Position numbers and translations under genes: made by a program | In this document: piece by piece, positions 1 to 64,000 of the stretch | Numbering within the stretch: position 1 is the stretch's first letter | How the letters are laid out: each line of letters starts with the position of its first letter | DNA from: Gammaproteobacteria bacterium | GTDB lineage: Bacteria > Pseudomonadota > Gammaproteobacteria > Ga0077536 | NCBI GenBank assembly: GCA_021773835.1 | Contig: JAJFJQ010000031.1 | Coordinates: forward strand, 1-64,000 | Length of the DNA stretch: 64,000 nt | Reading direction: 5' to 3' | The notes under the pieces: model-generated | What the model saw: the letters and a program-made list of their open reading frames with translations, nothing else | The model's database searches: none | What the model was told of the DNA's origin: nothing

Positions 1-67
1 GTTGTCCGGCTTCCGCTTCCTTCAGGATCGACACGATCTTCGTGTCGCTGTATTTCGATTTCTTCAT
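1..67 (-). CDS. IS3-family transposase OrfA, N-terminus only
   Basis: Reading leftwards from the ATG at 67-65, the translation begins M-KKSKYSDTKIVSILKEAEA and runs off the window. This is the highly characteristic opening of IS3-family (IS407/IS1400-like) OrfA helix-turn-helix proteins. A strong Shine-Dalgarno (GGAGG, about 5 bp upstream of the ATG on the minus strand) fixes the start. In IS3 elements OrfA is joined to the DDE-domain OrfB by programmed -1 frameshifting. That part is not visible here, so whether the element is intact is unknown. Confidence 0.85.
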   Translation of the reverse strand, partial: MKKSKYSDTKIVSILKEAEAGQ

Positions 68-147
68 TTCGACCTCCTGGCCATATTCTGCCAAGATTCT
101 CCAAGCAGGAGTGGTCTACTTTTCGGGGAAGCTTACGGGGCGTCTAA
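1..147 (-). mobile_element. IS3-family insertion sequence, left end (truncated by window edge)
   Basis: The minus strand carries the start of an IS3-type OrfA at 67..1, preceded by about 80 bp of non-coding DNA. That DNA contains a segment of the kind seen at IS3/IS407-group termini (on the minus strand, CCCCGAAAAGTAGACCACTCC reading from about 131 to 111). The outer tip is probably near 139-147, but without the other end I cannot fix the inverted repeat or a target duplication. OrfB and the right end lie outside the window. Confidence 0.7.
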
Positions 148-826
148 TTTCCCAGACCCGAGGTGCGCTTCGGGTACGCCGCAATGAGCCCTATCTTGCG
201 CGCCAATGGATGATCTCGCTCACACATTCGCCGGCTAGCTTCGTTCTACCAACCAACCTAAGATTCGACGATTACCAATGCGTGGATGCCTCAGGTGGCA
301 CTGATCAATCAGCTCTATTTGGTCCAATTCCCTATCAATGAACGCTTCAGAAACGCGATGGAAGGTTGAATGAGTCGGATCTTGCAACTCCCAACGCTGC
401 GATATTAGGAGGGTTCCGGTGAGCATTACCATTTATTTCTCCATGATCCGCGAATCCGTTCGAGCCCGCGTTATGAAGCTTCCGCTCCTGCCGTTGCGTC
501 CATGTAGGTGAATAATCGCTCTCTGCCGTAAGGTGACTAATCTTGGCGTGCTATACCGCGACGGCGCCCTCGAGGTGCTTTCGATTTTGGGCGTGCTCCC
601 CACAGGCGCTTCGGCACAATGATTATTAGCATTAATGAAGCCGGTCACACTATAACCGTGACCGATTTAGTACACTCCCACCTAAGTGTAACCCCACATT
701 TTTTACTTGACTCACGAGCCTTGCCGTGCCGAAAACGTTCCAGCGATAATCGGTCACTAATGAATTTAATACTTCCGACGAAGTATAATCCAGGTGACTC
801 GCAACTCGATTCGGTCTCTAGATACC
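148..826. other. Intergenic stretch between IS element and XrtD operon
   Basis: I see no convincing gene here. The short open frames on both strands have no family resemblance and no good ribosome binding site. The right-hand half is likely the promoter region of the exosortase operon. It is AT-rich around 690-790 and contains a TTGACT box near 706 and the palindrome listed separately at 642-664, but I cannot place a -10 element with confidence. Confidence 0.5.
642..664. promoter_or_regulatory. Palindrome CGGTCAC-N9-GTGACCG upstream of XrtD
   Basis: Perfect 7-bp inverted arms (642-648 and 658-664) are separated by 9 bp, about 165 bp upstream of the exosortase start. A partial copy of one arm (CGGTCACT) recurs near 750-757, closer to the gene. 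The spacing suits a dimeric regulator's operator, but this is inference from symmetry only. Confidence 0.35.
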
Positions 827-2464
827 ATGTACGAAAAAAATAACTCAACGACCGCATGGCGGGAACCTCAGACGTACTTTCGCCCGCTTTTCGTGATTTG
901 TGTGATCTCCATATGCCTCGTTTCTATATACTGGGACGGCTTGGTTTCGATAGTGCAGAGATGGGAATCAGAGGAATACAGTCATGGTTATCTTATTCCC
1001 GTAATTTCCTTCTTCTTGCTCTGGCAACGCGTTGCAACAATTTCTGACTTGAATTTGTCTGGTTCGTGGTTTGGTCCTTTGTTTGTCATTGGTGCGCTAG
1101 GCGCATTTGTACTTGGCGAACTTAGTTCGATTTACCAGATAATCCAGTACGGATTTCTACTTGCGCTATTTGGCATCCTTATAGCCAAGGTTGGTTGGGT
1201 GGGATTCCGGTTGTTCTGGGTGCCATTTGTATACTTGTTCTTTATGGTCCCGTTGCCAGGGTTCATATACCAGGGTTTGTCGAGCACTCTGCAACTGCTT
1301 TCGTCTGAACTTGGTGTCGCGGTGATTCGACTCTTTGGCATCAGCGTCTTTCTGGAAGGCAATGTTATTGACCTTGGCATTTACAAACTGCAGGTCGCTG
1401 AGGCATGTAATGGTCTGCGTTATCTCTTTCCGCTAATGAGTTTCGGATTTTTGTGCGCCGCGATTTACGATGGTTCGTGGTGGCAGCGGACTGTAATATT
1501 TATCTCGTCCATTCCGATAACGATTGTAATGAATAGTTTCCGGATCGGCGTGATCGGCGTATTAGTCAATTCATTTGGTATCGAGCAGGCGGAGGGTTTT
1601 CTCCATGATTTCGAGGGTTGGATTGTGTTCATGGCCTGCGTCGGTATTTTATTTATTGAGATGTGGTGTTTCGCGAAAATTCGACGAAAGAAGTTGGTCG
1701 ACGTTTTTGGACTGGATGTTCCACCGACGGAGACGCTAAGAAATCTCCTGCCGAAAAAGATTGAGCCTCAGCTTGTGGTTTGCACAGTTGTTCTTGGACT
1801 GGGTGTTGCGATGGCCTTTGGTATTCAGTCTAGAGAAGTCCAGATACCTGAACGAGAGCCCTTTACTCAGTTCCCGTTGGTCATCGGGCCATGGTCGGGT
1901 GAAATTGGCGTCATCGAGGATCGCGAGGTCCTAAAGACCCTTGCGGCGGATGACTATTTGCTTGCCGATTATCGCAATACTGAAGACGGCAGCCGAGTCG
2001 GGTTGTGGATTGCCTACTATGACGAGCAACGCAAAGGTCGGGCTGTGCATTCTCCTCGCGCTTGCTTGCCCGGCGGTGGTTGGAGGATCGAATCCTATGG
2101 CGAGTATACCCTCGCTGGCGCTAGACCATCGGGCGAAGACATGAAGATCAATCGTGCAGTAATTGCGCTCGGAAATGTTCGACAACTCGTGTATTTCTGG
2201 TTTGTCGAACGTGGGCGGATTCAGACCAACGAATATGCAGTGAAGTGGCAGATTTTCTGGGACGCATTAACGATGAATCGAACGGAGGGCGCGTTGGTGC
2301 GTGTCACAACATATGTGCCGGACGTGGTGCAGCTTGGTAAGGCAGATACGGTGCTGGAAGGCTTTGTGCGTACAATCGATCCGAAGCTTTTGAAGCACCT
2401 ACCCCAGCGAAACGCAACATTCAAGCAGCAGATTTCGAGTAGAAAAGGAACTGGGAATTTGTAG
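827..2464 (+). CDS. xrtD: Exosortase XrtD (VPLPA-CTERM specific), exosortase/EpsI fusion
   Basis: Integral-membrane cysteine transpeptidase-like protein predicted to cut surface proteins at a C-terminal VPLPA-type signal and pass them to the outer layers. The N-terminal half (residues about 15-300) has roughly eight hydrophobic helices and the exosortase triad: Cys194 in AEACNGLRY, Arg239 in NSFRIG, His260 in FLHDFEG. The C-terminal half (about 315-520) is an EpsI/DUF3485 domain with the typical HSPRACLPGGGW segment. That two-domain build is characteristic of XrtD rather than XrtA, and it matches two VPLPA-like tails in this window (9558-10157 and 54889-56310). ATG at 827 is preferred; an in-frame GTG at 794 would add 11 residues. 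Neither start has a strong Shine-Dalgarno. It is the first gene of a co-directional surface-polysaccharide set. Confidence 0.9.
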   Translation: MYEKNNSTTAWREPQTYFRPLFVICVISICLVSIYWDGLVSIVQRWESEEYSHGYLIPVISFFLLWQRVATISDLNLSGSWFGPLFVIGALGAFVLGELSSIYQIIQYGFLLALFGILIAKVGWVGFRLFWVPFVYLFFMVPLPGFIYQGLSSTLQLLSSELGVAVIRLFGISVFLEGNVIDLGIYKLQVAEACNGLRYLFPLMSFGFLCAAIYDGSWWQRTVIFISSIPITIVMNSFRIGVIGVLVNSFGIEQAEGFLHDFEGWIVFMACVGILFIEMWCFAKIRRKKLVDVFGLDVPPTETLRNLLPKKIEPQLVVCTVVLGLGVAMAFGIQSREVQIPEREPFTQFPLVIGPWSGEIGVIEDREVLKTLAADDYLLADYRNTEDGSRVGLWIAYYDEQRKGRAVHSPRACLPGGGWRIESYGEYTLAGARPSGEDMKINRAVIALGNVRQLVYFWFVERGRIQTNEYAVKWQIFWDALTMNRTEGALVRVTTYVPDVVQLGKADTVLEGFVRTIDPKLLKHLPQRNATFKQQISSRKGTGNL

Positions 2465-2692
2465 TTAGAGTTTCGAGACTGAAATGTCGTTGATTTAAAC
2501 CCCATGACCGATGATTAGAAACGTGATCCGTGTAACGAGTTCAGATTTGGGCGTACTTCCTGCATGCAAGTGATGTCTAGAATAATGAGCGAAAAAAAGT
2601 TTGTGGTTATTACATTTTTCATTTGTGGATTTAACTTCCGCAATCAGTTTTGCGACGTCGTGCTTGTGCCTAAATTCTGATCATTCAACTAG

Positions 2693-4324
2693 ATGAATCC
2701 CATTATCGTATTAGTCGCAGGTATCGCGATAAGCGTAATGATTATTCCCCTCGCATGGCGTTTTGCGCCATTGATGGGAATGATCGATAAGCCTGATGCG
2801 CGCAAAGTTCATTCTGTCCCGATCCCCCGTATAGGCGGATGGGGCATCGTATTTGGTACCCTAATTCCCATCGCCCTGGTTGTACCGCTCGATCCGCTGA
2901 TTCAATCATTTCTGATCGGCGGGATCATCTTGTTCATCTCCGGCGCTTGGGACGACGCCCAAGAAATCGGCCATTTCACTAAATTCGCCTGTCAGATAAT
3001 CGCAGCCGGCGTCGTGGTTTTTTACGGCGACCTTTGGATCGCGCAGGCTCCTTATGCGGGAGTTGAGGAAGTATCGCCGTATTTCGGGAAACCGTTTACG
3101 TTTTTTGCGATGGTCGGAATGATGAATGCAATTAATCATTCCGATGGCCTCGACGGGCTTGCCGGCGGCGAATCGATGCTAAGTCTGATCGTGCTTGCGT
3201 TTCTTGCCTTTGTCGGCGATGACGGGACCATAGCCGTTGTTATTGCCTGTGCGACGATGGGCGGCGTGCTGGGTTTCCTGCGCTTCAATACCCATCCAGC
3301 ACAGGTTTTCATGGGCGATACCGGTAGCCAATTTCTTGGATTTACGCTCGCGTTTCTCGCAATTTATCTCACTCAAGTGTGTCACCCGGCGCTTAGCAAT
3401 GCGCTACCACTTCTTATGCTTGGGCTGCCAATAGTCGATATTTTGGCGGTGTTGTATTTGCGCATTAGCCAAGGAATGAATTGGTTTAAAGCAACGAGGA
3501 ATCACATCCATCATCGATTACTGGACCGTGGTTTCAACCACTACGAATCGGTAATTATTATTTATTCGATACAGGCTGCGCTGGTTATCAGCGCGATCTT
3601 TATGCGTTGCCAAAATGATTGGTGGGTAACTGCGTGGTATCTACTCGTATGTGCTTCGGTTTTCGTCTTCTTGGTTATTGCGGAGAAAGCGAATTGGCAA
3701 GCACATAGAGTGAGCGACGAATCAAAAGTCAGCCAGTTAATCGTCTATCTTAAGACTAAAGGTATCTTAACGGTTGCGCCGGCGCGCTTGGTTATGTTCA
3801 TGGTGCCTTTGTTTATCGTTGTAACGCCGTTATGGGTTACGTCGGTTCCGCGCGACTTTGGAATGGTTTCAGGCGTCATGCTCGTCGTATTAGCGTTCGA
3901 GATGTTCTTTGGTAAAAATGGAGATTCGATTACTTCGCGCGCCGCGATATCTGTCGTCGCGATTTTTGCCGCATATCTATCGGTAAATTATACGCCGCCG
4001 CTTCTTGTAGATTTCGAGTTAGGCAGGACCCTTTATTTCGCGTTGCTCGCAGTTGCTATCGCCTCATCGGTTCGGTTTTCGAAACGCATAAGCTTCCAGG
4101 TTACGCCAACGGATTACCTTATTGTTTTTGGGCTATTAACAATTGCATTTTTCGCAAATGAGCATTTTGTCGCACGCGATACGAGCGTGCTGCTGGTAGA
4201 GGCCGTGATCCTTCTTTACGGATGCCAATTATTGATTGAGCAGCGGGTAGGGCGTTGGAGCTTGCTCAATGCCGCGACTTTGGTAGCGCTCGGCGTTCTA
4301 GCACTACGAGGACTGCTTTTGTGA
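2693..4324 (+). CDS. MraY/WecA-family undecaprenyl-phosphate sugar-1-phosphate transferase
   Basis: Polytopic membrane enzyme that would load the first sugar phosphate (e.g. GlcNAc-1-P) onto undecaprenyl phosphate to start a surface glycan. Family motifs are all in the N-terminal 320 residues: KPDARKVHSVPIPRIGG near the N-terminus, the catalytic NHSDGLDGLAGG loop, FMGDTGSQFLG, and the HIHHRLLDRG loop. At 543 residues it is some 180-200 longer than ordinary WecA. The extra C-terminal part (about 350-543) is a further hydrophobic multi-helix domain of unknown role, as seen in exosortase-linked relatives. It sits 228 bp after XrtD and 63 bp before gmd, so is probably co-transcribed. The ATG at 2693 has only a weak Shine-Dalgarno. 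Confidence 0.85.
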   Translation: MNPIIVLVAGIAISVMIIPLAWRFAPLMGMIDKPDARKVHSVPIPRIGGWGIVFGTLIPIALVVPLDPLIQSFLIGGIILFISGAWDDAQEIGHFTKFACQIIAAGVVVFYGDLWIAQAPYAGVEEVSPYFGKPFTFFAMVGMMNAINHSDGLDGLAGGESMLSLIVLAFLAFVGDDGTIAVVIACATMGGVLGFLRFNTHPAQVFMGDTGSQFLGFTLAFLAIYLTQVCHPALSNALPLLMLGLPIVDILAVLYLRISQGMNWFKATRNHIHHRLLDRGFNHYESVIIIYSIQAALVISAIFMRCQNDWWVTAWYLLVCASVFVFLVIAEKANWQAHRVSDESKVSQLIVYLKTKGILTVAPARLVMFMVPLFIVVTPLWVTSVPRDFGMVSGVMLVVLAFEMFFGKNGDSITSRAAISVVAIFAAYLSVNYTPPLLVDFELGRTLYFALLAVAIASSVRFSKRISFQVTPTDYLIVFGLLTIAFFANEHFVARDTSVLLVEAVILLYGCQLLIEQRVGRWSLLNAATLVALGVLALRGLLL

Positions 4325-4387
4325 ATGAAGCAAGAGAGTTAGGCTTACCGAGTTACAAAAACCAAATGATAGTTACCGCGTAGCGCA

Positions 4388-5479
4388 ATGGCAAAAAAAA
4401 CCGCATTAATAACGGGTGTAACAGGCCAGGATGGCGCCTACCTGTCGGAATTCTTGACCAAGAAAGGTTATGAAGTCCACGGCATAAAACGTCGTTCATC
4501 GAGTTTTAATACGTCCCGAATAGATCACCTGTACCAAGATCCGCATATCGATTCGCGTAATTTTGTCCTGCATTACGGCGACCTGACGGATGCGACGAAC
4601 CTAATCCGAATTGTGCAGGAGGTGCAGCCAGACGAGATCTACAATCTCGCTGCGCAGAGCCACGTTGCAGTGTCCTTTGAAACGCCCGAATACACGGCGA
4701 ATTCCGACGCGCTTGGAACACTGCGTCTGTTGGAGGCCATACGGATCCTCGAACTAACGCAGAAAACTCGCTTCTATCAGGCTTCAACCAGCGAAATGTT
4801 CGGTAAGGTGCAAGAAACACCGCAGAAGGAAACGACCCCATTCTATCCGCGGAGCCCGTATGGGGCGGCAAAAGTTTACGCATACTGGATCTGTGTAAAT
4901 TATCGCGAGGCCTACGATATGTTTTGCTGTAACGGGATCCTATTCAACCACGAGTCACCCATACGAGGCGAAACGTTTGTTACACGGAAGATCACCCGCG
5001 CCGTGGCTCGTATTAGCTTGGGTCTGCAAGAAAAATTGTACCTTGGCAACATGGATTCGTTGCGTGATTGGGGGCACGCGCGCGACTATGTGGAAGCGAT
5101 GTGGCTGATGCTTCAACAGGACGAAGCGGACGATTTTGTTATTGCGACCGGAAAACAGTACTCGGTACGTGCGTTCGTCGAAATGGCATTCAATGAGGTT
5201 GGCGTTAATATCGAATGGCGCAATAGCGGAAGCAATGAGGAAGGTGTGGATGCAAAGACTGGCACTGTTCGAGTAGCGGTCGATCCTCGCTACTTTCGCC
5301 CGACTGAGGTTGATACCTTGCTGGGCGATCCGACGAAAGCTCGAGAAGTACTCGGTTGGGAAGCAACTACCTCACTCAGTGAGATGGTTAAAGAAATGAT
5401 GGCCGATGACATCAATGGTGCCGAGAAAGACGAAATGTTACGCCGTGAAGGATTCCAGACCTTCGACTATTTTGAATGA
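4388..5479 (+). CDS. gmd: GDP-mannose 4,6-dehydratase
   Basis: NADP-dependent SDR-fold enzyme converting GDP-D-mannose to GDP-4-keto-6-deoxy-D-mannose, the first step of GDP-L-fucose (or related deoxysugar) synthesis. The 363-residue length is normal. Visible signatures are the nucleotide-binding TGVTGQDG at 10-16, the STSEMFG active-site strand (Thr134, Glu136), and the catalytic Tyr158-x3-Lys162 in SPYGAAK. The next gene, 20 bp downstream, is the partner epimerase/reductase, so the pair supplies GDP-fucose. Location inside the exosortase operon implies that the sugar goes into the envelope glycan made with the WecA-like enzyme. Confidence 0.96.
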
Positions 5480-5499
5480 TAGTCAGCCGTCTAAATTAA

Positions 5500-6447
5500 A
5501 TGCAGCTATCTGATCGTATCCTTATCGCCGGTGCCCGCGGCATGGTTGGTTCCGCAATCGTGCGGCGTCTGCGCGCAGACGGCTATACCGATCTTTTAAT
5601 GCCAACGAGTGCAGAATTGGACTTGCGGGATACTCGTGCGGTTAACTCATATTTGGATGCCCACAAACCAAAACAGGTTTTTGTCGCCGCCGCTACCGTT
5701 GGCGGGATACATGCGAACAATAGCTATGCGGCAGACTTCATCTATGACAACTTAATGATGGAGGCCAATCTGATCCACGGGTCGCATATGATCGGCGTGG
5801 AGAAGCTGCTGTTTCTTGGCAGCACCTGCATATATCCCAAGCTCGCGCCCCAGCCACTAAAGGAAGAATACCTACTGACGGGGCCACTGGAACCCACCAA
5901 TGAATGGTACGCGGTCGCAAAGATCGCAGGCATCAAGCTCTGTCAGGCCTATCGGAAACAACATGACGCACGATTTATTTGTGCGATGCCGACCAACCTA
6001 TATGGCCCTAATGACAACTTCGACCTGGAGAATTCGCACGTCCTGCCGGCGCTGATGCGCAAGATCCACGAAGCCAAGCTGGCCGGCGACCCCACTGTAT
6101 CGATCTGGGGTAGCGGCCAACCGCGCCGCGAGTTCTTACATGTAGATGATTGCGCCGAGGCGTGCCTATTTTTGATGCAAACCTACGACGACAGTGAAAT
6201 CGTAAATATTGGCGTCGGGGCGGATATTACAATCCTGGAATTGGCTGGGATGATCCGCGCTGCCATTGGTTTCGACGGCGAGCTGGTTTTTGATGCGAGC
6301 AAGCCCGATGGCACCCCGCGGAAGCTGGTGGACGTCGCTAAAATCAACGCACTCGGGTGGGCGGCCCAGATCGAGCTGGCCGATGGGATTGCGGCGACCT
6401 ATGAGGCGTTCAAAGAGTCGCTGCGGTTAGGAACAGCTAGGCTCTGA
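5500..6447 (+). CDS. fcl: GDP-L-fucose synthase
   Basis: Bifunctional 3,5-epimerase/4-reductase that turns GDP-4-keto-6-deoxymannose into GDP-L-fucose using NADPH. This 315-residue SDR protein has the GARGMVG nucleotide-binding loop at 11-17, Ser108 in GSTCIYP, and the catalytic Tyr137-x3-Lys141 in EWYAVAK. These correspond to the well-studied E. coli enzyme's Ser-Tyr-Lys set. It follows gmd by 20 bp. A 251-bp gap with no evident terminator separates it from the TPR lipoprotein. Confidence 0.95.
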   Translation: MQLSDRILIAGARGMVGSAIVRRLRADGYTDLLMPTSAELDLRDTRAVNSYLDAHKPKQVFVAAATVGGIHANNSYAADFIYDNLMMEANLIHGSHMIGVEKLLFLGSTCIYPKLAPQPLKEEYLLTGPLEPTNEWYAVAKIAGIKLCQAYRKQHDARFICAMPTNLYGPNDNFDLENSHVLPALMRKIHEAKLAGDPTVSIWGSGQPRREFLHVDDCAEACLFLMQTYDDSEIVNIGVGADITILELAGMIRAAIGFDGELVFDASKPDGTPRKLVDVAKINALGWAAQIELADGIAATYEAFKESLRLGTARL

Positions 6448-6698
6448 GCGAGAGAATTCGGTTGCCGCAACGGCACCTCGGTACGCGGGCACCGTAGTCA
6501 CCTTCAATTGTAGCTTCCCCAATTTAAAGTCCTAAACCCAATATGCCGTAATCCGGTATAGATGGCGATTGCGTTGTCGTAACCGCTTCATGCATCGCAG
6601 CAGGAAGTTGCGCCAGATTGCGAACATTGTTACGGTTTTATTCATTGACACGCTGTAGAATCGCCCAAAACCGCAGAGCAAATTCGACGGAATTACCT

Positions 6699-9092
6699 AT
6701 GAAGATGATACGGACCATATTGGTTGTTGGTGTTTTGGCATTTTTGGCGGCCTGTGGTGGCGCCGAAGACCGCAAGTCGGCGCACATGGAAAAAGGGCAG
6801 GCCCTATACGACGAGGGCAATTTCGAGAAGGCCCGCGTTGAATTCAAAAATGTCCTACAGATCGATCCCAAAGACATTCCCGCACGCTTTGCGTTGGCGC
6901 AAACGCTGGAAAAAGTGCAGAACTGGCGGGGCGCGGCCGGGCACTACATGGCGGTATTGGAAAATGACCCGACCCACCGCGATTCGCTATCACGCATGGG
7001 ACAAATCTACCTGCTCGGACGAAACCTGGATAAAGCGAATGAGCATGCGGACAAGATCCTTGAGCAAAACCCAGCCGATCCGGATGGCCTTACCCTACGT
7101 GCCGGTGTTAAATCCGTTAATGGGGATCTGGATGGCGCAAAGCTAGACGTCATGGCGGCCCTTGAGAGTGTACCCGGGCATGCCAACGCCTCTGCCTTAT
7201 TGGCGTCGTTGTATCTGCGCGACGGTGCTACCGATAAGAGTATTGCAACATTGGAAGACGCGCTTGAGGTCGATCCGAGCAACGCTACGATCAGAACCTT
7301 GCTCGCCCGTGTGCATACCCAGGTCGGAAATAATGATGCGGCTGCGAAACTTTACGCGGAGATCATAGAGCAAGAACCAGAGGTCTTGGGTCATCGCCTG
7401 CGCCTTGCCAATTTTCACACCACCCAAGAGCAGAAGGACGAAGCCGAGGCCGTCTTAAAGCAAGCAATATCGGACATTGGGGATGTCAATTCCCGTTTGG
7501 CGTACGCCGAGTTCCTCGCCAAGCAGCGCAGCGCCAAACAAGCCGCGGACGCGCTCGAGCAAGCCATTGCATTGGACCCAGAGGAATTCCGTCTGCGTTT
7601 TGCGCTGGGTAAATTATACGAAGCTGCAAACGATGTTGATAAAGCAAAGGTCGTCTATGAAGACATTATTGCGCTGACCAAGGACGGCGAGGAAGGCAAC
7701 CCAAGTTTGTTAACGGCAACCACACGCTTGGCTGTGGTTGAGACACGCAAGGGTAATCTCGAACGCGCAACCACCCTGGTTGAGGAGGTCTTGGTCGCCA
7801 ATCCACGTGACCAGGAAGCGTTAAAACTTCGAGGTACCTTGTCGCTCAGCAAGGGCGATACGGCGGCAGCCATTGCCGACTACCGCTCGGCGCTGCGTGA
7901 CGATGCCAATAACGCAGATTTATTACGCTTGCTTGCACGCGCGCACCTGGCGAATAAAGAAATCGATTTGGCTAAAGATACGCTCTTAAAAGGTGTTGAA
8001 GCGAACCCTTCGGCAGTTACATTACGTGCGGATCTGGTAAATATCTATTCCCAACAGCAAGAACTCGACAAGGCGGTCACCCAACTCGAGGAAGTGATCA
8101 AGGTCCAGCCAAAGAATGGCAAAGCCTATGAAGGCTTGTTCAAGATCCGGGTACATAAAAAAGAATGGGAAAAGGCAATCGCGGTAACAGAGCGCATTAA
8201 AGCGACCTTCCCGGACCAACCCACTGGGTTCTATTTCGCGGGTCTTGTGCATCAAGCGGAGAAACGTCTGCCTGAGAGTATCGAGCAATTTGAATCGGCG
8301 CTCGCGGTGTCCCCGGATGCGGTGCAACCGTTATCGCAGCTAGTCAAAAGTCACCTCGCGATGAAACAACAAGATGTCGCGGAGCAGCGTCTGCAAGAAG
8401 TTATCGAGCGCAACGCAAAGAATTTTGTCGCATACAACCTTTTGGGGGAACTTCGCCTCGCGTCAAAAGAGCTCGAGGAGGCAGAGAACGCGTTTAGGCA
8501 GGCAATAGAGATCAATCCGAAGTGGGCGATCCCATATCGCAACCTTGCAAGCGTGCAGATCTCGGCAAACCAGGACGAGCTAGCAATCAAAACAATGGAA
8601 GAAGGGATCGAGGCTACCGATGGATCGGCCTTGTTGGTAACCGGGCTTGCGGCTTATCTTGAGCGTACCGGCAAACTCGACTCGGCGATTGAGCAATATC
8701 GGAAGTTGCTCGTCGATTCGCCCGACTCCACATTGGCGATTAATAATTTGGCGATGTTGCTCATCGAGTATAAGGATGATGACGCAAGCAAGCAGGAAGC
8801 GCGCGAACTCGCAAAAGCCCTCCAAAACTCGAATAATGCCGCCTATCTCGACACTTACGGCTGGATTGAATACAAATTCGGCGAAGCCGCGCGTGCAATT
8901 GAAGTGTTAGAAAAGGCGGTCGCCTCAGCCCCTGATGCGGCAATTATGCGCTACCACCTTGGGATGGCCTACATGGCGCAGGGGAACGAGGTATTAGCGA
9001 AAGATAACCTTTCGCAGGCGGTGGAATCGACCCTTGAGTTTCGTGGAATCGAAGAGGCTAAAGCAACATTGGCCAAGATCGACAAGGGGTAG
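6699..9092 (+). CDS. prsT: PrsT-like TPR-repeat lipoprotein of an exosortase system
   Basis: 797-residue outer-envelope lipoprotein made almost wholly of tetratricopeptide repeats. The start at 6699 was chosen because it places a clean lipoprotein signal (hydrophobic run, then lipobox LAAC with Cys19) at the N-terminus; an upstream in-frame start at 6618 would bury it. About twenty TPR-type helices follow, e.g. GQALYDEGNFEKARVEF, with regular Asn/Asp-Pro turns. The size, lipobox and repeat layout match PrsT, the TPR protein found beside PEP-CTERM/exosortase polysaccharide clusters. PrsT is normally described with XrtA, so its presence with XrtD is notable. Its role is probably scaffolding glycan export or sorting at the outer membrane. 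Confidence 0.85.
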   Translation: MKMIRTILVVGVLAFLAACGGAEDRKSAHMEKGQALYDEGNFEKARVEFKNVLQIDPKDIPARFALAQTLEKVQNWRGAAGHYMAVLENDPTHRDSLSRMGQIYLLGRNLDKANEHADKILEQNPADPDGLTLRAGVKSVNGDLDGAKLDVMAALESVPGHANASALLASLYLRDGATDKSIATLEDALEVDPSNATIRTLLARVHTQVGNNDAAAKLYAEIIEQEPEVLGHRLRLANFHTTQEQKDEAEAVLKQAISDIGDVNSRLAYAEFLAKQRSAKQAADALEQAIALDPEEFRLRFALGKLYEAANDVDKAKVVYEDIIALTKDGEEGNPSLLTATTRLAVVETRKGNLERATTLVEEVLVANPRDQEALKLRGTLSLSKGDTAAAIADYRSALRDDANNADLLRLLARAHLANKEIDLAKDTLLKGVEANPSAVTLRADLVNIYSQQQELDKAVTQLEEVIKVQPKNGKAYEGLFKIRVHKKEWEKAIAVTERIKATFPDQPTGFYFAGLVHQAEKRLPESIEQFESALAVSPDAVQPLSQLVKSHLAMKQQDVAEQRLQEVIERNAKNFVAYNLLGELRLASKELEEAENAFRQAIEINPKWAIPYRNLASVQISANQDELAIKTMEEGIEATDGSALLVTGLAAYLERTGKLDSAIEQYRKLLVDSPDSTLAINNLAMLLIEYKDDDASKQEARELAKALQNSNNAAYLDTYGWIEYKFGEAARAIEVLEKAVASAPDAAIMRYHLGMAYMAQGNEVLAKDNLSQAVESTLEFRGIEEAKATLAKIDKG

Positions 9093-9150
9093 GGTAAGCC
9101 GGCCATTGCATTTAGGAACGACTGCCAAATTATCTGAGAAGAGAAACGGA

Positions 9151-9230
9151 GAAAAGGTGACGGAGGGATTAAAAAGTCGCCACTGTTTAAATTTTAATCC
9201 CTCCGTCACCTTTTCCCCGTCACCTTTTCC
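9151..9230. repeat. 24-bp perfect inverted repeat with adjoining 14-bp tandem repeat
   Basis: Arms at 9151-9174 and 9192-9215 are exact reverse complements over 24 bp, with a 17-bp loop. The right arm runs into a second exact copy of its own end: the 14-mer CCGTCACCTTTTCC occurs at 9203-9216 and again at 9217-9230. Such a long perfect stem downstream of an operon suggests a REP/BIME-type palindromic element or a transcript-stabilising hairpin. No other copy was found in the window. Confidence 0.85.
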
Positions 9231-9323
9231 CTTTTCGTCTTGCGGCGTTTTTTTACGGGATATCCAGGATAATTTTGCCGTGTAATTGATTTTCTCTTGG
9301 TACCGGGGTCAGGTAGCGGTGAA

Positions 9324-9344
9324 TTTGTGGGTGTCCCGAACTAG
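9324..9344. repeat. 21-bp dispersed repeat, copy 1
   Basis: A 21-bp sequence ending GTGTCCCGAACTAG is found exactly again at 12239-12259 in the same orientation. The second copy extends into CGAACTAGTTCG, a perfect 12-bp palindrome; this copy diverges after CTAG. Both copies lie in non-coding DNA of the same 3-kb repeat-rich zone. Confidence 0.75.
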
Positions 9345-9557
9345 CTTTAAGAGTACGCGCCTAAAGCGCGTTACGGGCACTATCCCGCATGTCGCAGCGC
9401 AGCACGAACGTCGGTTTAAGCACTCGTTAACGGACGCCTGGCCCCACGATTACAATCAGCGCTATCGGCCAGGATCAGGCATTCGCCGTCTGACGAAAAT
9501 CACCAGTAACTAGCCACTTCTGAGCGTAAATACGATCGACTTCGGCGTGTGCCACGT

Positions 9558-10157
9558 TTAGCCTTTGAGATCTTTACTGCGCCAGCCCCGCGCCAGTCCG
9601 GCAAGCGGTAATACCAAAAGGACCAAAGCTGAAGGTAACGGGACAACCGACGACGTTGCTGCTAGAACGTCGAAACAACTCTCCCCGGACCCCGCCAGCG
9701 AGAAACAACCGTTCTTAACTTCCCACTCTCCCAGGTCAATACCTGTGATCAGCTCCGTGGTTAGTAATCCAGTAAATGCACGTCCGAAATTTATTGCTAG
9801 CGTATCCACGTTTTGTCCAAACAATGTTCCGGTCCACGGGTTCCCGTCATCTGTCCACTGAACACCCTCAGAATCTTCGCCCGGAATTACATCAACGTTG
9901 AGGTTGGCATTTGAAATGCTCGCCGTTTGCCCGCCGACGGTGAACTCAATCGACATCGGTCCGTACTTAGCGCAGCACGACGGCGATCCCGCGTTGAGGT
10001 CCGTTAATTCTGAGTCATATTGAATTGTCACAGCAAACGGGTCCGTACTTTCGACCAATCCCGATAGATTTATCGTAACTTCGGCTGCGGTTGCGGTTGT
10101 AACTCCAGCAGCGCTAATCAAGCAAACGATCCCAAACGCAACATTTACTAGCTTCAT
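9558..10157 (-). CDS. Small VPLPA-CTERM surface protein (XrtD substrate)
   Basis: 199-residue secreted protein with an N-terminal signal peptide (hydrophobic core ending near TATAAEVT). The middle is beta-rich with acidic and Asn/Gly-rich segments, a Cys-Cys pair near residue 60 and two later Cys. The C-terminal sorting tail has VPLPSALVLL at 172-181, a hydrophobic helix, then the basic end RGWRSKDLKG. This is the tripartite VPLPA-CTERM signal recognised by XrtD, encoded 7 kb away. The body has no recognisable enzymatic domain. A GGGGGAAA Shine-Dalgarno precedes the ATG. It is convergent to the PrsT gene, so likely has its own promoter. Confidence 0.85.
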   Translation of the reverse strand: MKLVNVAFGIVCLISAAGVTTATAAEVTINLSGLVESTDPFAVTIQYDSELTDLNAGSPSCCAKYGPMSIEFTVGGQTASISNANLNVDVIPGEDSEGVQWTDDGNPWTGTLFGQNVDTLAINFGRAFTGLLTTELITGIDLGEWEVKNGCFSLAGSGESCFDVLAATSSVVPLPSALVLLVLPLAGLARGWRSKDLKG

Positions 10158-10661
10158 TTTAGATTTCCCCCAAGGTACCCCGGTATAATTTGTGTACGCC
10201 CCACTGGAGTTTTGGTCGGCTCACACGCCAGCGTCTTTAAAGATTGAGCATCATGCAAATCCAGGAAATAGGCATGAAGACCTTCGTATCTGACCATAGC
10301 CCCGATGCGTTCGCAAGATGCGCGATATTTCGGTCCCACGCGGCTCAAATTACTAGCCTCAATCGTCCGGTTTGGGCAGATTCTGTTGAAAAACTCGCTA
10401 CGTCCCTCGCCGCGAAAAATCCGACCTCTCAGGAGCGCCTCTACGCGACGATCGGACTTCAACTAATGGTCAGAGGACTCCTTAGATACGGTTAAATCAT
10501 CTACCGAAGGAGTTTTTCAACAGAATCAGCACATCTAGCGCATTCGCCGGCTATGCATCGAAAGTCGGCAAACGGGGCGCCTGTCTCGGTCTCGGCGTTC
10601 TAGAAATCAGGGACAGACAACGGCTACTCAAACGATAAAGCGTGCTCTCACCCCGATACTC
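10158..10661. other. Intergenic region holding a MITE-like element and a REP-like copy
   Basis: No gene is supported. A 102-residue minus-strand frame (10462-10154) starts inside the MITE-like element, ends over the VPLPA gene's start codon and has no family resemblance, so I treat it as chance or as remnant transposon sequence. The promoter of the VPLPA gene should lie between about 10158 and 10300. Confidence 0.5.
10379..10527. mobile_element. MITE-like element with 18-bp terminal inverted repeats
   Basis: GATTCTGTTGAAAAACTC at 10379-10396 and its exact reverse complement at 10510-10527 bound a 149-bp segment with no convincing coding capacity. Ends of the type TTCTGTTGAAAAACTC are common in DDE insertion sequences, so a non-autonomous derivative mobilised by a related transposase is likely. 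The flanks do not show an obvious target duplication (GGCA on the left, AGCA on the right). Confidence 0.65.
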
Positions 10662-10664
10662 TCA
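10609..10664. repeat. REP-like palindromic element, degenerate copy
   Basis: The stretch beginning AGGGACAGACAACG and ending GATACTCTC aligns almost base for base with the element at 12067-12116, but its stem is damaged by several substitutions. It abuts the stop codon of the monooxygenase gene. The two copies are in the same orientation and bracket the monooxygenase/LysR pair. Confidence 0.7.
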
Positions 10665-10958
10665 ATTGGCGGGCTTCATCTTTGTTACCTCTACGGGTTT
10701 CGCGAGCCATCGCTGATATGCGTCAAACACTTTGGTTGTGTAGGGCTGGTTGTAATGCTCTGCCAATGCTGCGTCACTTTCCCATTCTTCATAAAGATAC
10801 AGGGATGCATCATCGATTCCCTCATGTAAGAAAAACTGACGGCAGCCGGGCTCTGCCCGCGTACGTTCTACGATGCCAACTACTGCAGAACGCGCATCTG
10901 ATAAGTGCTCGGGTTTCGGAATGATTTTTGCGAAAACAAAAAGGGATTTACTAACCAT
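10662..10958 (-). CDS. Antibiotic-biosynthesis-monooxygenase (ABM/YgiN-like) family protein
   Basis: 98-residue single-domain ferredoxin-like protein. Features typical of ABM/quinol-monooxygenase relatives are the opening FVFAKIIPKPEH, the RAEPGCRQFFLHE segment around 35-48, and the LYLYEEWESDAALAEHYNQPY strand-helix near 53-73. Such dimers act on quinones or aromatic compounds without a cofactor. The actual substrate cannot be read from the sequence. A clear GGAG precedes the ATG. It is divergent from the LysR gene with a 172-bp shared promoter region, the standard arrangement for a LysR regulator and its target. Confidence 0.85.
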   Translation of the reverse strand: MVSKSLFVFAKIIPKPEHLSDARSAVVGIVERTRAEPGCRQFFLHEGIDDASLYLYEEWESDAALAEHYNQPYTTKVFDAYQRWLAKPVEVTKMKPAN

Positions 10959-11074
10959 ATTGTGCTCCTAGTCGATGTCGAAGGGTGATGAGTTTCCACC
11001 TTAGAATTGTCGCTACTTGAAATAGTTGGTTGCGATCGTTCACGGCGCCAATCTCATGGCGAATGGAAGAGCGC

Positions 11075-11086
11075 ATGGTTGACCAT
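11075..11086. promoter_or_regulatory. Candidate LysR-type operator ATGGT-TG-ACCAT
   Basis: A perfect 5-bp dyad with a 2-bp centre lies in the divergent intergenic region, 45 bp before the LysR start and about 117 bp before the monooxygenase start. The position suits autoregulation plus activation of the divergent gene. Assigned from symmetry and location only. Confidence 0.35.
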
Positions 11087-11130
11087 TTGGACAGCGTCGG
11101 CCAATGCCATTTCTGTGATACCTTTTCGGC

Positions 11131-12045
11131 ATGAAGCCACAGGTGACTTTCAAGCAACTTCGCTACTTCGTGGTAGTGGCCAACGAACTCCACTTTGGGC
11201 GTGCCTCCGAATTGCTACACATCACACAGCCTGCGTTGAGTCGCCAGATAGCTGCCCTAGAGCGCCAACTCAATGTCGTGTTGCTTGACCGGCATCGACA
11301 GATCGCGGGACTAACGCCCGCAGGGCGCCAGTTTCTTCAGGACGCTCGATCAATTCTAGCGTCGCTTGATGACGCGACCAGCAAGCTTAGAGTCCTAGTC
11401 CCCGATTCAAACCCGGTTGAAGGGCGAGTATGGCGCTTGGGCTATACGGAAGCGCTCGATGTGTCTGTTTTTCCCGATGTACGAAGCGCGCTGGTACGAC
11501 TCAAATCTCGAGAAGAGGTCGAGGTCAGTTTTGCAAGGTCTGCTCAATTAATACAGCGACTTCGACGGGCGCAACTCGACCTCGCGTTCATCGGATTGCC
11601 AGCCACAACTACGGGATTAGCATGCGTCCAGCTCGGTACCGATCCGATGGCGGTGGCGGTTCCGGACACGCATCGATTGGCCAGACGGAAGCAGCTATCT
11701 CTTACAGAATTGACTGGGGAGTCGGTGTTCTGGTTTCGTCGATCGCGAAATCCAGTTTTCTTCGATCATGCGCAACGCGTGTTCGCGCAGCTTCAGTTCG
11801 AGCCACGCTGGCGCATAGAGCCTCATCAGCATCACTTACTACTGAGCGAAGTTGCCAGGGGGGCGGGCCTAGGCTTGGTACCGCGCTCGATGACCCGGAT
11901 AGAGCGCAAAGGCGTGCGATTTATGGCACTTCGCGAAGGACGTCGCATAGCGGTAGAAACCGGCTTGGTGTGGCGACCCAGTGATAGTGATGTGGTTGAC
12001 AACTTGGTGCGCGAGATTCGATCGCTTGCCGCAGAGCTGCATTGA
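11131..12045 (+). CDS. LysR-family transcriptional regulator
   Basis: 304-residue regulator. The N-terminal winged helix-turn-helix (about 5-65) reads FKQLRYFVVVANELHFGRAS followed by LLHITQPALSRQIAALERQL, the standard LysR recognition-helix region. The rest (about 90-300) is the two-lobed periplasmic-binding-like effector domain. The ligand is unknown. Its divergent neighbour is the ABM monooxygenase, its probable target. Both genes sit between two same-direction REP-like repeats, so the pair may have travelled or been shuffled as a unit. Confidence 0.93.
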   Translation: MKPQVTFKQLRYFVVVANELHFGRASELLHITQPALSRQIAALERQLNVVLLDRHRQIAGLTPAGRQFLQDARSILASLDDATSKLRVLVPDSNPVEGRVWRLGYTEALDVSVFPDVRSALVRLKSREEVEVSFARSAQLIQRLRRAQLDLAFIGLPATTTGLACVQLGTDPMAVAVPDTHRLARRKQLSLTELTGESVFWFRRSRNPVFFDHAQRVFAQLQFEPRWRIEPHQHHLLLSEVARGAGLGLVPRSMTRIERKGVRFMALREGRRIAVETGLVWRPSDSDVVDNLVREIRSLAAELH

Positions 12046-12066
12046 CCTTTTGCTTAGGGAAAACGA

Positions 12067-12116
12067 GGACAGACCACGTTTACTCAAAAGCTATAGCGTG
12101 GTCTGTCCCTGATACT
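12067..12116. repeat. REP-like palindrome, intact copy
   Basis: Arms GGACAGACCACG (12067-12078) and CGTGGTCTGTCC (12097-12108) are exact reverse complements over 12 bp with an 18-bp loop. The element sits 22 bp after the LysR stop and may also act as a transcript end or stabiliser. Palindromes with this GGGACAGACCACG core are the kind mobilised by REP-associated tyrosine transposases. No such transposase is in the window. Confidence 0.8.
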
Positions 12117-12238
12117 CTCCCTAAAATGGTGGGGCGAATTAGACACCGACTGTAACGCGCGGCGCGCTTTCATTACTACCCTAATTGCTAAAATTGACGT
12201 CGTATTGCGAGGTTATTTTCTTCCACCCCTCAAATTAT

Positions 12239-12259
12239 TTTGTGGGTGTCCCGAACTAG
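12239..12259. repeat. 21-bp dispersed repeat, copy 2
   Basis: Exact copy of 9324-9344. Here the sequence continues to complete the palindrome CGAACTAGTTCG at 12252-12263. Confidence 0.75.
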
Positions 12260-12310
12260 TTCGGAGTCCTTTTAGTAATCACCCACTACCACTGTCAAAC
12301 TGGACGACTA

Positions 12311-12338
12311 ACGTCATACCGGACTTGATCCCGTATCC
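12311..12338. repeat. CCGGACTTGATCC dispersed palindromic repeat, partial copy
   Basis: ACGTCATACCGGACTTGATC here matches the left arm of the complete element at 20571-20664 nearly perfectly, with one change in the CCGG tail. The matching right arm is missing, so this is a half element. A third copy is at 42452-42480. Confidence 0.7.
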
Positions 12339-12569
12339 ATCAGGCCGACCACTCGGCCACGAACGCCCATTCGATGTTCCCCCTCGTTACTCTCCAACGA
12401 GTAGTGTGTAGTAAAGCTTGGACCACGGATAACGACGATTCGTGTCCTAGCTTCGACCAGCAAGTCATTGTTATATCAGTTAAAATAAATATTAAATAAT
12501 ATCTATAACTCATTAATATACAAGAATAATTAATGTATACTTCAAGTAGATTCTTAAGTAACTGCTTGA

Positions 12570-13763
12570 ATGTATCGATACGCACTAATGGTTGCGCTGA
12601 TCGCGCTCGCCCCCAGCCCGACGAGCGCTGGCCCGTGGGAGTTGAGCGGCTTTGTCTCCGGCGAGGCCCGCGGCTTTGTGCACGACGCCCAGTTTCCGCG
12701 ACAGCACGAGGCCAATGCCTCGTTTGCCATTCAACCCGAGTTGTATACCGAGTGGGATGACGGCGATCAGAGTTTTCTAATCGTACCGTTTGCACGATGG
12801 GACCAAGGCGACGATCGACGCACACATCTCGATCTCCGCGAATTAACCTACATAAAGTCGTCCACCAACTGGGAGTTGCGTTTAGGCGTACGCAAAGTGT
12901 TTTGGGGGGTAGCCGAATCCAATCACTTGGTGGATATCATCAATCAGACGGATTTCGTTGAGAATATCGACTTTGAGGACAAATTGGGTCAGCCGATGGT
13001 CAATTTCGCCCTGATCCAAGACTGGGGAACGATTGATCTGTTTGCCTTAATTGGCTTCCGCGAACGTACTTTTGCGGGCGTGAAGGGTCGCTTACGGCCC
13101 CCCATACGAGTCGACACCAGTAGCGCCAGCTATGATTCTGCGGCAGAAAATTCCCATATCGATTGGGCTCTTCGGTATTCGCATGCGATCGGCGATTTCG
13201 ATGTCGGCCTGTATCATTTCTGGGGCACGAGTCGCGAACCGCTTTTGCGTCCGGAACGCACGCGCTCAAACGAGTTGGTGCTCGCACCCCATTACGATCT
13301 GATCCACCAAACGGGTACCGATGTGCAGGCCACTAAGGGCAACTGGTTGCTGAAATTCGAGGCGCTCCGCCGGACCGGCCAAGGCGGTACCTTTATCGCA
13401 GCGGTCGGTGGGTTTGAATATACGTTTGTCGGCGTGTTCGACACCGTAATGGACTTGGGCGTACTGAGTGAATATCACTTCGACGATCGGGGCGAGCGGG
13501 CGACATTGCCATTTAACAACGATGTATTTGTCGGTTCACGATTGGCCTTTAATGACACACAGGACACCGCAGTGCTCGCAGGTATCAGCGGGGATCTCGA
13601 CGGGCGATCGAAATTTTTCAATGTCGAGGCAAGCAGACGGATCGGTAGCCAGTGGAAGATTGAGGCCGAGTTTCGCGTATTTTGGGACGTGGCCCCGAGC
13701 GATCCGTTCTTTGGCGCTCGCCGTGACGACTATCTGCAGATTGAGCTTGCGCGATTTTTCTGA
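12570..13763 (+). CDS. Predicted outer-membrane beta-barrel protein, function unknown
   Basis: 397 residues with an N-terminal signal peptide cleaved near TSAGP. The mature part is made of alternating-hydrophobicity strands rich in aromatic girdle residues (e.g. FLIVPFARWDQ, WELRLGVRKVFWG) and ends in a C-terminal phenylalanine (ELARFF), the recognition mark for outer-membrane barrel assembly. The conserved-looking segment VFWGVAESNHLVDIINQTD near 110-130 suggests an established but uncharacterised family rather than a classical porin. Transport is plausible but unproven. The start codon lacks a good Shine-Dalgarno and lies right after an AT-rich promoter-like tract. Convergent with the MFS pump gene. 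Confidence 0.75.
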   Translation: MYRYALMVALIALAPSPTSAGPWELSGFVSGEARGFVHDAQFPRQHEANASFAIQPELYTEWDDGDQSFLIVPFARWDQGDDRRTHLDLRELTYIKSSTNWELRLGVRKVFWGVAESNHLVDIINQTDFVENIDFEDKLGQPMVNFALIQDWGTIDLFALIGFRERTFAGVKGRLRPPIRVDTSSASYDSAAENSHIDWALRYSHAIGDFDVGLYHFWGTSREPLLRPERTRSNELVLAPHYDLIHQTGTDVQATKGNWLLKFEALRRTGQGGTFIAAVGGFEYTFVGVFDTVMDLGVLSEYHFDDRGERATLPFNNDVFVGSRLAFNDTQDTAVLAGISGDLDGRSKFFNVEASRRIGSQWKIEAEFRVFWDVAPSDPFFGARRDDYLQIELARFF

Positions 13764-13779
13764 CTAAGACCTCCACCGC

Positions 13780-13803
13780 GGCCGACCTATCGGCCAGTCT
13801 TTT
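13780..13803 (+). terminator. Short GC hairpin plus T-run after the barrel gene
   Basis: GGCCGA-CCTA-TCGGCC followed by AGTCTTTT, 17 bp after the stop of the outer-membrane protein gene. The stem is only 6 bp but all strong, and the T-run is on the correct side for the plus-strand gene. It would also separate the convergent MFS gene. Confidence 0.6.
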
Positions 13804-13812
13804 GAAATCGTT

Positions 13813-15360
13813 TCAATCCTTGTCGACCGATAACAATGGATCTCGTTCCGGCCTATCGATGTACATGAATGCGATTAAGGCGGCAAGGATCGAGAGCCCA
13901 CCGGCGATAATCAGTACAAGTCGAGTCGCAAACATAAATGATCCGGTGATGAGATCCTCAAGCGCAGTCGCAATCGATGGCGGCGTGTCGCTCGGGATCC
14001 GCGCCGCGGCCATTTTGACCAATTCCGCCCGCATGTGGGAGTCGAGTTCCGCACTCAAACTTAGCTGATCGAGACGCTCGCTCGCGCTTCGTTCAAACTG
14101 GGCGAAATGCACCGCGCCGAGCACTGCAACGGACAGGAGGATCGCGCTGCGTGCCACCGCACTATTGATGCCGGAGGCAGTGGCGGAATGCCTTAGCGCT
14201 ACCGAGCCCATGATAACCGTCGTGATTGGTGCCACCAGTAATGCAATACCAAGCGCCGTGAGCAATACGCCGGGCAGGTAGCCGATCCAAAATGATGTGC
14301 CAACTGCCGGAAGCGCATAAGTAAAAAACCCGACGCCGAGCAGCATTGCGCCCATTGCCAGCGGTACCTTAGGCCCAATGCGTCGCACTAAACTACTCAC
14401 CGAATGGGCGAAGCCCCCGGTGAACAACATAAACGGCAGCGTGATCGCCCCAGCTGCGAGCGGCGAGTACCCTTGGATCTGGATCCAGGCCAACATCATC
14501 ACGTAGAAACCGCCGCCTATCGAGCAGTAGCTAAGGAAGGTGACGACGTTTGCGGCGGCAAAATTGCGCGAATGGAACATCGTCAACGGCGTCAACGGTG
14601 CGACACTTCGTTGCTGAGTGCGCAGAAACAAAATGCCCGCAATGCCGGCGGCGACGATCAGTGTCACGGTAACCGGGTGGGCGATACCGATCCTCGGTGA
14701 TTCGATCGCAGCGAAGGTTAATAGCCCTAGTGCCAATACCGAGTAGGTAGCGCCCGGCCAATCGAACGGATGCTGCGATTGCGGTTCAACCCTTGTGTAC
14801 GTTTGCGCGCGTAACAACCACCAGACGACGATCACAATGGGGAGGTTGATTAGAAACATGTATTGCCAGGTGGCGAACTCGATCGCAAGCCCACCGAATA
14901 TTGGCCCGAGTCCGCCGCCGACGGCACTAAAACTCGACCACAAACCAACCGCATAACCGCGCGAATGAGCAGGGAATAAGGTGTTGACGAGCCCTAAACT
15001 GGACGGCACGAGCAGGGCGCTGGCGAACCCTTGCAACGCGCGGCCGGCAATGAGTACGGACGGTTCCCAGGCGACCGCGCACACTAGTGAGGCACTGGCG
15101 CAAATAACGAGCCCCAAGCGGAATATCCGGAGATGCCCAACGCGATCGCTAAATGCGCCGGCGCTCAGCAGCAGCGCGGCGATGGCAAGGTTGTAGGCCG
15201 ATACGATCCACTGAATATCGGTGGCGTCCGCACTGAGTTCCGACTGAAACGTCGGTAGCGCGACATTGACGATACTCGCGCCAAGAAAACCGAGGCCGGC
15301 ACCAAGCACGGTCGCGGCTAAGATTGCGCGTGGGAATGCTTCCTTATCCCGTGCATCCAT
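13813..15360 (-). CDS. MFS drug/metabolite exporter, DHA2 (EmrB/QacA) type
   Basis: 515-residue inner-membrane proton antiporter with about 14 predicted helices, the DHA2 hallmark. The motif-A region SAGAFSDRVGHLRIFRLGL follows helix 2 and the motif-C-like GLGPIFGGLAIEF sits near helix 5. The opening FLGASIVNVALPTFQSEL with QWIVSAYNLAIAALLL is diagnostic of the EmrB/QacA class. The substrate is unknown. The upstream gene on the same strand, 450 bp away, is a TetR repressor, the common partner of such pumps. A near-palindrome lies just upstream at 15398-15416. Confidence 0.92.
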   Translation of the reverse strand: MDARDKEAFPRAILAATVLGAGLGFLGASIVNVALPTFQSELSADATDIQWIVSAYNLAIAALLLSAGAFSDRVGHLRIFRLGLVICASASLVCAVAWEPSVLIAGRALQGFASALLVPSSLGLVNTLFPAHSRGYAVGLWSSFSAVGGGLGPIFGGLAIEFATWQYMFLINLPIVIVVWWLLRAQTYTRVEPQSQHPFDWPGATYSVLALGLLTFAAIESPRIGIAHPVTVTLIVAAGIAGILFLRTQQRSVAPLTPLTMFHSRNFAAANVVTFLSYCSIGGGFYVMMLAWIQIQGYSPLAAGAITLPFMLFTGGFAHSVSSLVRRIGPKVPLAMGAMLLGVGFFTYALPAVGTSFWIGYLPGVLLTALGIALLVAPITTVIMGSVALRHSATASGINSAVARSAILLSVAVLGAVHFAQFERSASERLDQLSLSAELDSHMRAELVKMAAARIPSDTPPSIATALEDLITGSFMFATRLVLIIAGGLSILAALIAFMYIDRPERDPLLSVDKD

Positions 15361-15810
15361 TTGACCTTCGCTCCCATTATTCAGCTCATCTTCGAGCGAT
15401 GGGAGATCTCGCCATCACTGGTACTGTTGCGCGAGCGCCAAGTGCCAAATTGGCGGGCCCATCGCAGGTTTTCGCGTAGTTTGATCATAACGCGCTTGGG
15501 CTAAATTCGGGCGCGTTGTCGAACCAATACCCTACGATAGGCGGTGCTAGCTTGGATTGGGCCTTGCCCACTTTGCGGGCCCGCGAGGTCTGTTTCGCTC
15601 GAATGATTGATGGTTCGCGCAATTACACCGGGTGCTGGGGTTTTAACCGATTTTGCGATGCAGTAAAATTTGCCTTGCAAACGCCGTTAGCGTTCTCTAA
15701 ACTCACGAACATACGCTGCCGTATGGATGGTGCATCGGAGCAGGCCGCTCCAAAAATTGATGCAATTCGACCGTAATTGACTATCGCCGACGCATCCTGG
15801 CGAGCATCAG
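15361..15810. other. 450-bp gap between MFS gene and TetR gene
   Basis: No gene is supported. The plus-strand 86-residue open frame at 15516-15776 has no ribosome binding site or family resemblance. Only the near-palindrome at 15398-15416 stands out. Confidence 0.5.
15398..15416. promoter_or_regulatory. Near-palindrome GATGG-GAGATCTC-G-CCATC before the MFS gene
   Basis: Outer arms GATGG/CCATC flank an exact 8-bp palindrome GAGATCTC, 38-56 bp upstream of the pump start. This is a possible operator for the neighbouring TetR regulator. No second copy is evident in front of the TetR gene or the FrhB operon, which weakens the idea. Confidence 0.3.
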
Positions 15811-16383
15811 TTACACATCGGACGGCGGGCAGATGAGTAATCGATATCTGCGTTCGGCGAGTTCGTCGCGCAGATCCGGATCAATGCTAAGGGAGGTTGT
15901 GTACTCACCGACTTGATAAAAATACAGCGCTCGAGCACGCAATGACGATTCGGCCGAATCAAATTTGGCTGCCCGAAAAAGGGTTGCCAGGTAGTCGATC
16001 CGTCGTTGGTCTATCTCGGCAACGGCAGCACTTGCATATTCGTCAGAACGTGCAAATTCACGCATCGCGACATCATGACGGGAATCGTCAGTGTGATGGG
16101 TGAAGCCAATGACCGACTTGATCTGGCGACTGGGGTTATCTAGTAGCTGATCGTCAAGGTCTTCGAGGAACGCGATCTGATTGTCGCGCCACCAGTCGAC
16201 CATACCGTGCAGGAGTTCACCTCGGTTTTTGAAATGCCAGTAAAAACTGCCTTTCGTAACTTCGAGTTCGCGCGCCAGTATTTCGACCTTCACGTGGGCG
16301 ATACCGTGAGAAAACAGCACGTCGAGTGCCTTCTCTAGCCACACGTTACGGTCGAAATGTTTTTTAGATGAGTCGGGCATCAA
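15811..16383 (-). CDS. TetR/AcrR-family transcriptional regulator
   Basis: 190 residues. The N-terminal three-helix DNA-binding domain contains the standard TetR sequence ALDVLFSHGIAHVKVEILARE followed by VTKGSFYWHFKNRGELL (about 18-58). The C-terminal helical ligand domain is variable, and no ligand can be inferred. It is divergent from the FrhB-KorAB operon (171-bp spacer) and lies upstream of the MFS pump, so either could be its target. Confidence 0.92.
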   Translation of the reverse strand: MMPDSSKKHFDRNVWLEKALDVLFSHGIAHVKVEILARELEVTKGSFYWHFKNRGELLHGMVDWWRDNQIAFLEDLDDQLLDNPSRQIKSVIGFTHHTDDSRHDVAMREFARSDEYASAAVAEIDQRRIDYLATLFRAAKFDSAESSLRARALYFYQVGEYTTSLSIDPDLRDELAERRYRLLICPPSDV

Positions 16384-16553
16384 TCACTCGGTCGATTTAG
16401 GTTAGGCAGGGGCCGAAACAGCGACGCCCTTAACCAAAAGTCGCGGAAGCATCGGAAATAGGTAACCGCAGTACAGGTAAGTATGGTTCATTTTCAGCCA
16501 TTTTGGGATCTACCAATATGTCGGTCCGAAAATAACGAACGAAGGAGAGCACA

Positions 16554-17831
16554 TTGGAACTAGACAATTTGACCGACGAGGTGCAAGCCCGTTACCGCAA
16601 ATTACTTCGCGATGAAAATAGCGATCCCAACGAGTGGGCGTATGCCTGGCGCTCGGAATACAACCGCGGCGGGTTCAAGGCGGTCGACATGCTCATGCGT
16701 GAAGTTGTCACGCCGGGCAAATGCGTTGGATGTGCAGCGTGCTTGACGATTTGTCCGGTGGATGTATTTGACTATGTGGAAGAGAAGCCTGTCGACACGC
16801 GTCATGACGCGTGTGTTTTCTGTGAGCTTTGCGTCGACGTGTGTCCGGTGCTGCGGCCTGTCGATAAGGACTTGCCGGAGCAGATCGAACTAAAGGAACC
16901 CATTCAGGATCTTGGTTTTGGTCCCTTTAACTACGGCTGTTTCGTTCGCGTGACAGATAAGGCCCCGAAAGTTAACGGTCAAGACGGTGGCTTGTGTAGC
17001 GCCTTACTGATCCATATGCTGAATGAAGGCGACATCGAAGGCGCCATCATTGGGACTGAGGTCGCGGGTAATCCACAAATGGGTACCGAGAACATAGCGA
17101 CAACAGCGGAAGAAATCATCGCCGGCGCGCGCTCACGGTATACCTACCAGCCGAACACTGTCGCCATGGTTGAGGCAATGAAGAAGGACATCAAACCGAT
17201 CGCCGTTGTCGGCGTTCCGTGCCAGGTCGACGGCGTCCGTCAGCAGCAGTTCAGCAGTATCCGACTCGATGTTGCGAAGTGGTATCAGAAGAACATCAAG
17301 CTCGTCATCGGGCTATTCTGCTCTGAGAGTTTTACCGAAGACGGTATTCAATCGTTGGCCGACGAGCTTGAAGTGACCAAAGCCGACATTAAGAACATCA
17401 ACATCAAGGGTAAGGTCGTCATTCAACTAGAGGATGGCCGCGAAGAAAACAAATCGCTAAAGGCCTTTGGGAAGTATGCTCGACCAGCATGTCTGTATTG
17501 TATGGACTACGCCGCCGATAACGCCGATATCGGCCTCGGCGGGATCGGCCCCGACGGCTACACCTTCACAGTGATCCGCACAGAGGCAGGACACGAGGCC
17601 TACCAGTCGATCTTAAAAACGGGTTGGATCGAAGAGATCCCGATGGACGACGAGCCAAAGGCACGAGACCTACTTGCGCGTCTATCGAAGTACAAACGCA
17701 ATCGGCCGTTACCGGCACTGATGCCAACGCTTGAAGAACGAATCGAGATCGGTAATCTCGATCCGAAAAATTTCTATAAGGGCTGGGTCAAACCTGGCAC
17801 CGAAACCGAGGAAAAGGAGGCATCGTCATGA
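16554..17831 (+). CDS. FrhB/FdhB-family iron-sulfur flavoprotein (F420 hydrogenase/dehydrogenase beta-like)
   Basis: 425-residue electron-transfer protein. The N-terminal part has two [4Fe-4S] motifs: C57-x2-C60-x2-C63-x3-C67 and C87-x2-C90-x2-C93-x3-C97. Residues about 120-400 form the FrhB-type FAD domain, including VVGVPCQVDGVRQ near 220, GLFCSESF near 260 and CLYCMDYAADNADIGLGG near 315-332. Relatives move electrons between a flavin and F420 or another carrier. The start is a TTG chosen because GAAGGAGAG lies 7 bp upstream. It overlaps KorA by 4 bp (ATGA), so it probably serves as the electron-handling subunit of the oxidoreductase. Confidence 0.85.
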   Translation: MELDNLTDEVQARYRKLLRDENSDPNEWAYAWRSEYNRGGFKAVDMLMREVVTPGKCVGCAACLTICPVDVFDYVEEKPVDTRHDACVFCELCVDVCPVLRPVDKDLPEQIELKEPIQDLGFGPFNYGCFVRVTDKAPKVNGQDGGLCSALLIHMLNEGDIEGAIIGTEVAGNPQMGTENIATTAEEIIAGARSRYTYQPNTVAMVEAMKKDIKPIAVVGVPCQVDGVRQQQFSSIRLDVAKWYQKNIKLVIGLFCSESFTEDGIQSLADELEVTKADIKNINIKGKVVIQLEDGREENKSLKAFGKYARPACLYCMDYAADNADIGLGGIGPDGYTFTVIRTEAGHEAYQSILKTGWIEEIPMDDEPKARDLLARLSKYKRNRPLPALMPTLEERIEIGNLDPKNFYKGWVKPGTETEEKEASS

Positions 17832-19621
17832 GCGCGGAAAATACTCAGCCAGATCTTGAAGATCTCAACGTTATCGTTTCCGGCCAAGGTGGTGACGGCT
17901 CGCTCACAGTTGTAAACCTGCTCGCGTCGGTCCTGCGGCAAAACGGTATGAGCGTGTATACCGAACGCGATGTGCTATCCCGTATCAAGGGTGGTATCAC
18001 GGCGGCAACGCTACGCGCATTTTCGGGTGAACGATTCACGATCGGCAATCACATCGATTTGTTGGTTGCGTTTGATATCGACGCGGTGCCGAAGAATCGG
18101 CGCCAGCTGAATAAGAACAGCATTGTTTTATATGACAACTCGGGCGGTTCCTTGCCGGATGGCATTTTGGGTGATGAAATCCGCGCCTTTGGCGCGCCAC
18201 TCAGTCGCCAGGCGGTTAAAACCTTCCGTCGCGATATCTACAAAAACAGTATCAGTTTTGGTCTTATTGGGCGCATTCTTGGGTTGCCGGACGACACCAT
18301 GCGGGTGTCCTTCGAGAGTCGCTTCAAGCGGATGGGTCCGCAGATCATGAAGTACAACCTTGATGCGCTAACCGTTGGCCTTGGGCTCGCCGATGAGCTC
18401 GGCTTTGTCGCGGGCAAGGGCCTATACCGCATCCAAGAAATCGAACGCAAACCGCACATGCTGATCACCGGCAATGAGGCCATGGCGTTTGGATTTTCGG
18501 TTGCTGGTGGGCGCTTCTATGCGGGTTACCCGATCACCCCGTCTACTGATGTGATGGATTGGTTGATCAAATGGTCACCGAAATTCGGTGGCGTCGTACG
18601 TCAGGCGGAAGACGAATTGTCGGCCATCAATATGGCGATTGGCTCCGCGCTAACGGGTACGCGGACAATGGTCGCAACCTGCGGCCCGGGTCTGTCGTTG
18701 ATGCAAGAGGGTATTGGCCAATTGGGAATGGGTGAAATCCCGCTCGTAATAGTTGATGCACAGCGCGGTGGGCCGAGTACGGGCATGCCGACGAAACCTG
18801 AGCAAAGCGATCTTAATCTACTCGTATTCGGTGGGCATGGTGACTTTCCTCGTATCGTCCTCGCCCCAGGGAATCCGGAAGATTGCTTTTACTTAACCGT
18901 CGATGCTTGCAATCTATCCCAGCGCTACCAGTGCCCGGTGTTCATTGCCTCCGATCAAGCGTTGTCGCAGAACACCGCGACGATCGATCCTTTGGACCTT
19001 GAACGGGTTGTCATCGACCAAGGCAAACGCCTTGATGCCGATGACGTAAGTAAACTCGACACCTACAAACGTTATCTGTTCACCGAAGACGGCGTGTCGC
19101 CATACACCATTCCCGGCACACCTGACGGTATGTCACTGGTCACCGGTAATGAGCATGACGAGTTTGGCCTAGTCTCAACCGACCCAGTCAATCGCGTACG
19201 CATGGTCGATAAACGCCAGATGAAAATGAAAACGATGCTACCGGAATTGCCGCGTGCGGGGCGCTTTGGCGACCTCGAGTCAAAGATCGGGATCATCGGT
19301 ATCGGTATGACCTTCGGCGTTATCTTGGAAGCCCTGGATACGCTGGCCGATCGCGGCATCGATGCGCAGTACTTTCAACCGAGAACGCTCTGGCCGATGC
19401 TCGATGAGACGATTGAATTTATCAACGGCTGTGATGTTGTATACGTCGTTGATCTCAACGCCGAAGGGCAGCTTGCTGGATTATTTGTGCGCGAAGGCGC
19501 GGACGCTTCACGCATCCGCAAGCTCTTGCACTACGACGGTACGCCGATCCGTTCGGATGCGGTGGTGGAGTTTGTGGTGAATGATCAGACTCAAGCCTTA
19601 GGCGCGGAGGAAGTAGCATGA
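17828..19621 (+). CDS. korA: 2-oxoacid:acceptor oxidoreductase, fused gamma-alpha subunit
   Basis: 597 residues. The N-terminal gamma domain (about 10-195) opens with VIVSGQGGDGSLTVVNLLAS. A domain II/alpha pyrimidine-binding part starts at GNEAMAFG (215) with the typical YAGYPITPSTDVMDW at 231-245, an RQAEDELSAINMAIG segment and MVATCGPGLSLMQEGIG. The gamma-alpha fusion is the usual bacterial/archaeal KorA form. With KorB it would decarboxylate a 2-oxoacid to an acyl-CoA and reduce a low-potential carrier. The substrate (2-oxoglutarate, pyruvate or another) cannot be settled from motifs. Start and stop overlap both neighbours by 4 bp, indicating tight translational coupling. Confidence 0.9.
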   Translation: MSAENTQPDLEDLNVIVSGQGGDGSLTVVNLLASVLRQNGMSVYTERDVLSRIKGGITAATLRAFSGERFTIGNHIDLLVAFDIDAVPKNRRQLNKNSIVLYDNSGGSLPDGILGDEIRAFGAPLSRQAVKTFRRDIYKNSISFGLIGRILGLPDDTMRVSFESRFKRMGPQIMKYNLDALTVGLGLADELGFVAGKGLYRIQEIERKPHMLITGNEAMAFGFSVAGGRFYAGYPITPSTDVMDWLIKWSPKFGGVVRQAEDELSAINMAIGSALTGTRTMVATCGPGLSLMQEGIGQLGMGEIPLVIVDAQRGGPSTGMPTKPEQSDLNLLVFGGHGDFPRIVLAPGNPEDCFYLTVDACNLSQRYQCPVFIASDQALSQNTATIDPLDLERVVIDQGKRLDADDVSKLDTYKRYLFTEDGVSPYTIPGTPDGMSLVTGNEHDEFGLVSTDPVNRVRMVDKRQMKMKTMLPELPRAGRFGDLESKIGIIGIGMTFGVILEALDTLADRGIDAQYFQPRTLWPMLDETIEFINGCDVVYVVDLNAEGQLAGLFVREGADASRIRKLLHYDGTPIRSDAVVEFVVNDQTQALGAEEVA

Positions 19622-20481
19622 CTAAGACATTCACACCGGCACGACCCATTTGGTGCGCAGGCTGCGGTGACTTCGGTGTCCAACAGGCGCTAGAAAACGC
19701 AATGAAAAATTTGGGCATCGAACCCCATGAGACGGTCGTGGTCGCGGGGATCGGCTGTTCCGGATCGTTGCAAAACAATGTCCGCTGCTACGGTTACCAT
19801 GCGCTCCACGGACGCGTGTTACCGACGGTGACGGGCGCCAAGTTGGCAAATACAGATCTCACGGTGATCGGTGTTGGTGGCGATGGTGATGGGTACGCAA
19901 TCGGCGGTGGGCACCTGATGCACACGTTAAAGCGTAACCCGAGCGTAACCTACATCGTCATGAATAACGGTACCTACGGTTTAACCAAAGGCCAGGCGTC
20001 ACCAACCAGCCCGAATGGTTACGGTGAAAACATCGAAGAAGATCTAGACCCGATTTTGCTCGGCATGAGCATTCCCGGTTCGACGTTTCTTGCGCGCGGC
20101 TATACCGGTCAACCTGCGCAGTTGTTAGAGCTAACGACGGCGGCGTTGGAGCATGCGGAAAATGGTCGCGGCTTCGCTTTTTTAGAGGTTCTATCGCCCT
20201 GTGTCACCTATAACGATACCTATCGTGAGTGGCGCACGGACGTCTACGACGTCGAACAGGATCCGGACTATGATGCGAGCGATAAAGTTGCGGCATTTAC
20301 ACGCTTAATGGCGCTGCGTGACCAAGGCCGACTTCCGATCGGACTACTCTATCGAGGCGAGCGTCCAGCGCTAGAGGAGGCGGCTTTGAATCATGATTTT
20401 CCGCCGCTTGCCTTGCAGGACATTGACCCGAGCAAGCTAATGGATAAATACCAGCAGGCGCTGGAGTCATTCATGCGCTAG
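19618..20481 (+). CDS. korB: 2-oxoacid:acceptor oxidoreductase, beta (TPP-binding) subunit
   Basis: 287-residue thiamine-diphosphate subunit. The N-terminal WCAGCGDFGVQQAL (12-25) and GIGCSGS (44-50) provide conserved Cys. The TPP/Mg motif is GVGGDGDGYAIGGGHL (85-100) ending in VMNNGTYGLTKGQ. A third and fourth cluster Cys typical of KorB-type [4Fe-4S] binding are seen in the N-terminal half and at SPCVTYND near 200. The length matches KorB rather than the longer pyruvate-type beta subunit. It is the last gene of the FrhB-KorA-KorB operon, which is followed by a palindromic repeat and a terminator. Confidence 0.9.
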   Translation: MTKTFTPARPIWCAGCGDFGVQQALENAMKNLGIEPHETVVVAGIGCSGSLQNNVRCYGYHALHGRVLPTVTGAKLANTDLTVIGVGGDGDGYAIGGGHLMHTLKRNPSVTYIVMNNGTYGLTKGQASPTSPNGYGENIEEDLDPILLGMSIPGSTFLARGYTGQPAQLLELTTAALEHAENGRGFAFLEVLSPCVTYNDTYREWRTDVYDVEQDPDYDASDKVAAFTRLMALRDQGRLPIGLLYRGERPALEEAALNHDFPPLALQDIDPSKLMDKYQQALESFMR

Positions 20482-20570
20482 CAGTTGCCGCGCCAAATAA
20501 ACCTATACCAACCGGCTGTTGCAAAATACCATGCGGAATTGGAAATGAGATCGACGCGGCGCACGTTATC

Positions 20571-20664
20571 GACGTCATACCGGACTTGATCCGGTATCCG
20601 ATAAAGTAAGCCGACGTAGGCGGACAGCGCTCCTGTGGACCCCGGATCAAGTCCGGGGTGACGT
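20571..20664. repeat. CCGGACTTGATCCGG dispersed palindromic repeat, complete element
   Basis: A left arm at 20571-20599 and a right arm at 20636-20664 are inverted copies over 29 bp with four mismatches. Each arm is itself nearly palindromic around CCGGA-CTTGA-TCCGG. Half copies occur at 12311-12338 and 42452-42480. Elements with this core are widespread intergenic palindromes in proteobacterial genomes. The rest of the 341-bp gap (20482-20822) holds only the terminator below. Confidence 0.8.
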
Positions 20665-20744
20665 CCCCTAAGATGACGACGAAAGTGACACGTCTTTTGG
20701 GACGGCGATATAGCTACTGGTATTCAGTGGCGGAAATTTAAACC

Positions 20745-20772
20745 GGGGTCTATTCAGACCCCGTTTTTTTTT
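20745..20772 (+). terminator. Rho-independent terminator before glnD
   Basis: Perfect 7-bp stem GGGGTCT / AGACCCC with a 4-base loop ATTC, then G and nine T. It is well placed to end read-through from the FrhB-KorAB operon and lies 50 bp before the glnD start, so glnD needs its own promoter between or beyond. Confidence 0.85.
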
Positions 20773-20822
20773 GTGATCTGGGGTCCTATTAGCGGTATCG
20801 TACGCGATGCTTAGTACAACAT

Positions 20823-23477
20823 ATGATCCGGTTTACTGGATTAATCAAGATAGGCAGCTACGCTTACGGAGATACTAGACCCGTGGCCGATGAAGAACTT
20901 AAAAAGCATGTATCAGTAGGTCGCGAGGTCGTGATGGCAGGCGCTCAGCGTCGCCTGCATGCACGTCAAAGCGGACGCGCGATCGTCAAGTACATCAGCA
21001 GCGAGGTCGATGCCTTACTGATCGATCTTTGGCGCCGGATCGGGACCGAGGTCAGCGACCAGATCGATATCGTCGCGGTCGGCGGTTATGGCCGCTCCGA
21101 GTTGTGTCCGCATTCCGATTGGGATCTGCTTTTCCTCGTTCCACGTCTGAACGATCAGAATATCGATGCGGCGATTCAACGTTGCTTATACATCCTCTGG
21201 GACAGCGGCGCGCACATTGGTCATGCAGTGCGCACCCCGGCCGACACCCGCGAGCACACGAGCAGCGATCCTCATGCGCGTACAGCGCTCCTCGAATCGC
21301 GCCTACTTACCGGTCCTGGAACCTTATACGCAGCAGTGCAAAAAGCATGCGGTCAACAGTTTTGGAGCAAGCGACAACGCGTAGAATTTTGCGTCGGCAA
21401 GCTTGATGAGTTTAAAGAGCGTCGCCAAGGGATGGGCGATACCGCCTTTCTGATGGAGCCAGACGTTAAAAATGGTAAGGGCGGTCTGCGCGACGTTAGT
21501 ACGATATTTTGGTTGTCGATGGCTTGGTATGGCGTTCCAACTGCACGGGAGCTTATCGGCCAGGGTCTGGTCGATGACGCCGAGTTCAATGGGTTTGTGC
21601 GGGGACGCAACTTTCTTTGGCGCGCACGCTCGGGTTTACACCTGCTCGCAAAACGTGAGGACGACCGCTTACGCTTCGAACATCAGCCCGAACTGGCTGC
21701 GATGCTCCAATTTCGTGATTCAGATAAATCCAGCGCAGTCGAACGGTTTTTAAAAAATTATTTTTTAAATGTCCGCACAATTGCTGATTTGACCGATATT
21801 TTTGCACTGCATTTTGAAGAACAAATCCGTCCGCCTCGACGTTGGCGGCGAAGTGTCGACTTAGGTGGCGGTATCGTGCTGCGTGATGGCAAGGTTAGTG
21901 TCGGTGACGAGAAGACATTCGCGGCTGAACCGCTAAACCTACTTAGAATTTTTGTCGAGGCACAAAAAGAGCATCGCATTATCAACAGCCACGCACTACG
22001 GATTGTACGCAAGTATGCGCGTGGGGTAGATGCAAAGCTGCGCGCTTCCAAAGCGGCTAATGCGCTTTTTCTCGAAATCTTACGCTCACCACGCAACGTG
22101 GCCACAAGCCTGCATCAAATGCACGAGACCGATGTGTTGGGACGTTTTGTGCCCGATTTCGGTCGCATTACCGGACACGGGCAGTTCGACCGTTACCACT
22201 GTTACACGGTCGACGCGCATACCATTCGGGCGATCGATATTTTGCGTGATTTCCGCTTGGGTGAAGGGCAGTACATCGATATGCCGTTGGCTTCGACTTT
22301 AATGCCGGAGCTACAGCGACCAGAGCTATTGTTCGTGGCGCTGATGTTTCACGACATCGCCAAAGGCCGGGGCGGTGACCATTCTGAGTTGGGCGAGCAG
22401 TTATCGCGCAAGTTTTGCCGTCGCCTAGCGTTGTCGGATGATGACACGGAGCTGGTTGCTTGGTTAGTACGATTCCATCTTAATTTCTCGAAAACGGCGC
22501 AACACTACGATCTTTCCGATGCGGAAGTTATCGCGGATTTTTCTCGATTTGTTGGAGACAAAGAGCGCCTTATTTATCTGTTTCTACTCACCGTTGCCGA
22601 TGTCACCGCGGTCGGGCCCGGTACTTGGACCGACTGGAAAGGCCATTTGTTTACGCAGTTGTACTACGCAACAGAGGCATGTCTACGCACAGGCCAAGTG
22701 ACGCCTGACGACCAAGCACGCCGTATCGCGTCGCGCCGTGAAAGCGTTTTAAAAATGTGTTCGAAAAGTGAACGCGAGGCAGTTGGCGATGCGCTTGCCG
22801 TTTTGTCGAAGACCAGCACCTTGCATTTTCCACCGGCGGTGCTGTTGGACTTATGCCGACTGCTGGCCCGGGAATCCGGCGCTTTTCTTACCGTCAATGA
22901 ATCACTTGGACACACGCAGGTATTAGTATGGGGGCCGGATCGGCCGAAATTATTTGCCCATCTAACCGCAACGCTAGCGGGCGCTAATACGAAAGCGCTC
23001 GCAGCCTATGCTTACGCGCTACTCGATGGCCGGATCCTCGATGAATTTCATATCACTGATGCCAACGATTCTGCCGTCAGCGAAGCGGGGCAACTCGATC
23101 GATTGAAGCAGCGTCTGGAAGAAGTGCTAGCCGGCAAAGTCCCTGACGCGATAAAACGCCCAGCCAACCCCGACGTATTAATGCAGGCCTTGCCAGTTCA
23201 AGTGCGGCATCTGGAGGCGGCAGCGAAGAGCATCACCGCAATTGAAGTCGTAGCTGCCGACCGTAAGGGTCTACTCGCTGATATCGCCGAGGCAATTGCA
23301 GATACTAACTTCAATGTGCACGGCGCAAATATCGCGACCTTCGGCGAAAAGGCCGTCGATGTATTTTTTGTTACTGACGGTGCTGGTAATAAGCTCACCG
23401 ACGCACAAACCGATGTGTTGGTCCGGCGTTTAGAACAAGTAGCGCAACTCGAAACCAACGAGGCGTCGGCCGGATAA
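20823..23477 (+). CDS. glnD: [Protein-PII] uridylyltransferase / uridylyl-removing enzyme
   Basis: 884-residue bifunctional nitrogen sensor that uridylylates PII proteins when glutamine is low and removes UMP when it is high. Domain order is complete. The nucleotidyltransferase core has GGYGRSELCPHSDWD at 87-101, supplying the catalytic Asp pair. A helical linker follows, then an HD hydrolase domain with MFHDIAKGRGGDHSELG. Two C-terminal ACT domains are recognisable, one near VLVWGPDRPKLFAHLTATL and one in the last 80 residues at IEVVAADRKGLLADIAEAI. The ATG at 20823 has no clear Shine-Dalgarno; a GTG at 20883 is an alternative. The usual map/dap neighbours of gammaproteobacterial glnD are absent. 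Confidence 0.96.
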   Translation: MIRFTGLIKIGSYAYGDTRPVADEELKKHVSVGREVVMAGAQRRLHARQSGRAIVKYISSEVDALLIDLWRRIGTEVSDQIDIVAVGGYGRSELCPHSDWDLLFLVPRLNDQNIDAAIQRCLYILWDSGAHIGHAVRTPADTREHTSSDPHARTALLESRLLTGPGTLYAAVQKACGQQFWSKRQRVEFCVGKLDEFKERRQGMGDTAFLMEPDVKNGKGGLRDVSTIFWLSMAWYGVPTARELIGQGLVDDAEFNGFVRGRNFLWRARSGLHLLAKREDDRLRFEHQPELAAMLQFRDSDKSSAVERFLKNYFLNVRTIADLTDIFALHFEEQIRPPRRWRRSVDLGGGIVLRDGKVSVGDEKTFAAEPLNLLRIFVEAQKEHRIINSHALRIVRKYARGVDAKLRASKAANALFLEILRSPRNVATSLHQMHETDVLGRFVPDFGRITGHGQFDRYHCYTVDAHTIRAIDILRDFRLGEGQYIDMPLASTLMPELQRPELLFVALMFHDIAKGRGGDHSELGEQLSRKFCRRLALSDDDTELVAWLVRFHLNFSKTAQHYDLSDAEVIADFSRFVGDKERLIYLFLLTVADVTAVGPGTWTDWKGHLFTQLYYATEACLRTGQVTPDDQARRIASRRESVLKMCSKSEREAVGDALAVLSKTSTLHFPPAVLLDLCRLLARESGAFLTVNESLGHTQVLVWGPDRPKLFAHLTATLAGANTKALAAYAYALLDGRILDEFHITDANDSAVSEAGQLDRLKQRLEEVLAGKVPDAIKRPANPDVLMQALPVQVRHLEAAAKSITAIEVVAADRKGLLADIAEAIADTNFNVHGANIATFGEKAVDVFFVTDGAGNKLTDAQTDVLVRRLEQVAQLETNEASAG

Positions 23478-23495
23478 AAACCGCTGGCAGCCCAC

Positions 23496-24641
23496 TTACT
23501 TCAGCGCGCGCAACATTTTCTCGATCACATCGCAGCGGGGTAGTACCGACGAGACGTAGATGTGCTCGTTGTGGGTGTGAAAATCTTCGCCGCAGAGGCC
23601 CAAACCATCGAGCGTTGGAATGCCAAGTGCTCCGGAGAAATTACCATCGCTGCCACCGCCAACCATGCCGTGGCCCGGTTCGTAACCCGATTCCTTGGCG
23701 AAAGATGCGGCCATTGAGTAAAGCCCGATAACGGCTTCGGACGGTTCGAAGAGGGGACGGATAGCGCCTTGTTCAACCTCAAACGGAACCTCGGGATTGA
23801 TGGATTTCAGCGCCATCATACGCTCACAGATATCATCCAGATCCGCTTGGGTCGGTGCCACCGCGAGGACTTGGGCATTACATTCCGCCGGCACAACATT
23901 GACGAAGGTGCCGCCGTTGATTACACCAACACTAAAGGTAACGTTGCGCTCCGGCTCGGACATCCCTTCAATGCGGATGATTTGTTCGGCCATTTCGTGG
24001 ATCGCGCTGCAACCTTTATCCAGGAACGCACCGGCGTGTGCGGGCTTGCCCCTGGTGGTTAGGCGAAAGCGCGCGAACGCCCAACGTCCGGTGATCAAGT
24101 TTCCGCGATCTTGGGCGGGTTCCGGCACGAGTACGAATCGATTTTTCATCGATTCGGCCTCGATGTATTCGCGCGTCGTGGGGCTGCCCAATTCTTCGTC
24201 AGGGATAAACATGAACGTCACCGGCAGCGGGGTTTGTTCGCCGGCCCTAACGATACGGCGCAACGCGTGATAGGCAATGTAGACGCCGCCCTTCATATCA
24301 TAGATACCGGGACCCCAAAGCCGATCCCCTTCGCGTCGGACCGGTAACGGGCCGCCAAGCGTACCCGTTAGATGTACGGTGTCGAGATGACCGAGCACGA
24401 GAATGCCGGGACCGTCACCGCCCCATGGCATACGCGCCGTGACGGTGTCGCCTAAATTGTCGCGACCCGGTATACGCGTGATGGTCGCTCCGAGTTCTGT
24501 CATCGCCGCTGCGGCGACATCCATCATACGATTAACCCCCTCGCGGTCGTAACTTGGACTTTCGACTTTGACCCATTCGCACAGACCTTGAAGAATTTCC
24601 TCTTCTTCTTCCGCACGTGTTGCATTCGTATTCTGATTCAT
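23496..24641 (-). CDS. M20-family zinc metallopeptidase (carboxypeptidase G2/ArgE/DapE-like)
   Basis: 381-residue amidohydrolase predicted to bind two Zn ions. Visible ligand segments are GHLDTVH (first His/Asp), GPGIYDMKGG (bridging Asp), IPDEELGS (catalytic Glu plus ligand Glu) and the C-terminal GEDFHTHNEH (final His). The dimerisation domain lies between about 190 and 300, with RGKPAHAGAFLDKG. Overall resemblance is to the glutamate carboxypeptidase/CPG2 branch, which cleaves N-acyl or N-carbamoyl amino acids or C-terminal glutamate. The substrate is unknown. It is 59 bp downstream of the selenoprotein gene on the same strand and probably co-transcribed with it. Confidence 0.9.
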   Translation of the reverse strand: MNQNTNATRAEEEEEILQGLCEWVKVESPSYDREGVNRMMDVAAAAMTELGATITRIPGRDNLGDTVTARMPWGGDGPGILVLGHLDTVHLTGTLGGPLPVRREGDRLWGPGIYDMKGGVYIAYHALRRIVRAGEQTPLPVTFMFIPDEELGSPTTREYIEAESMKNRFVLVPEPAQDRGNLITGRWAFARFRLTTRGKPAHAGAFLDKGCSAIHEMAEQIIRIEGMSEPERNVTFSVGVINGGTFVNVVPAECNAQVLAVAPTQADLDDICERMMALKSINPEVPFEVEQGAIRPLFEPSEAVIGLYSMAASFAKESGYEPGHGMVGGGSDGNFSGALGIPTLDGLGLCGEDFHTHNEHIYVSSVLPRCDVIEKMLRALK

Positions 24642-24700
24642 TACTTTTTCGTTCCGTAGTAGGGCCTAAAGATTTGTAATCGCAAGGTGCGATCGTCGCA

Positions 24701-25564
24701 CTAGGTAGACTGCGCGTTTATCCGCTCACGTTCCTGCTCCGCTCGCCTTGCATTACCGGCCGCAAGCAATTCCGCTCGATTGTCGTCACCGACCCGCAGG
24801 AAGTTGGTTTTCCAAGTCGAAGATTCATCCCAGACGAACGGTGTTTTAACGACCGACCCGGGTTCGGTCGCCGTTTCGAGTAAGGACAGCGCGCTAGACA
24901 TTATCGAGCGCTGTGAAGACTCGTCATAGGGCTTGCCACACGGGTTACCCAGCGGAAAATCAGTAAACAAAAATCGTGGGACACCGCAGTAAGTCACGAT
25001 GTCCATCGCGGATCCAATGATTACCGTTGCAATACCGTTTTCTTCGAGTAGTCGTGCAACCAGACTCACGGTCTGGTGGCACACAGGTCACAAGGGAACT
25101 AACAGCGCAACATCGACCCCATCGTCAAGACATGATTCGAGGATCGCGGGTGCGTCTTTCTGCATCGTGCGACGATGGGAATATCGAGTTGGGACACAGT
25201 AGAAATGATCGGAAAGCTCGCCGATCTCTCCAGCCAACTGACGTTTGCGCAATTGTTCGGCGGGGAAAAAAGAATTGAGATCGTCAGTATGCGTTGCATC
25301 TCTATCCCACCCGAGGCCGTCGGTAAAAAGTTTAGTCGGCGGATCTCGCAGGTCCCCGATGTGCAGCTGCCGTTGATTCCTGGCAGTGTTCGCCGCCGGC
25401 ATACTGGTGCTGACAATGGAAACTGTGCTGGCCGCCAGCTTTTTTTTCAATGGTGAGAACGGGATATCATCGAAATGTGCCCATTCGTATGGCTTATCGT
25501 AACCGTAGGCGGCGTAGTAATCGCGCGTACGCTCCATGTAGTGGACAGTGTTGTCGGTGGTCAT
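24701..25564 (-). CDS. Selenoprotein of the glycine/sarcosine/betaine (D-proline) reductase B family; in-frame TGA read as Sec159
   Basis: One 287-residue frame interrupted only by TGA at 25090-25088. An ordinary translation gives two fragments (25564-25088 and 25084-24701). Reading TGA as selenocysteine gives ALLVP-L-U-P-V-C-H-Q-T, a U159-x2-C162 redox motif. The full-length paralogue at 49361-50269 aligns along its whole length and has Cys174 (TGT) at exactly this place, LLFPNCPVCHQS. A SECIS-like hairpin follows the TGA (25054-25082). GRDB-family proteins use Sec as the nucleophile in reductive cleavage of glycine, betaine, sarcosine or proline, but the true substrate here is unknown and the subfamily is short (PrdB-sized). 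The start ATG at 25564 has GGAG 7 bp upstream. No selA/selB/selC/selD is in the window. Confidence 0.88.
25054..25082 (-). promoter_or_regulatory. Bacterial SECIS-like hairpin directing Sec insertion
   Basis: On the minus strand, beginning 6 nt past the TGA: GTGC (25082-25079), C, ACCAGAC (25077-25071), loop CGTGA (25070-25066), GTCTGGT (25065-25059), T, GCAC (25057-25054). A perfect 7-bp upper stem and a 4-bp lower stem are separated by one C-U mismatch. The 5-nt apical loop begins 17 nt after the TGA and has G at its second position. Known bacterial SECIS elements place the apical loop about 16-37 nt after UGA and need G among the first two loop bases. The equivalent place in the Cys paralogue does not fold this way. 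Confidence 0.85.
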
Positions 25565-25764
25565 TGTTGCTCCTGATTGAGCCTAAGAAATTCTATAGCG
25601 CACTGTAAAACATAACCCGTTCATTTGTACGGATCCAGCGCCTCACGACACTTCTATACCGAGGACCTATATCTCGTGCCTTACTCATCCTCGAATCCAG
25701 GGAAACTAGGCGCTACACTGCTCGCATATCGCATCATTTCATTCGCACACAGAGGATTTGATCT

Positions 25765-26328
25765 ATGAATACCCCCTCGATCAGCATTACAGATATGGAG
25801 CGCCGGGTTGCACGCTTTGGAGATATGAAAGGTGCGTCGCTGGCGTTTATGGATCAACGGATCCCTGGGCATGAGCGCGAGATCGTCAATCTCATCGGTT
25901 TCCAAACGATGGCGGCGAACATCATCGAGAACAAAGACGACGCGACGACGCAACCATTGATCCCGGATCCGGCGCATGGTTTTACCTTGCAAGTGGTTCA
26001 TGCGGAGGACGGCGGCGGTGCTGCCTTGCATTCGCACGAAACGGAAGAAGTTTTCATGCCGATGGTCGGGTCGTGGTCGATTTTTTGGATGGACGGAGAC
26101 CAAGAACGCGAGGTGATTCTTCACCCGTTTGATGTCGTCTCATTGCCCACGCAAATTTATCGCGGATTTCGCTATATCGGTGAGGGGCGTGGGTCGCTAC
26201 TTGCGATCGTCGGCGGACCCGACGCCGGCAATATCACCTGGCACCCCGACGTCATTGAAAAAGCACGTGAGACTGGAATAGCAGTTGATGACGAAGGTGT
26301 CTTGATCGAGGTCGCGGCCGAAGCCTGA
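25765..26328 (+). CDS. Cupin-domain protein
   Basis: 187 residues with one cupin barrel in the centre. Motif 1 resembles LHSHETEEVFMPMVG (about 90-104), giving His-His-Glu metal ligands. Motif 2 is the HPFDVVSLPTQIYRGFRYIG region (about 118-137) and lacks the usual second His in the canonical position. Possibly a dioxygenase, isomerase or sensing protein; no substrate is evident. The start has AGAGGA 8 bp upstream. Divergent from the selenoprotein gene with a 200-bp shared promoter region, so it may be functionally linked to it. A second cupin is encoded at 52729. Confidence 0.78.
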   Translation: MNTPSISITDMERRVARFGDMKGASLAFMDQRIPGHEREIVNLIGFQTMAANIIENKDDATTQPLIPDPAHGFTLQVVHAEDGGGAALHSHETEEVFMPMVGSWSIFWMDGDQEREVILHPFDVVSLPTQIYRGFRYIGEGRGSLLAIVGGPDAGNITWHPDVIEKARETGIAVDDEGVLIEVAAEA

Positions 26329-26496
26329 GGTGAATTAATTTCCAATCGTGGTTTTGGTACCGTCACCGGATCAGTCGTGCTTGTTCCGCAAGCCGCCTGG
26401 CTCAAGCTTGCGGCGCTCGTCGAGGGCGCAGCGATCGCCTCGCGCCGATTGCGGGCTTAGGTAGAATAGCGTTTTGCGAGATCGGGGAAATTAACG

Positions 26497-26910
26497 ATGG
26501 CATTTAGGCACCAGACCCGTGTGCGGTATGGCGAGTGTGATCAACAAGGGGTCGTCTATAACCCAAACTACATGGTGTACATGGACGACGCGACTGAAGT
26601 TTGGATCAGCAGCGGTGTGCCGGACGGCGACTATTACTCGCTTGGCTGGGAGTATATGCTTGCCCGCTCAGCACTCGAATGGCAGGGGTCGGCACGCGCC
26701 GGCGAGATCCTCACCATCGATCTGGCGGTAGTTCGCTACGGTTCGAGCTCTTTTGACGTCGGCTACGTCGGAAAAGTGGACGATCGCCCGGTTTTTACGG
26801 CACGCGCCGTATGCGTCAGTGTGCGGCCGGAAACCTACAAAAAATATCCGACGCCAGACAACATCAAGGCGATACTCGGTGACATCGTCGATTGGAAGGT
26901 GCCAAGTTAG
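26497..26910 (+). CDS. Acyl-CoA thioesterase, 4HBT/YbgC-like hotdog fold
   Basis: 137-residue single hotdog domain. The N-terminal RVRYGECDQQGVVYNPNYMVYMDDA carries the 4-hydroxybenzoyl-CoA-thioesterase signature, with an acidic residue in YGECDQQGVVYNPNY corresponding to the catalytic Asp position (here D in ECDQQG). It hydrolyses short-chain or aryl CoA thioesters in its family. The substrate is not deducible. Transcribed alone between the cupin and DUF819 genes, with a 168-bp upstream gap containing a hairpin (26386-26413) of no clear function. Confidence 0.88.
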   Translation: MAFRHQTRVRYGECDQQGVVYNPNYMVYMDDATEVWISSGVPDGDYYSLGWEYMLARSALEWQGSARAGEILTIDLAVVRYGSSSFDVGYVGKVDDRPVFTARAVCVSVRPETYKKYPTPDNIKAILGDIVDWKVPS

Positions 26911-27062
26911 TTGTGCCAAACATCGACTGGCCTGCAATAGTCGTCCAGTACACTGTTCATTAATTATTCAAGGCCAGCGGTAGTCGCCTCGATCTGGCTA
27001 TACCGCAAGCTGATCTCTATTCACCAACCACATGTCGCGCAACTCGGACCTCTCAATTACCG

Positions 27063-28196
27063 ATGAATAGCTTTATCGATCCCACCAATACGTGGCTGAT
27101 GTGGGCGGCGGTAGTGAGCGTCGCTGCCTTCGGGGTTTGGTCTGATAGTCGTTGGTTGGGCCGCTGGTTGTCGGGTGCGGTGGTCGCCTTGCTCGGTGGG
27201 ATCCTGCTATCCAATCTTCAAGTGATTCCGAGCGAAGCCGACGTTTACGACAAAATCTATAACTACATATTGCCGCTAGCGATCCCGCTGGTATTGTTTG
27301 AAGCGGACCTCGCCCGCATCGTACGTGAAGCGCGCCGGGTGATGATTGGCTTTCTTGCTGGGGCGCTCGGCACCCTAACGGGCGGATTCCTCGCTTTTTT
27401 CACGATTACACTCGGTGATTCAGGTGCCGAGATCACCGCGGCATTAACTGCTGCCTACGTCGGGGGCACCGCAAATCTACTGGCAGTCGGTCAGGCGGTC
27501 GGGCTTAAGCCCGGGGACAGCCTTGCGGCCGCCGTGGCAGCCGGCAATCTAACGGTCATTTTGTATCTGGTTTTGTTGTTTGCGATGCGAAATTTTGTCT
27601 GGCTCGGAGCGTGGCTTAAGACGGAAAATGGGGCAGTGGCCGTGGCGCCGGCGTCACGTGCGCGCACGCCACTCGACGCAACGACGTTGCTGTATAGCGT
27701 TGCCATCAGTGTCTTTATCTGCGCCGCCGGGTTTGCCGTGCAAGACCAATTGGGCTGGCCGGGATCGGCCTTGCTTACCATCACCTTACTCAGCGTGATC
27801 GGGGCGACAATGTTCCCACAATTCTTCGCAAAATTGGACTGTGCGAGTCCGCTAGGGTTCGCCTTGCTGCATATTTTATTTGCGGCAATTGGGGCCTCGG
27901 CGAGTATCCAGGCCGTCGTTTCATTCGGCCCTGTGTTGATGTTGTTTGCGGCAGTCATGTTGGCGACACATCTTCTGTTTATACTGATCGCCGCACGCGT
28001 TTTCTCACTAGATCTTGACGAAACCTTGGTGGCATCGAATGCGTGTGCCCTGGGAGCGCCGACCGCCGCGGCGATGGCGCTATCGTTTCGCCGCAACGAC
28101 CTAGCCGTGCCGGCGATGCTTTGTGGTGTGTTGGGCTACGCGGTGGGCAACTTTGTCGGGCTAGCCGTATTCAACCTGGCGCGGACTATCGGCTAA
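27063..28196 (+). CDS. DUF819-family polytopic membrane protein
   Basis: 377 residues with about 10-11 hydrophobic helices. The segments NYILPLAIPLVLFEADLARI (about 67-86) and TAAYVGGTANLLAVGQAVGL (about 126-145) are typical of DUF819/YjcL-type proteins, as is the inverted second half ending in CALGAPTAAAMALSFRRNDL. The family is thought to comprise membrane carriers, but no substrate is established. Convergent with the sarcosine oxidase operon. A hairpin without T-run (28228-28246) lies between the two stop codons. Confidence 0.85.
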   Translation: MNSFIDPTNTWLMWAAVVSVAAFGVWSDSRWLGRWLSGAVVALLGGILLSNLQVIPSEADVYDKIYNYILPLAIPLVLFEADLARIVREARRVMIGFLAGALGTLTGGFLAFFTITLGDSGAEITAALTAAYVGGTANLLAVGQAVGLKPGDSLAAAVAAGNLTVILYLVLLFAMRNFVWLGAWLKTENGAVAVAPASRARTPLDATTLLYSVAISVFICAAGFAVQDQLGWPGSALLTITLLSVIGATMFPQFFAKLDCASPLGFALLHILFAAIGASASIQAVVSFGPVLMLFAAVMLATHLLFILIAARVFSLDLDETLVASNACALGAPTAAAMALSFRRNDLAVPAMLCGVLGYAVGNFVGLAVFNLARTIG

Positions 28197-28233
28197 CGCT
28201 GCTCGGGGGGCTATCCTAATATTGACGAGCGCT

Positions 28234-28797
28234 CTATAAGAGCGCTGTCTCGTGCATCAAATAATCTAAAAGATAAGGTACCAGTGAACGTGAGGTTTCG
28301 AGTACAAAATCGTGTTCATCCCGGCGCCACAGATATATGCCTGCCTTGGCATAGACCGTTCGTGTGCATTTTCCGATCGGAAATGTATTGAGTTCCAAGC
28401 TCTGCGGGCAACCTGAGGCCAACGCCTCAACAACCGCACAGCCTTGCAGGTGGAACCCGACGTTACGGTGGCTGATATCGACAAACGAGAATGGATGATC
28501 GGCAGCCGCGTCACCCACGCGATCTGTAACACCGTTGGCGGGGGTGTGATCGATCAGCAGTAACCACTCGTCCGGGCCAAGGTGCAAGGCGCTGCAACCG
28601 TCTGTGACGCTTGCACGATTTATCGGTACATCGAGCGCGAGCCCAAGTGCCTTCGAGATGGCGTCGATTGCCGGTTCGCGGCCGCGCAAAATATAACGTG
28701 CGACCCCATCGATTTCTGTCATCGCGAACAGATCGGTCGAGCCAGGTAAGGCACGGCCTTCGCTTGCTCTGCGACTATTGAGCTCAAGCTTAGCCAT
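28234..28797 (-). CDS. soxG: Sarcosine oxidase gamma subunit
   Basis: 187 residues, the smallest catalytic-complex partner after delta in heterotetrameric sarcosine oxidase. Typical elements are the GSTDLFAMTEIDGVARYILRG opening and SALHLGPDEWLLLIDH near residues 75-90, resembling a short GcvT-like domain. The start at 28797 (ATGGCTAAG) is preferred over the longer frame at 28839, because it overlaps the soxA stop by 8 bp in the manner of coupled genes. Last gene of soxBDAG. Confidence 0.9.
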   Translation of the reverse strand: MAKLELNSRRASEGRALPGSTDLFAMTEIDGVARYILRGREPAIDAISKALGLALDVPINRASVTDGCSALHLGPDEWLLLIDHTPANGVTDRVGDAAADHPFSFVDISHRNVGFHLQGCAVVEALASGCPQSLELNTFPIGKCTRTVYAKAGIYLWRRDEHDFVLETSRSLVPYLLDYLMHETALL

Positions 28798-31700
28798 TGA
28801 GGCGGTCCCCTGGTGCATCGAAAAATACCGGGGCAACAACCTCTACGGCGATCGATTGGTCCGGCATCGGTATGAAAAGTCGCTCGCCGATGCGTGCCCG
28901 CCCGCCGGCGACCATGGCTAAGGCTATCGATCGATCTAAGGTAGCACTGTAATAGGCGGAGCTGACAAAACCGAGTGCGGCCGTACCGGCAGGCGGATTT
29001 GAATCGGCAGTCACCTGCGCACCTTCCTCGAGCACGGTCTTAGGTGACTCCGTTAATAGGCCTACGAGCTGCGGCCGATCAGAGCGCCGTTGTCCAACAC
29101 GATCGAGTGACCGTTTGCCGACAAAGTCGAGTTTGTTTTTCCCAATTACCCACGCGAGTCCTACGTCATCCGGCACCATCGTGCCGTCCGTTTCCTGACC
29201 AACGATGATGTAGCCTTTCTCAGCACGCAGTGCGTGCATCGTGTCGGTGCCATAGACACACCCACCGGCCGTATTTGCCGCTTCGCTGAAGGCCTCCCAT
29301 AACGATAGGCCGTAGCCAGTCGGAATATTGATTTCAAAGCCCAATTCGCCGGTGAAACTTACGCGAAATATCCGTGCCGGTACGCCTTGTAGCTCGCATT
29401 CGATCACGCTCATGTGAGGGAATGCAGTGTGGTCCAAATCAAGTTCTGGGCAGACGTCGCCAAGCACCTCTCGCGCACGTGGTCCTTGTACTGCAATGGT
29501 TGCCCATTGCTCGGTGATCGAGGTCAACCAGACATCGAGCTCCGGCCATTCGGTTTGCAGATAATCTTCCATTAAGTTGAGTACCGGTGCTGCGGCGCCG
29601 GTAGTGGTCGTTACGTGAAAGCGATCGTCGGACAAGCGCGCGATGATGCCATCGTCGATGATGAAACCCGCTTCGTTTAATAGCACGGCGTAGCGGCAAC
29701 GGCCCGGTTTCAGACTCGTCAGGCTATTGACATACATGCGCTCAAGGAACACTAACGCATCGGGTCCGACCACCTCGATCTTGCCCAAAGTGGAGGCGTC
29801 AAATATGCCAACTGCGTTACGTGTTGCCGCGCATTCGCGCTGCATTGCCGCCCGCCGATCTTCGCCGGTATTCGGAAAGTACTGTGCGCGCCGCCATTGG
29901 CCAACGTCTTCAAAAACCGCATGATGCGCACGGGCCCACGGATCGCTCGCCGGAGTTCGTAGCGGATCGATCAAATAGCCGCGTCCGCTGCCGGCCAAGG
30001 TGCCGAAGGTGACCGGGGTGTAGGGTTGACGAAAGCTGGTCAGGCCGATCTCAGGAATACTGCGCCCCGTAACATTCGCTGCAATCGCCAGTGCGTGCAG
30101 ATTCGATGTCTTACCTTGGTCGGTGGCCATGCCGGAAGTGGTGTAGCGTTTGATGTGTTCGATCGAGCGGAAACCTTCGCGGATGGCCAGTTCGATATCT
30201 GCCGCGGTGACATCGTTTTGCAGGTCAACGAAGGCCTTCGACAAACTTGTTGGTTGCGTGGTGTCGCTCATCCCTAGATGACCGCCGCTATACGACACCC
30301 AGTTTTCGGCCTCAGGTAACGATGGCTTTGCGGTTGGAAGACCAACGGATGTCGCCGCCTTCGACCCCGCCGCGTCGCCGTCCGCGAGCACCTCCGGCAT
30401 GGTGAACCGTCCGGTACAAGCGCCAGCGGATTGTTGTCCTTGTCTCTTATCCGAAGGAGCATAGACCAGCTCATCTGCGTCCCAGCGCAGGCGTCCGTGG
30501 GATTGTGAATGCAGATGCACCGATGGTGTCCAACCGCCACACATGAGGACGACGTCGCAATCAATCGATTGCTTGTTTGTGCCGCTGGCGTCGCCATTGA
30601 TGATCACCCCAGTTACTCGCTTGCCGCCGGTAGTATTCGCAATTGTCGTGGCCGGCATTAACCGGATCCCCCGGGCTTCGATCTGGCTTGCGAGCGCTGG
30701 CGGTGCTTGTTGGCGTAAATCGCACACGGCAGCGACTTCGATCCCGCTGGCGTGTAGATCGAGTGCCGCTGCGTAGGCGGAATCACATGCCGTCGTGATA
30801 ACGGCGCGTCGCCCGACGAGGACACCGTAACGGTTCAAATAACTGCGTGCCGCATCGGCCAGCATTACGCCGGGTCGATCATTATTCGGAAATACCATGG
30901 AGCGCTCGATCGCCCCGGCGGCGATTACAACTTCACGCGCGCGCACTTGCCATAGGCGTTCTCGTGGTGCGCCGGCGGATACGTCGGCTACATGATCTGT
31001 GAGGCGTTGTGCGAGCGCGACCATGTTATCGGCGTAATATCCAAATGCGGTTGTCCGTTTTAACATCGTCACGCCAGCGCTTTCGAGCTCCTGCACTTGA
31101 CGGTTCAGCCATTCCCGCGCACTGAGGCCGTCGAGCAGCGACTGCGACTCGTGTAGTAAAGAGCCACCGAATTCAGATTGTTCATCGCACAGGATCACTT
31201 TGGCTCCGGCGAGCACCGCGCTTCGTGCGGCGGCGAGGCCGGCCGGCCCGGCGCCAACGACCAAGACGTCGCAATGCGCGAAACGATTGATATAGGTGTC
31301 GGGATCCGGCCTGCTTGGTGCGCGGCCAAGACCGGCGGCGCGGCGGATCATCGGCTCAAATATCCTAGACCACGTACGTGACGCGCCCAGCCATCGGGGC
31401 CCAATAAATGTTTTGTAATAGAACCCCGCGGGTATCAACGGTGCCGCTATTCCTGCAACGGCACCGAGATCCCAGCGTAGCGACGGCCAGCAATTTTGAC
31501 TTGTCGCGGTAAGGCCGCCGTATAGGTCAATTTGAGTCACCCGCAGATTCGGGGTTTCGCGCGCCGCATCGCGTGCGATCTGGACCAAGCCATTTGGATC
31601 TTCCGCACCTGCAGTGACAATGCCGCGGGGGCGGTGGTACTTAAACGATCGCCCGACCAGGTGGACGCCGTTGGCAAGTAAGGCGGAGGCGAGGGTGTCG

Positions 31701-31798
31701 CCAGCGAATCCTTCAAGCTGCTGTCCATCGAAGGAAAACGTGAGCGGCCGATTGCGATCGACGAGGCCGCCGCTAGCGGTGCGAAAGGATTGCGTCAC
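28790..31798 (-). CDS. soxA: Sarcosine oxidase alpha subunit
   Basis: 1002-residue subunit of the enzyme that oxidatively demethylates sarcosine to glycine, H2O2 and (with folate) 5,10-methylene-THF. The N-terminus has a 2Fe-2S ferredoxin-like/Fer2_4 fold region (RPLTFSFDGQQLEGFAGDTL) followed by SFKYHRPRGIVTAGAEDPN. A central NAD-binding domain has VLVVGAGPAGLAAARSAVLAG (about 174-194). The C-terminal 400 residues are a GcvT-like aminomethyltransferase domain, with the TGELGFEINIPTGYG region near 820. Length is normal for TSOX alpha. GTG start at 31798 overlaps the soxD stop (GTGA). Confidence 0.95.
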   Translation of the reverse strand: MTQSFRTASGGLVDRNRPLTFSFDGQQLEGFAGDTLASALLANGVHLVGRSFKYHRPRGIVTAGAEDPNGLVQIARDAARETPNLRVTQIDLYGGLTATSQNCWPSLRWDLGAVAGIAAPLIPAGFYYKTFIGPRWLGASRTWSRIFEPMIRRAAGLGRAPSRPDPDTYINRFAHCDVLVVGAGPAGLAAARSAVLAGAKVILCDEQSEFGGSLLHESQSLLDGLSAREWLNRQVQELESAGVTMLKRTTAFGYYADNMVALAQRLTDHVADVSAGAPRERLWQVRAREVVIAAGAIERSMVFPNNDRPGVMLADAARSYLNRYGVLVGRRAVITTACDSAYAAALDLHASGIEVAAVCDLRQQAPPALASQIEARGIRLMPATTIANTTGGKRVTGVIINGDASGTNKQSIDCDVVLMCGGWTPSVHLHSQSHGRLRWDADELVYAPSDKRQGQQSAGACTGRFTMPEVLADGDAAGSKAATSVGLPTAKPSLPEAENWVSYSGGHLGMSDTTQPTSLSKAFVDLQNDVTAADIELAIREGFRSIEHIKRYTTSGMATDQGKTSNLHALAIAANVTGRSIPEIGLTSFRQPYTPVTFGTLAGSGRGYLIDPLRTPASDPWARAHHAVFEDVGQWRRAQYFPNTGEDRRAAMQRECAATRNAVGIFDASTLGKIEVVGPDALVFLERMYVNSLTSLKPGRCRYAVLLNEAGFIIDDGIIARLSDDRFHVTTTTGAAAPVLNLMEDYLQTEWPELDVWLTSITEQWATIAVQGPRAREVLGDVCPELDLDHTAFPHMSVIECELQGVPARIFRVSFTGELGFEINIPTGYGLSLWEAFSEAANTAGGCVYGTDTMHALRAEKGYIIVGQETDGTMVPDDVGLAWVIGKNKLDFVGKRSLDRVGQRRSDRPQLVGLLTESPKTVLEEGAQVTADSNPPAGTAALGFVSSAYYSATLDRSIALAMVAGGRARIGERLFIPMPDQSIAVEVVAPVFFDAPGDRLNG

Positions 31799-32097
31799 GG
31801 GGACGGCTCCACGTCATCGCCGTCGATTGCGGGATGTTCCCCTTGTTTGTATGTCACGATGAACTTATCGGTCACCGTATTTCTGGCCGCGTTGAAGAAG
31901 CGACCGCAACCATGCAGGTGACGCCAGCGTTCCCGGTGCGGCCCGCGGCTGTTCGACCGCACATACAAAAACTCCGCCCATTGCTCGTCGTTGAGTGTTG
32001 ACGGATCGGGCGGGCGCGCAATATGTGCCTCGCCTTCGTAATGAAACTCAAGCTCGGGCCGGTCTTCGTCGCAGTATGGGCATTTGATCAGCAACAC
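31795..32097 (-). CDS. soxD: Sarcosine oxidase delta subunit
   Basis: 100-residue zinc-binding structural subunit. The N-terminal IKCPYCDEDRPELEF carries two zinc Cys, and HLHGCGRFFNAARNTVT near 60-77 carries the His and third Cys, as in the known delta subunit. The start is a GTG at 32097, eight bases after the soxB stop. It is translationally coupled to soxA at its 3' end. Confidence 0.93.
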   Translation of the reverse strand: MLLIKCPYCDEDRPELEFHYEGEAHIARPPDPSTLNDEQWAEFLYVRSNSRGPHRERWRHLHGCGRFFNAARNTVTDKFIVTYKQGEHPAIDGDDVEPSP

Positions 32098-32105
32098 GAT
32101 ACTGC

Positions 32106-33359
32106 TCAGTGCGACACCGCGGCAGCGGCGGCTTCATCAATAAATTCACCCGTGCGGAAACGCTCTAGCGAAAACGGCGCGGCAAGCGGGTGGGGTTCGT
32201 CGTTCGCGATCGTCGCGGCAAAGACGTGGCCGGACCCGGGAGTAGCCTTGAATCCGCCAGTGCCCCAACCGCAATTAACGAATAGCCCCGGGACTGGTGT
32301 TTTACCGATGATCGGCGAGCGGTCAACCGTCACGTCGACCCGACCGCCCCAGGTCCTGAGCATGCGTAGGCGCCGAAACATCGGGAACATTTCGTTCACC
32401 GCCTCAAGTGCATGGCTGGTGACATGGAGCCCGCCGGTTTGGCTGTAGGAGACGTATTGATCCGTGCTGGCGCCGATGACGAGTTCGCCTTTATCGGACT
32501 GCGAGATATAGGCATGGACTGTGTTTGACATGACAACACAAGGAAAGATGGGTTTGACGGGTTCCGACACCAGCGCTTGCAAGGGATAAGTCTCTATTGG
32601 CATACGCACGCCGGCCATTTCCATGATCACTGAAGTGTTACCCGCGGCAACGACACCTATCCGTCCACCTTCGATACGGCCCCGACTTGTTTCAAGCCCG
32701 CGAACGGCACCGTCGCTACCCCTATCGATCGCGGTAACCTCGCAGTTTTGGATGATATCGACACCTAGCCGATCGGCGGCGCGCGCGTAGCCCCACGCAA
32801 CGGCATCGTGCCGGGCAACGCCGCCGCGGCGCTGGAATGCGGCGCCGATCACTGGATAGCGACGATCCGGATCAATGTCCAGCACCGGGCAAAAGTCCTT
32901 TGCTTGCTGCGGAGTCAGCCATTCATTATCAACGCCGGCGAGCCGGTTGGCATGAATATGCCGTTTGAAGACCTGCTCGTCGTGCAGCGAGTGGGCGAGC
33001 ATCATCACGCCGCGGGGTGAGAACATGACGTTGTAATTTAGCTCTGAAGACAGATCGCGCCACAACGTCAACGCATGATCGTAAATGCCTGCCGATGCCT
33101 CCCACAAATAATTGGAGCGAATGATGGTGGTATTACGGCCGGTGTTACCGCTACCGATCCAACCTTTTTCGAGTACCGCGATGCGAAGCGGGCCATGCTC
33201 TTTCGCGAGATAATAGGCCGTAGCCAGGCCATGCCCACCACCACCGACAATGACTACGTCGTAGCTTTGTTTGGGATCTGGTGAGCGCCACTGCGCGGGC
33301 CATTGTCGGTGGCCACTGAGCGCGTGGCGGAACAACGCCACTGCTGAGAAATCGCCCAA
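32106..33359 (-). CDS. soxB: Sarcosine oxidase beta subunit
   Basis: 417-residue flavoprotein subunit that holds the FAD and the covalently bound FMN of heterotetrameric sarcosine oxidase. The Rossmann motif VVIVGGGGHGLATAYYLAKE is at about 34-53, followed by the invariant-looking GNTGRNTTIIRSNYLWE. FSPRGVMMLAH and the C-terminal VNCGWGTGGFKATPGSG complete the fold. The only plausible initiation codon in frame is TTG at 33359, consistent with the family's short N-terminus before LFRHALSGH. First gene of the soxBDAG operon. A 136-bp divergent promoter region separates it from the GlxA-type regulator. Confidence 0.94.
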   Translation of the reverse strand: MGDFSAVALFRHALSGHRQWPAQWRSPDPKQSYDVVIVGGGGHGLATAYYLAKEHGPLRIAVLEKGWIGSGNTGRNTTIIRSNYLWEASAGIYDHALTLWRDLSSELNYNVMFSPRGVMMLAHSLHDEQVFKRHIHANRLAGVDNEWLTPQQAKDFCPVLDIDPDRRYPVIGAAFQRRGGVARHDAVAWGYARAADRLGVDIIQNCEVTAIDRGSDGAVRGLETSRGRIEGGRIGVVAAGNTSVIMEMAGVRMPIETYPLQALVSEPVKPIFPCVVMSNTVHAYISQSDKGELVIGASTDQYVSYSQTGGLHVTSHALEAVNEMFPMFRRLRMLRTWGGRVDVTVDRSPIIGKTPVPGLFVNCGWGTGGFKATPGSGHVFAATIANDEPHPLAAPFSLERFRTGEFIDEAAAAAVSH

Positions 33360-33495
33360 ATAATTGGCCTCGGTGCGGGGAAGGATTTTGGAGCAGTCTA
33401 TTACGCGGCCTAGCGAATTCCTTGAATAAACACGACGCTCGTTTTACTGTAGGCGCCTAAGAGAAGACGGTAGGAAACTTTTGGAGGGCGCCACT

Positions 33496-34473
33496 GTGGA
33501 AAATGGTAAACCGAAGCTGCGGGTCGGCTTTGTGTTGACTCCGCGTTTCACCTTGACCGCGTTTTCCGGCTTTGTCGATACGCTCAGGCTCGCAGCCGAT
33601 GAGGATGACCGTAGCAGACCAATAGAATGCTCGTGGAGTGTGCTTGGGATGTCCGATGAAAGCGTGGTGTCGAGTTGCGGGGTAAAAATCGCGCCCTGGG
33701 AGCGAACGCACGATCCGGAGCGGTTTGATTATATCGCCGTGGTCGGCGGCCTAATGCACGGTGGCCAAAAGATCCCGTCGGGCACGGCTGAATTTCTAGG
33801 TGGGGCGGTGAAGGCCGATGTGCCACTCATTGGGCTTTGCACCGGCTCGTTTGTACTCGCTAGCCTTGGATTTCTCGATGGCTACACGACCTGTGTTAGT
33901 TGGTTTCACCGGGACGATTTCGCGCGTGCCTTTCCGAACCTCAAGGTCATCTCCAATCGTCTGTACATCGTCGACCGGGATCGCCTGACCTGTGCCGGTG
34001 GGACCAGTGTTGTACATCTCGCGGCTCGCTTGGTCGGGCGCCACCAGGGCGCCGCCGTGGCGGAAAAAAGCCTGCGCATCATGATCGAGGACCATCCACT
34101 ACCGGGCAGCACGCCGCAACCGGAACAGGTGATCACGCACGCCGCACATGACCCGATCGTTAAGCGGGCGATGCTGCTCATTGAGGAGAATCTCGGACAC
34201 TCGAATAACCTCAGTGCCTTACCCGAGATCACTCAGATCAGTACGCGGCAATTGCAGCGCCGTTTCGTCGCCGATATTGGTATCACTGCGGAAGAATATC
34301 GCTCCCGGTTGCGATTAAGCCGTGCGAAATGGTTGATCCAGCACACTCGGATGCCATTGACTGATGTCGGAGTCGAGTGCGGATTTGCAGACGGTGCGCA
34401 CTTGTCGCGCTCGTTTAGGCGCTACTTTGGGATGTCGCCGTCGCAGATACGAAAGCAGGCGACAACGTCTTGA
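33496..34473 (+). CDS. GlxA-family regulator (DJ-1/PfpI-like sensor + AraC DNA-binding domain)
   Basis: 325 residues. Residues about 8-180 form a DJ-1/PfpI-type amidotransferase-like domain; the nucleophile-elbow position is Cys in GLCTGSFVLAS. The C-terminal 100 residues are an AraC helix-turn-helix pair with ISTRQLQRRFVADIGITAEEY and CGFADGAHLSRSFRRYFGMSP. The GTG at 33496 is chosen over a TTG at 33481 because GGAGGG sits 7 bp before it. Known relatives (SouR, GbdR, CdhR) respond to sarcosine, dimethylglycine or carnitine. Being divergent from soxB, this one most likely senses sarcosine or a precursor and activates sox and perhaps the hydantoinase genes. Confidence 0.9.
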   Translation: MENGKPKLRVGFVLTPRFTLTAFSGFVDTLRLAADEDDRSRPIECSWSVLGMSDESVVSSCGVKIAPWERTHDPERFDYIAVVGGLMHGGQKIPSGTAEFLGGAVKADVPLIGLCTGSFVLASLGFLDGYTTCVSWFHRDDFARAFPNLKVISNRLYIVDRDRLTCAGGTSVVHLAARLVGRHQGAAVAEKSLRIMIEDHPLPGSTPQPEQVITHAAHDPIVKRAMLLIEENLGHSNNLSALPEITQISTRQLQRRFVADIGITAEEYRSRLRLSRAKWLIQHTRMPLTDVGVECGFADGAHLSRSFRRYFGMSPSQIRKQATTS

Positions 34474-34513
34474 TGATGTCAGAACCGGCGTCGTCTTGTG
34501 GTTAACATATGGC

Positions 34514-34564
34514 GTGTTAGGTCAAGAATTAATCGAGTGATCGTCTACACTCGGGTGTTAGGTC
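34514..34564. promoter_or_regulatory. Direct repeat GTGTTAGGTC x2, 41 bp apart, before the amidase gene
   Basis: Exact 10-bp copies at 34514-34523 and 34555-34564, about 165-215 bp upstream of the N-carbamoylsarcosine amidase-like start. A centre-to-centre distance of four helical turns suits a regulator binding same-face direct repeats, as AraC-type proteins often do. Speculative. Confidence 0.3.
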
Positions 34565-34726
34565 GGGTGCGTCTGTACACGTGGGGCAGGGCGTGGCCGT
34601 ACTGATAAGGACAAGCGGATCGCCCTCGAAAACGAGATCACACAGCGTTGCGGGCTTAATTTTGGGCCTTCGCAAGCTCAACGCAAATTCCTGCATTCAA
34701 ACCAACCCCACGATTGAGGATCCATC

Positions 34727-35365
34727 ATGAGCGAAGAATTCGATCTATACGAAGTCGGCGGTTACGGCACTGGGAAAATCGGATTTGGTAATACCTTGGG
34801 CATCGTCTCAGTAGACATGATGAACTGCGTTACCAACACCAAGGCCCCGATGGGGCGTAGCCCAATGGGACAAGGCGCGGTCGAAAATTGTGCGAAATTA
34901 TTCGATGCAGCGAGAGAGAATGGGATCCCGATAGTCCATTGCCAGACGGCCTTCCAAGCTGATCTCAGCGACATGCCGCCGTGGAAAGTTGCGTGCATGA
35001 AGGAATGGATTCTAGGGTCGTGGGAGGTTGAGATCGATCCACGACTGTGGCGCGACGGCGATGTCCTCGTATGTAAGAAAACCCCATCGATATTCTTCGG
35101 CACCCACTGCGCGTCCGTCATGAATATGCATGGAGTTGATACGATCATCGTCACTGGCGCGAACACCAGTGGCTGCATTCGTGGTACCTCGATCGACAGC
35201 TTTGCCCTCGGCTATAAGACGATCGTGCCGGAAGAGTGTGTCTATGACCAAGGTTCAGTTGCGCACCGCCAAAATTTGGAGGATATCGGCAAACGCTATG
35301 TTGACGTTGAGCCCTTCGAGGTCGTCTACGAACATGTAAAAAAAGCAAAACAACTCGCCGCGTAA
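34727..35365 (+). CDS. Cysteine hydrolase of the isochorismatase fold, N-carbamoylsarcosine amidase-like
   Basis: 212 residues. Triad candidates are Asp30 (VSVDMMNCV), Lys117 in VCKKTPSIFFGT, and nucleophile Cys150 in NTSGCIRGTSID. The SGCIRGT version of the nucleophile loop is closer to N-carbamoylsarcosine amidase than to isochorismatases, which have a GVxTxxC form. That enzyme releases sarcosine, CO2 and ammonia from N-carbamoylsarcosine. Context supports it: sarcosine oxidase lies upstream and an ATP-dependent hydantoinase, the enzyme that makes N-carbamoylsarcosine from N-methylhydantoin, starts 26 bp downstream. Other N-carbamoyl amino acids remain possible substrates. Confidence 0.85.
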   Translation: MSEEFDLYEVGGYGTGKIGFGNTLGIVSVDMMNCVTNTKAPMGRSPMGQGAVENCAKLFDAARENGIPIVHCQTAFQADLSDMPPWKVACMKEWILGSWEVEIDPRLWRDGDVLVCKKTPSIFFGTHCASVMNMHGVDTIIVTGANTSGCIRGTSIDSFALGYKTIVPEECVYDQGSVAHRQNLEDIGKRYVDVEPFEVVYEHVKKAKQLAA

Positions 35366-35391
35366 GCGCGCCGCAACTATACGGATAACGA

Positions 35392-37458
35392 ATGAAACAT
35401 AGACTCGCCGCCGATATTGGCGGCACCTTCACCGACCTCGTGCTACTCGACGAGGACGGCACCTTGCATGTCCACAAAACACCGTCGACGCCAGATGATT
35501 TTAAAGCGGGCGTATTGACCGGGGTAAAACACATCACCGGTAGTGCCGGCGGCGTTGTGGTGAACCAAGACTCACCGCTAGCGGACATTGAATATTTCGT
35601 GCACGGTGCGACGGTGGTGCTGAACGCGTTGATCCAACGCAAGCTACCGACCACTGCATTGATTACGACAGCCGGATTTCGTGACGTGCTGGAAATTATG
35701 CGGACGAACAATCCGTATATGTACGACATGCAGTACGTCAAGCCAAAGGTGCTGATTCCGCGGCGGTTGCGCTTCGAAGTTACCGAGCGCATTCGACATA
35801 CCGGAGAGGTATTGACCCCGCTCGACGAAGACAGCGTACGGGCTGCCGCAGCGTGCTTGAAAAAGGCCGATGCTGCAGCAGTCGCCGTGTGTCTGCTCCA
35901 TGCCTACGCCGATGGTGCCCATGAACGGCGCGTGCGTGAAATCATCCTTGAAGAGTGTCCAGACATCGTCGTGTGTCTGTCGAGTGAAGTGGCGGGTGAG
36001 TTGCGCGAGTTCGAACGAACGTCAACCACGTCTATCAACGCCTCAACAGTTCCGATCATCACCTCCTACCTCGATTTATTGAGCAGCGAACTGCGTGATA
36101 TGGGATTGGTGCGGGATCTGTGCGTGATGCAATCCAATGGTGGGGTGATCACGGCAAATGTTGCTCGACATCTACCGGTCCGCACGGTCATGTCTGGACC
36201 GAGCGGTGGGGTTGTTGGTGGCTCGTATTTGGCCGGCGCAATCGGGATCGAAAACGCGTTGACGGTCGATATGGGTGGTACGAGTACGGATATTGGGGTA
36301 ATCGCCGACGGTCGTGCACTGACGGTGGACGAAGCGGAGGTCGATCGTTGGCCAATCCTCGCGCCAATGATCGAAATACTCGCAATCGGCGCCGGTGGCG
36401 GCAGCATCGGATGGATCGACGCAGGCGGTGGATTGCGGGTTGGCCCACAGAGTGCGGGTGCGCAACCGGGACCTGTATGCTACCGGCGCGGTGGCGACGA
36501 GCCGACGGTAACCGATGCGTGTGTCGTGCTCGGACGAATCGATCCGGATTATTTTCTTGGCGGTGAAATGGGACTCGATGTGGATGGAGCGCATCAAGTC
36601 ATCGAGTCTAAGGTCGCCGGTGCGCTCGAGATGGACAAGTACAAAGCAGCGGCCGGTATTTTGACTGTGGTGACGGCGAACATGGCCAAGGCGATGCGTC
36701 AGATCCTGGTTGCCCGCGGCCTTGATCCGCGCGATTTCACACTAATGGCGTTTGGCGGCGCCGGCGGTATGGTGGTCGGCGATCTCCTGCGCGTCAGCGA
36801 TGTGAAGCGGGCGGTCGTACCGAACAACCCTGGTGCGCTATGCGCCATCGGCATGCTGGTTACAGATTTTCGCCACGACGCATCAACTACCTTAGTGCGT
36901 AGCCTCGACCAGGCGGATCCCGATGAAGTGATGAAGCTGTTCGTCGAGCTCGAGAAAAAGGCGGTAGATCAACTGATGAGTGAAGGTGTGGTTTCCGATG
37001 ACGTGGCCACCGAGCGCTACATTGATGTGCGCTACATTGGCCAAGAGTATTACTTACGTATTCCCATCTCTAACCAAGCGCTCGATGTCGCCACCTTAGG
37101 GAAAGACTTTAATGACGAGCACGAGCGTAACTATGGCTACGCGACCCGAGAGTTCCCATGCGAGATGGTTAACCTGCGGGTGACGGCGCTCGGTCGGGTC
37201 GAACGCCCGAGTTTTCCGGAATATCCGCAGCGCAGCGCAGCGGATGGTGCGTTGGAGCCATCCATGCAGCGTGACGTGTTCTTCGATGGCGCGATGGTCA
37301 CCACCAACATCTACAAGGTGGAAACCTTGCGCGCCGGCGACAGCATCACAGGCCCGGCGGTAATTGAAGATCCACGCTCGACCGTAGTGATACTGCCGGG
37401 CCAACAGGCCTCGGTCGATCGTCTACGAAATATTCATGTCGAGCGGATCGAGAACTGA
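35392..37458 (+). CDS. hyuA: Hydantoinase/oxoprolinase subunit A (N-methylhydantoinase, ATP-hydrolysing)
   Basis: 688-residue ATPase-fold subunit. The N-terminal RLAADIGGTFTDLVLLDEDG is the actin-like phosphate-1 loop, followed by STPDDFKAGVL. The second ATP segment reads VMSGPSGGVVGGSYLAG and then TVDMGGTSTDIGVIADG near 285-305. ILAIGAGGGSIGWIDAGG follows. The family opens 5-membered lactam rings (5-oxoproline, hydantoins) at the cost of ATP. With HyuB partners immediately downstream and an N-carbamoylsarcosine amidase upstream, N-methylhydantoin is the best guess. Hydantoin or other 5-substituted hydantoins are alternatives. Confidence 0.92.
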   Translation: MKHRLAADIGGTFTDLVLLDEDGTLHVHKTPSTPDDFKAGVLTGVKHITGSAGGVVVNQDSPLADIEYFVHGATVVLNALIQRKLPTTALITTAGFRDVLEIMRTNNPYMYDMQYVKPKVLIPRRLRFEVTERIRHTGEVLTPLDEDSVRAAAACLKKADAAAVAVCLLHAYADGAHERRVREIILEECPDIVVCLSSEVAGELREFERTSTTSINASTVPIITSYLDLLSSELRDMGLVRDLCVMQSNGGVITANVARHLPVRTVMSGPSGGVVGGSYLAGAIGIENALTVDMGGTSTDIGVIADGRALTVDEAEVDRWPILAPMIEILAIGAGGGSIGWIDAGGGLRVGPQSAGAQPGPVCYRRGGDEPTVTDACVVLGRIDPDYFLGGEMGLDVDGAHQVIESKVAGALEMDKYKAAAGILTVVTANMAKAMRQILVARGLDPRDFTLMAFGGAGGMVVGDLLRVSDVKRAVVPNNPGALCAIGMLVTDFRHDASTTLVRSLDQADPDEVMKLFVELEKKAVDQLMSEGVVSDDVATERYIDVRYIGQEYYLRIPISNQALDVATLGKDFNDEHERNYGYATREFPCEMVNLRVTALGRVERPSFPEYPQRSAADGALEPSMQRDVFFDGAMVTTNIYKVETLRAGDSITGPAVIEDPRSTVVILPGQQASVDRLRNIHVERIEN

Positions 37459-37485
37459 AAACTCGTCTGATAGAGGTGTAACACT

Positions 37486-39273
37486 ATGAGTGAAGCACGA
37501 GATACTTTACGCGAGGTAATCAATACCAATCAGCATCGGGTCGACCCAGTGACGCTCGAAGTCATCCGTGCGGGCTTAATGTCCGTGGTGCATGAAATGT
37601 CGATCACAATGGACCGTACGTCGTATTCAACAATTATTCGCGAAGTGCATGATTACAGTTGTGTGCTGTTCGATGCCCAAGGCCGTTTAATTGCGCAGGC
37701 AGAAGGCATACCAATCTTTAACGGTAGTATGAACTTCGTTATCGATGCGGTGACCGGCCGTTACCCGCCAGAGTCCATGCGCCCCGGGGACATGTTCATT
37801 TCTAACGATCCCTATACCGGTGGCGGCACACATAAAAACGATATCAATATTGTGATGCCGATATTTTGGGAAGGCGAGTTGGTGATGATGAGTGCGAGCA
37901 AGGCCCATCATCTCGACATTGGTGGTAAAGATCCCGGGAGTTGGTCTTCGGATGCGCGCAATACCTACCAGGAAGGCTTGAGTATCCCGGCCATGCAGCT
38001 GGCCCGTGATGGCGAAATCAATGAAGCCATCACCGATATTTTATTCGCCAACATGCGCGTGCCGCAGCTTTCGCGGGGCGACTTCGCGGCGCAAATTGCG
38101 GCCGGCAAGACGGCAGAACTTCGTGCTCATGCATTTCTGAAGAAACACGGCATTGCATTGTTTCGCGGCGCCGTCGAAGCACTATTGGACCATGGTGAGC
38201 GAATCTCACGTGCAGCAATCGAGCGGATCCCGGACGGCGTATATCGCGCCGAGGGCTACGCCGACGGCGATGGCGTTACCGAAGACCCGATTCATATCCA
38301 GGTTAAGGCGACGGTCGAAGGCGGCGATATCTGGCTTGATTATGCCGGCAGCGATACACAACGAAGTGGCGCGGCTGGCAATTGCCACTGGGTCAACACC
38401 GTCTCCGGGACACGCGAGTTCATGATGTTCCTCACCGACACGGCGCTCGGCGGCAATGAAGGATCCTATCGACCGATCCACATTGACGCGCCAGCCGGTA
38501 GTGTTTTTCGACCGCAGTATCCAGCGCCGGTGACAACCGGTATCGGTGATATGTGCACGCGGCTTATTGAACTGCTATTCCAGGCCTTCGCCGAGGTATT
38601 TCCGAAGGAAGTGATCGCCGGTACCTTCGGTACCGTCCATGGCATGACCTTATCCGGCTTCGATGAGGAAACCGGGGCGGAATTCGTACATTTCTCGCCT
38701 TACGCCGGTGGTTGGGGAGGGCGCGCCGAGACCGATGGGAATAGTGCGATGGTGTCGTTGATTAGTGGCGATAACTTCAATATTCCGTGTGAAGTCATGG
38801 AGACAAAATTTCCAGGCTTGTTGGCTGAAAGCTATAAACTACGTGATGACTCGGCCGGTGCCGGGCGCCATCGCGGCGGTTGGGGCGTTAACTATGACTA
38901 CCGGATGTTGTGGCCGGGTGAGATAACGGTCGCTTCGGACCGGGATAAGTTTACGCCGTATGGACTTTTTGGCGGCCACAGTGGTGCCGCCAGCGGGCTC
39001 ATTGTACATCCCGGAACGGAGCGCGAACGAGCTTATGCGCGTGACAGCGGAATCGCGGTTGAGGCCGGCACCGTACTCAGTCACCGCACAGCGGGCGGCG
39101 GCGGCTATGGCGATCCGCTGGAACGCGAACCGCAAGCGGTCCTTGATGATGTATTGGACGAATTTATTACGATTGACGTAGCCGCCGAGACTTATGGTGT
39201 AATGATCGATCCGCAATCGATGCAAATCGATCTGCCTGCGACCGAGCAGCGACGCATGCGAGAATTAGGGTAA
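37486..39273 (+). CDS. hyuB: Hydantoinase subunit B, copy 1
   Basis: 595-residue HyuB/oxoprolinase-B type subunit that pairs with HyuA. Recognisable by VDPVTLEVIRAGLMSVVHEM (about 18-37), GDMFISNDPYTGGGTHKNDI (about 101-120), HHLDIGGKDPGSWSSDARNT, and the C-terminal LSHRTAGGGGYGDPLERE. It follows hyuA by 27 bp and is followed 6 bp later by a second gene that is nearly the same along its whole length. Probably one operon running from the amidase to the DUF1329 gene. Confidence 0.92.
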   Translation: MSEARDTLREVINTNQHRVDPVTLEVIRAGLMSVVHEMSITMDRTSYSTIIREVHDYSCVLFDAQGRLIAQAEGIPIFNGSMNFVIDAVTGRYPPESMRPGDMFISNDPYTGGGTHKNDINIVMPIFWEGELVMMSASKAHHLDIGGKDPGSWSSDARNTYQEGLSIPAMQLARDGEINEAITDILFANMRVPQLSRGDFAAQIAAGKTAELRAHAFLKKHGIALFRGAVEALLDHGERISRAAIERIPDGVYRAEGYADGDGVTEDPIHIQVKATVEGGDIWLDYAGSDTQRSGAAGNCHWVNTVSGTREFMMFLTDTALGGNEGSYRPIHIDAPAGSVFRPQYPAPVTTGIGDMCTRLIELLFQAFAEVFPKEVIAGTFGTVHGMTLSGFDEETGAEFVHFSPYAGGWGGRAETDGNSAMVSLISGDNFNIPCEVMETKFPGLLAESYKLRDDSAGAGRHRGGWGVNYDYRMLWPGEITVASDRDKFTPYGLFGGHSGAASGLIVHPGTERERAYARDSGIAVEAGTVLSHRTAGGGGYGDPLEREPQAVLDDVLDEFITIDVAAETYGVMIDPQSMQIDLPATEQRRMRELG

Positions 39274-39279
39274 CAGTAT

Positions 39280-41058
39280 ATGAGTGAAGCAAGACAAACC
39301 ATCGAGCACGAGCTAAGTAACCACTACGCCGTTGATCCGATTACCTTGGAGGTGATCCGCGCCGGGCTGATGTCGGTGGTGCACGAGATGTCGATCACGA
39401 TGGATCGCACCTCGTATTCGACCATAATCCGCGAGGTGCACGACTATAGTTGCGTGCTGTTCGACGGGCAGGGGCGCCTGATTGCACAGGCGGAAGGCAT
39501 ACCGGTGTTTAACGGCAGCATGAATTTCGTGATTGAAGCCGTGACCGCACGCTACCCGCTCAATGAAATGCGGCCCGGCGACATGTATATCTCCAACGAT
39601 CCCTACACGGGCGGCGGTACGCATAAGAACGATATCAATATCGTAATGCCGATATTCTGGGAAGGTGAATTGGTGATGCTCGGTGCGAGTAAAGCGCATC
39701 ACCTTGATGTTGGCGGAAAAGACCCCGGTAGTTGGTCGTCAGATGCACGTAATACCTACCAGGAAGGGATCAGTATCCCGGCGATGCGGCTCGCGCGCGA
39801 CGGTGTCATCAACGATGCCATCACCGATTTACTCTTTGCCAATATGCGGGTGCCGCATCTGTCACGGGGCGATTTTGCGGCACAGATCGCGGCCGGCAAG
39901 ACAGCCGAGATAAGAGCGCATGCGGTGCTGAAAAAGCACGGGGTCGAGGTGTTTCACAATGCTGTCGAAGCCATACTCGACCATGGAGAGCGCATGACCC
40001 GCTCTGCCATCGAACGTATACCGGATGGTGTCTACCATGCCGAAGGACACGCCGACGGCGACGGTGCAAGCGAACAGCCGATCCGCATCCAAGTAAAGGC
40101 GACGGTCAAAGGGGGCGACATCTGGATCGACTACGCCGGCAGTGATCCACAGCGCGCCGGTGCAGCGGGGAATTGCCACTGGGTAAATACCGTATCGTGC
40201 TCGCGTGAATTCATGATGTTTCTGACCGACACTGAACTCGGCGGTAACGAAGGCTCTTACCGTCCAATTCACGTTGATGCCCCACGCGGTAGTGTATTTC
40301 GACCGCAGTACCCGGCCCCAGTTACGACCGGCATGGGCGATATGGGTACGCGACTTATCGAGCTTTTATTTAAGGCGCTTGCGGACGTCTTACCAGAAGA
40401 GGTGATCGCTGGTACGTTCGGCAATTTCGCGTGTATGACCTTGTCCGGTTTCGATGCAGAGACTGGTGACGAATTCGTGCATTTTTCTCCCTATGCCGGC
40501 GGTTGGGGCGGGCGTGCAGGTGTCGACGGCAATAGTGCAATGGTGTCGCTTGGCAGCGGTGATAACTACAACATTCCGTGCGAGGTCATGGAAACAAAAT
40601 TTCCGGGTCTATTGGCGGAAAGTTTCAAACTCCGTAACGGCTCGGCCGGTGCCGGTCGCCAACGTGGTGGCTGGGGTATCTCTTACGATTACCGTATGCT
40701 GTGGCCCGGTCAGTTCACGATTGCGCTCGACCGCGACAAATATGTGCCAGAAGGGCTGTTTGGCGGTGAAAACGCACAAGGTAGTGGGCTGATCGTCGCT
40801 CCGGGAACGGACACCGAAGCAGTGTTCACCCGCACGAGTGGTGTTGAGGTGGAGGCAGGTACCGTACTTAGCCACCGCACTGCTGGTGGCGGTGGTTACG
40901 GCAACCCGTTGGAACGCGATCCTCAGGCCGTGCTGGATGATGTGCTCGATGAGTTTATTACCGTCGAGGACGCCGAGCGTAGCTACAAGGTGATTATTGA
41001 TCCTCAGACATTGAGCGTTAATGCGGCTGCAACCGCCAAACTACGCCAGGCAAGCTAA
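39280..41058 (+). CDS. hyuB: Hydantoinase subunit B, copy 2 (tandem paralogue)
   Basis: 592 residues, aligned end to end with copy 1 and identical over most long motifs (by eye roughly four residues in five). Synonymous differences are numerous, so the duplication is old enough to have diverged and is not an assembly artefact. Differences cluster in the N-terminal 17 residues, around residues 225-270 and in the loop following SDRDKF/ALDRDKY near 485-510. That could change substrate choice or let a mixed A-B1-B2 complex form. The stop codon is one base away from the next gene's ATG. Confidence 0.92.
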   Translation: MSEARQTIEHELSNHYAVDPITLEVIRAGLMSVVHEMSITMDRTSYSTIIREVHDYSCVLFDGQGRLIAQAEGIPVFNGSMNFVIEAVTARYPLNEMRPGDMYISNDPYTGGGTHKNDINIVMPIFWEGELVMLGASKAHHLDVGGKDPGSWSSDARNTYQEGISIPAMRLARDGVINDAITDLLFANMRVPHLSRGDFAAQIAAGKTAEIRAHAVLKKHGVEVFHNAVEAILDHGERMTRSAIERIPDGVYHAEGHADGDGASEQPIRIQVKATVKGGDIWIDYAGSDPQRAGAAGNCHWVNTVSCSREFMMFLTDTELGGNEGSYRPIHVDAPRGSVFRPQYPAPVTTGMGDMGTRLIELLFKALADVLPEEVIAGTFGNFACMTLSGFDAETGDEFVHFSPYAGGWGGRAGVDGNSAMVSLGSGDNYNIPCEVMETKFPGLLAESFKLRNGSAGAGRQRGGWGISYDYRMLWPGQFTIALDRDKYVPEGLFGGENAQGSGLIVAPGTDTEAVFTRTSGVEVEAGTVLSHRTAGGGGYGNPLERDPQAVLDDVLDEFITVEDAERSYKVIIDPQTLSVNAAATAKLRQAS

Positions 41059-41059
41059 C

Positions 41060-42418
41060 ATGACTTTACAAATGACCCGCTTGCGTGAGCCGCGCAGGTA
41101 TACGCCTCTATTGGCTTTAGTTTTGTCGTTGGTGTTATCGATCGGTCAGGTCGCCGCCGAGGAAGCCGACGCCGTGGCCGCACTGCGTGAGTGGATCGCC
41201 CAGGATCAAGTCGTTTCCGTCGATTTGTCCTCGGATCGGATCATTCGCATTGACGAGATCGACAGCCTGTCCGAAGTCATGCCCCCAGCATTACTCGAAC
41301 AGTTTCGTTTTCCTGAAGTCGAAATGGCGATCCAAGCAACCACAGACCAGGCGCCTCATTCGGTCTTCAAAGAGGCAACCAACGCCCATGCGGCGAAGAC
41401 AAGTCTCGGATCGGATGGGTCCTTACAGGGTTATGTTGCAGGCCAACCGTTTGTTGATGAGCGAATTGTCGAAGCGCCGGCGGATCAAGCGGGACTGATG
41501 GTGGCGTGGAACAATATTCATCGCTGGGACTCCTTCGGCTACAGCACAACCGGCGCTACGACTTATTTCATGCGCCCGAGTGGAGACGGATCCAATGCCG
41601 AGTTGCCGAAGTACTTTTCCGGTGGCGGTGAAGTACTTCGCAGCGTTAGTCTGTTCTATCATCGTGTGTTTCTGAGCCATATACCGATGCTAGCCGAGCA
41701 AGACTACCACTTGGCTGTTAGCGGTGGCGGTGAGCTTTTATATAAGGATTATTTAGAGTTCACTGCGCCGTTTGACCTTGCGGGGACGCGAATGGTTATC
41801 GAGCGTTCTCTCGATCCGCACGAGGGTGATCAGGTGAATTCCTATCTACCAACAGAAAGACGTGTTCGGCGATTGTCGTCACGCGAACGCGCTGATAGCT
41901 GGTTGGGTTCGGAGATGACATTAGACGATTTTGAGGGTTTCTCGGGTCGCGTGCTGGATTACAAGTGGACGTTGCTGGGTGAAAAATCAATCCTAGCTGG
42001 GGCGGATGTGGAACACGAGGTGTTGAACTACTACGGACCCAAGAGCAACCTCCCGAACGATCGCTGGCAGTTACGCGATTGTTACGTGCTTGAATCGATT
42101 CCACTTTGGGAAGGCCATCCCTATGCCTTTCGAATATTATTTGTCGACAAACAAAACTCTCAGGTTCGGCTGTCCATGATCGGGGATCGCGAAGGACGTC
42201 TGTGGAAAATCGTTTTCTCGGTCTACGGTTGGACCGATCCGGCGGGAGAAGAACCCGAGCTGCATGAGACGGTCAGTAGTTGGAGAGGTAGTATCGCCTT
42301 AGATCTGGTTAATGAGCGCAGTACTGTTTCTCATGCCCTCAAGACGGATCATCCCGTTATGCCGTTGGCGAAAGTCCGACGGATGTTTAGCGCGTCCAAT
42401 CTCACTGGCGGTCGCTGA
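41060..42418 (+). CDS. DUF1329-family secreted/outer-membrane-associated protein
   Basis: 452 residues with an N-terminal signal peptide (LLALVLSLVLSIGQVAAEE). The body has the beta-rich DUF1329 fold recognised by segments such as GWTDPAG, LPTERRVRRLSSRERADSW and FEGFSGRVLDYKWTLLGEK. DUF1329 proteins are usually linked to uptake or outer-membrane steps of hydrophobic substrate catabolism (LolA-like fold). The ATG at 41060 is one base past the hyuB stop, so translation is coupled. This suggests an envelope role in taking up the hydantoin-type substrate. Confidence 0.8.
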   Translation: MTLQMTRLREPRRYTPLLALVLSLVLSIGQVAAEEADAVAALREWIAQDQVVSVDLSSDRIIRIDEIDSLSEVMPPALLEQFRFPEVEMAIQATTDQAPHSVFKEATNAHAAKTSLGSDGSLQGYVAGQPFVDERIVEAPADQAGLMVAWNNIHRWDSFGYSTTGATTYFMRPSGDGSNAELPKYFSGGGEVLRSVSLFYHRVFLSHIPMLAEQDYHLAVSGGGELLYKDYLEFTAPFDLAGTRMVIERSLDPHEGDQVNSYLPTERRVRRLSSRERADSWLGSEMTLDDFEGFSGRVLDYKWTLLGEKSILAGADVEHEVLNYYGPKSNLPNDRWQLRDCYVLESIPLWEGHPYAFRILFVDKQNSQVRLSMIGDREGRLWKIVFSVYGWTDPAGEEPELHETVSSWRGSIALDLVNERSTVSHALKTDHPVMPLAKVRRMFSASNLTGGR

Positions 42419-42451
42419 TTCTCTGCCGACCTGGTGCCCGGACAAACAAAG

Positions 42452-42480
42452 GGTCACCCCGGACTTGATCCGGGGTCCAT
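42452..42480. repeat. CCGGACTTGATCCGG dispersed repeat, third copy
   Basis: GGTCACCCCGGACTTGATCC and the following bases match the arm at 20636-20664 (in reverse). The inner part CCCCGGA-CTTGA-TCCGGGG (42457-42475) folds as a 7-bp stem with a 5-base loop, 38 bp past the DUF1329 stop, and could end that transcript. Confidence 0.75.
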
Positions 42481-42568
42481 TCCGCATCCGTTGTGTCGAT
42501 CCGAATCGGATCCAATATCGTGCCGGTATGACTAAGGGATGACCCGACTAGATCACTCGCGGTTATTC

Positions 42569-43810
42569 CTAAGAAGCCATCGCGTGCACGATTCGACCAT
42601 CCGAGGACGGCGCATCTAGCTGCGGTACAACCTCGGTTAGAAACACGTTGAGTTCCTCAAGCATAACTTCCTTCGGACACTGGGCGTAGTGCCATACGAG
42701 CGTGATGTATTCGGCCGGTAGTTCTTCGTAGATCTTGCACCACTGGTCCTTTAGTTCTTGGACCGTACCGCCGGTAAAGATACCGCTGCCTATCATGCCG
42801 TCGATGTCTTCTTCGACGTTGTCCGAACGAAACATGTTCGGTGAAAAGGTCGAGTAGTGTTGGTAGTACATCTCCTCATCGTAACGTCTGAGTTTGTCGC
42901 GGAACGTTTGCTTGTCGCCAAGATGTACCCAACGCGCAATGGTCTGGCGTTCACCGTACGCGTAATCGATCCCCTTCTTTTTGCCTTCTTCGACATAGAG
43001 GTGGGCAAATTCAACCAATGTTTTCAATGGGGTGAAATACACTGGGCGAATACCATTGTGCGCCAGAAAGGGGATCGAGGCAGCGCTCCCACTCATTGGC
43101 GCGAACAACAGTGGATGAGGTTCGGAATACGGTTTCGGGACGACGCAAAGGCGCTGAATGCTACCGTCCGCATCAATTTCACCGGGCGCACCTGCGGCAA
43201 AGATGCTGTCGCGGGCGGGATAGCCGACAACTCCAGTATCATGAGGGTAGGGGATCTCGTAGTGCGACTGCTTAGTCGAGACCGAATCTTGAGTCCAACA
43301 CTCGATCAACATGCGCACGCGTTCTTCGAAGATTTTGCGATTGCGCGCATCGTCATCGCTGCCGTCGGAAACCGTCGCAACGGCATTTACATGTTGACCC
43401 AAGGTATGCATCCAACGCGACTGGTAACCACGTGATAAACCAACGAAAGAACGTCCTTGTGTCATGTGGCTGAGGATGGCCGTTTCCTCCGCGACCCGGA
43501 TCGGGTCACGCGTTGCCATTACATAGCCCAGCGCACCGAGGTGGGCATTCTTCACCTGGCTTGCCCACCACGCGTTTAACACCCCGGGATTGGGTCCGAG
43601 TTCATAGCCTTCGGAGTGGGCGTGGTGTTCGATCGTACTGATCCCCCACAGCCCCATCTCGTCCAGTTCGCGGACGATATCAAACGTCTCATGTAGTACT
43701 TGTTGGTAAATCTCGCGATTGCGTCCGAGCGGCCGTTTGCGTTCCCGGTCCGCCCGATCCTCGGCTGGCATCACCGGATAAAGATTTACGATGACTTTAG
43801 GTTTTGCCAT
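42569..43810 (-). CDS. LLM-class (luciferase-like) flavin-dependent oxidoreductase 1
   Basis: 413-residue TIM-barrel flavoprotein of the bacterial luciferase superfamily. Signatures are WGISTIEHHAHSEGY (about 55-69), LGYVMATRDPIRVAEETAILSH, GRSFVGLSRGYQSRW and the C-terminal GGTVQELKDQWCKIYEEL. Such proteins use FMNH2 (or F420) to hydroxylate or cleave small organic molecules. The closest feel is to alkanal/ureide-type monooxygenases; no specific substrate is evident. Probably in one minus-strand operon with the RidA fusion and CocE hydrolase upstream. GAGGATCAG precedes the ATG. Confidence 0.88.
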   Translation of the reverse strand: MAKPKVIVNLYPVMPAEDRADRERKRPLGRNREIYQQVLHETFDIVRELDEMGLWGISTIEHHAHSEGYELGPNPGVLNAWWASQVKNAHLGALGYVMATRDPIRVAEETAILSHMTQGRSFVGLSRGYQSRWMHTLGQHVNAVATVSDGSDDDARNRKIFEERVRMLIECWTQDSVSTKQSHYEIPYPHDTGVVGYPARDSIFAAGAPGEIDADGSIQRLCVVPKPYSEPHPLLFAPMSGSAASIPFLAHNGIRPVYFTPLKTLVEFAHLYVEEGKKKGIDYAYGERQTIARWVHLGDKQTFRDKLRRYDEEMYYQHYSTFSPNMFRSDNVEEDIDGMIGSGIFTGGTVQELKDQWCKIYEELPAEYITLVWHYAQCPKEVMLEELNVFLTEVVPQLDAPSSDGRIVHAMAS

Positions 43811-43829
43811 TAACCTGATCCTCGCTTAG

Positions 43830-45203
43830 TTATTCGTCAGGGCAGTAACCAATGAGATCAAGAATAAATAGCGCACCGTCGAGATGCAGCGGCCCACCGA
43901 TCTCCAAGGTCGTTGAACAAGGCGGATCTTTCGGAAAATGCCGCGCCCATTCGTCGATAGATTCCATGAACCAATCGAAATCGGTGTGGAAGGCTTGTCG
44001 TCGACAAATGTTCTCGATCGATGTGCCGGCCGCTTCACACACCTTCGCGACATTTTCCAAGATGAAATTCATCTGCGTGCGTGCCGGCATACCGTACCAT
44101 GGGTATTCGGGTGAGCGAATTCCGCCAGCACAGAGTCCATTGGCATCGCCACCGATCTGAGTTGAGAAGAACAGCAGATCTCCGGCTTTCGTGGCATGCG
44201 GTTCATGCCCAATCGGCGCACCCACACCATCGGCCATAATATTCTGCTTTTTGGTCTTGCCGTCTTTCTTAAGCGCGACCAAGGCGATCTCAGGATCGCA
44301 GCCGCGGATCCCGATCCCCATATACGGAATCATCGTTCGCGCCGGTGGATCAACCGGGAATCGCTCGATCCAGGCTTCTTCGATCTCGGCGAGGTTTTTC
44401 GGGTGACTGTAGTAGATCGTCGCGTGCACGACGTCGTTCATCGAAGATCCGCAGGACTCTAGATTACGTTCGAGTTTGTCGAATAGTTTTTGCGTCTGCA
44501 GTTTCACCGGCAGGCCGTACCACAGCAATTCACTGGGGGTGCGCGCATCGAGTTGGATGGCTGAACGCGGGCCGTTGTAATCGGTGCGCCCGATATCACC
44601 AACAAAGTCTGTAGCATGCTCACCCGCGGTGAATACCCAATCGCCGGTGACCAGGCCTTGGGAGTAACCTGCGAGGGCTTCTGGGACGTCTAATGCCACC
44701 TGCTGCTTCTTCGTTTCGGTGTTGAGCAACACGTCGACTTCGACAATCGTGTCTTTGACCAGAAGATTCTTCATCCCCATGCCGGTTGATGCCGGACGAT
44801 CGTGCGTCAAAAAGCGATCGCGCTCCTCGAGATACGGTGTGATGGTGAATCCATCACCGACCCAGGTCCCGCCATCGCGATCCTGCTCCGGCGTGGTAAA
44901 CCATTGCCAGATGCGCACCGAGTCATCATCGAAGCTTGCACCTGCTGCGGCACAAGTTTCTTTGATGTTTTTCAAAATGTACGCAGACTGACGGCGTTGC
45001 GCGATGCTTTGGTACGGCGTGTCGGGATGATCGCGGCATTCCATCGCAAGACCATCCGGACCGAAATCGGATGCCAATTGGCCGGCGATAAATACCCATG
45101 GTCCGGCCTTGATTGCGGGCGAGTAGGGCATCGCAGGCTTCGGCACGCCCCCGGGCCAAATTGCTTCGCGCTTACCTTTTGCTTTAGCGTTTTTATCGGC
45201 CAT
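43830..45203 (-). CDS. Triple RidA/YjgF-domain fusion protein
   Basis: 457 residues containing three RidA-like alpha-beta units: about 18-160 (SPAIKAGPWVFIAGQLASDFG start, with TITPYLEERDRF), about 178-320 (SQGLVTGDWVFTAGEHATDF, ending RTMIPYMGIGIRGCDPEIAL) and about 330-455 (PHATKAGDLLFFSTQIGGDAN, ending STTLEIGGPLHLDGALFIL). Single-domain RidA proteins form trimers whose active sites lie between subunits; here a trimer may be built covalently. The catalytic Arg of deaminase-type RidA sits in the IPYMGIGIRGCDPEIAL region of unit 2; it is not in the usual place in units 1 and 3. AGGAGG lies just before the ATG. Confidence 0.85.
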   Translation of the reverse strand: MADKNAKAKGKREAIWPGGVPKPAMPYSPAIKAGPWVFIAGQLASDFGPDGLAMECRDHPDTPYQSIAQRRQSAYILKNIKETCAAAGASFDDDSVRIWQWFTTPEQDRDGGTWVGDGFTITPYLEERDRFLTHDRPASTGMGMKNLLVKDTIVEVDVLLNTETKKQQVALDVPEALAGYSQGLVTGDWVFTAGEHATDFVGDIGRTDYNGPRSAIQLDARTPSELLWYGLPVKLQTQKLFDKLERNLESCGSSMNDVVHATIYYSHPKNLAEIEEAWIERFPVDPPARTMIPYMGIGIRGCDPEIALVALKKDGKTKKQNIMADGVGAPIGHEPHATKAGDLLFFSTQIGGDANGLCAGGIRSPEYPWYGMPARTQMNFILENVAKVCEAAGTSIENICRRQAFHTDFDWFMESIDEWARHFPKDPPCSTTLEIGGPLHLDGALFILDLIGYCPDE

Positions 45204-45257
45204 CGTTTCTCTCCTCCTAAGCGACCACTACGCGGCACAAACCACGTAATAGTCGGG

Positions 45258-46997
45258 TTATCTGGACGGAATGATCGGTACGAGCACGAAAGATTCGCGT
45301 CCGTCACCGAAATGCAATGTCACCTTACCGTCGAATAGCTCGCTCGGGCGGTCGCTCGGGTCGTCATGCTTAAACGGACCTACCCCCGTCATGGTGAACC
45401 ATCCGACCTGTTCGACGTTGTCAGAATATTGATAATCAGAGCCCTGGATTGTCAGTGCGATTGTCCAACCGGCAGGAACCACAATACACGTGGGCCAGAT
45501 CTCGATATCGAGTTCATAGATCTCACCGGCGGTGAGTGGCTGTTTTTCATCATGGGTGTGGAAGGGTCGATACGGCAAAGAAAGATCTGTATCGAGTTTG
45601 CGATGCGATGCACGCAGCCAACCATGTGCAACCGGCGTATGTGGATCGAGCGCCCCCTGGTAGGTAACCTCGGTGCCGTCAGGATCGAATACGCGAAAAA
45701 TTAAAAACAGATCGGCATCTGGCGTGGTAGAGGAGACGTGTAGTTTCGCCGCCAGCGGCCCGGTGATTTCCGTATCCTCGGCCGCGACCATTGAAAACGT
45801 CACGCCCTTACCCATGGTGTCGTATTCGATTGTGTCTGCGTCGGTGTTCGCGGTCGTGCTTAGAACGCGATCTGCAGGGTCCAGATGGAGCGTCGTCCAT
45901 TGCGTATCCGGTAACGGCCAATCCTGTTCATAACGCAATACGAATTTTTCGTTCGGATGACGTATGTTCAAGATAGCGGCAGGTGTTTTATCCCAACCGT
46001 TGTCGATGCCGCGCAAAAAGTGATCGAAGAAGGCGAGCTGGATCTCACGACCGTAGTCGGTATAAAAATGAGTCCAGTGTTCGATGCCATGCATCTCAAG
46101 CCATTTTTGTTTCGAGGCGGAACGTACATAGCCTTCGGTATTGCCGCGTAGATGTAGTCCGTGGCCACCCCAGTTACCCGAAGACAGCAATGGCACATTA
46201 ATCTTGTCCCATTGCGGCAGACGCGGGCCATAGTAGCTATCATCGATAATGGCGTGGTCGCGCAGTTCTTGGCCAAAGTCGCAGCGATTCTTCGCCATCT
46301 CTTCAGCCGATAAGTTCACATCCCCGCACACATTCATACCGGTCGCGCGACTCTTCGGACCGTTGTCGCCGCGCCCGAACTGCACCGACTCGACTTGGTT
46401 GCCATACCAGTTGGCCCAAAAGGTCGAAAGCATGCCACCGTGATGCGTTGAATCACGATACCAATCGGCAGCGCCTTCCCATGAGCACATTGCCGCGAGA
46501 TGCGGCGGTTGCATGGACGCCACTTGCCATTGGTTCATTGCGTAGTATGAGATCCCGGTAATACCGACTTTCCCGTTGGACCAATCTTGCACCCCAGCCC
46601 ACTCAATACAATCGTAGAAATCCTGTGTCTCTCGCGGAGAAAAATGTTGGATGTAGCCGGGCGATCGACCAGCACCGCGTGAGTCAACGCGGACGCAGGC
46701 GTAGCCGTGCGGGCACCACTTTTCGGGGTCGACAACCTCCCAGTTAGCGTGAATATTTGTGGAGTTTGCCGGCACATCAGGGTGCTGCTCGCCCATGATG
46801 CGCCACTGATCAGGGTAACCGTCGTCGAAATGCAATCCTTTTGCATACGGTCCGTAACTCAACAGAACCGGATAGTTACCCTCATCGAGCGGTAAGAAGA
46901 CGTCGGACATTAAGACGAGACCGTCGTCCATTTCGATCGGCACGTCCCACATAACGCGCATCCCTTCGCGGATCTCTGTTTTCACCGTCATGCTCAT
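45258..46997 (-). CDS. CocE/NonD-family serine hydrolase
   Basis: 579 residues. The alpha/beta-hydrolase domain (about 15-330) contains the nucleophile Ser150 in VGITGISYYAMNQW, the motif DSRGAGRSPGYIQHFSPRE and a glycine-rich cocaine-esterase/X-Pro dipeptidyl-peptidase-type strand. The C-terminal jelly-roll (about 350-575) is typical of CocE. Such enzymes cleave esters or amides of small organic acids. The substrate is unknown. Located between the RidA fusion and an alpha/beta hydrolase, in the same direction as both LLM genes. Confidence 0.88.
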   Translation of the reverse strand: MSMTVKTEIREGMRVMWDVPIEMDDGLVLMSDVFLPLDEGNYPVLLSYGPYAKGLHFDDGYPDQWRIMGEQHPDVPANSTNIHANWEVVDPEKWCPHGYACVRVDSRGAGRSPGYIQHFSPRETQDFYDCIEWAGVQDWSNGKVGITGISYYAMNQWQVASMQPPHLAAMCSWEGAADWYRDSTHHGGMLSTFWANWYGNQVESVQFGRGDNGPKSRATGMNVCGDVNLSAEEMAKNRCDFGQELRDHAIIDDSYYGPRLPQWDKINVPLLSSGNWGGHGLHLRGNTEGYVRSASKQKWLEMHGIEHWTHFYTDYGREIQLAFFDHFLRGIDNGWDKTPAAILNIRHPNEKFVLRYEQDWPLPDTQWTTLHLDPADRVLSTTANTDADTIEYDTMGKGVTFSMVAAEDTEITGPLAAKLHVSSTTPDADLFLIFRVFDPDGTEVTYQGALDPHTPVAHGWLRASHRKLDTDLSLPYRPFHTHDEKQPLTAGEIYELDIEIWPTCIVVPAGWTIALTIQGSDYQYSDNVEQVGWFTMTGVGPFKHDDPSDRPSELFDGKVTLHFGDGRESFVLVPIIPSR

Positions 46998-47093
46998 GCA
47001 CTCCTATTCGAAACTAGTCGTCGGAAAGGCGAGTTGCCGCGGGTAGTAACGCGGCATCGTCTTGTGCTTCGCCGGTGTGGTGTGTCGCTTGGA

Positions 47094-47891
47094 CTAAGCG
47101 ACGCTGGCGATAAAGGCTCTCAGATCCGCATTGAAGTCCGACGGTTTTTCGAGCTGGCAAAAATGCCCCACGTCTTTGTACATCTTGATCTTGGCATTGG
47201 GGATGTTGTCAGCCAGAAACTTGTTTTGCTCTGGGGTGGTCGCGCCATCGTCTTCGCCCGCAATGATCATCGTCGGTTGGTTGATGTCTTTTAAGCGATC
47301 GGAGATGTTCCAGTTGAACACACCCATTGGATCTGCCGCACTGGTCCAGAACACGCCTTCGGTGAAATTCGTATCAGTGCGAAAACACCCTTCCATGAAG
47401 GCCAGAATTTCCGGTTTGTCTTGCTTGGATTTTGGTGAGACAGCTGCATCTAATAGGCCGCTAAACACCGCGCGCCAGTCTTTCTGCATGGCCTCTTGTA
47501 CTTCCGGTGGGGTATCGGCCCCGATGTTAGTGCCGCTACTTAGAATCAGATTGCCGATCACCCGATCGGGTGCGTCGAGGCTCATCTGCATTGCTGTCAT
47601 ACCACCGATTGAATTACCAACAAGTACGGCGCGTTCGATTCCAGCGTCGTCGAGGATCGCGACGACGTCTGCCGCCATCTCATCGATACCATAGCCTTCG
47701 GCCGGCTTATCGGATTGTCCATGACCACGATGGTCAACCACAATGCAGCGATTGGTCTGCGCGAAAATGGCGAGCTGGCCCGCCCAAATGTAGCGGTTGG
47801 TGGCCCAGGGATGAAGGAATACGAGGGCAGGAGAACCTTCACCTAGGCTTTCATAATAGACTTTGACACCGTTGCGATTGACGTGGGGCAT
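47094..47891 (-). CDS. Alpha/beta hydrolase
   Basis: 265-residue hydrolase with the oxyanion LHPWATNRYIW region, nucleophile Ser94 in VGNSIGGMTA and a distal VGHFCQLEKPSDF giving the catalytic His. The Asp is probably in IIAGEDDGATTPEQ. Fold and length resemble RutD/3-oxoadipate enol-lactonase-type enzymes. Co-directional with the neighbouring LLM and CocE genes. The substrate is unknown. Confidence 0.88.
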   Translation of the reverse strand: MPHVNRNGVKVYYESLGEGSPALVFLHPWATNRYIWAGQLAIFAQTNRCIVVDHRGHGQSDKPAEGYGIDEMAADVVAILDDAGIERAVLVGNSIGGMTAMQMSLDAPDRVIGNLILSSGTNIGADTPPEVQEAMQKDWRAVFSGLLDAAVSPKSKQDKPEILAFMEGCFRTDTNFTEGVFWTSAADPMGVFNWNISDRLKDINQPTMIIAGEDDGATTPEQNKFLADNIPNAKIKMYKDVGHFCQLEKPSDFNADLRAFIASVA

Positions 47892-47979
47892 AGTTACTTC
47901 CTCTCTTTATTTTTTGTATAGGGCTCGTTTCCCGGCGCTTTGGGACCGACCGGGATGTCTAATGTTTGGGTACAGTAGC

Positions 47980-49074
47980 CTAAGCAGCCTCGGTTTTAGA
48001 ATCCGTTGACCAGCTACGGAGTTCTGGCATGACTTCGGTGGCGAACGTATCTAGGCTGCGCTTGGCGGTTTCGAATGGTATGCCGGCACAGCGGAAGATA
48101 CATAATAGACCGGCATCGCCAAGGTAACTGCGTCGGTTTTCAAGTTTGTCCAACATTTGCTGAGGGGTGCCCCAGACTTGTTGGCTGACGTAGGTATCCG
48201 CCGCACTTTCGAGGCCGGCCGCGTTGAGTGCATCGACTGCATCGCCGTAGGCCTCGTAGCCTTTAGCGTCTTTGAAATGCTCACCCATTAGTTCGTAGTG
48301 ATGCATAACACTCAGCATATAACCGCCAATATACTTGCGCGCATTATCTTCACAGCGTGACGCGTCTTTGTCGCAAACCATGACTTCGGACAGCACCATG
48401 GGTTCGGGCGTACTTTTGTGAATTTTCTGATACGTAGCTGAATAGGCCTCGTATTCCGATTTCTGTTGTTCGATAGGAATGTAATTGAAGGCCATCAGTC
48501 GCGCGCCGTGTTTGGCGGCTTCCTGGCCTGAGTCGGGGCTCATGGCGATCTGCGCAACCCGACCGTCGAAAGATTTTGGTCTTGGGCGAATCACCGCACG
48601 CGGCTGATCGAAATACTTGCCATGATGTTCCTCCATCACCCCAGTTTCGAGTGCCTGCAGGATCATTGGCACTGCTTCATCGAAGCGCTCGCGGGACTCG
48701 TCCATATCCACGCCAAATTGGTTAAATTCGCGTCGGGACAAGCCCCGGCCGAGGCCGAGAATGGCACGGCCGCCAGAAATCTGATCCAACAGTGCCGCCT
48801 TCTCGGCAATACGTAAGGGCTGTGTGTTCCACGGTACGATCACCGCACCAGTTGCGAGTTTGATTTGCTTAGTTTTCGCTGCGAGGTAGGCAAGGTAGAC
48901 GAAGTTGTCCGGGCACATGGAATAATCTTCGAAGTGATGTTCCACCACCCACGTACTATCGAAGCCATGTTCGTCGGCGGCCATGACGAGCTTCAGTTCT
49001 TCATCGTAGACATCGTCGTCGGTCATGCCGTCATAGCCCCATTTCTGCATGATCTGCATCAATCCTATATCCAT
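47980..49074 (-). CDS. LLM-class flavin-dependent oxidoreductase 2
   Basis: 364-residue luciferase-like monooxygenase. Starts with DIGLMQIMQKWGYDGMTDDDV and carries STWVVEHHFEDYSMCPDNFVY (about 40-60), GRAILGLGRGLSRREFNQFG and RPKSFDGRVAQIAMSPDSGQ. It groups with F420/FMN-type barrel enzymes but differs in length and detail from copies 1 and 3, so the three are not recent duplicates. Same direction as the GRDB-like gene upstream. Confidence 0.88.
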   Translation of the reverse strand: MDIGLMQIMQKWGYDGMTDDDVYDEELKLVMAADEHGFDSTWVVEHHFEDYSMCPDNFVYLAYLAAKTKQIKLATGAVIVPWNTQPLRIAEKAALLDQISGGRAILGLGRGLSRREFNQFGVDMDESRERFDEAVPMILQALETGVMEEHHGKYFDQPRAVIRPRPKSFDGRVAQIAMSPDSGQEAAKHGARLMAFNYIPIEQQKSEYEAYSATYQKIHKSTPEPMVLSEVMVCDKDASRCEDNARKYIGGYMLSVMHHYELMGEHFKDAKGYEAYGDAVDALNAAGLESAADTYVSQQVWGTPQQMLDKLENRRSYLGDAGLLCIFRCAGIPFETAKRSLDTFATEVMPELRSWSTDSKTEAA

Positions 49075-49360
49075 CGCGAGACACCTCTTTTTTGCCCCAC
49101 CCAGCGGGGTGATGATGACGTTTGGAAGACGGCTCTCAGACGTGCGAACTTGTACCGCACGTGCGTCGATGAGAGCGTGTTAGCGCCGAGTGTAGCGTGG
49201 ATCTAGTCGCTTCGCGACAGCGCCGGAAATATTTAAACACAAGGTTAATTGGACGTCGCGTGAGGTCAAAAATTTTGCGCTTCGAGCCTCGTTTTATGCT
49301 GTAGTGCAACATTTATGATGTTGGAAAATTGCGTCGCAAGGGGCCCAATTTTTCCATCTT

Positions 49361-50269
49361 CTATGCCGTTTTCTTCTTCGCGTAGCCCAGTTCCTGTTGA
49401 CGCTGGAATTCAAGTTTGAGGCGTGCGCGTTCGGCCGCATCAAGCCCTTCGATACTGCAGAAATCAGCCTTCCAAGCGTCCGACCGCGCCCAATGCTGTG
49501 GATTGATCCGGGTTGTGCCCGGTGTTTGCGCTGACGCAAGGATGTCGAGACACAAAGCAAGCACCTGCGCTTGCGACTCAGGCTCGAACGGCTTCCCCGC
49601 AGAATTCCCAAGCGGAAAATCGTTAAACACAAATCGTGGTACGCCACAGTGCTCGACGATATCTTTCGCGCAGCCGCTGATGACGGTTGGGACCCCGTTT
49701 GCTTCGAGGTGCCTAGCAACCAGCGACACACTTTGATGGCACACCGGACAATTCGGAAACAACAATACCGCGTCGACCGCATCGTCTCGGCACAGCTGTA
49801 ATATATCGTTGCCGTATTGATCGACGGTACATTGCTGGTCGCGATCGGTTGGGAGGCCGTAGAAGCGCGGCGCCATGCGGCCGATCCTGCCATCGGCTAC
49901 CGCGTCGCGAACGGCCGCGAGTGGGAAGTAGCTGCTCTGGTCCGCGGCAGTGGTGTGAGCGCGATCGATGGCGATGTGCGAGATCCTGAGGTCGGGCTCA
50001 CCTGCGGTTGATTCGGCATAGACTTCGAAAAACTTTGCCGCGCCATTGTAGTTTGCGCCAGGGCCTTGCTCACCGAACTGCGGATCGAAACGTACGGCGG
50101 TTGTAACTAACGCAATGGTCGCCTCACTTACGGGCTTCACAAGTGGGGTAAACGGGATCTCATCGTGTTGCGCCCAGCGGTAGGGATCGCCGAATTCCAG
50201 CGCTTGATAGTAAACGCGAGTACGTTGCATGTAGTCGATTGGGGCGTTGCGTTCTGAATCAACCATCAT
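49361..50269 (-). CDS. Glycine/proline reductase B-like protein, cysteine (CPVC) version
   Basis: 302 residues, aligned end to end with the selenoprotein at 24701-25564. Where that protein has Sec it has Cys174 (codon TGT at 49750-49748) in LLFPNCPVCHQSVSLV, followed by the shared run VARHLEANGVPTVISG and CGVPRFVFNDFPLGN. The Cys-x2-Cys redox site implies the same reaction at lower rate or under selenium limitation. No SECIS-like hairpin is found after the site. Divergent from the acyl-CoA ligase gene. It is the upstream neighbour of LLM gene 2 on the same strand, with a 286-bp gap. Confidence 0.88.
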   Translation of the reverse strand: MMVDSERNAPIDYMQRTRVYYQALEFGDPYRWAQHDEIPFTPLVKPVSEATIALVTTAVRFDPQFGEQGPGANYNGAAKFFEVYAESTAGEPDLRISHIAIDRAHTTAADQSSYFPLAAVRDAVADGRIGRMAPRFYGLPTDRDQQCTVDQYGNDILQLCRDDAVDAVLLFPNCPVCHQSVSLVARHLEANGVPTVISGCAKDIVEHCGVPRFVFNDFPLGNSAGKPFEPESQAQVLALCLDILASAQTPGTTRINPQHWARSDAWKADFCSIEGLDAAERARLKLEFQRQQELGYAKKKTA

Positions 50270-50422
50270 TCGTGTCCTCGATCGAGGACCACATCATACC
50301 TGGAGCGTGATCTGTGTAAAATAAATGCGCCAAGAAATATAACGCTCGATTGCTACGTTGATGATGCAGCCTGTGCGTTCGAAAATGATAGCTGATCCCA
50401 CTTATAGGCAAAGGAGAATTCG

Positions 50423-52063
50423 ATGCAAGGCCTGATGATGGACGTGCCATTGCTGATCAAGTCCATTGTGTTACATGCGGAGCGTAATCACGCAAACCAG
50501 GAAGTCGTGTCGGTAACGGCGGATCACTCGCGCCATCGCTACACCTATAAGGATTGTTTTAGTCGCGCGCGCCAACTAGCCAATGTCCTGGACGCACTCG
50601 GTGCGTCGAGTGGGGCACGCATCGCAACGTTGGCGTGGAATGATTTTCGTCATCTAGAACTTTACTTTGGCATCGCGTGCAGTGGACGGGTCTACCATAC
50701 GATCAACCCGCGCCTATTCGCTGAGCAGTTGGTCTACATCATCAACCACGCGGAAGATGAATGGATCTTTACCGATGTTGCCTTTGTGCCGTTACTCGAA
50801 GCGATTGCCGCACAATGTCCGACCGTTAAAGGTTATGTCGTGATGATCGACGAGGCGCACATGCCTGAAACCGCTCTTCCTAATATCCAATGTTATGAGA
50901 CCTTGCTCGCGGCACAATCGGCTGATTTCGTGTGGCCCGATTTTGACGAGAATACGGCAAGCGGGCTGTGTTATACCTCGGGCACGACGGGCAATCCGAA
51001 GGGTGCGCTTTATAGTCATCGTTCGACCATGCTTCACACCTATGCCCACTCACTGCCCGACGTATTGAACCTCTCGGCCTTAGATACCATCTTGCCGGTC
51101 GTGCCGATGTTTCATGTCAACGCGTGGGGGATCCCGTTCAGTGCTCCTTTTATAGGGCTGAAATTGGTAATGCCGGGACCGAAACTCGGCGATCCGGAAA
51201 CCTTGGTCGATCTGATCAACGAGGAAGGTGTGACCCTTGGTGCGGGCGTACCAACGGTGTGGTTACCGATGCTTAAATACGTGAAGGACAGTGGTCGTAA
51301 TCTGAAACCGATGACGCGAACGGGGATTGGTGGATCGGCGTGTCCAGTGTCGATGATGCAAGAGTTTCGTGACGAGCACGGGGTCGAGGTCATGCACGCC
51401 TGGGGTATGACCGAGATGAGCCCAATCGGATCGGCCAATAGTCCGAAACCCGCGACGGTGAATCTTTCGCAGGCAGAAAAAGACGAGTTATTTAAAAGCG
51501 TTGGTCGGCCAGTGCCTGGGGTCGAAGTCAAGATCGTAGACGATGACGGCAAGGAGCTGCCGTGGGACGGCGTCGCGTTCGGGTCACTGATGGTGCGTGG
51601 CTACTGGGTGATCCGCGAATACTACAAGCCGGAAAAACCCGGTGCTGCGCATGATGCGGATGGTTGGTTTGCGACTGGGGATGTTGTGACAATTGATGCG
51701 GAAGGCTTCATCCGCATAACCGATCGTACTAAAGATGTGATCAAGTCTGGTGGAGAATGGATCAGCTCGATCGAACTTGAGAACGCGGCAGTCTCCCATC
51801 CGGGGGTGGCTGAGGCGGCCGTGATCGGGGTGACTCACCCTAAGTGGCAAGAGCGCCCGCTGTTGTTGGTGGTCAAAGCGGCGGGTCAAGACGCCAGCAA
51901 AGAAGAACTCCTTAAATGGTTCGACGGTCGCGTCGCGAAATGGTGGATCCCCGATGACGTCGTGTTTATCGACGAGATGCCGTATACCGCCACCGGTAAG
52001 ATCAGCAAATTAACCCTGCGCGAACAATTAGGCGATTATCGATTTCCTAATTCGGCTGCTTAA
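50423..52063 (+). CDS. AMP-dependent acyl-CoA synthetase (medium/long-chain type)
   Basis: 546 residues of the ANL superfamily. The phosphate-binding [11 protein letters not shown] is at 184-194, the [16 protein letters not shown] segment lies near 330, the [20 protein letters not shown] hinge is near 413-432, and the catalytic C-terminal Lys526 is in [10 protein letters not shown]. Converts a carboxylic acid to its CoA thioester through an acyl-adenylate. Most similar in layout to fatty-acyl/aryl-acid ligases. A good AAGGAG precedes the ATG. First gene of the plus-strand set with the HCCA-isomerase-like, cupin and LLM genes. Confidence 0.92.
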
Positions 52064-52088
52064 GTAAACCTTCAGAGAGACACCTTCG

Positions 52089-52694
52089 ATGAGCACACCA
52101 ATAGAGTTCTTTTTCGACTTCGGCAGCGGTCCTTCCTACCTCGCCTATACCCAGTTGCCCGGAATATGCGAGCGCACGGGCGCGGAATTGATCTATCGCC
52201 CAATCTTGTTGGGCGGTGTGTTTAAGCTCACGGGTAACACGCCGCCCGGTGCGGTCGATGAAAAAATGGCCTGGTTCATCGGGGACCTAGAAATTTGGGC
52301 CGCGAAGTATGGAGTCGTGTTTGGTTTCCCCAAGATCGGAATTACGAACACTATGCCATTGATGCGCGGAGCGTATGTGGCGCTCGAACAAGGTCGTTTA
52401 GCGGAATATTGCGATCTGGTATTTAATTCGATTTGGGTTGAAGGTCTCAACATGCAAGACGTCGAAGTCTTCGCGACGAAGCTTGCCAGTTCGGGTTTCG
52501 ACGCCGAGGCGTATCGGAGTGGAATTGGTCGCCAAGAAATAAAAGACGCGCTGATCGCGAACACCCAAGAGGCAGTTGATCGCGGTGCCTTCGGGTTGCC
52601 GACGATGTTTACTTGCGGGCGGATGTTTTTTGGACAAGACCGCCTTGAATTCGTCGAGCAAGCGGTGCTGGGACAATTGCCCGGGACGGACTAA
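52089..52694 (+). CDS. 2-hydroxychromene-2-carboxylate isomerase-like (DsbA-fold) protein
   Basis: 201 residues of the DsbA/kappa-GST fold. FFFDFGSGPSYLAY near the N-terminus is the HCCA-isomerase version of the active-site loop, with Ser/Gly in place of a redox CxxC. DRGAFGLPTMFTCGRMFFGQDRL near 172-194 carries the cis-Pro region. Relatives act in glutathione-dependent aromatic ring catabolism. Sits 25 bp after the acyl-CoA ligase gene, so one transcript is likely. Confidence 0.88.
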   Translation: MSTPIEFFFDFGSGPSYLAYTQLPGICERTGAELIYRPILLGGVFKLTGNTPPGAVDEKMAWFIGDLEIWAAKYGVVFGFPKIGITNTMPLMRGAYVALEQGRLAEYCDLVFNSIWVEGLNMQDVEVFATKLASSGFDAEAYRSGIGRQEIKDALIANTQEAVDRGAFGLPTMFTCGRMFFGQDRLEFVEQAVLGQLPGTD

Positions 52695-52728
52695 TTATTT
52701 TCAGCACAACGTAGGGGGAGAGCAATCA

Positions 52729-53259
52729 ATGGCAGCTAAAATCAGACGCGTCGTAACCGGACATAACGAAGCGGGGCGCTCGGTGATCCTATTTGACGGT
52801 GATGCGGGTGCGGTAAAAGAGATGGAATCGATGCCTGGCTTGGCCCTGACGGATCTTTGGGAAACAACTGGTGCACCAGCCAATAACGAAGGCAGTGCCG
52901 ACGCAGCAGATCGGCAGGTCGTATTGGAGCCGCCAGCAAACGGTACGATTTTTCGGATCGTCGAGTTTCCACCGGACACGGCCTGGAAAGGCCAAGCCGA
53001 TGCGCACGAAGCCTTCGATTCGATCGGTGCGGGCCACGCCTCGGATTCGAGTAGCGACGATCCGATGATGCATAAGACGTCGACGATTGATTATTTGATC
53101 GTCGTGAAGGGGGAGATCTGGGCGGTCCTTGAAGAAGGCGAAGTTTGCTTGAAACCCGGCGACGTGATGGTCCAACGTGGGACGAACCACTCCTGGAGCG
53201 TGCGCACGGATGAACCGTGTCTACTGGCGGCGGTTCTCGTCAACGCGACGCCTGTTTGA
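52729..53259 (+). CDS. Cupin-domain protein 2
   Basis: 176 residues. The C-terminal half is a cupin with STIDYLIVVKGEIWAVLEEG and CLKPGDVMVQRGTNHSWSV, where the His of the second motif is present. The N-terminal half has GTIFRIVEFPPDT. The MAAK start at 52729 is preferred over a longer in-frame start at 52576, because GGGGGAG lies 8 bp before it and the longer version would overlap the previous gene. Function unknown; probably metabolite binding or ring-opening dioxygenase-like. Confidence 0.85.
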   Translation: MAAKIRRVVTGHNEAGRSVILFDGDAGAVKEMESMPGLALTDLWETTGAPANNEGSADAADRQVVLEPPANGTIFRIVEFPPDTAWKGQADAHEAFDSIGAGHASDSSSDDPMMHKTSTIDYLIVVKGEIWAVLEEGEVCLKPGDVMVQRGTNHSWSVRTDEPCLLAAVLVNATPV

Positions 53260-53310
53260 GCGTGTCCGCATTATCTCCGATATCGTGGGTCGACACCGGG
53301 GAGGAATGAT

Positions 53311-54342
53311 GTGTCTAACGATTGTAGTCGCGGCGTAAAATTTGGTCTTTGGTACGACTTCCGTAATCCGCAGCAGTGGCGGCGACCTTACGACACGCTG
53401 TACTCGGAAATACTCGAGCAGATCGTCTGGGCTGAAGACCGTGGATTCGAGTATGTGTGGCTGTCGGAACACCATTTTTCGGACGATGGATATTCGCCTT
53501 CGATGTTTCCGATTGCCGCGGCGATTGGTGCGCGGACTAAAAAGATCCGGATTGGGACTTCGCTCGTGCTGTTGCCATTACACCATCCCGTTCGTATCGC
53601 CGAAGATGGTGCCACAGTCGACGTCATTTCCGGCGGTCGCTTTGAACTTGGTGCCGGTATCGGTTATCGAGTAGAAGAGTTCGCAGCATTCGATATCCCG
53701 GTGAGTGAGCGCGGCGGCCGCACGAGCGAAAGCCTCGAGATCATTCGCCGCTTGTGGGAAGGGGAGACCCTGAGCTTTAAGGGCCGTTACTACAACATCG
53801 AAGGGGCAAGGGTTACGCCCGAGCCGATCCAGAAACCAAGACCACCACTTTGGGCCGGCGGCTTTACAGCCCCCGGTATTAAGCGTGCCGCCCGGCTTGC
53901 AGACGGTTACGCGGGTATCGCACCGAATAGCACACAACCAAGCTATGAGCTATTCATGTCCGAATGGCAGCGCCTAGGCAAAGCGGTCGAGGAAAAGCGT
54001 ACTGCGGGCGGTTTGTTTTGGTTAATCCCCTCCCGCGATCCCGACAAGACTTGGACCGAGGCTGCGGAGCATGTGATCCATCAAGTCAATGCGTATCGCG
54101 AATGGACGGAGAAGGCCGGGGAGACGATGTTTCCGAAACTCGAGAGCCATGCCGATCTACGCGAGACCGGTATGCTGCAGGTGGTCGAGGTCGACGAATG
54201 CATCGAGATCATCCGTGATTACGTTAACGAAATGGGCTTGACGCATTACTATTCCTGGACCTTACCACCAGGATTGCCAGCCAGTTGGGCGCAGCCATAT
54301 CTTGAGCTATTTGCCGAGCAGGTGATCCCGGCATTTCGGTGA
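53311..54342 (+). CDS. LLM-class flavin-dependent oxidoreductase 3
   Basis: 343 residues of the luciferase superfamily. Key parts are EYVWLSEHHFSDDGYSPSMF (about 49-68), GARTKKIRIGTSLVLLPLHH, DVISGGRFELGAGIGYR and RPPLWAGGFTAPGIKRAARLADG. The GTG at 53311 is the start, supported by GGGGAGGA five bases upstream; the overlapping ATG at 53309 is out of frame. Last enzyme of the ligase-HCCA-cupin-LLM set. Confidence 0.9.
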   Translation: MSNDCSRGVKFGLWYDFRNPQQWRRPYDTLYSEILEQIVWAEDRGFEYVWLSEHHFSDDGYSPSMFPIAAAIGARTKKIRIGTSLVLLPLHHPVRIAEDGATVDVISGGRFELGAGIGYRVEEFAAFDIPVSERGGRTSESLEIIRRLWEGETLSFKGRYYNIEGARVTPEPIQKPRPPLWAGGFTAPGIKRAARLADGYAGIAPNSTQPSYELFMSEWQRLGKAVEEKRTAGGLFWLIPSRDPDKTWTEAAEHVIHQVNAYREWTEKAGETMFPKLESHADLRETGMLQVVEVDECIEIIRDYVNEMGLTHYYSWTLPPGLPASWAQPYLELFAEQVIPAFR

Positions 54343-54491
54343 CTTGATTCGAATATCTAATCCGGCGTCGTAGCGATACCTTCTATTGAATTAATAGTGG
54401 CGGCGGTTATCCTATGCTGCTTGCAACTACCCGATGTCAACGTAGCCAATCGAATTCGTTGGCGAAATAATATCCCATAAGGAGAGGCCCA

Positions 54492-54782
54492 ATGAGTGCA
54501 TATGTATTAGTCGAGTTGAGCGTTACAGATCGAGAAAAGATGATGCCGTATATCGAAGCAGTAGATGCAACGGTCACGAACCACGGCGGTAAGTACTTGG
54601 TGCGTTCTCCGGACGCCGAAGTGGTTGAAGGCAATATCGGACAACATCCGATGAAGGTGCTGTTGGAATTTCCAAATATGGCTAAAGTGAAAGAATGGTA
54701 CGCATCACCTGAGTATCAAGCGATCATTCCGGCCCGAACGGACAACTCAACCGGAAACATGTTGTTTGTTGAGGGCGAGTAG
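54492..54782 (+). CDS. DUF1330-family small protein
   Basis: 96 residues with the dimeric ferredoxin-like DUF1330 layout: AYVLVELSVTDREKMMPYIEA, then HGGKYLVRSPDAEVVEG and ILEFPNMAKVKEW-type centre, ending AIIPARTDNSTGNMLFVEG. The family resembles ABM-type proteins and may bind or oxidise small metabolites. A clear GGAGAGG lies 8 bp before the ATG. Co-directional with the LLM 3 gene, 149 bp downstream. Confidence 0.85.
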   Translation: MSAYVLVELSVTDREKMMPYIEAVDATVTNHGGKYLVRSPDAEVVEGNIGQHPMKVLLEFPNMAKVKEWYASPEYQAIIPARTDNSTGNMLFVEGE

Positions 54783-54888
54783 GCGATGGTTCGCATTATA
54801 GACCGCCGCGGCCCGCGGTTCGTGCACTAGCCAAGTAGGTATAGCAACTTGTACTAGCAGTAATTTCTTAACATGGAGATGGCAAGTC

Positions 54889-56310
54889 ATGGAACAGACG
54901 CTTCGCGTGGTCGGTTTAATTGGTGCAATTCAATTTTTCGCGACCGCCACCGCAATAGAAATTGACACCGGAACAACGGGTAGCGGTGACGCGTTCTCTA
55001 ATCTGCAACCATCGGTTGTGGTCAATTATTCAGTTTCGCGAACGGGCCTATTCCCATCGACCGGCGGGAGCGGCAGTACGCCCGAGTACCCGCTGGGGTT
55101 CGTGCGTTCGACCGCAGCGAACTTTCCGCTAGGCGGTACTGCTGCGGACGGACGTTCGCTTTTGATTTCAGACAACACCGCGCTCTATTCTCTGTTTGGA
55201 ACGAATTTCGGCGGCGATGGACGAGTCCGATTCGAACTGCCGGATCTGCGCGGTGCAGCGCCAAGGCATGTGGGCGGTAGTACCCGAAGCCTAGGGCGTA
55301 TCGATGGCGAGTCGATGACAACGCTGGATGTTTCACAGATGCCGAGTCATGAGCATGGCATTCCGGGAATCGCTAAATCGACGAGTTCCGTCGGCGGCAC
55401 CGCGACGTTTTCTAATTTACAACCGTCGCAAGGTCTCAACTATCTCATTAATACAACTGGCAATTTCGTGGGTCCTTCAAGCGGTAGTGCCCCGGGACCG
55501 TTCCTTGGTCAGATTGCTCTATTTGGCGGGAACTTTGCACCCAGTGGTTGGGCATTTGCCAACGGCCAGGACCTGAATATTAGTGACCTCCCCAACTTGT
55601 TTTCGGTACTTGGTACTACCTATGGTGGCGATGGGCGTACGACGTTCGGGTTACCGGATCTCCGCGATCGGATCGTCGTTGGTGCGAATTCAACAGATTG
55701 GCGTGTCGGGACCATCATGGGTGAGGCCGACGTGTTGCTAACGGAGCCACAGTTGCCGGATCACCTACACACCTTAACCGCGCCATTTGATGCAACCGCA
55801 ACCGAGGCTGCCGGCGGTAGCGCCTTGATTTCAAACATCCAACCATCGATTGCATTGAATTACATCATCGCAACCTCCGGCATTTTCCCGACCCCGGAGA
55901 CGATGACCGGTGAAACAACGCTCGGTGAAATTAGTCTGTTTGCGGGCACTTATGCGCCAAGGGGATGGATGTTCGCCGACGGCAGCCTGTTAGATATCAG
56001 CGACCACAGTGCGTTATTTGCGTTACTCGGTATCAACTTTGGCGGTGATGGGCGCACCCAGTTTCGCCTGCCTGATTTGCGAGGTCGTGCCGCAATTGGA
56101 GCGGGACTTGGTGCGGATGGCGTGTTCTATGACATTGGTGACCTAGTTGGTACGTCGAATATTTTGTTAGACGAAGCCAACCTACCGCCGCATTTCCATA
56201 CGGCACCGGTGCCGATACCGGCGTCTCTACCGTTACTGGGTGCTGCGCTCGGGTTGCTTGCAACAATCAGGCGTCGTCCGACTCGAACGCACAGGTCATT
56301 ATCCCGCTAA
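54889..56310 (+). CDS. Triple tail-collar-module VPLPA-CTERM surface protein
   Basis: 473 residues with an N-terminal signal-like hydrophobic stretch (VVGLIGAIQFFATATA). Three repeats follow, each about 115-140 residues, beginning SNLQPS or SNIQPS (37, 175, 325). Each contains GWxFANG- or FADG-type strands, FGGDGRxxFxLPDLR (LPDLR at 117, 255, 394) and ends in a His-x-His metal-type site (HEH 154-156, HLH 302-304, HFH 435-437). These are phage-tail-collar/microcystin-dependent-protein modules. A C-terminal sorting tail starts VPIPASLPLLGAA at 441 and ends in basic residues. It is a predicted XrtD substrate, probably a displayed adhesin or carbohydrate-binding protein. ATG at 54889 has GGAG upstream. 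Confidence 0.85.
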   Translation: MEQTLRVVGLIGAIQFFATATAIEIDTGTTGSGDAFSNLQPSVVVNYSVSRTGLFPSTGGSGSTPEYPLGFVRSTAANFPLGGTAADGRSLLISDNTALYSLFGTNFGGDGRVRFELPDLRGAAPRHVGGSTRSLGRIDGESMTTLDVSQMPSHEHGIPGIAKSTSSVGGTATFSNLQPSQGLNYLINTTGNFVGPSSGSAPGPFLGQIALFGGNFAPSGWAFANGQDLNISDLPNLFSVLGTTYGGDGRTTFGLPDLRDRIVVGANSTDWRVGTIMGEADVLLTEPQLPDHLHTLTAPFDATATEAAGGSALISNIQPSIALNYIIATSGIFPTPETMTGETTLGEISLFAGTYAPRGWMFADGSLLDISDHSALFALLGINFGGDGRTQFRLPDLRGRAAIGAGLGADGVFYDIGDLVGTSNILLDEANLPPHFHTAPVPIPASLPLLGAALGLLATIRRRPTRTHRSLSR

Positions 56311-56423
56311 AGTAGAGTTCGAGCTTAGGCTGCCGACATGCCGGCGCCAACTTAGGCCCTTTCTAGTCAAATATTCACGACCGACCGACCTTTCTTAGGA
56401 TTGCGGGCCTATACTGCCGCACA

Positions 56424-57281
56424 ATGAAAATACCCAAAGGCCTTGTGCCGCTGATCGAAGAGGGCGTTGTCGACGAAGTGATCCGGTCGTTGCGCAGCGG
56501 CAAAGAGGCGTCGATATATGTCGTGCGCTGTCGGTCGGAGATGCGCTGCGCAAAAATTTATAAGGATCTGGCGCAGCGCAGTTTTCAACAACGGGCGCAA
56601 TACCAAGAAGGTCGTCGTGTTCGCAGTAGCCGGCAAGCACGAGCAATGGGACAGCGAACGCGCTTTGGACGTAAGGCCCAGGAAACGGCCTGGAAAACGG
56701 CCGAGGTGGACGCACTCAACCACCTAAGCGCGGTTGGCGTGCGTGTCCCTATCCCGTATGGTTTTTTTAGCGGGGTCTTGCTAATGGAGCTTATCACCGA
56801 CGCGGATGGTTCGGTCGCGCCAGATCTCGGTGAAATTGAACATTCGCCGGAGGAGGCCCGCGTATTTCATCGATTTCTGATCGGTCAGATCGTACGTATG
56901 CTTTGCGCGGGCATGGTTCACGGTGATCTGTCCGAATATAACGTTTTAGTTGGTGCCGACGGTCCGGTCATCATCGATCTCCCACAAGTCGTAAGCGCAA
57001 CGGGTAACAACAATGCCCGTGAAATGTTGCTCCGCGATGTTAATAACATCACCGTAACGCTGGGCAAATCGGCACAAGAACTTCTGACCACCCGTTTTGC
57101 GCCGGAGATGTGGTCGCTGTACGAGCGCGGCGAGTTACATCCGGACATTGAATTGACCGGCGTGTTTGACGACGACGAAGGTGGTGCCGATCTCGAAGCT
57201 ACATTGATATCAATCGAGGATGCGCGCGAAGAGGCGCTTCGGCGTCAGGAAGGTCGCGACAATGCCGAGAGGGGCGAATAA
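56424..57281 (+). CDS. RIO-family atypical serine kinase/ATPase
   Basis: 285 residues. Lys44 (CAKIYKD) is the nucleotide-binding lysine, the catalytic loop is H166-G-D168-LSEYN173 and the metal-binding Asp185 lies in IIDLPQ. The conserved opening GKEASIYVVR is a RIO P-loop equivalent. RIO proteins are familiar from archaea and eukaryotes in small-subunit maturation, and bacterial members are known. The C-terminal about 40 residues are charged and probably flexible. No related gene is adjacent. Confidence 0.92.
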   Translation: MKIPKGLVPLIEEGVVDEVIRSLRSGKEASIYVVRCRSEMRCAKIYKDLAQRSFQQRAQYQEGRRVRSSRQARAMGQRTRFGRKAQETAWKTAEVDALNHLSAVGVRVPIPYGFFSGVLLMELITDADGSVAPDLGEIEHSPEEARVFHRFLIGQIVRMLCAGMVHGDLSEYNVLVGADGPVIIDLPQVVSATGNNNAREMLLRDVNNITVTLGKSAQELLTTRFAPEMWSLYERGELHPDIELTGVFDDDEGGADLEATLISIEDAREEALRRQEGRDNAERGE

Positions 57282-57317
57282 GGCAGTTTAATTTACGGCA
57301 GCAATCATATGCGCGTA

Positions 57318-58787
57318 TTACCCGGCTAGGTCGTACGATTCGAGCTTTGGCGCGGCCATTTCATCAAAGAACCGTGCGCGCGACCATGGCCAGCTTGCCG
57401 GCACACCGTTCTTATCCAGATACCAGCTTCTACAGCCGGTTGCCCAGATTGATTTCTTAGCGGCTTCGCTGCGCAGGCGCTCGAACCTTAGTGTGGCATC
57501 CGAACTGGCACTTATTTCTCGGCAATCGCCCGCGCGTATCTTCTCCATTAGCTGCAAGATGTAGTTAACCTGATGCTCTGCGATTTGGATCAAGGAAAAA
57601 TTACCGACTGGCCCATTCGGACCGTTCAACATAAAGAAGTTCGGCATCTCTGGGACTGATATCGACATATAGGCAACCGGGCTGTCCGCCCAAACGTCGT
57701 CTAAATTTACGCCACCGCGCCCGAGCACGGTGGTTGGTCGAATGAAGCTGTCTACGCGGAATCCGGTGGCCACCACGAGCACGTCGAGGTCCCTAAGCTC
57801 ACCGTTGTTCAAACGCACGCCTTCTGGCTCGATCCGTTCAATCCCCTCCGTTAGGACATGTGCGTTCGGGTGTTGGATCGCAGCGTAGAAGTCGCCGGAA
57901 AATATTAATCGTTTACAGCCTGCACGATAATCGGGGCGTAGTTTTTCGCGCAAGAGCGGGTCGTGCACGTTATCTTCGAGGTTAGCGAGACAGGCGTCTT
58001 CGATGTCCTTCATACCGGACGAGTCGGCGTCTATGACCGCATTTGAGAAGATCTCGAAATCATCGTTGACCTGTTGCCGCACGGCTTCGAGTTTTGCGCG
58101 GTCGGCGCGAAAGGCGGCCCGATCCTTTTCGGTATATTCGATATCTTCGATCGGCATGATCCATTGTGCCGTGCGCTGGAACAGATCGTAGCGACCGACT
58201 TTGTCGGCGATCGCGGAGGTGATTTGAATCGCGGTTGACCCGGTACCAACGACACCGACTCGCTTGCCTGCCAGTTCAACGCCGTGGTCCCAACGCGCAC
58301 TGTGGAACCACTTTCCTTCGAACGAATCCAGACCGGGAATGTCGGCAACATTCGGGTGGTGCAACACGCCGGTCGCGGCGATGAGAAAATCAGCAACGTC
58401 TTCACGTCCCGTGGAGGTCTTGATGTGCCAGCGGCTATCGACGAATTCGCAATGGGGAACCTCTTCGTTGAAGCGGATATATTTCAATACATCATACTTC
58501 TGCGCAGTACGTTCAAAATAAGCATGGATTTCAGGACCGGGCGCGTAGGTATTGCTCCACTCGGGATTCGGCTCAAATGAGTAGGTGTACATGTGCGCGG
58601 GCACATCGCATGCAATTCCGGGGTAGGTGTTATCGCGCCAGGTTCCGCCCACTCGGTCGGATTTTTCGTAGATTACGAAATTTTCGTAACCGGATTCGCG
58701 TAATCTGATCGCCGTTAAGATGCCGGCCATGCCGGCGCCGATGATCACTATTCTTAGGCCGTCGCCGCTTGCGTTAGGAGTTGTCAT
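57318..58787 (-). CDS. FAD-dependent Baeyer-Villiger-type monooxygenase
   Basis: 489 residues. FAD site GAGMAG (17-22), then GGTWRDNTYPGIACDVPAHMY, the BVMO fingerprint F156-E-G-K-W-F-H162-S-A-R-W166, and a second dinucleotide site VGVVGTGSTAIQ for NADPH. Oxidises ketones to esters or lactones in its family, or N/S-compounds. The substrate is unknown. Convergent with the RIO gene. The next gene on the same strand is a cysteine hydrolase 157 bp away. Confidence 0.92.
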   Translation of the reverse strand: MTTPNASGDGLRIVIIGAGMAGILTAIRLRESGYENFVIYEKSDRVGGTWRDNTYPGIACDVPAHMYTYSFEPNPEWSNTYAPGPEIHAYFERTAQKYDVLKYIRFNEEVPHCEFVDSRWHIKTSTGREDVADFLIAATGVLHHPNVADIPGLDSFEGKWFHSARWDHGVELAGKRVGVVGTGSTAIQITSAIADKVGRYDLFQRTAQWIMPIEDIEYTEKDRAAFRADRAKLEAVRQQVNDDFEIFSNAVIDADSSGMKDIEDACLANLEDNVHDPLLREKLRPDYRAGCKRLIFSGDFYAAIQHPNAHVLTEGIERIEPEGVRLNNGELRDLDVLVVATGFRVDSFIRPTTVLGRGGVNLDDVWADSPVAYMSISVPEMPNFFMLNGPNGPVGNFSLIQIAEHQVNYILQLMEKIRAGDCREISASSDATLRFERLRSEAAKKSIWATGCRSWYLDKNGVPASWPWSRARFFDEMAAPKLESYDLAG

Positions 58788-58944
58788 AGTTGAGTAGGTC
58801 CCGATTGCTGGATTGCCCTTGATGGCGATGTCGTATTAATTTTGATCACGATTCGCGCGAAGTTATCGGCTAAGTGGATGATCAGTGGCCGTCCAGTTTA
58901 TCAAAAATGCTTAACGAAGCTTACGCTAGTGATATTGTGATAGT

Positions 58945-59607
58945 TTAAGCCGCCGAGCGTCGTCCGTTCCGGCTCGCGTCGCCAAGCTCGATAAATTCGC
59001 TGGTACTCATAACGTGAGCAGTCGATACCGCGAGGATCCCAAGTGTTACGCGATGGACTTCTGTTGCGGCAAGCGCGCCAAATCCCGCGTCTGGATAGTC
59101 AAAGGTGCCCGTTGCATCAGAGATGAAGGCGACTCGGTAGCCATTGAACATCGCGTCACGTGCGGTTGCGTGGCAGCAGTTCTCAGTCGTCACGCCGGTG
59201 ATGGCGACAGTGTCGATATTGGCGGCGCGCAAAATCATGTCAAGGTCCGTGCCGAAAAATGCACTGTAGCGGTGTTTCTTTACAATCGTCTCGTCTTCTT
59301 CAGGTTTGAGATCTGCCACGATATCGACGCCTGGTCGACCATCGACGAGGCAGGCCCCAGTAGCGATCGGAGGCCAGACTTCAGCAAACATTCCCCGGTC
59401 GCTGCCATCGGCACGATGCGCATGTACCGTATAGATCACCTTCATGCCGCTGTGTCGCGCGTGCGCTAACAAGCGCTTAACACTAGGGTAGATGTCACGG
59501 CCCATTGGCGTTTCGAGCGCCGCACCGGGTAGGAGGAAGTCGTTTTGCATATCAACCACAATGAGTGCGGTGCGGTTTGCCTGGATCTTGTCTATGGTCA
59601 TACCCAT
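58945..59607 (-). CDS. Isochorismatase-fold cysteine hydrolase 2 (RutB/nicotinamidase-like)
   Basis: 220 residues. Triad candidates Asp19 (VVDMQNDF), Lys111 (IVKKHRYSAFFGT) and Cys144 (GVTTENCCHATARDA). Canonical GVxT-x2-C arrangement, so closer to RutB, ureidoacrylate and nicotinamidase-type amidases than the hydrolase at 34727. Specific substrate unknown. Probably same transcript as the monooxygenase downstream. Confidence 0.88.
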   Translation of the reverse strand: MGMTIDKIQANRTALIVVDMQNDFLLPGAALETPMGRDIYPSVKRLLAHARHSGMKVIYTVHAHRADGSDRGMFAEVWPPIATGACLVDGRPGVDIVADLKPEEDETIVKKHRYSAFFGTDLDMILRAANIDTVAITGVTTENCCHATARDAMFNGYRVAFISDATGTFDYPDAGFGALAATEVHRVTLGILAVSTAHVMSTSEFIELGDASRNGRRSAA

Positions 59608-59780
59608 CGTGTGTCTCCATTTATACGATGATCGTAATTCTGGGCTGAAAACTTACCGTTGACCAGTGACTTATCAATCGATTCTGCTGGTGGTTTGACA
59701 CTTGCGGCTAGCCATCGGGATCAGCATATGCTTAAGTTGAGTCCCGCCGAAAGTTTGGCCAACAGTAGTGGCGTACACCG

Positions 59781-62009
59781 ATGGAACAATCAACCAAAAT
59801 AACAACCCGTCCCGCCATTTGCTGCGCCTGTTCGCAGCAATGTGGCTTGCTAGTGCATCTCAACGGCGAGGTCATCACCCGGATCACTGGCGACAAATCG
59901 CATCCATCGAGCGGTGGGTTTATTTGCCCGAAGGGCGCGCACGCACATGAGCTCCACTATGCTGCGGACCGGGTACACGTCCCGCTGAAACGAAAAGGGC
60001 GGCGTGGTGGCGGTGAGTGGGAGGAAATAAGTTGGGAGCAGGCACTTGACGAAATTGCCGACAAGATCACGCAATTGGTTGAATCGGATGGGGCTGAAAC
60101 TATCGCGCACAGTATTGGAACCTTACACGGTGCTGATTGGGGTATCGGCGAACGTTTCATGAATCTTTTCGGCAGTCCGAACACAGTTGGGCAAGATAAG
60201 ATCTGCTACGGCCCAACTGCGATCGGCGAGACTTTGACCTACGGATTCGGCCCCTCATCGTTTACCTACCCCGTACCTGGCAAGACTCGCTGCATCGTCA
60301 TTTGGGGCATGCGTCCGAGCGCATCATCACCGTTGCTGTGGCGTCAGATGTTACGCGCGCGTGCCGCCGGCGCGAAACTCATCGTTATCGACCCTGAATT
60401 TACGAAAGAAGCGCGCAAGGCAGACCACTGGCTGCAGCTCAATGTCGGCACGGATGTCGCTTTAGCCCTTGGCTTTATGCACACCATCATCAATGAAACG
60501 CTCTACGACGTAGCTGTTGCCCGCGAGAGCGTCGGCTTTGATGCACTCGCAGAAAGAGTTCAGTCTTATCCACTGGAGCGGGTTAGTGAGATCTGTGGCT
60601 TGCCCGGTTCTAAAATCGCCGATCTCGCCCGCCTTATTGCCACCACGGGGCCGACCATCTTCTCGGCCGGGAATGGGTTATGCCAAAGCGGTAACATGGC
60701 TGTACAAAACGGCCGCACAATCGCCTGCCTGGTCGCGTTGACTGGCAATCTTAATCGCGAAGGTGGACATACGCTTGGCGGGCCACCGCGTGACATGATC
60801 AATAACGGCACGGCGATGGCAGTCGATGCGCTGAGCCCGGCGCAACGGGCGAAGCGGCTTGGTGCCGCCGATTATCCGTTTATAGGCGCTGGGTACGATG
60901 CGGTTGACGCGGCGATGAGCCGTCGCTGGTATGGGCAGAAGCACTTATTGAGTTGGATCGCGACAGCACATGAGCCCACTATGTGGCAGGCGATCGAAAC
61001 CGGTGAACCGTATCCGATCAAGGCGCTCATACTGCAATACCATAATCCGGTCGGGGCGAGCGCCAACGTCAATCGGGTTGCCGACGCACTTAAGAACGAG
61101 CGCCTAGAGCTGCTGGTTGCGCATGATTTATTCATCAACGCGAGTTCCCGTCTAGCCGACTATGTCTTGCCCGCCGCACATTGGTTGGAGCGACCGTTCT
61201 TTTCCTATGGTTACGGTTATATGGCGTTTGTTGGCGATTATCTGGAAACGCAACACGCACCCTTGCAACCGGAATTCGAGCACCGTAGCGATTACGATCT
61301 ATGGCGTGATTTAGGGCAACGCCTCGGTCAAAGCGATCAGTGGCCTGAGACGGCTACACAGTTCTGGCAATCATTGATCGAGCCCGCGGACCTCGATTTC
61401 TCAGAACTGACGAAGCATACCGGGCCAGTATTCGGAACCGAGGTGCAACACCCAGAGCGTAAGGTAGAGGCCTCCCAGGTTGCGTACGGGACGCCTTCCG
61501 GGCAGATCGAATTCTCCTCGTCACTGCTCGATGATTGGGGCCTCGATCCGTTACCGTATTTCGCACAACCAGCAATTTTCGAACACGCCGCCGATTTTCC
61601 GTTGGTACTGACAACGGGTGGTCGCATGCTTCACGGTTTTCATCAGAACGCACAACAAATGCCCTGGTTCCGGCAAAAGTATCCGGACCCGGAGGTTCGA
61701 CTCCATCCGGAAACTGCGGCCACTTACGGTATTGACGACGGCGCTTGGATCCAGATCGAGACGCCGGTGGGTAGCGTGCGCCAGCTCGTACGACTAACGA
61801 CAGCGTTGGCACCAGGCACCGTACAAGCCGATCGTTGGTGGTATCCGGAGCATGAACACGAGTTGGAGGATCCGTATCGGGTGGCGGCGACGAACATTAA
61901 TTGTTGTACGACCGACGCGCCGGGTGACTGCGATCCGGTAATTGGCGGTTGGTTATTGCGCGGTGTGCCTTGTCGCGTTACCCCAATAGTTTCTGAGGGT
62001 ATCGATTAA
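59781..62009 (+). CDS. Molybdopterin-dependent oxidoreductase (DMSO-reductase family)
   Basis: 742 residues. The N-terminal [4Fe-4S] site is C14-x2-C17-x3-C21-x27-C49 in ICCACSQQCG...FICPKG. The molybdopterin-guanine-dinucleotide domains contain TIAHSIGTLHGADWG, NGLCQSGNMAVQNGR and a C-terminal MopB domain with DCDPVIGGWLLRGVPCRV. No twin-arginine signal is present, so it is probably cytosolic, like assimilatory nitrate reductases and formate dehydrogenase-like enzymes. No Sec codon is seen. Divergent from the cysteine hydrolase (173-bp gap). Confidence 0.9.
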   Translation: MEQSTKITTRPAICCACSQQCGLLVHLNGEVITRITGDKSHPSSGGFICPKGAHAHELHYAADRVHVPLKRKGRRGGGEWEEISWEQALDEIADKITQLVESDGAETIAHSIGTLHGADWGIGERFMNLFGSPNTVGQDKICYGPTAIGETLTYGFGPSSFTYPVPGKTRCIVIWGMRPSASSPLLWRQMLRARAAGAKLIVIDPEFTKEARKADHWLQLNVGTDVALALGFMHTIINETLYDVAVARESVGFDALAERVQSYPLERVSEICGLPGSKIADLARLIATTGPTIFSAGNGLCQSGNMAVQNGRTIACLVALTGNLNREGGHTLGGPPRDMINNGTAMAVDALSPAQRAKRLGAADYPFIGAGYDAVDAAMSRRWYGQKHLLSWIATAHEPTMWQAIETGEPYPIKALILQYHNPVGASANVNRVADALKNERLELLVAHDLFINASSRLADYVLPAAHWLERPFFSYGYGYMAFVGDYLETQHAPLQPEFEHRSDYDLWRDLGQRLGQSDQWPETATQFWQSLIEPADLDFSELTKHTGPVFGTEVQHPERKVEASQVAYGTPSGQIEFSSSLLDDWGLDPLPYFAQPAIFEHAADFPLVLTTGGRMLHGFHQNAQQMPWFRQKYPDPEVRLHPETAATYGIDDGAWIQIETPVGSVRQLVRLTTALAPGTVQADRWWYPEHEHELEDPYRVAATNINCCTTDAPGDCDPVIGGWLLRGVPCRVTPIVSEGID

Positions 62010-62044
62010 GACAAACGAATTCGAGACTGAATTGCGCCGCTGGT

Positions 62045-63748
62045 TCACGGCACGATCCAATCGCTCAATGCCTTTATTCCGCCTTTTTCGCCCGGGTCAA
62101 TCGCCACTACGTAGGCCCCTTTCGACGCTATTCGCTGACCGGGCCCCAGCGCCAGGGATGGATGGGTGCCTGGGTTGAGACGATTCTCTGCCTCGTGCTC
62201 GATCAACTCGATTAAGTAATCACGATGGAAATCGGACAACAGGTGCACGAGACCGTACTGCAGCAAAGTTAAGGCGTAGTACGTTTGATATTGCAACCGT
62301 GGATGGGTCACTTTCAATCTGCGTGAATGCATCCACGCGCGCACACGAAACTTACGCGGATGGTAGCGGCTTGGAAGTTCATACGGGTGGGCGAAAACCG
62401 CACGTTCTCTCATGACATCAACAAAAACATTTTTTGCTGCACTCAACGCGTTCGATGGTAGCGCAATCAGGCTTGCACGAAGCCCGCTTTGAGCAAGTGT
62501 ATGGATGGTGGTTGCGATGTTCTCGCCCGGCCACAGTACGAGCCCGCCCTTATTTGAGGACGCGGCCATGCGAGCCAACGTGGCGTGTAGTTCATCGACA
62601 TCGGAATAAGCCTGACTCTCAACCACCGTTTCGGGCATCAGTTCTGCCATTGCGCGCGCAAAGGCTTTAGCCGGAACTTCACCGTACGGATCACTGTGCC
62701 AAAGCTGTGTGAGTTGTTCTGGCCGCTGCGGTAGCTGCGAGATATAGGACGCCAGTGCGCTAGCCTCAAGCGCGAGGCCGCCGGAAAAGTAGAGCGAGTA
62801 GCCATACTCAACATCGCTCAACCGAGGCAATTCAGAATTTGGGAACAAGCAAGGTAGGCGCTGCTGATCACAAAAATCTCCGATGCGTTTCCACGGGCCG
62901 CGGGTCAGCCCGCTAACAACAGCGAATACCGGCTGCTGTAAATAATACTCCGCAAGTTGGCCGGGCCAGGTTTCGGGCGCCCCCGTCAGTTTCCACACAT
63001 GCAATTCCCATCGCCGGTAGGCGTCTAGAAACGTTGAGCGATAGCCAGGAGAGAAGGTGGGGTGATCCAAATCGCCTTCGGTATCCTTATTCATCCACTT
63101 AAAAAATGTCTGGATGGTTTGAAATACCGCATCACCTGCCGCCTCGTCTGCATCTTCGGTAATGACGGTGGCGAAATGGATAACGCTTTGCTCGACGCCT
63201 GGATCAATATCCGCTGACAAGGTCTGCATGAAGGCAACAAGATTGGCCATGTCGCGGTCACCAATATCGTAGCGCGGCATCACGGGGTTTAATTGCTCAC
63301 CTTTTGGGTTGATACCATCTCGTAGTGCCCGTGCTAACGTATTTTCGTCATAGGCGGGGCGCAAGCGCGGTTCACGGACTTGAGCCCAGAAGCTCGACGG
63401 TTGTGATTCTTGGAACATTTCTTTGAAGCGTTCTACCCGGTCCGCCTCTGCGGGACTGAAAATCTTGGGTCCGGAAATCGGCGGCACATAGTGTCCGCCT
63501 TCGCTCGAACCAAAGCCGCTCGGGCGATGGCAGCTGACGCAGCTGAATTGCGTACCACTAAATTTGATATCGCCCTGGGCAGTCGCGGTGACGGGTTCAC
63601 CCTGGTGGTTTAATCCATACCAATAGAGTGTGCGACCTGCGTCTACGTCGCCATCTACAAAGTTTGCCGCGGTCGCGGTGGATATTGCGTAGATGAGCAA
63701 GCAGACGGTAAGGAAGAGCGGCGCCGGGCGACGCCAAAAACCATGCAT
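62045..63748 (-). CDS. Cytochrome c fused to periplasmic binding (type-1 ABC) domain
   Basis: 567 residues with a signal peptide (LFLTVCLLIYAISTATA). A single heme site C70-V-S-C73-H74 in the N-terminal cytochrome c domain (to about 180, with a probable Met ligand in NPVMPRYD) is followed by a long domain from about 190 that looks like a type-1 periplasmic substrate-binding/sensor fold (VIHFATVITEDADEAAGDAVF and later strands). Fusing heme and ligand-binding domains suggests a redox-linked binding or sensing protein in the periplasm. Same strand as and immediately upstream-facing to a SCO1/SenC gene end, and convergent to the molybdoenzyme. Confidence 0.75.
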   Translation of the reverse strand: MHGFWRRPAPLFLTVCLLIYAISTATAANFVDGDVDAGRTLYWYGLNHQGEPVTATAQGDIKFSGTQFSCVSCHRPSGFGSSEGGHYVPPISGPKIFSPAEADRVERFKEMFQESQPSSFWAQVREPRLRPAYDENTLARALRDGINPKGEQLNPVMPRYDIGDRDMANLVAFMQTLSADIDPGVEQSVIHFATVITEDADEAAGDAVFQTIQTFFKWMNKDTEGDLDHPTFSPGYRSTFLDAYRRWELHVWKLTGAPETWPGQLAEYYLQQPVFAVVSGLTRGPWKRIGDFCDQQRLPCLFPNSELPRLSDVEYGYSLYFSGGLALEASALASYISQLPQRPEQLTQLWHSDPYGEVPAKAFARAMAELMPETVVESQAYSDVDELHATLARMAASSNKGGLVLWPGENIATTIHTLAQSGLRASLIALPSNALSAAKNVFVDVMRERAVFAHPYELPSRYHPRKFRVRAWMHSRRLKVTHPRLQYQTYYALTLLQYGLVHLLSDFHRDYLIELIEHEAENRLNPGTHPSLALGPGQRIASKGAYVVAIDPGEKGGIKALSDWIVP

Positions 63749-63756
63749 ATTCCGGA

Positions 63757-64000
63757 TCAGTTCAAACTGGCATTCGCCGAATGCAGTGCTTCGCTATATT
63801 CCGCGACTAATTCGCTGACGGTGAGAAAACCGTCGATTCGTATCCATGGAGAGTCGGACCGTGCCCTTAGGAAGGTATACGGGCGATGATACATCTTGTT
63901 ATCGCTTTGATAGAGGACATTGAATGCGCGCATTACTTGGCCGATGTCATCCTGAGAGCCGGTGAGAAAAGTCCAGTGGTCACCCGCGCGGTTTTTTTTT
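63757..64000 (-). CDS. SCO1/SenC-family thioredoxin-fold protein, C-terminal part
   Basis: About 80 residues before the stop at 63759-63757 read GDHWTFLTGSQDDIGQ, then YHRPYTFLRARSDSPWIRIDG and GFLTVSELVAEYSEAL. The W-TFLTG strand and YxH near the end match the copper-binding SCO1/SenC C-terminus. The N-terminal CxxxC part lies beyond the window. The window closes on a run of eight or nine T (63991 on), which is lysine-coding on the minus strand. Confidence 0.7.
   Translation of the reverse strand, partial: KKNRAGDHWTFLTGSQDDIGQVMRAFNVLYQSDNKMYHRPYTFLRARSDSPWIRIDGFLTVSELVAEYSEALHSANASLN

Follow-up and report, generated by a model that had tools for sequence, protein, structure and literature searches.

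Glycine, sarcosine and betaine reductases need GrdE-type partners, and we take the C-terminal part of the corresponding GrdB, GrdF and GrdH models to bear a UxxC motif. The available excerpts of two reviews, from 2022 and 2026, describe D-proline reductase as a UxxC selenoprotein represented by TIGR04483 (PMC9312934, PMC13188914). Plasmids of 21 kb from Terrisporobacter that carry prdA and prdB, along with selA, selB, selC and selD, have been published (PMC10564238, in excerpt); on the Terrisporobacter plasmid in our set (NZ_CP102985.1; locus L134), prdA and prdB occur with selA and selD. Its PrdB (WP_228110000.1) is a 241-aa protein encoded beside prdA, with the motif UGTC. In the sea, a Sargasso survey reports, in the parts available, 42 PrdB selenoproteins with UxxC (PMC1088965), and the corresponding parts of the Global Ocean Sampling analysis list 235 Sec and 110 Cys members, assigned to pfam07355 and bearing UxxC, among the abundant families (PMC2398784).

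We analyzed a 64,000-nucleotide stretch of gammaproteobacterial DNA (the window) from a 6.14 Mb genome that is assembled in 74 contigs and 98% complete. The features relevant to a PrdB-like gene in the window, and to its host genome, are as follows.

24701..25564, minus strand: putative PrdB-like selenoprotein gene, 287 codons plus a TAG stop if TGA is read as Sec159
25088..25090, minus strand: in-frame TGA, putative Sec159 of a UxxC motif; aligned site U or C in 113 loci
25570..25574, minus strand: AGGAG, ribosome-binding-like motif, by eye, five bases before the ATG
25056..25080, minus strand: SECIS hairpin of 2 + 7 pairs with a one-base mismatch on each side between them; 5-base loop at 25070-25066
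49361..50269, minus strand: Cys-containing paralogue (CPVC), 302 aa; PF07355 at 29 bits; 39% identity to the Sec protein
Contig C47:431451-432824: selA, 599 bits
Contig C47:432851-434740: selB, 421 bits
Contig C47:434844-434935: tRNA-Sec gene (selC); ARAGORN, tRNA-SeC with anticodon UCA
Contig C55: selD, 295 bits

The gene runs in a single minus-strand frame from an ATG at 25564 to a TAG at 24701, and the TGA at codon 159 (25090-25088) is its sole interruption. A sequence-only reading had described two ORFs in one frame parted by this TGA, with a ribosome-binding motif and ATG before the first alone, and we could confirm both points. ORF 1 (25564-25088, minus strand; 158 aa) starts with the ATG that follows AGGAG at 25574-25570; ORF 2 (25084-24701, minus strand; 127 aa) starts with a GTG whose upstream sequence, ttgtgacct, by eye holds no AGGAG-like motif. 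In the shared frame, only the TGA and one more codon lie between them. Read-through would yield a product of 287 residues with the motif L-U159-P-V-C-H-Q. Alignment also bore out the proposed pairing of L-[TGA]-P-V-C-H-Q with N-C-P-V-C-H-Q in the paralogue (50269-49361, minus strand), where the aligned Cys codon is TGT. Only two TGA codons in the window have at least 110 in-frame open codons on both sides; the other, at 53257 on the plus strand, separates two different proteins, one cupin-like (below the Pfam cut-off) and one luciferase-like.

The best NCBIfam match of the window protein is PrdB (TIGR04483, 4.5e-22), scoring 78.7 bits where the cut-off is 300, whereas the authentic Terrisporobacter PrdB, used as positive control, scores 422.6 bits on the same model. 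By alignment, the UxxC column of the window protein is that of the Sec of authentic PrdB (UGTCH); the two share Sec in the same column and the pattern U-x-x-C-H, with 24% identity over the alignment. Unlike its Terrisporobacter counterpart, the window protein extends further at the N- and the C-terminus, reads UPVC and has no prdA. It aligns to the C-terminal part of the GrdB, GrdF and GrdH models (431-435 positions) but scores no more than 33-35 bits where the cut-offs are 602-800, and the broader TIGR01918 gives 31.7 bits against 65.45. With Cys substituted for Sec, the window protein matches no Pfam family at E <= 0.001; the paralogue to which it is 39% identical matches PF07355 (GRDB) above the cut-off of 22 bits. 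Cys homologues from Bradyrhizobium, Belnapia and other Pseudomonadota are 43-50% identical over most of the window protein; they carry Cys for Sec, and the hairpin is eroded in them. Two plasmid relatives, from Roseomonas and Haematobacter, carry the annotation 'glycine/sarcosine/betaine reductase selenoprotein B family protein'. The assignment to a GRDB/PrdB family made by the sequence-only reading stands as far as a PrdB-like relative with UxxC is concerned and falls for membership of the PrdB equivalog, given the score far below its cut-off.

To the best 80 of 169 relatives from a species collection we added the five copies of the family in the window's own genome and loci from related genomes. 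In the 113 homologue loci where the site is present, the codon is TGA in 74, TGC in 30 and TGT in 9, with no other residue, and loci without TGA have Cys in 39 of 39 cases; position 159, proposed earlier for a comparison among homologues, is U or C throughout. Left out of the 113 were a secondary zero-score domain with Ser at the site (L080) and a fragment that lacks the site altogether (L133). Because L054 and L108 are apparently one contig with identical site sequence, as are L070 and L111, the distinct loci number about 111 (72 U, 39 C). TGA loci include records titled as Pseudomonadota groups, Acidobacteriota and Actinobacteria. The record behind L054, CAMATU010000002.1, is titled as a Klebsiella pneumoniae MAG and apparently equals the L108 contig from the window's own family (both 61313 long, besides sharing the site sequence), so its Klebsiella label looks wrong. 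In the same-genus orthologue L070/L111, a run of N from 1275, shortly after the Sec codon, marks a gap in the assembly and not an insertion.

Four of the five copies in the own genome carry TGA and one carries Cys. For the tree and the structure alignment, 64 of the 113 rows were kept after removal of near-copies, rows with N, rows of odd length and rows with uncertain bounds; the tree comprised these 64 homologues and one PrdB, and its bootstrap was not fully settled. In it, the window protein clusters with four TGA relatives, and three changes are needed to account for the TGA/Cys pattern, and well-supported branches force two of these. The window's Cys paralogue falls in a separate clade in which Cys predominates (12 C, 2 U) and is therefore an old and distant relative. 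As a match for the TGA gene it retains the Cys at the aligned site that the sequence-only reading had pointed out, and it is not one half of a recent Sec/Cys pair, given its 39% identity and its place in another clade.

Two further TGA paralogues depart from the motif. One (L023, 1495-2325; own genome C47:127600-128349) reads U-P-L-D-H-Q, with Asp replacing the Cys of UxxC and with frame and hairpin kept; judged from this substitution, either Sec would act alone in this copy or its function would have changed, and thus the Sec-Cys pair need not serve every copy. The other, more distant (L024, own genome C47:287745-288218), has U-P-D-C-C-R-S. On the PrdB model L023 reaches 139 bits and L024 137 bits, which brings both closer to authentic PrdB than the window protein.

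The sequence-only reading had placed a SECIS element in its title without giving evidence, and the element is now supported, with covariation in TGA genes and erosion in Cys genes. The first conserved pair of the hairpin lies eight bases 3' of the TGA and the loop starts 17 bases 3' of it. Pairs were counted in a fixed register on a gapless alignment, so that the alignment was not fitted to the structure. Among 68 distinct TGA sequences, 95.4% of cells are paired and 33 cells are double-changed, compared with 8.0 in shuffles; sliding the partner strand leaves at most 34.4% paired, a comparison biased toward the unslid register, the structure having been derived from the window sequence. Among 37 distinct Cys sequences, 77.5% of cells are paired and double changes are at chance level (3 versus 2.6 in shuffles). 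The pair at columns 19-27 is formed in 63 of the 68 TGA sequences versus 3 of the 37 Cys sequences. Two of five measures were no better than shuffles, namely the number of double-change pairs (3 versus 2.5) and of further pair types (7 versus 7.9). One example of covariation, from ACC...AGT to TCC...GGA, changes Thr to Ser and Ser to Gly and leaves the stem paired.

A covariance model run over the whole genome gave 68 to 46 bits for the four TGA copies, all of which were in its own training set (window site, 68.2 bits), and 29 bits for the Cys copy; no further match was found at E <= 1 among the 150 of 1858 first-look candidates that were scored. Rfam has no family match at the TGA site. Taken alone, the hairpin is unexceptional within an 81-base segment (z -1.29, with 21 of 200 shuffles as good). 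The SECIS signal therefore comes from the comparison across genes and not from the folding energy of a single gene.

The sequence-only reading had proposed a search of the host genome for selA, selB, selC and selD, and all four are present: selA, selB and selC are consecutive on contig C47, and selD lies elsewhere, on C55. The other RNA match above the cut-off in the host genome is an ordinary tRNA-Ser. We then cross-tabulated by hand the TGA copy and selB in 58 genomes of relatives, the own genome included. A TGA copy occurs in 29 of the 58, and 24 of these 29 have selB above the cut-off. Two others with a TGA copy (G013, G031) have selB split over two contigs, and in the remaining three (G024, G034, G035; 81-87% complete) selB was not found, which is most simply explained by incomplete bins. 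Five of the 58 genomes (G002, G005, G006, G025, G027) have selB above the cut-off without a TGA copy, and neither is present in the remaining 24, among them the 22 genomes from other families.

Compared with four relatives, nonsynonymous differences per site are 0.28-0.34 before the TGA and 0.23-0.30 after it, and synonymous differences, at 0.73-0.86, are near saturation. Judged from these codon comparisons, purifying selection acts on both sides of the TGA. The model of the read-through product is one compact alpha/beta domain spanning the TGA (mean pLDDT 95.7, pTM 0.93), in which Sec159 is predicted to lie between a strand (152-156) and a helix (160-175); by this model, the 158-residue product would be without the second half of the sheet. 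Asp95, Arg171, Glu174, Arg197, Asp202 and Gly206 are conserved across the 64 rows and are candidate pocket residues. Among solved structures, the single protein found no relative at E <= 1 by sequence, a profile search gave two chance-level matches only (E 0.44 and E 2), and Foldseek with the model gave no match at E <= 0.001. The best VIA-align hit was a sugar-type repressor (Z 8.1, 142 residues aligned, rmsd 4.2); this is the level of common alpha/beta arrangements and informs neither function nor fold novelty.

Together, these results bear on how the TGA is to be understood. A pseudogene, in which a nonsense mutation had disrupted what was once a Cys or Sec gene, or else a pair of separate genes, would account for the two ORFs seen under table 11, but the TGA occupies the same codon in 74 loci under several phylum-level record titles, the 3' part is under purifying selection, the second ORF has no start signal visible by eye and the predicted single domain spans the TGA; we consider this reading very unlikely. 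That a sequencing or assembly error made TGA from TGC or TGT might be suspected of an assembly in 74 contigs, yet TGA and the conserved hairpin occur in independent assemblies and TGA occurs in four paralogues of the own genome, and such an error is extremely improbable. The frame, which is uninterrupted once TGA counts as a sense codon, would fit the reading of TGA as some other amino acid, for example through genome-wide recoding to Trp; this reading has hardly any probability against Cys as the alternative residue in all 39 loci without TGA, the presence of tRNA-Sec with selAB and a gene-specific hairpin 3' of the TGA. We rejected all three. Selenocysteine is almost certainly what TGA159 would encode on this sequence evidence, which strongly indicates that the apparently broken gene is one intact selenoprotein gene and not two fragments. 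The 287-residue Sec protein put forward by the sequence-only reading is supported by the sel genes, by U or C at the site in 113 loci and by a frame open except for the TGA.

A different question is whether the product acts in D-proline reductase itself, as a PrdB subunit whose pyruvoyl partner has diverged. In favor of this are the best NCBIfam match, to PrdB at 4.5e-22, the same UxxC site as in PrdB and the label PrdB given to marine relatives in the available parts of the literature (PMC1088965, PMC2398784). Against it stand the score of 78.7 bits, with a cut-off of 300 and a real PrdB at 422.6, and the searches for a partner. PF09338 (the PrdA/GrdE family), which we take to hold GrdE-type proteins as well as PrdA, had no match in the own genome (98% complete), in G001, G008 and G009, in the three source genomes of loci L028, L029 and L037 or in a sample of 398 genomes of the phylum that included the own genome; the same search found PrdA on the Terrisporobacter plasmid NZ_CP102985.1, our positive control. 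TIGR04480 had no match in the own genome, in a search without a positive control of its own. No PrdA-like gene occurred in the ten neighbor families scanned, which were represented by sequences from ten among 30 listed clusters of a crude ORF clustering; two larger clusters outside these ten comprise 24 loci, mostly overlapping the gene on the opposite strand, and 17 loci whose positions are scattered. With its low PrdB score and no PF09338 match in the genomes searched, the protein is to be seen as a UxxC reductase of GrdB/PrdB type and not as a D-proline reductase. On these same two grounds, we rejected an authentic D-proline reductase, which we hold to be improbable.

The neighborhoods of 80 loci show no constant partner gene. 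The commonest neighbor exclusive to Sec genes is an HpcH/HpaI aldolase-like gene (11 loci), centered about 0.9 kb 3' of the TGA and on the same strand in 10 of the 11; other neighbor clusters comprise few loci or near relatives only. Elsewhere in the window are a gene for an FrhB-like F420 hydrogenase beta subunit and, after it, those for the alpha and beta subunits of a 2-oxoacid:acceptor oxidoreductase (16554-20481, plus strand), a sarcosine oxidase alpha gene (28790-31798, minus strand) and luciferase-like genes at 47980-49074 (minus strand) and 53260-54342 (plus strand).

The explanation that we favor is that UGA159 is read as selenocysteine and that the product works without a partner, and taken jointly these two propositions are highly probable. 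SelB with Sec-tRNA(Sec) would read UGA159 as selenocysteine, directed by the hairpin whose first conserved pair follows the UGA by eight bases. The product would be a stand-alone PrdB-like oxidoreductase, most likely a partnerless selenol/thiol reductase. In the alpha/beta domain, Sec159 and Cys162 lie where a helix begins after a strand, and most likely the two would act as a selenenylsulfide redox pair, which may reduce a small substrate and be restored by thiols or a thioredoxin system. Because no pyruvoyl subunit is recognizable, the substrate is probably not bound to a partner as a Schiff base.

With the ocean 'PrdB' set, as described in the available parts of the two papers (PMC1088965, PMC2398784), the window gene shares UxxC, kinship to PF07355 and the occurrence of Sec and Cys forms. 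Judged from those descriptions rather than from the papers' sequences, it very probably belongs to this set; a selenoprotein of this kind is already in print, and its decoding is ordinary. The papers, in the same parts, describe the group as abundant and file it under proline reductase, whereas for the window gene no PrdA or GrdE partner was found and the PrdB score is far below the cut-off. Among the matches listed in our literature search, the portions available included no paper that sets apart a partnerless PrdB-like group. That no pyruvoyl partner was found suggests that these members are misnamed as 'proline reductase'. Whether the ocean 'PrdB' proteins, including the window protein, are a separate family of partnerless Sec reductases rather than proline reductases, with several diverged copies per genome, we judge to be evenly balanced. 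If they are, an abundant group of marine selenoproteins would be mislabelled, with undiscovered chemistry on one or more substrates. Read correctly, this locus would hold one functional selenoprotein gene, and the genome four such genes of one family, and the real reaction of the PrdB-like group becomes a testable question.
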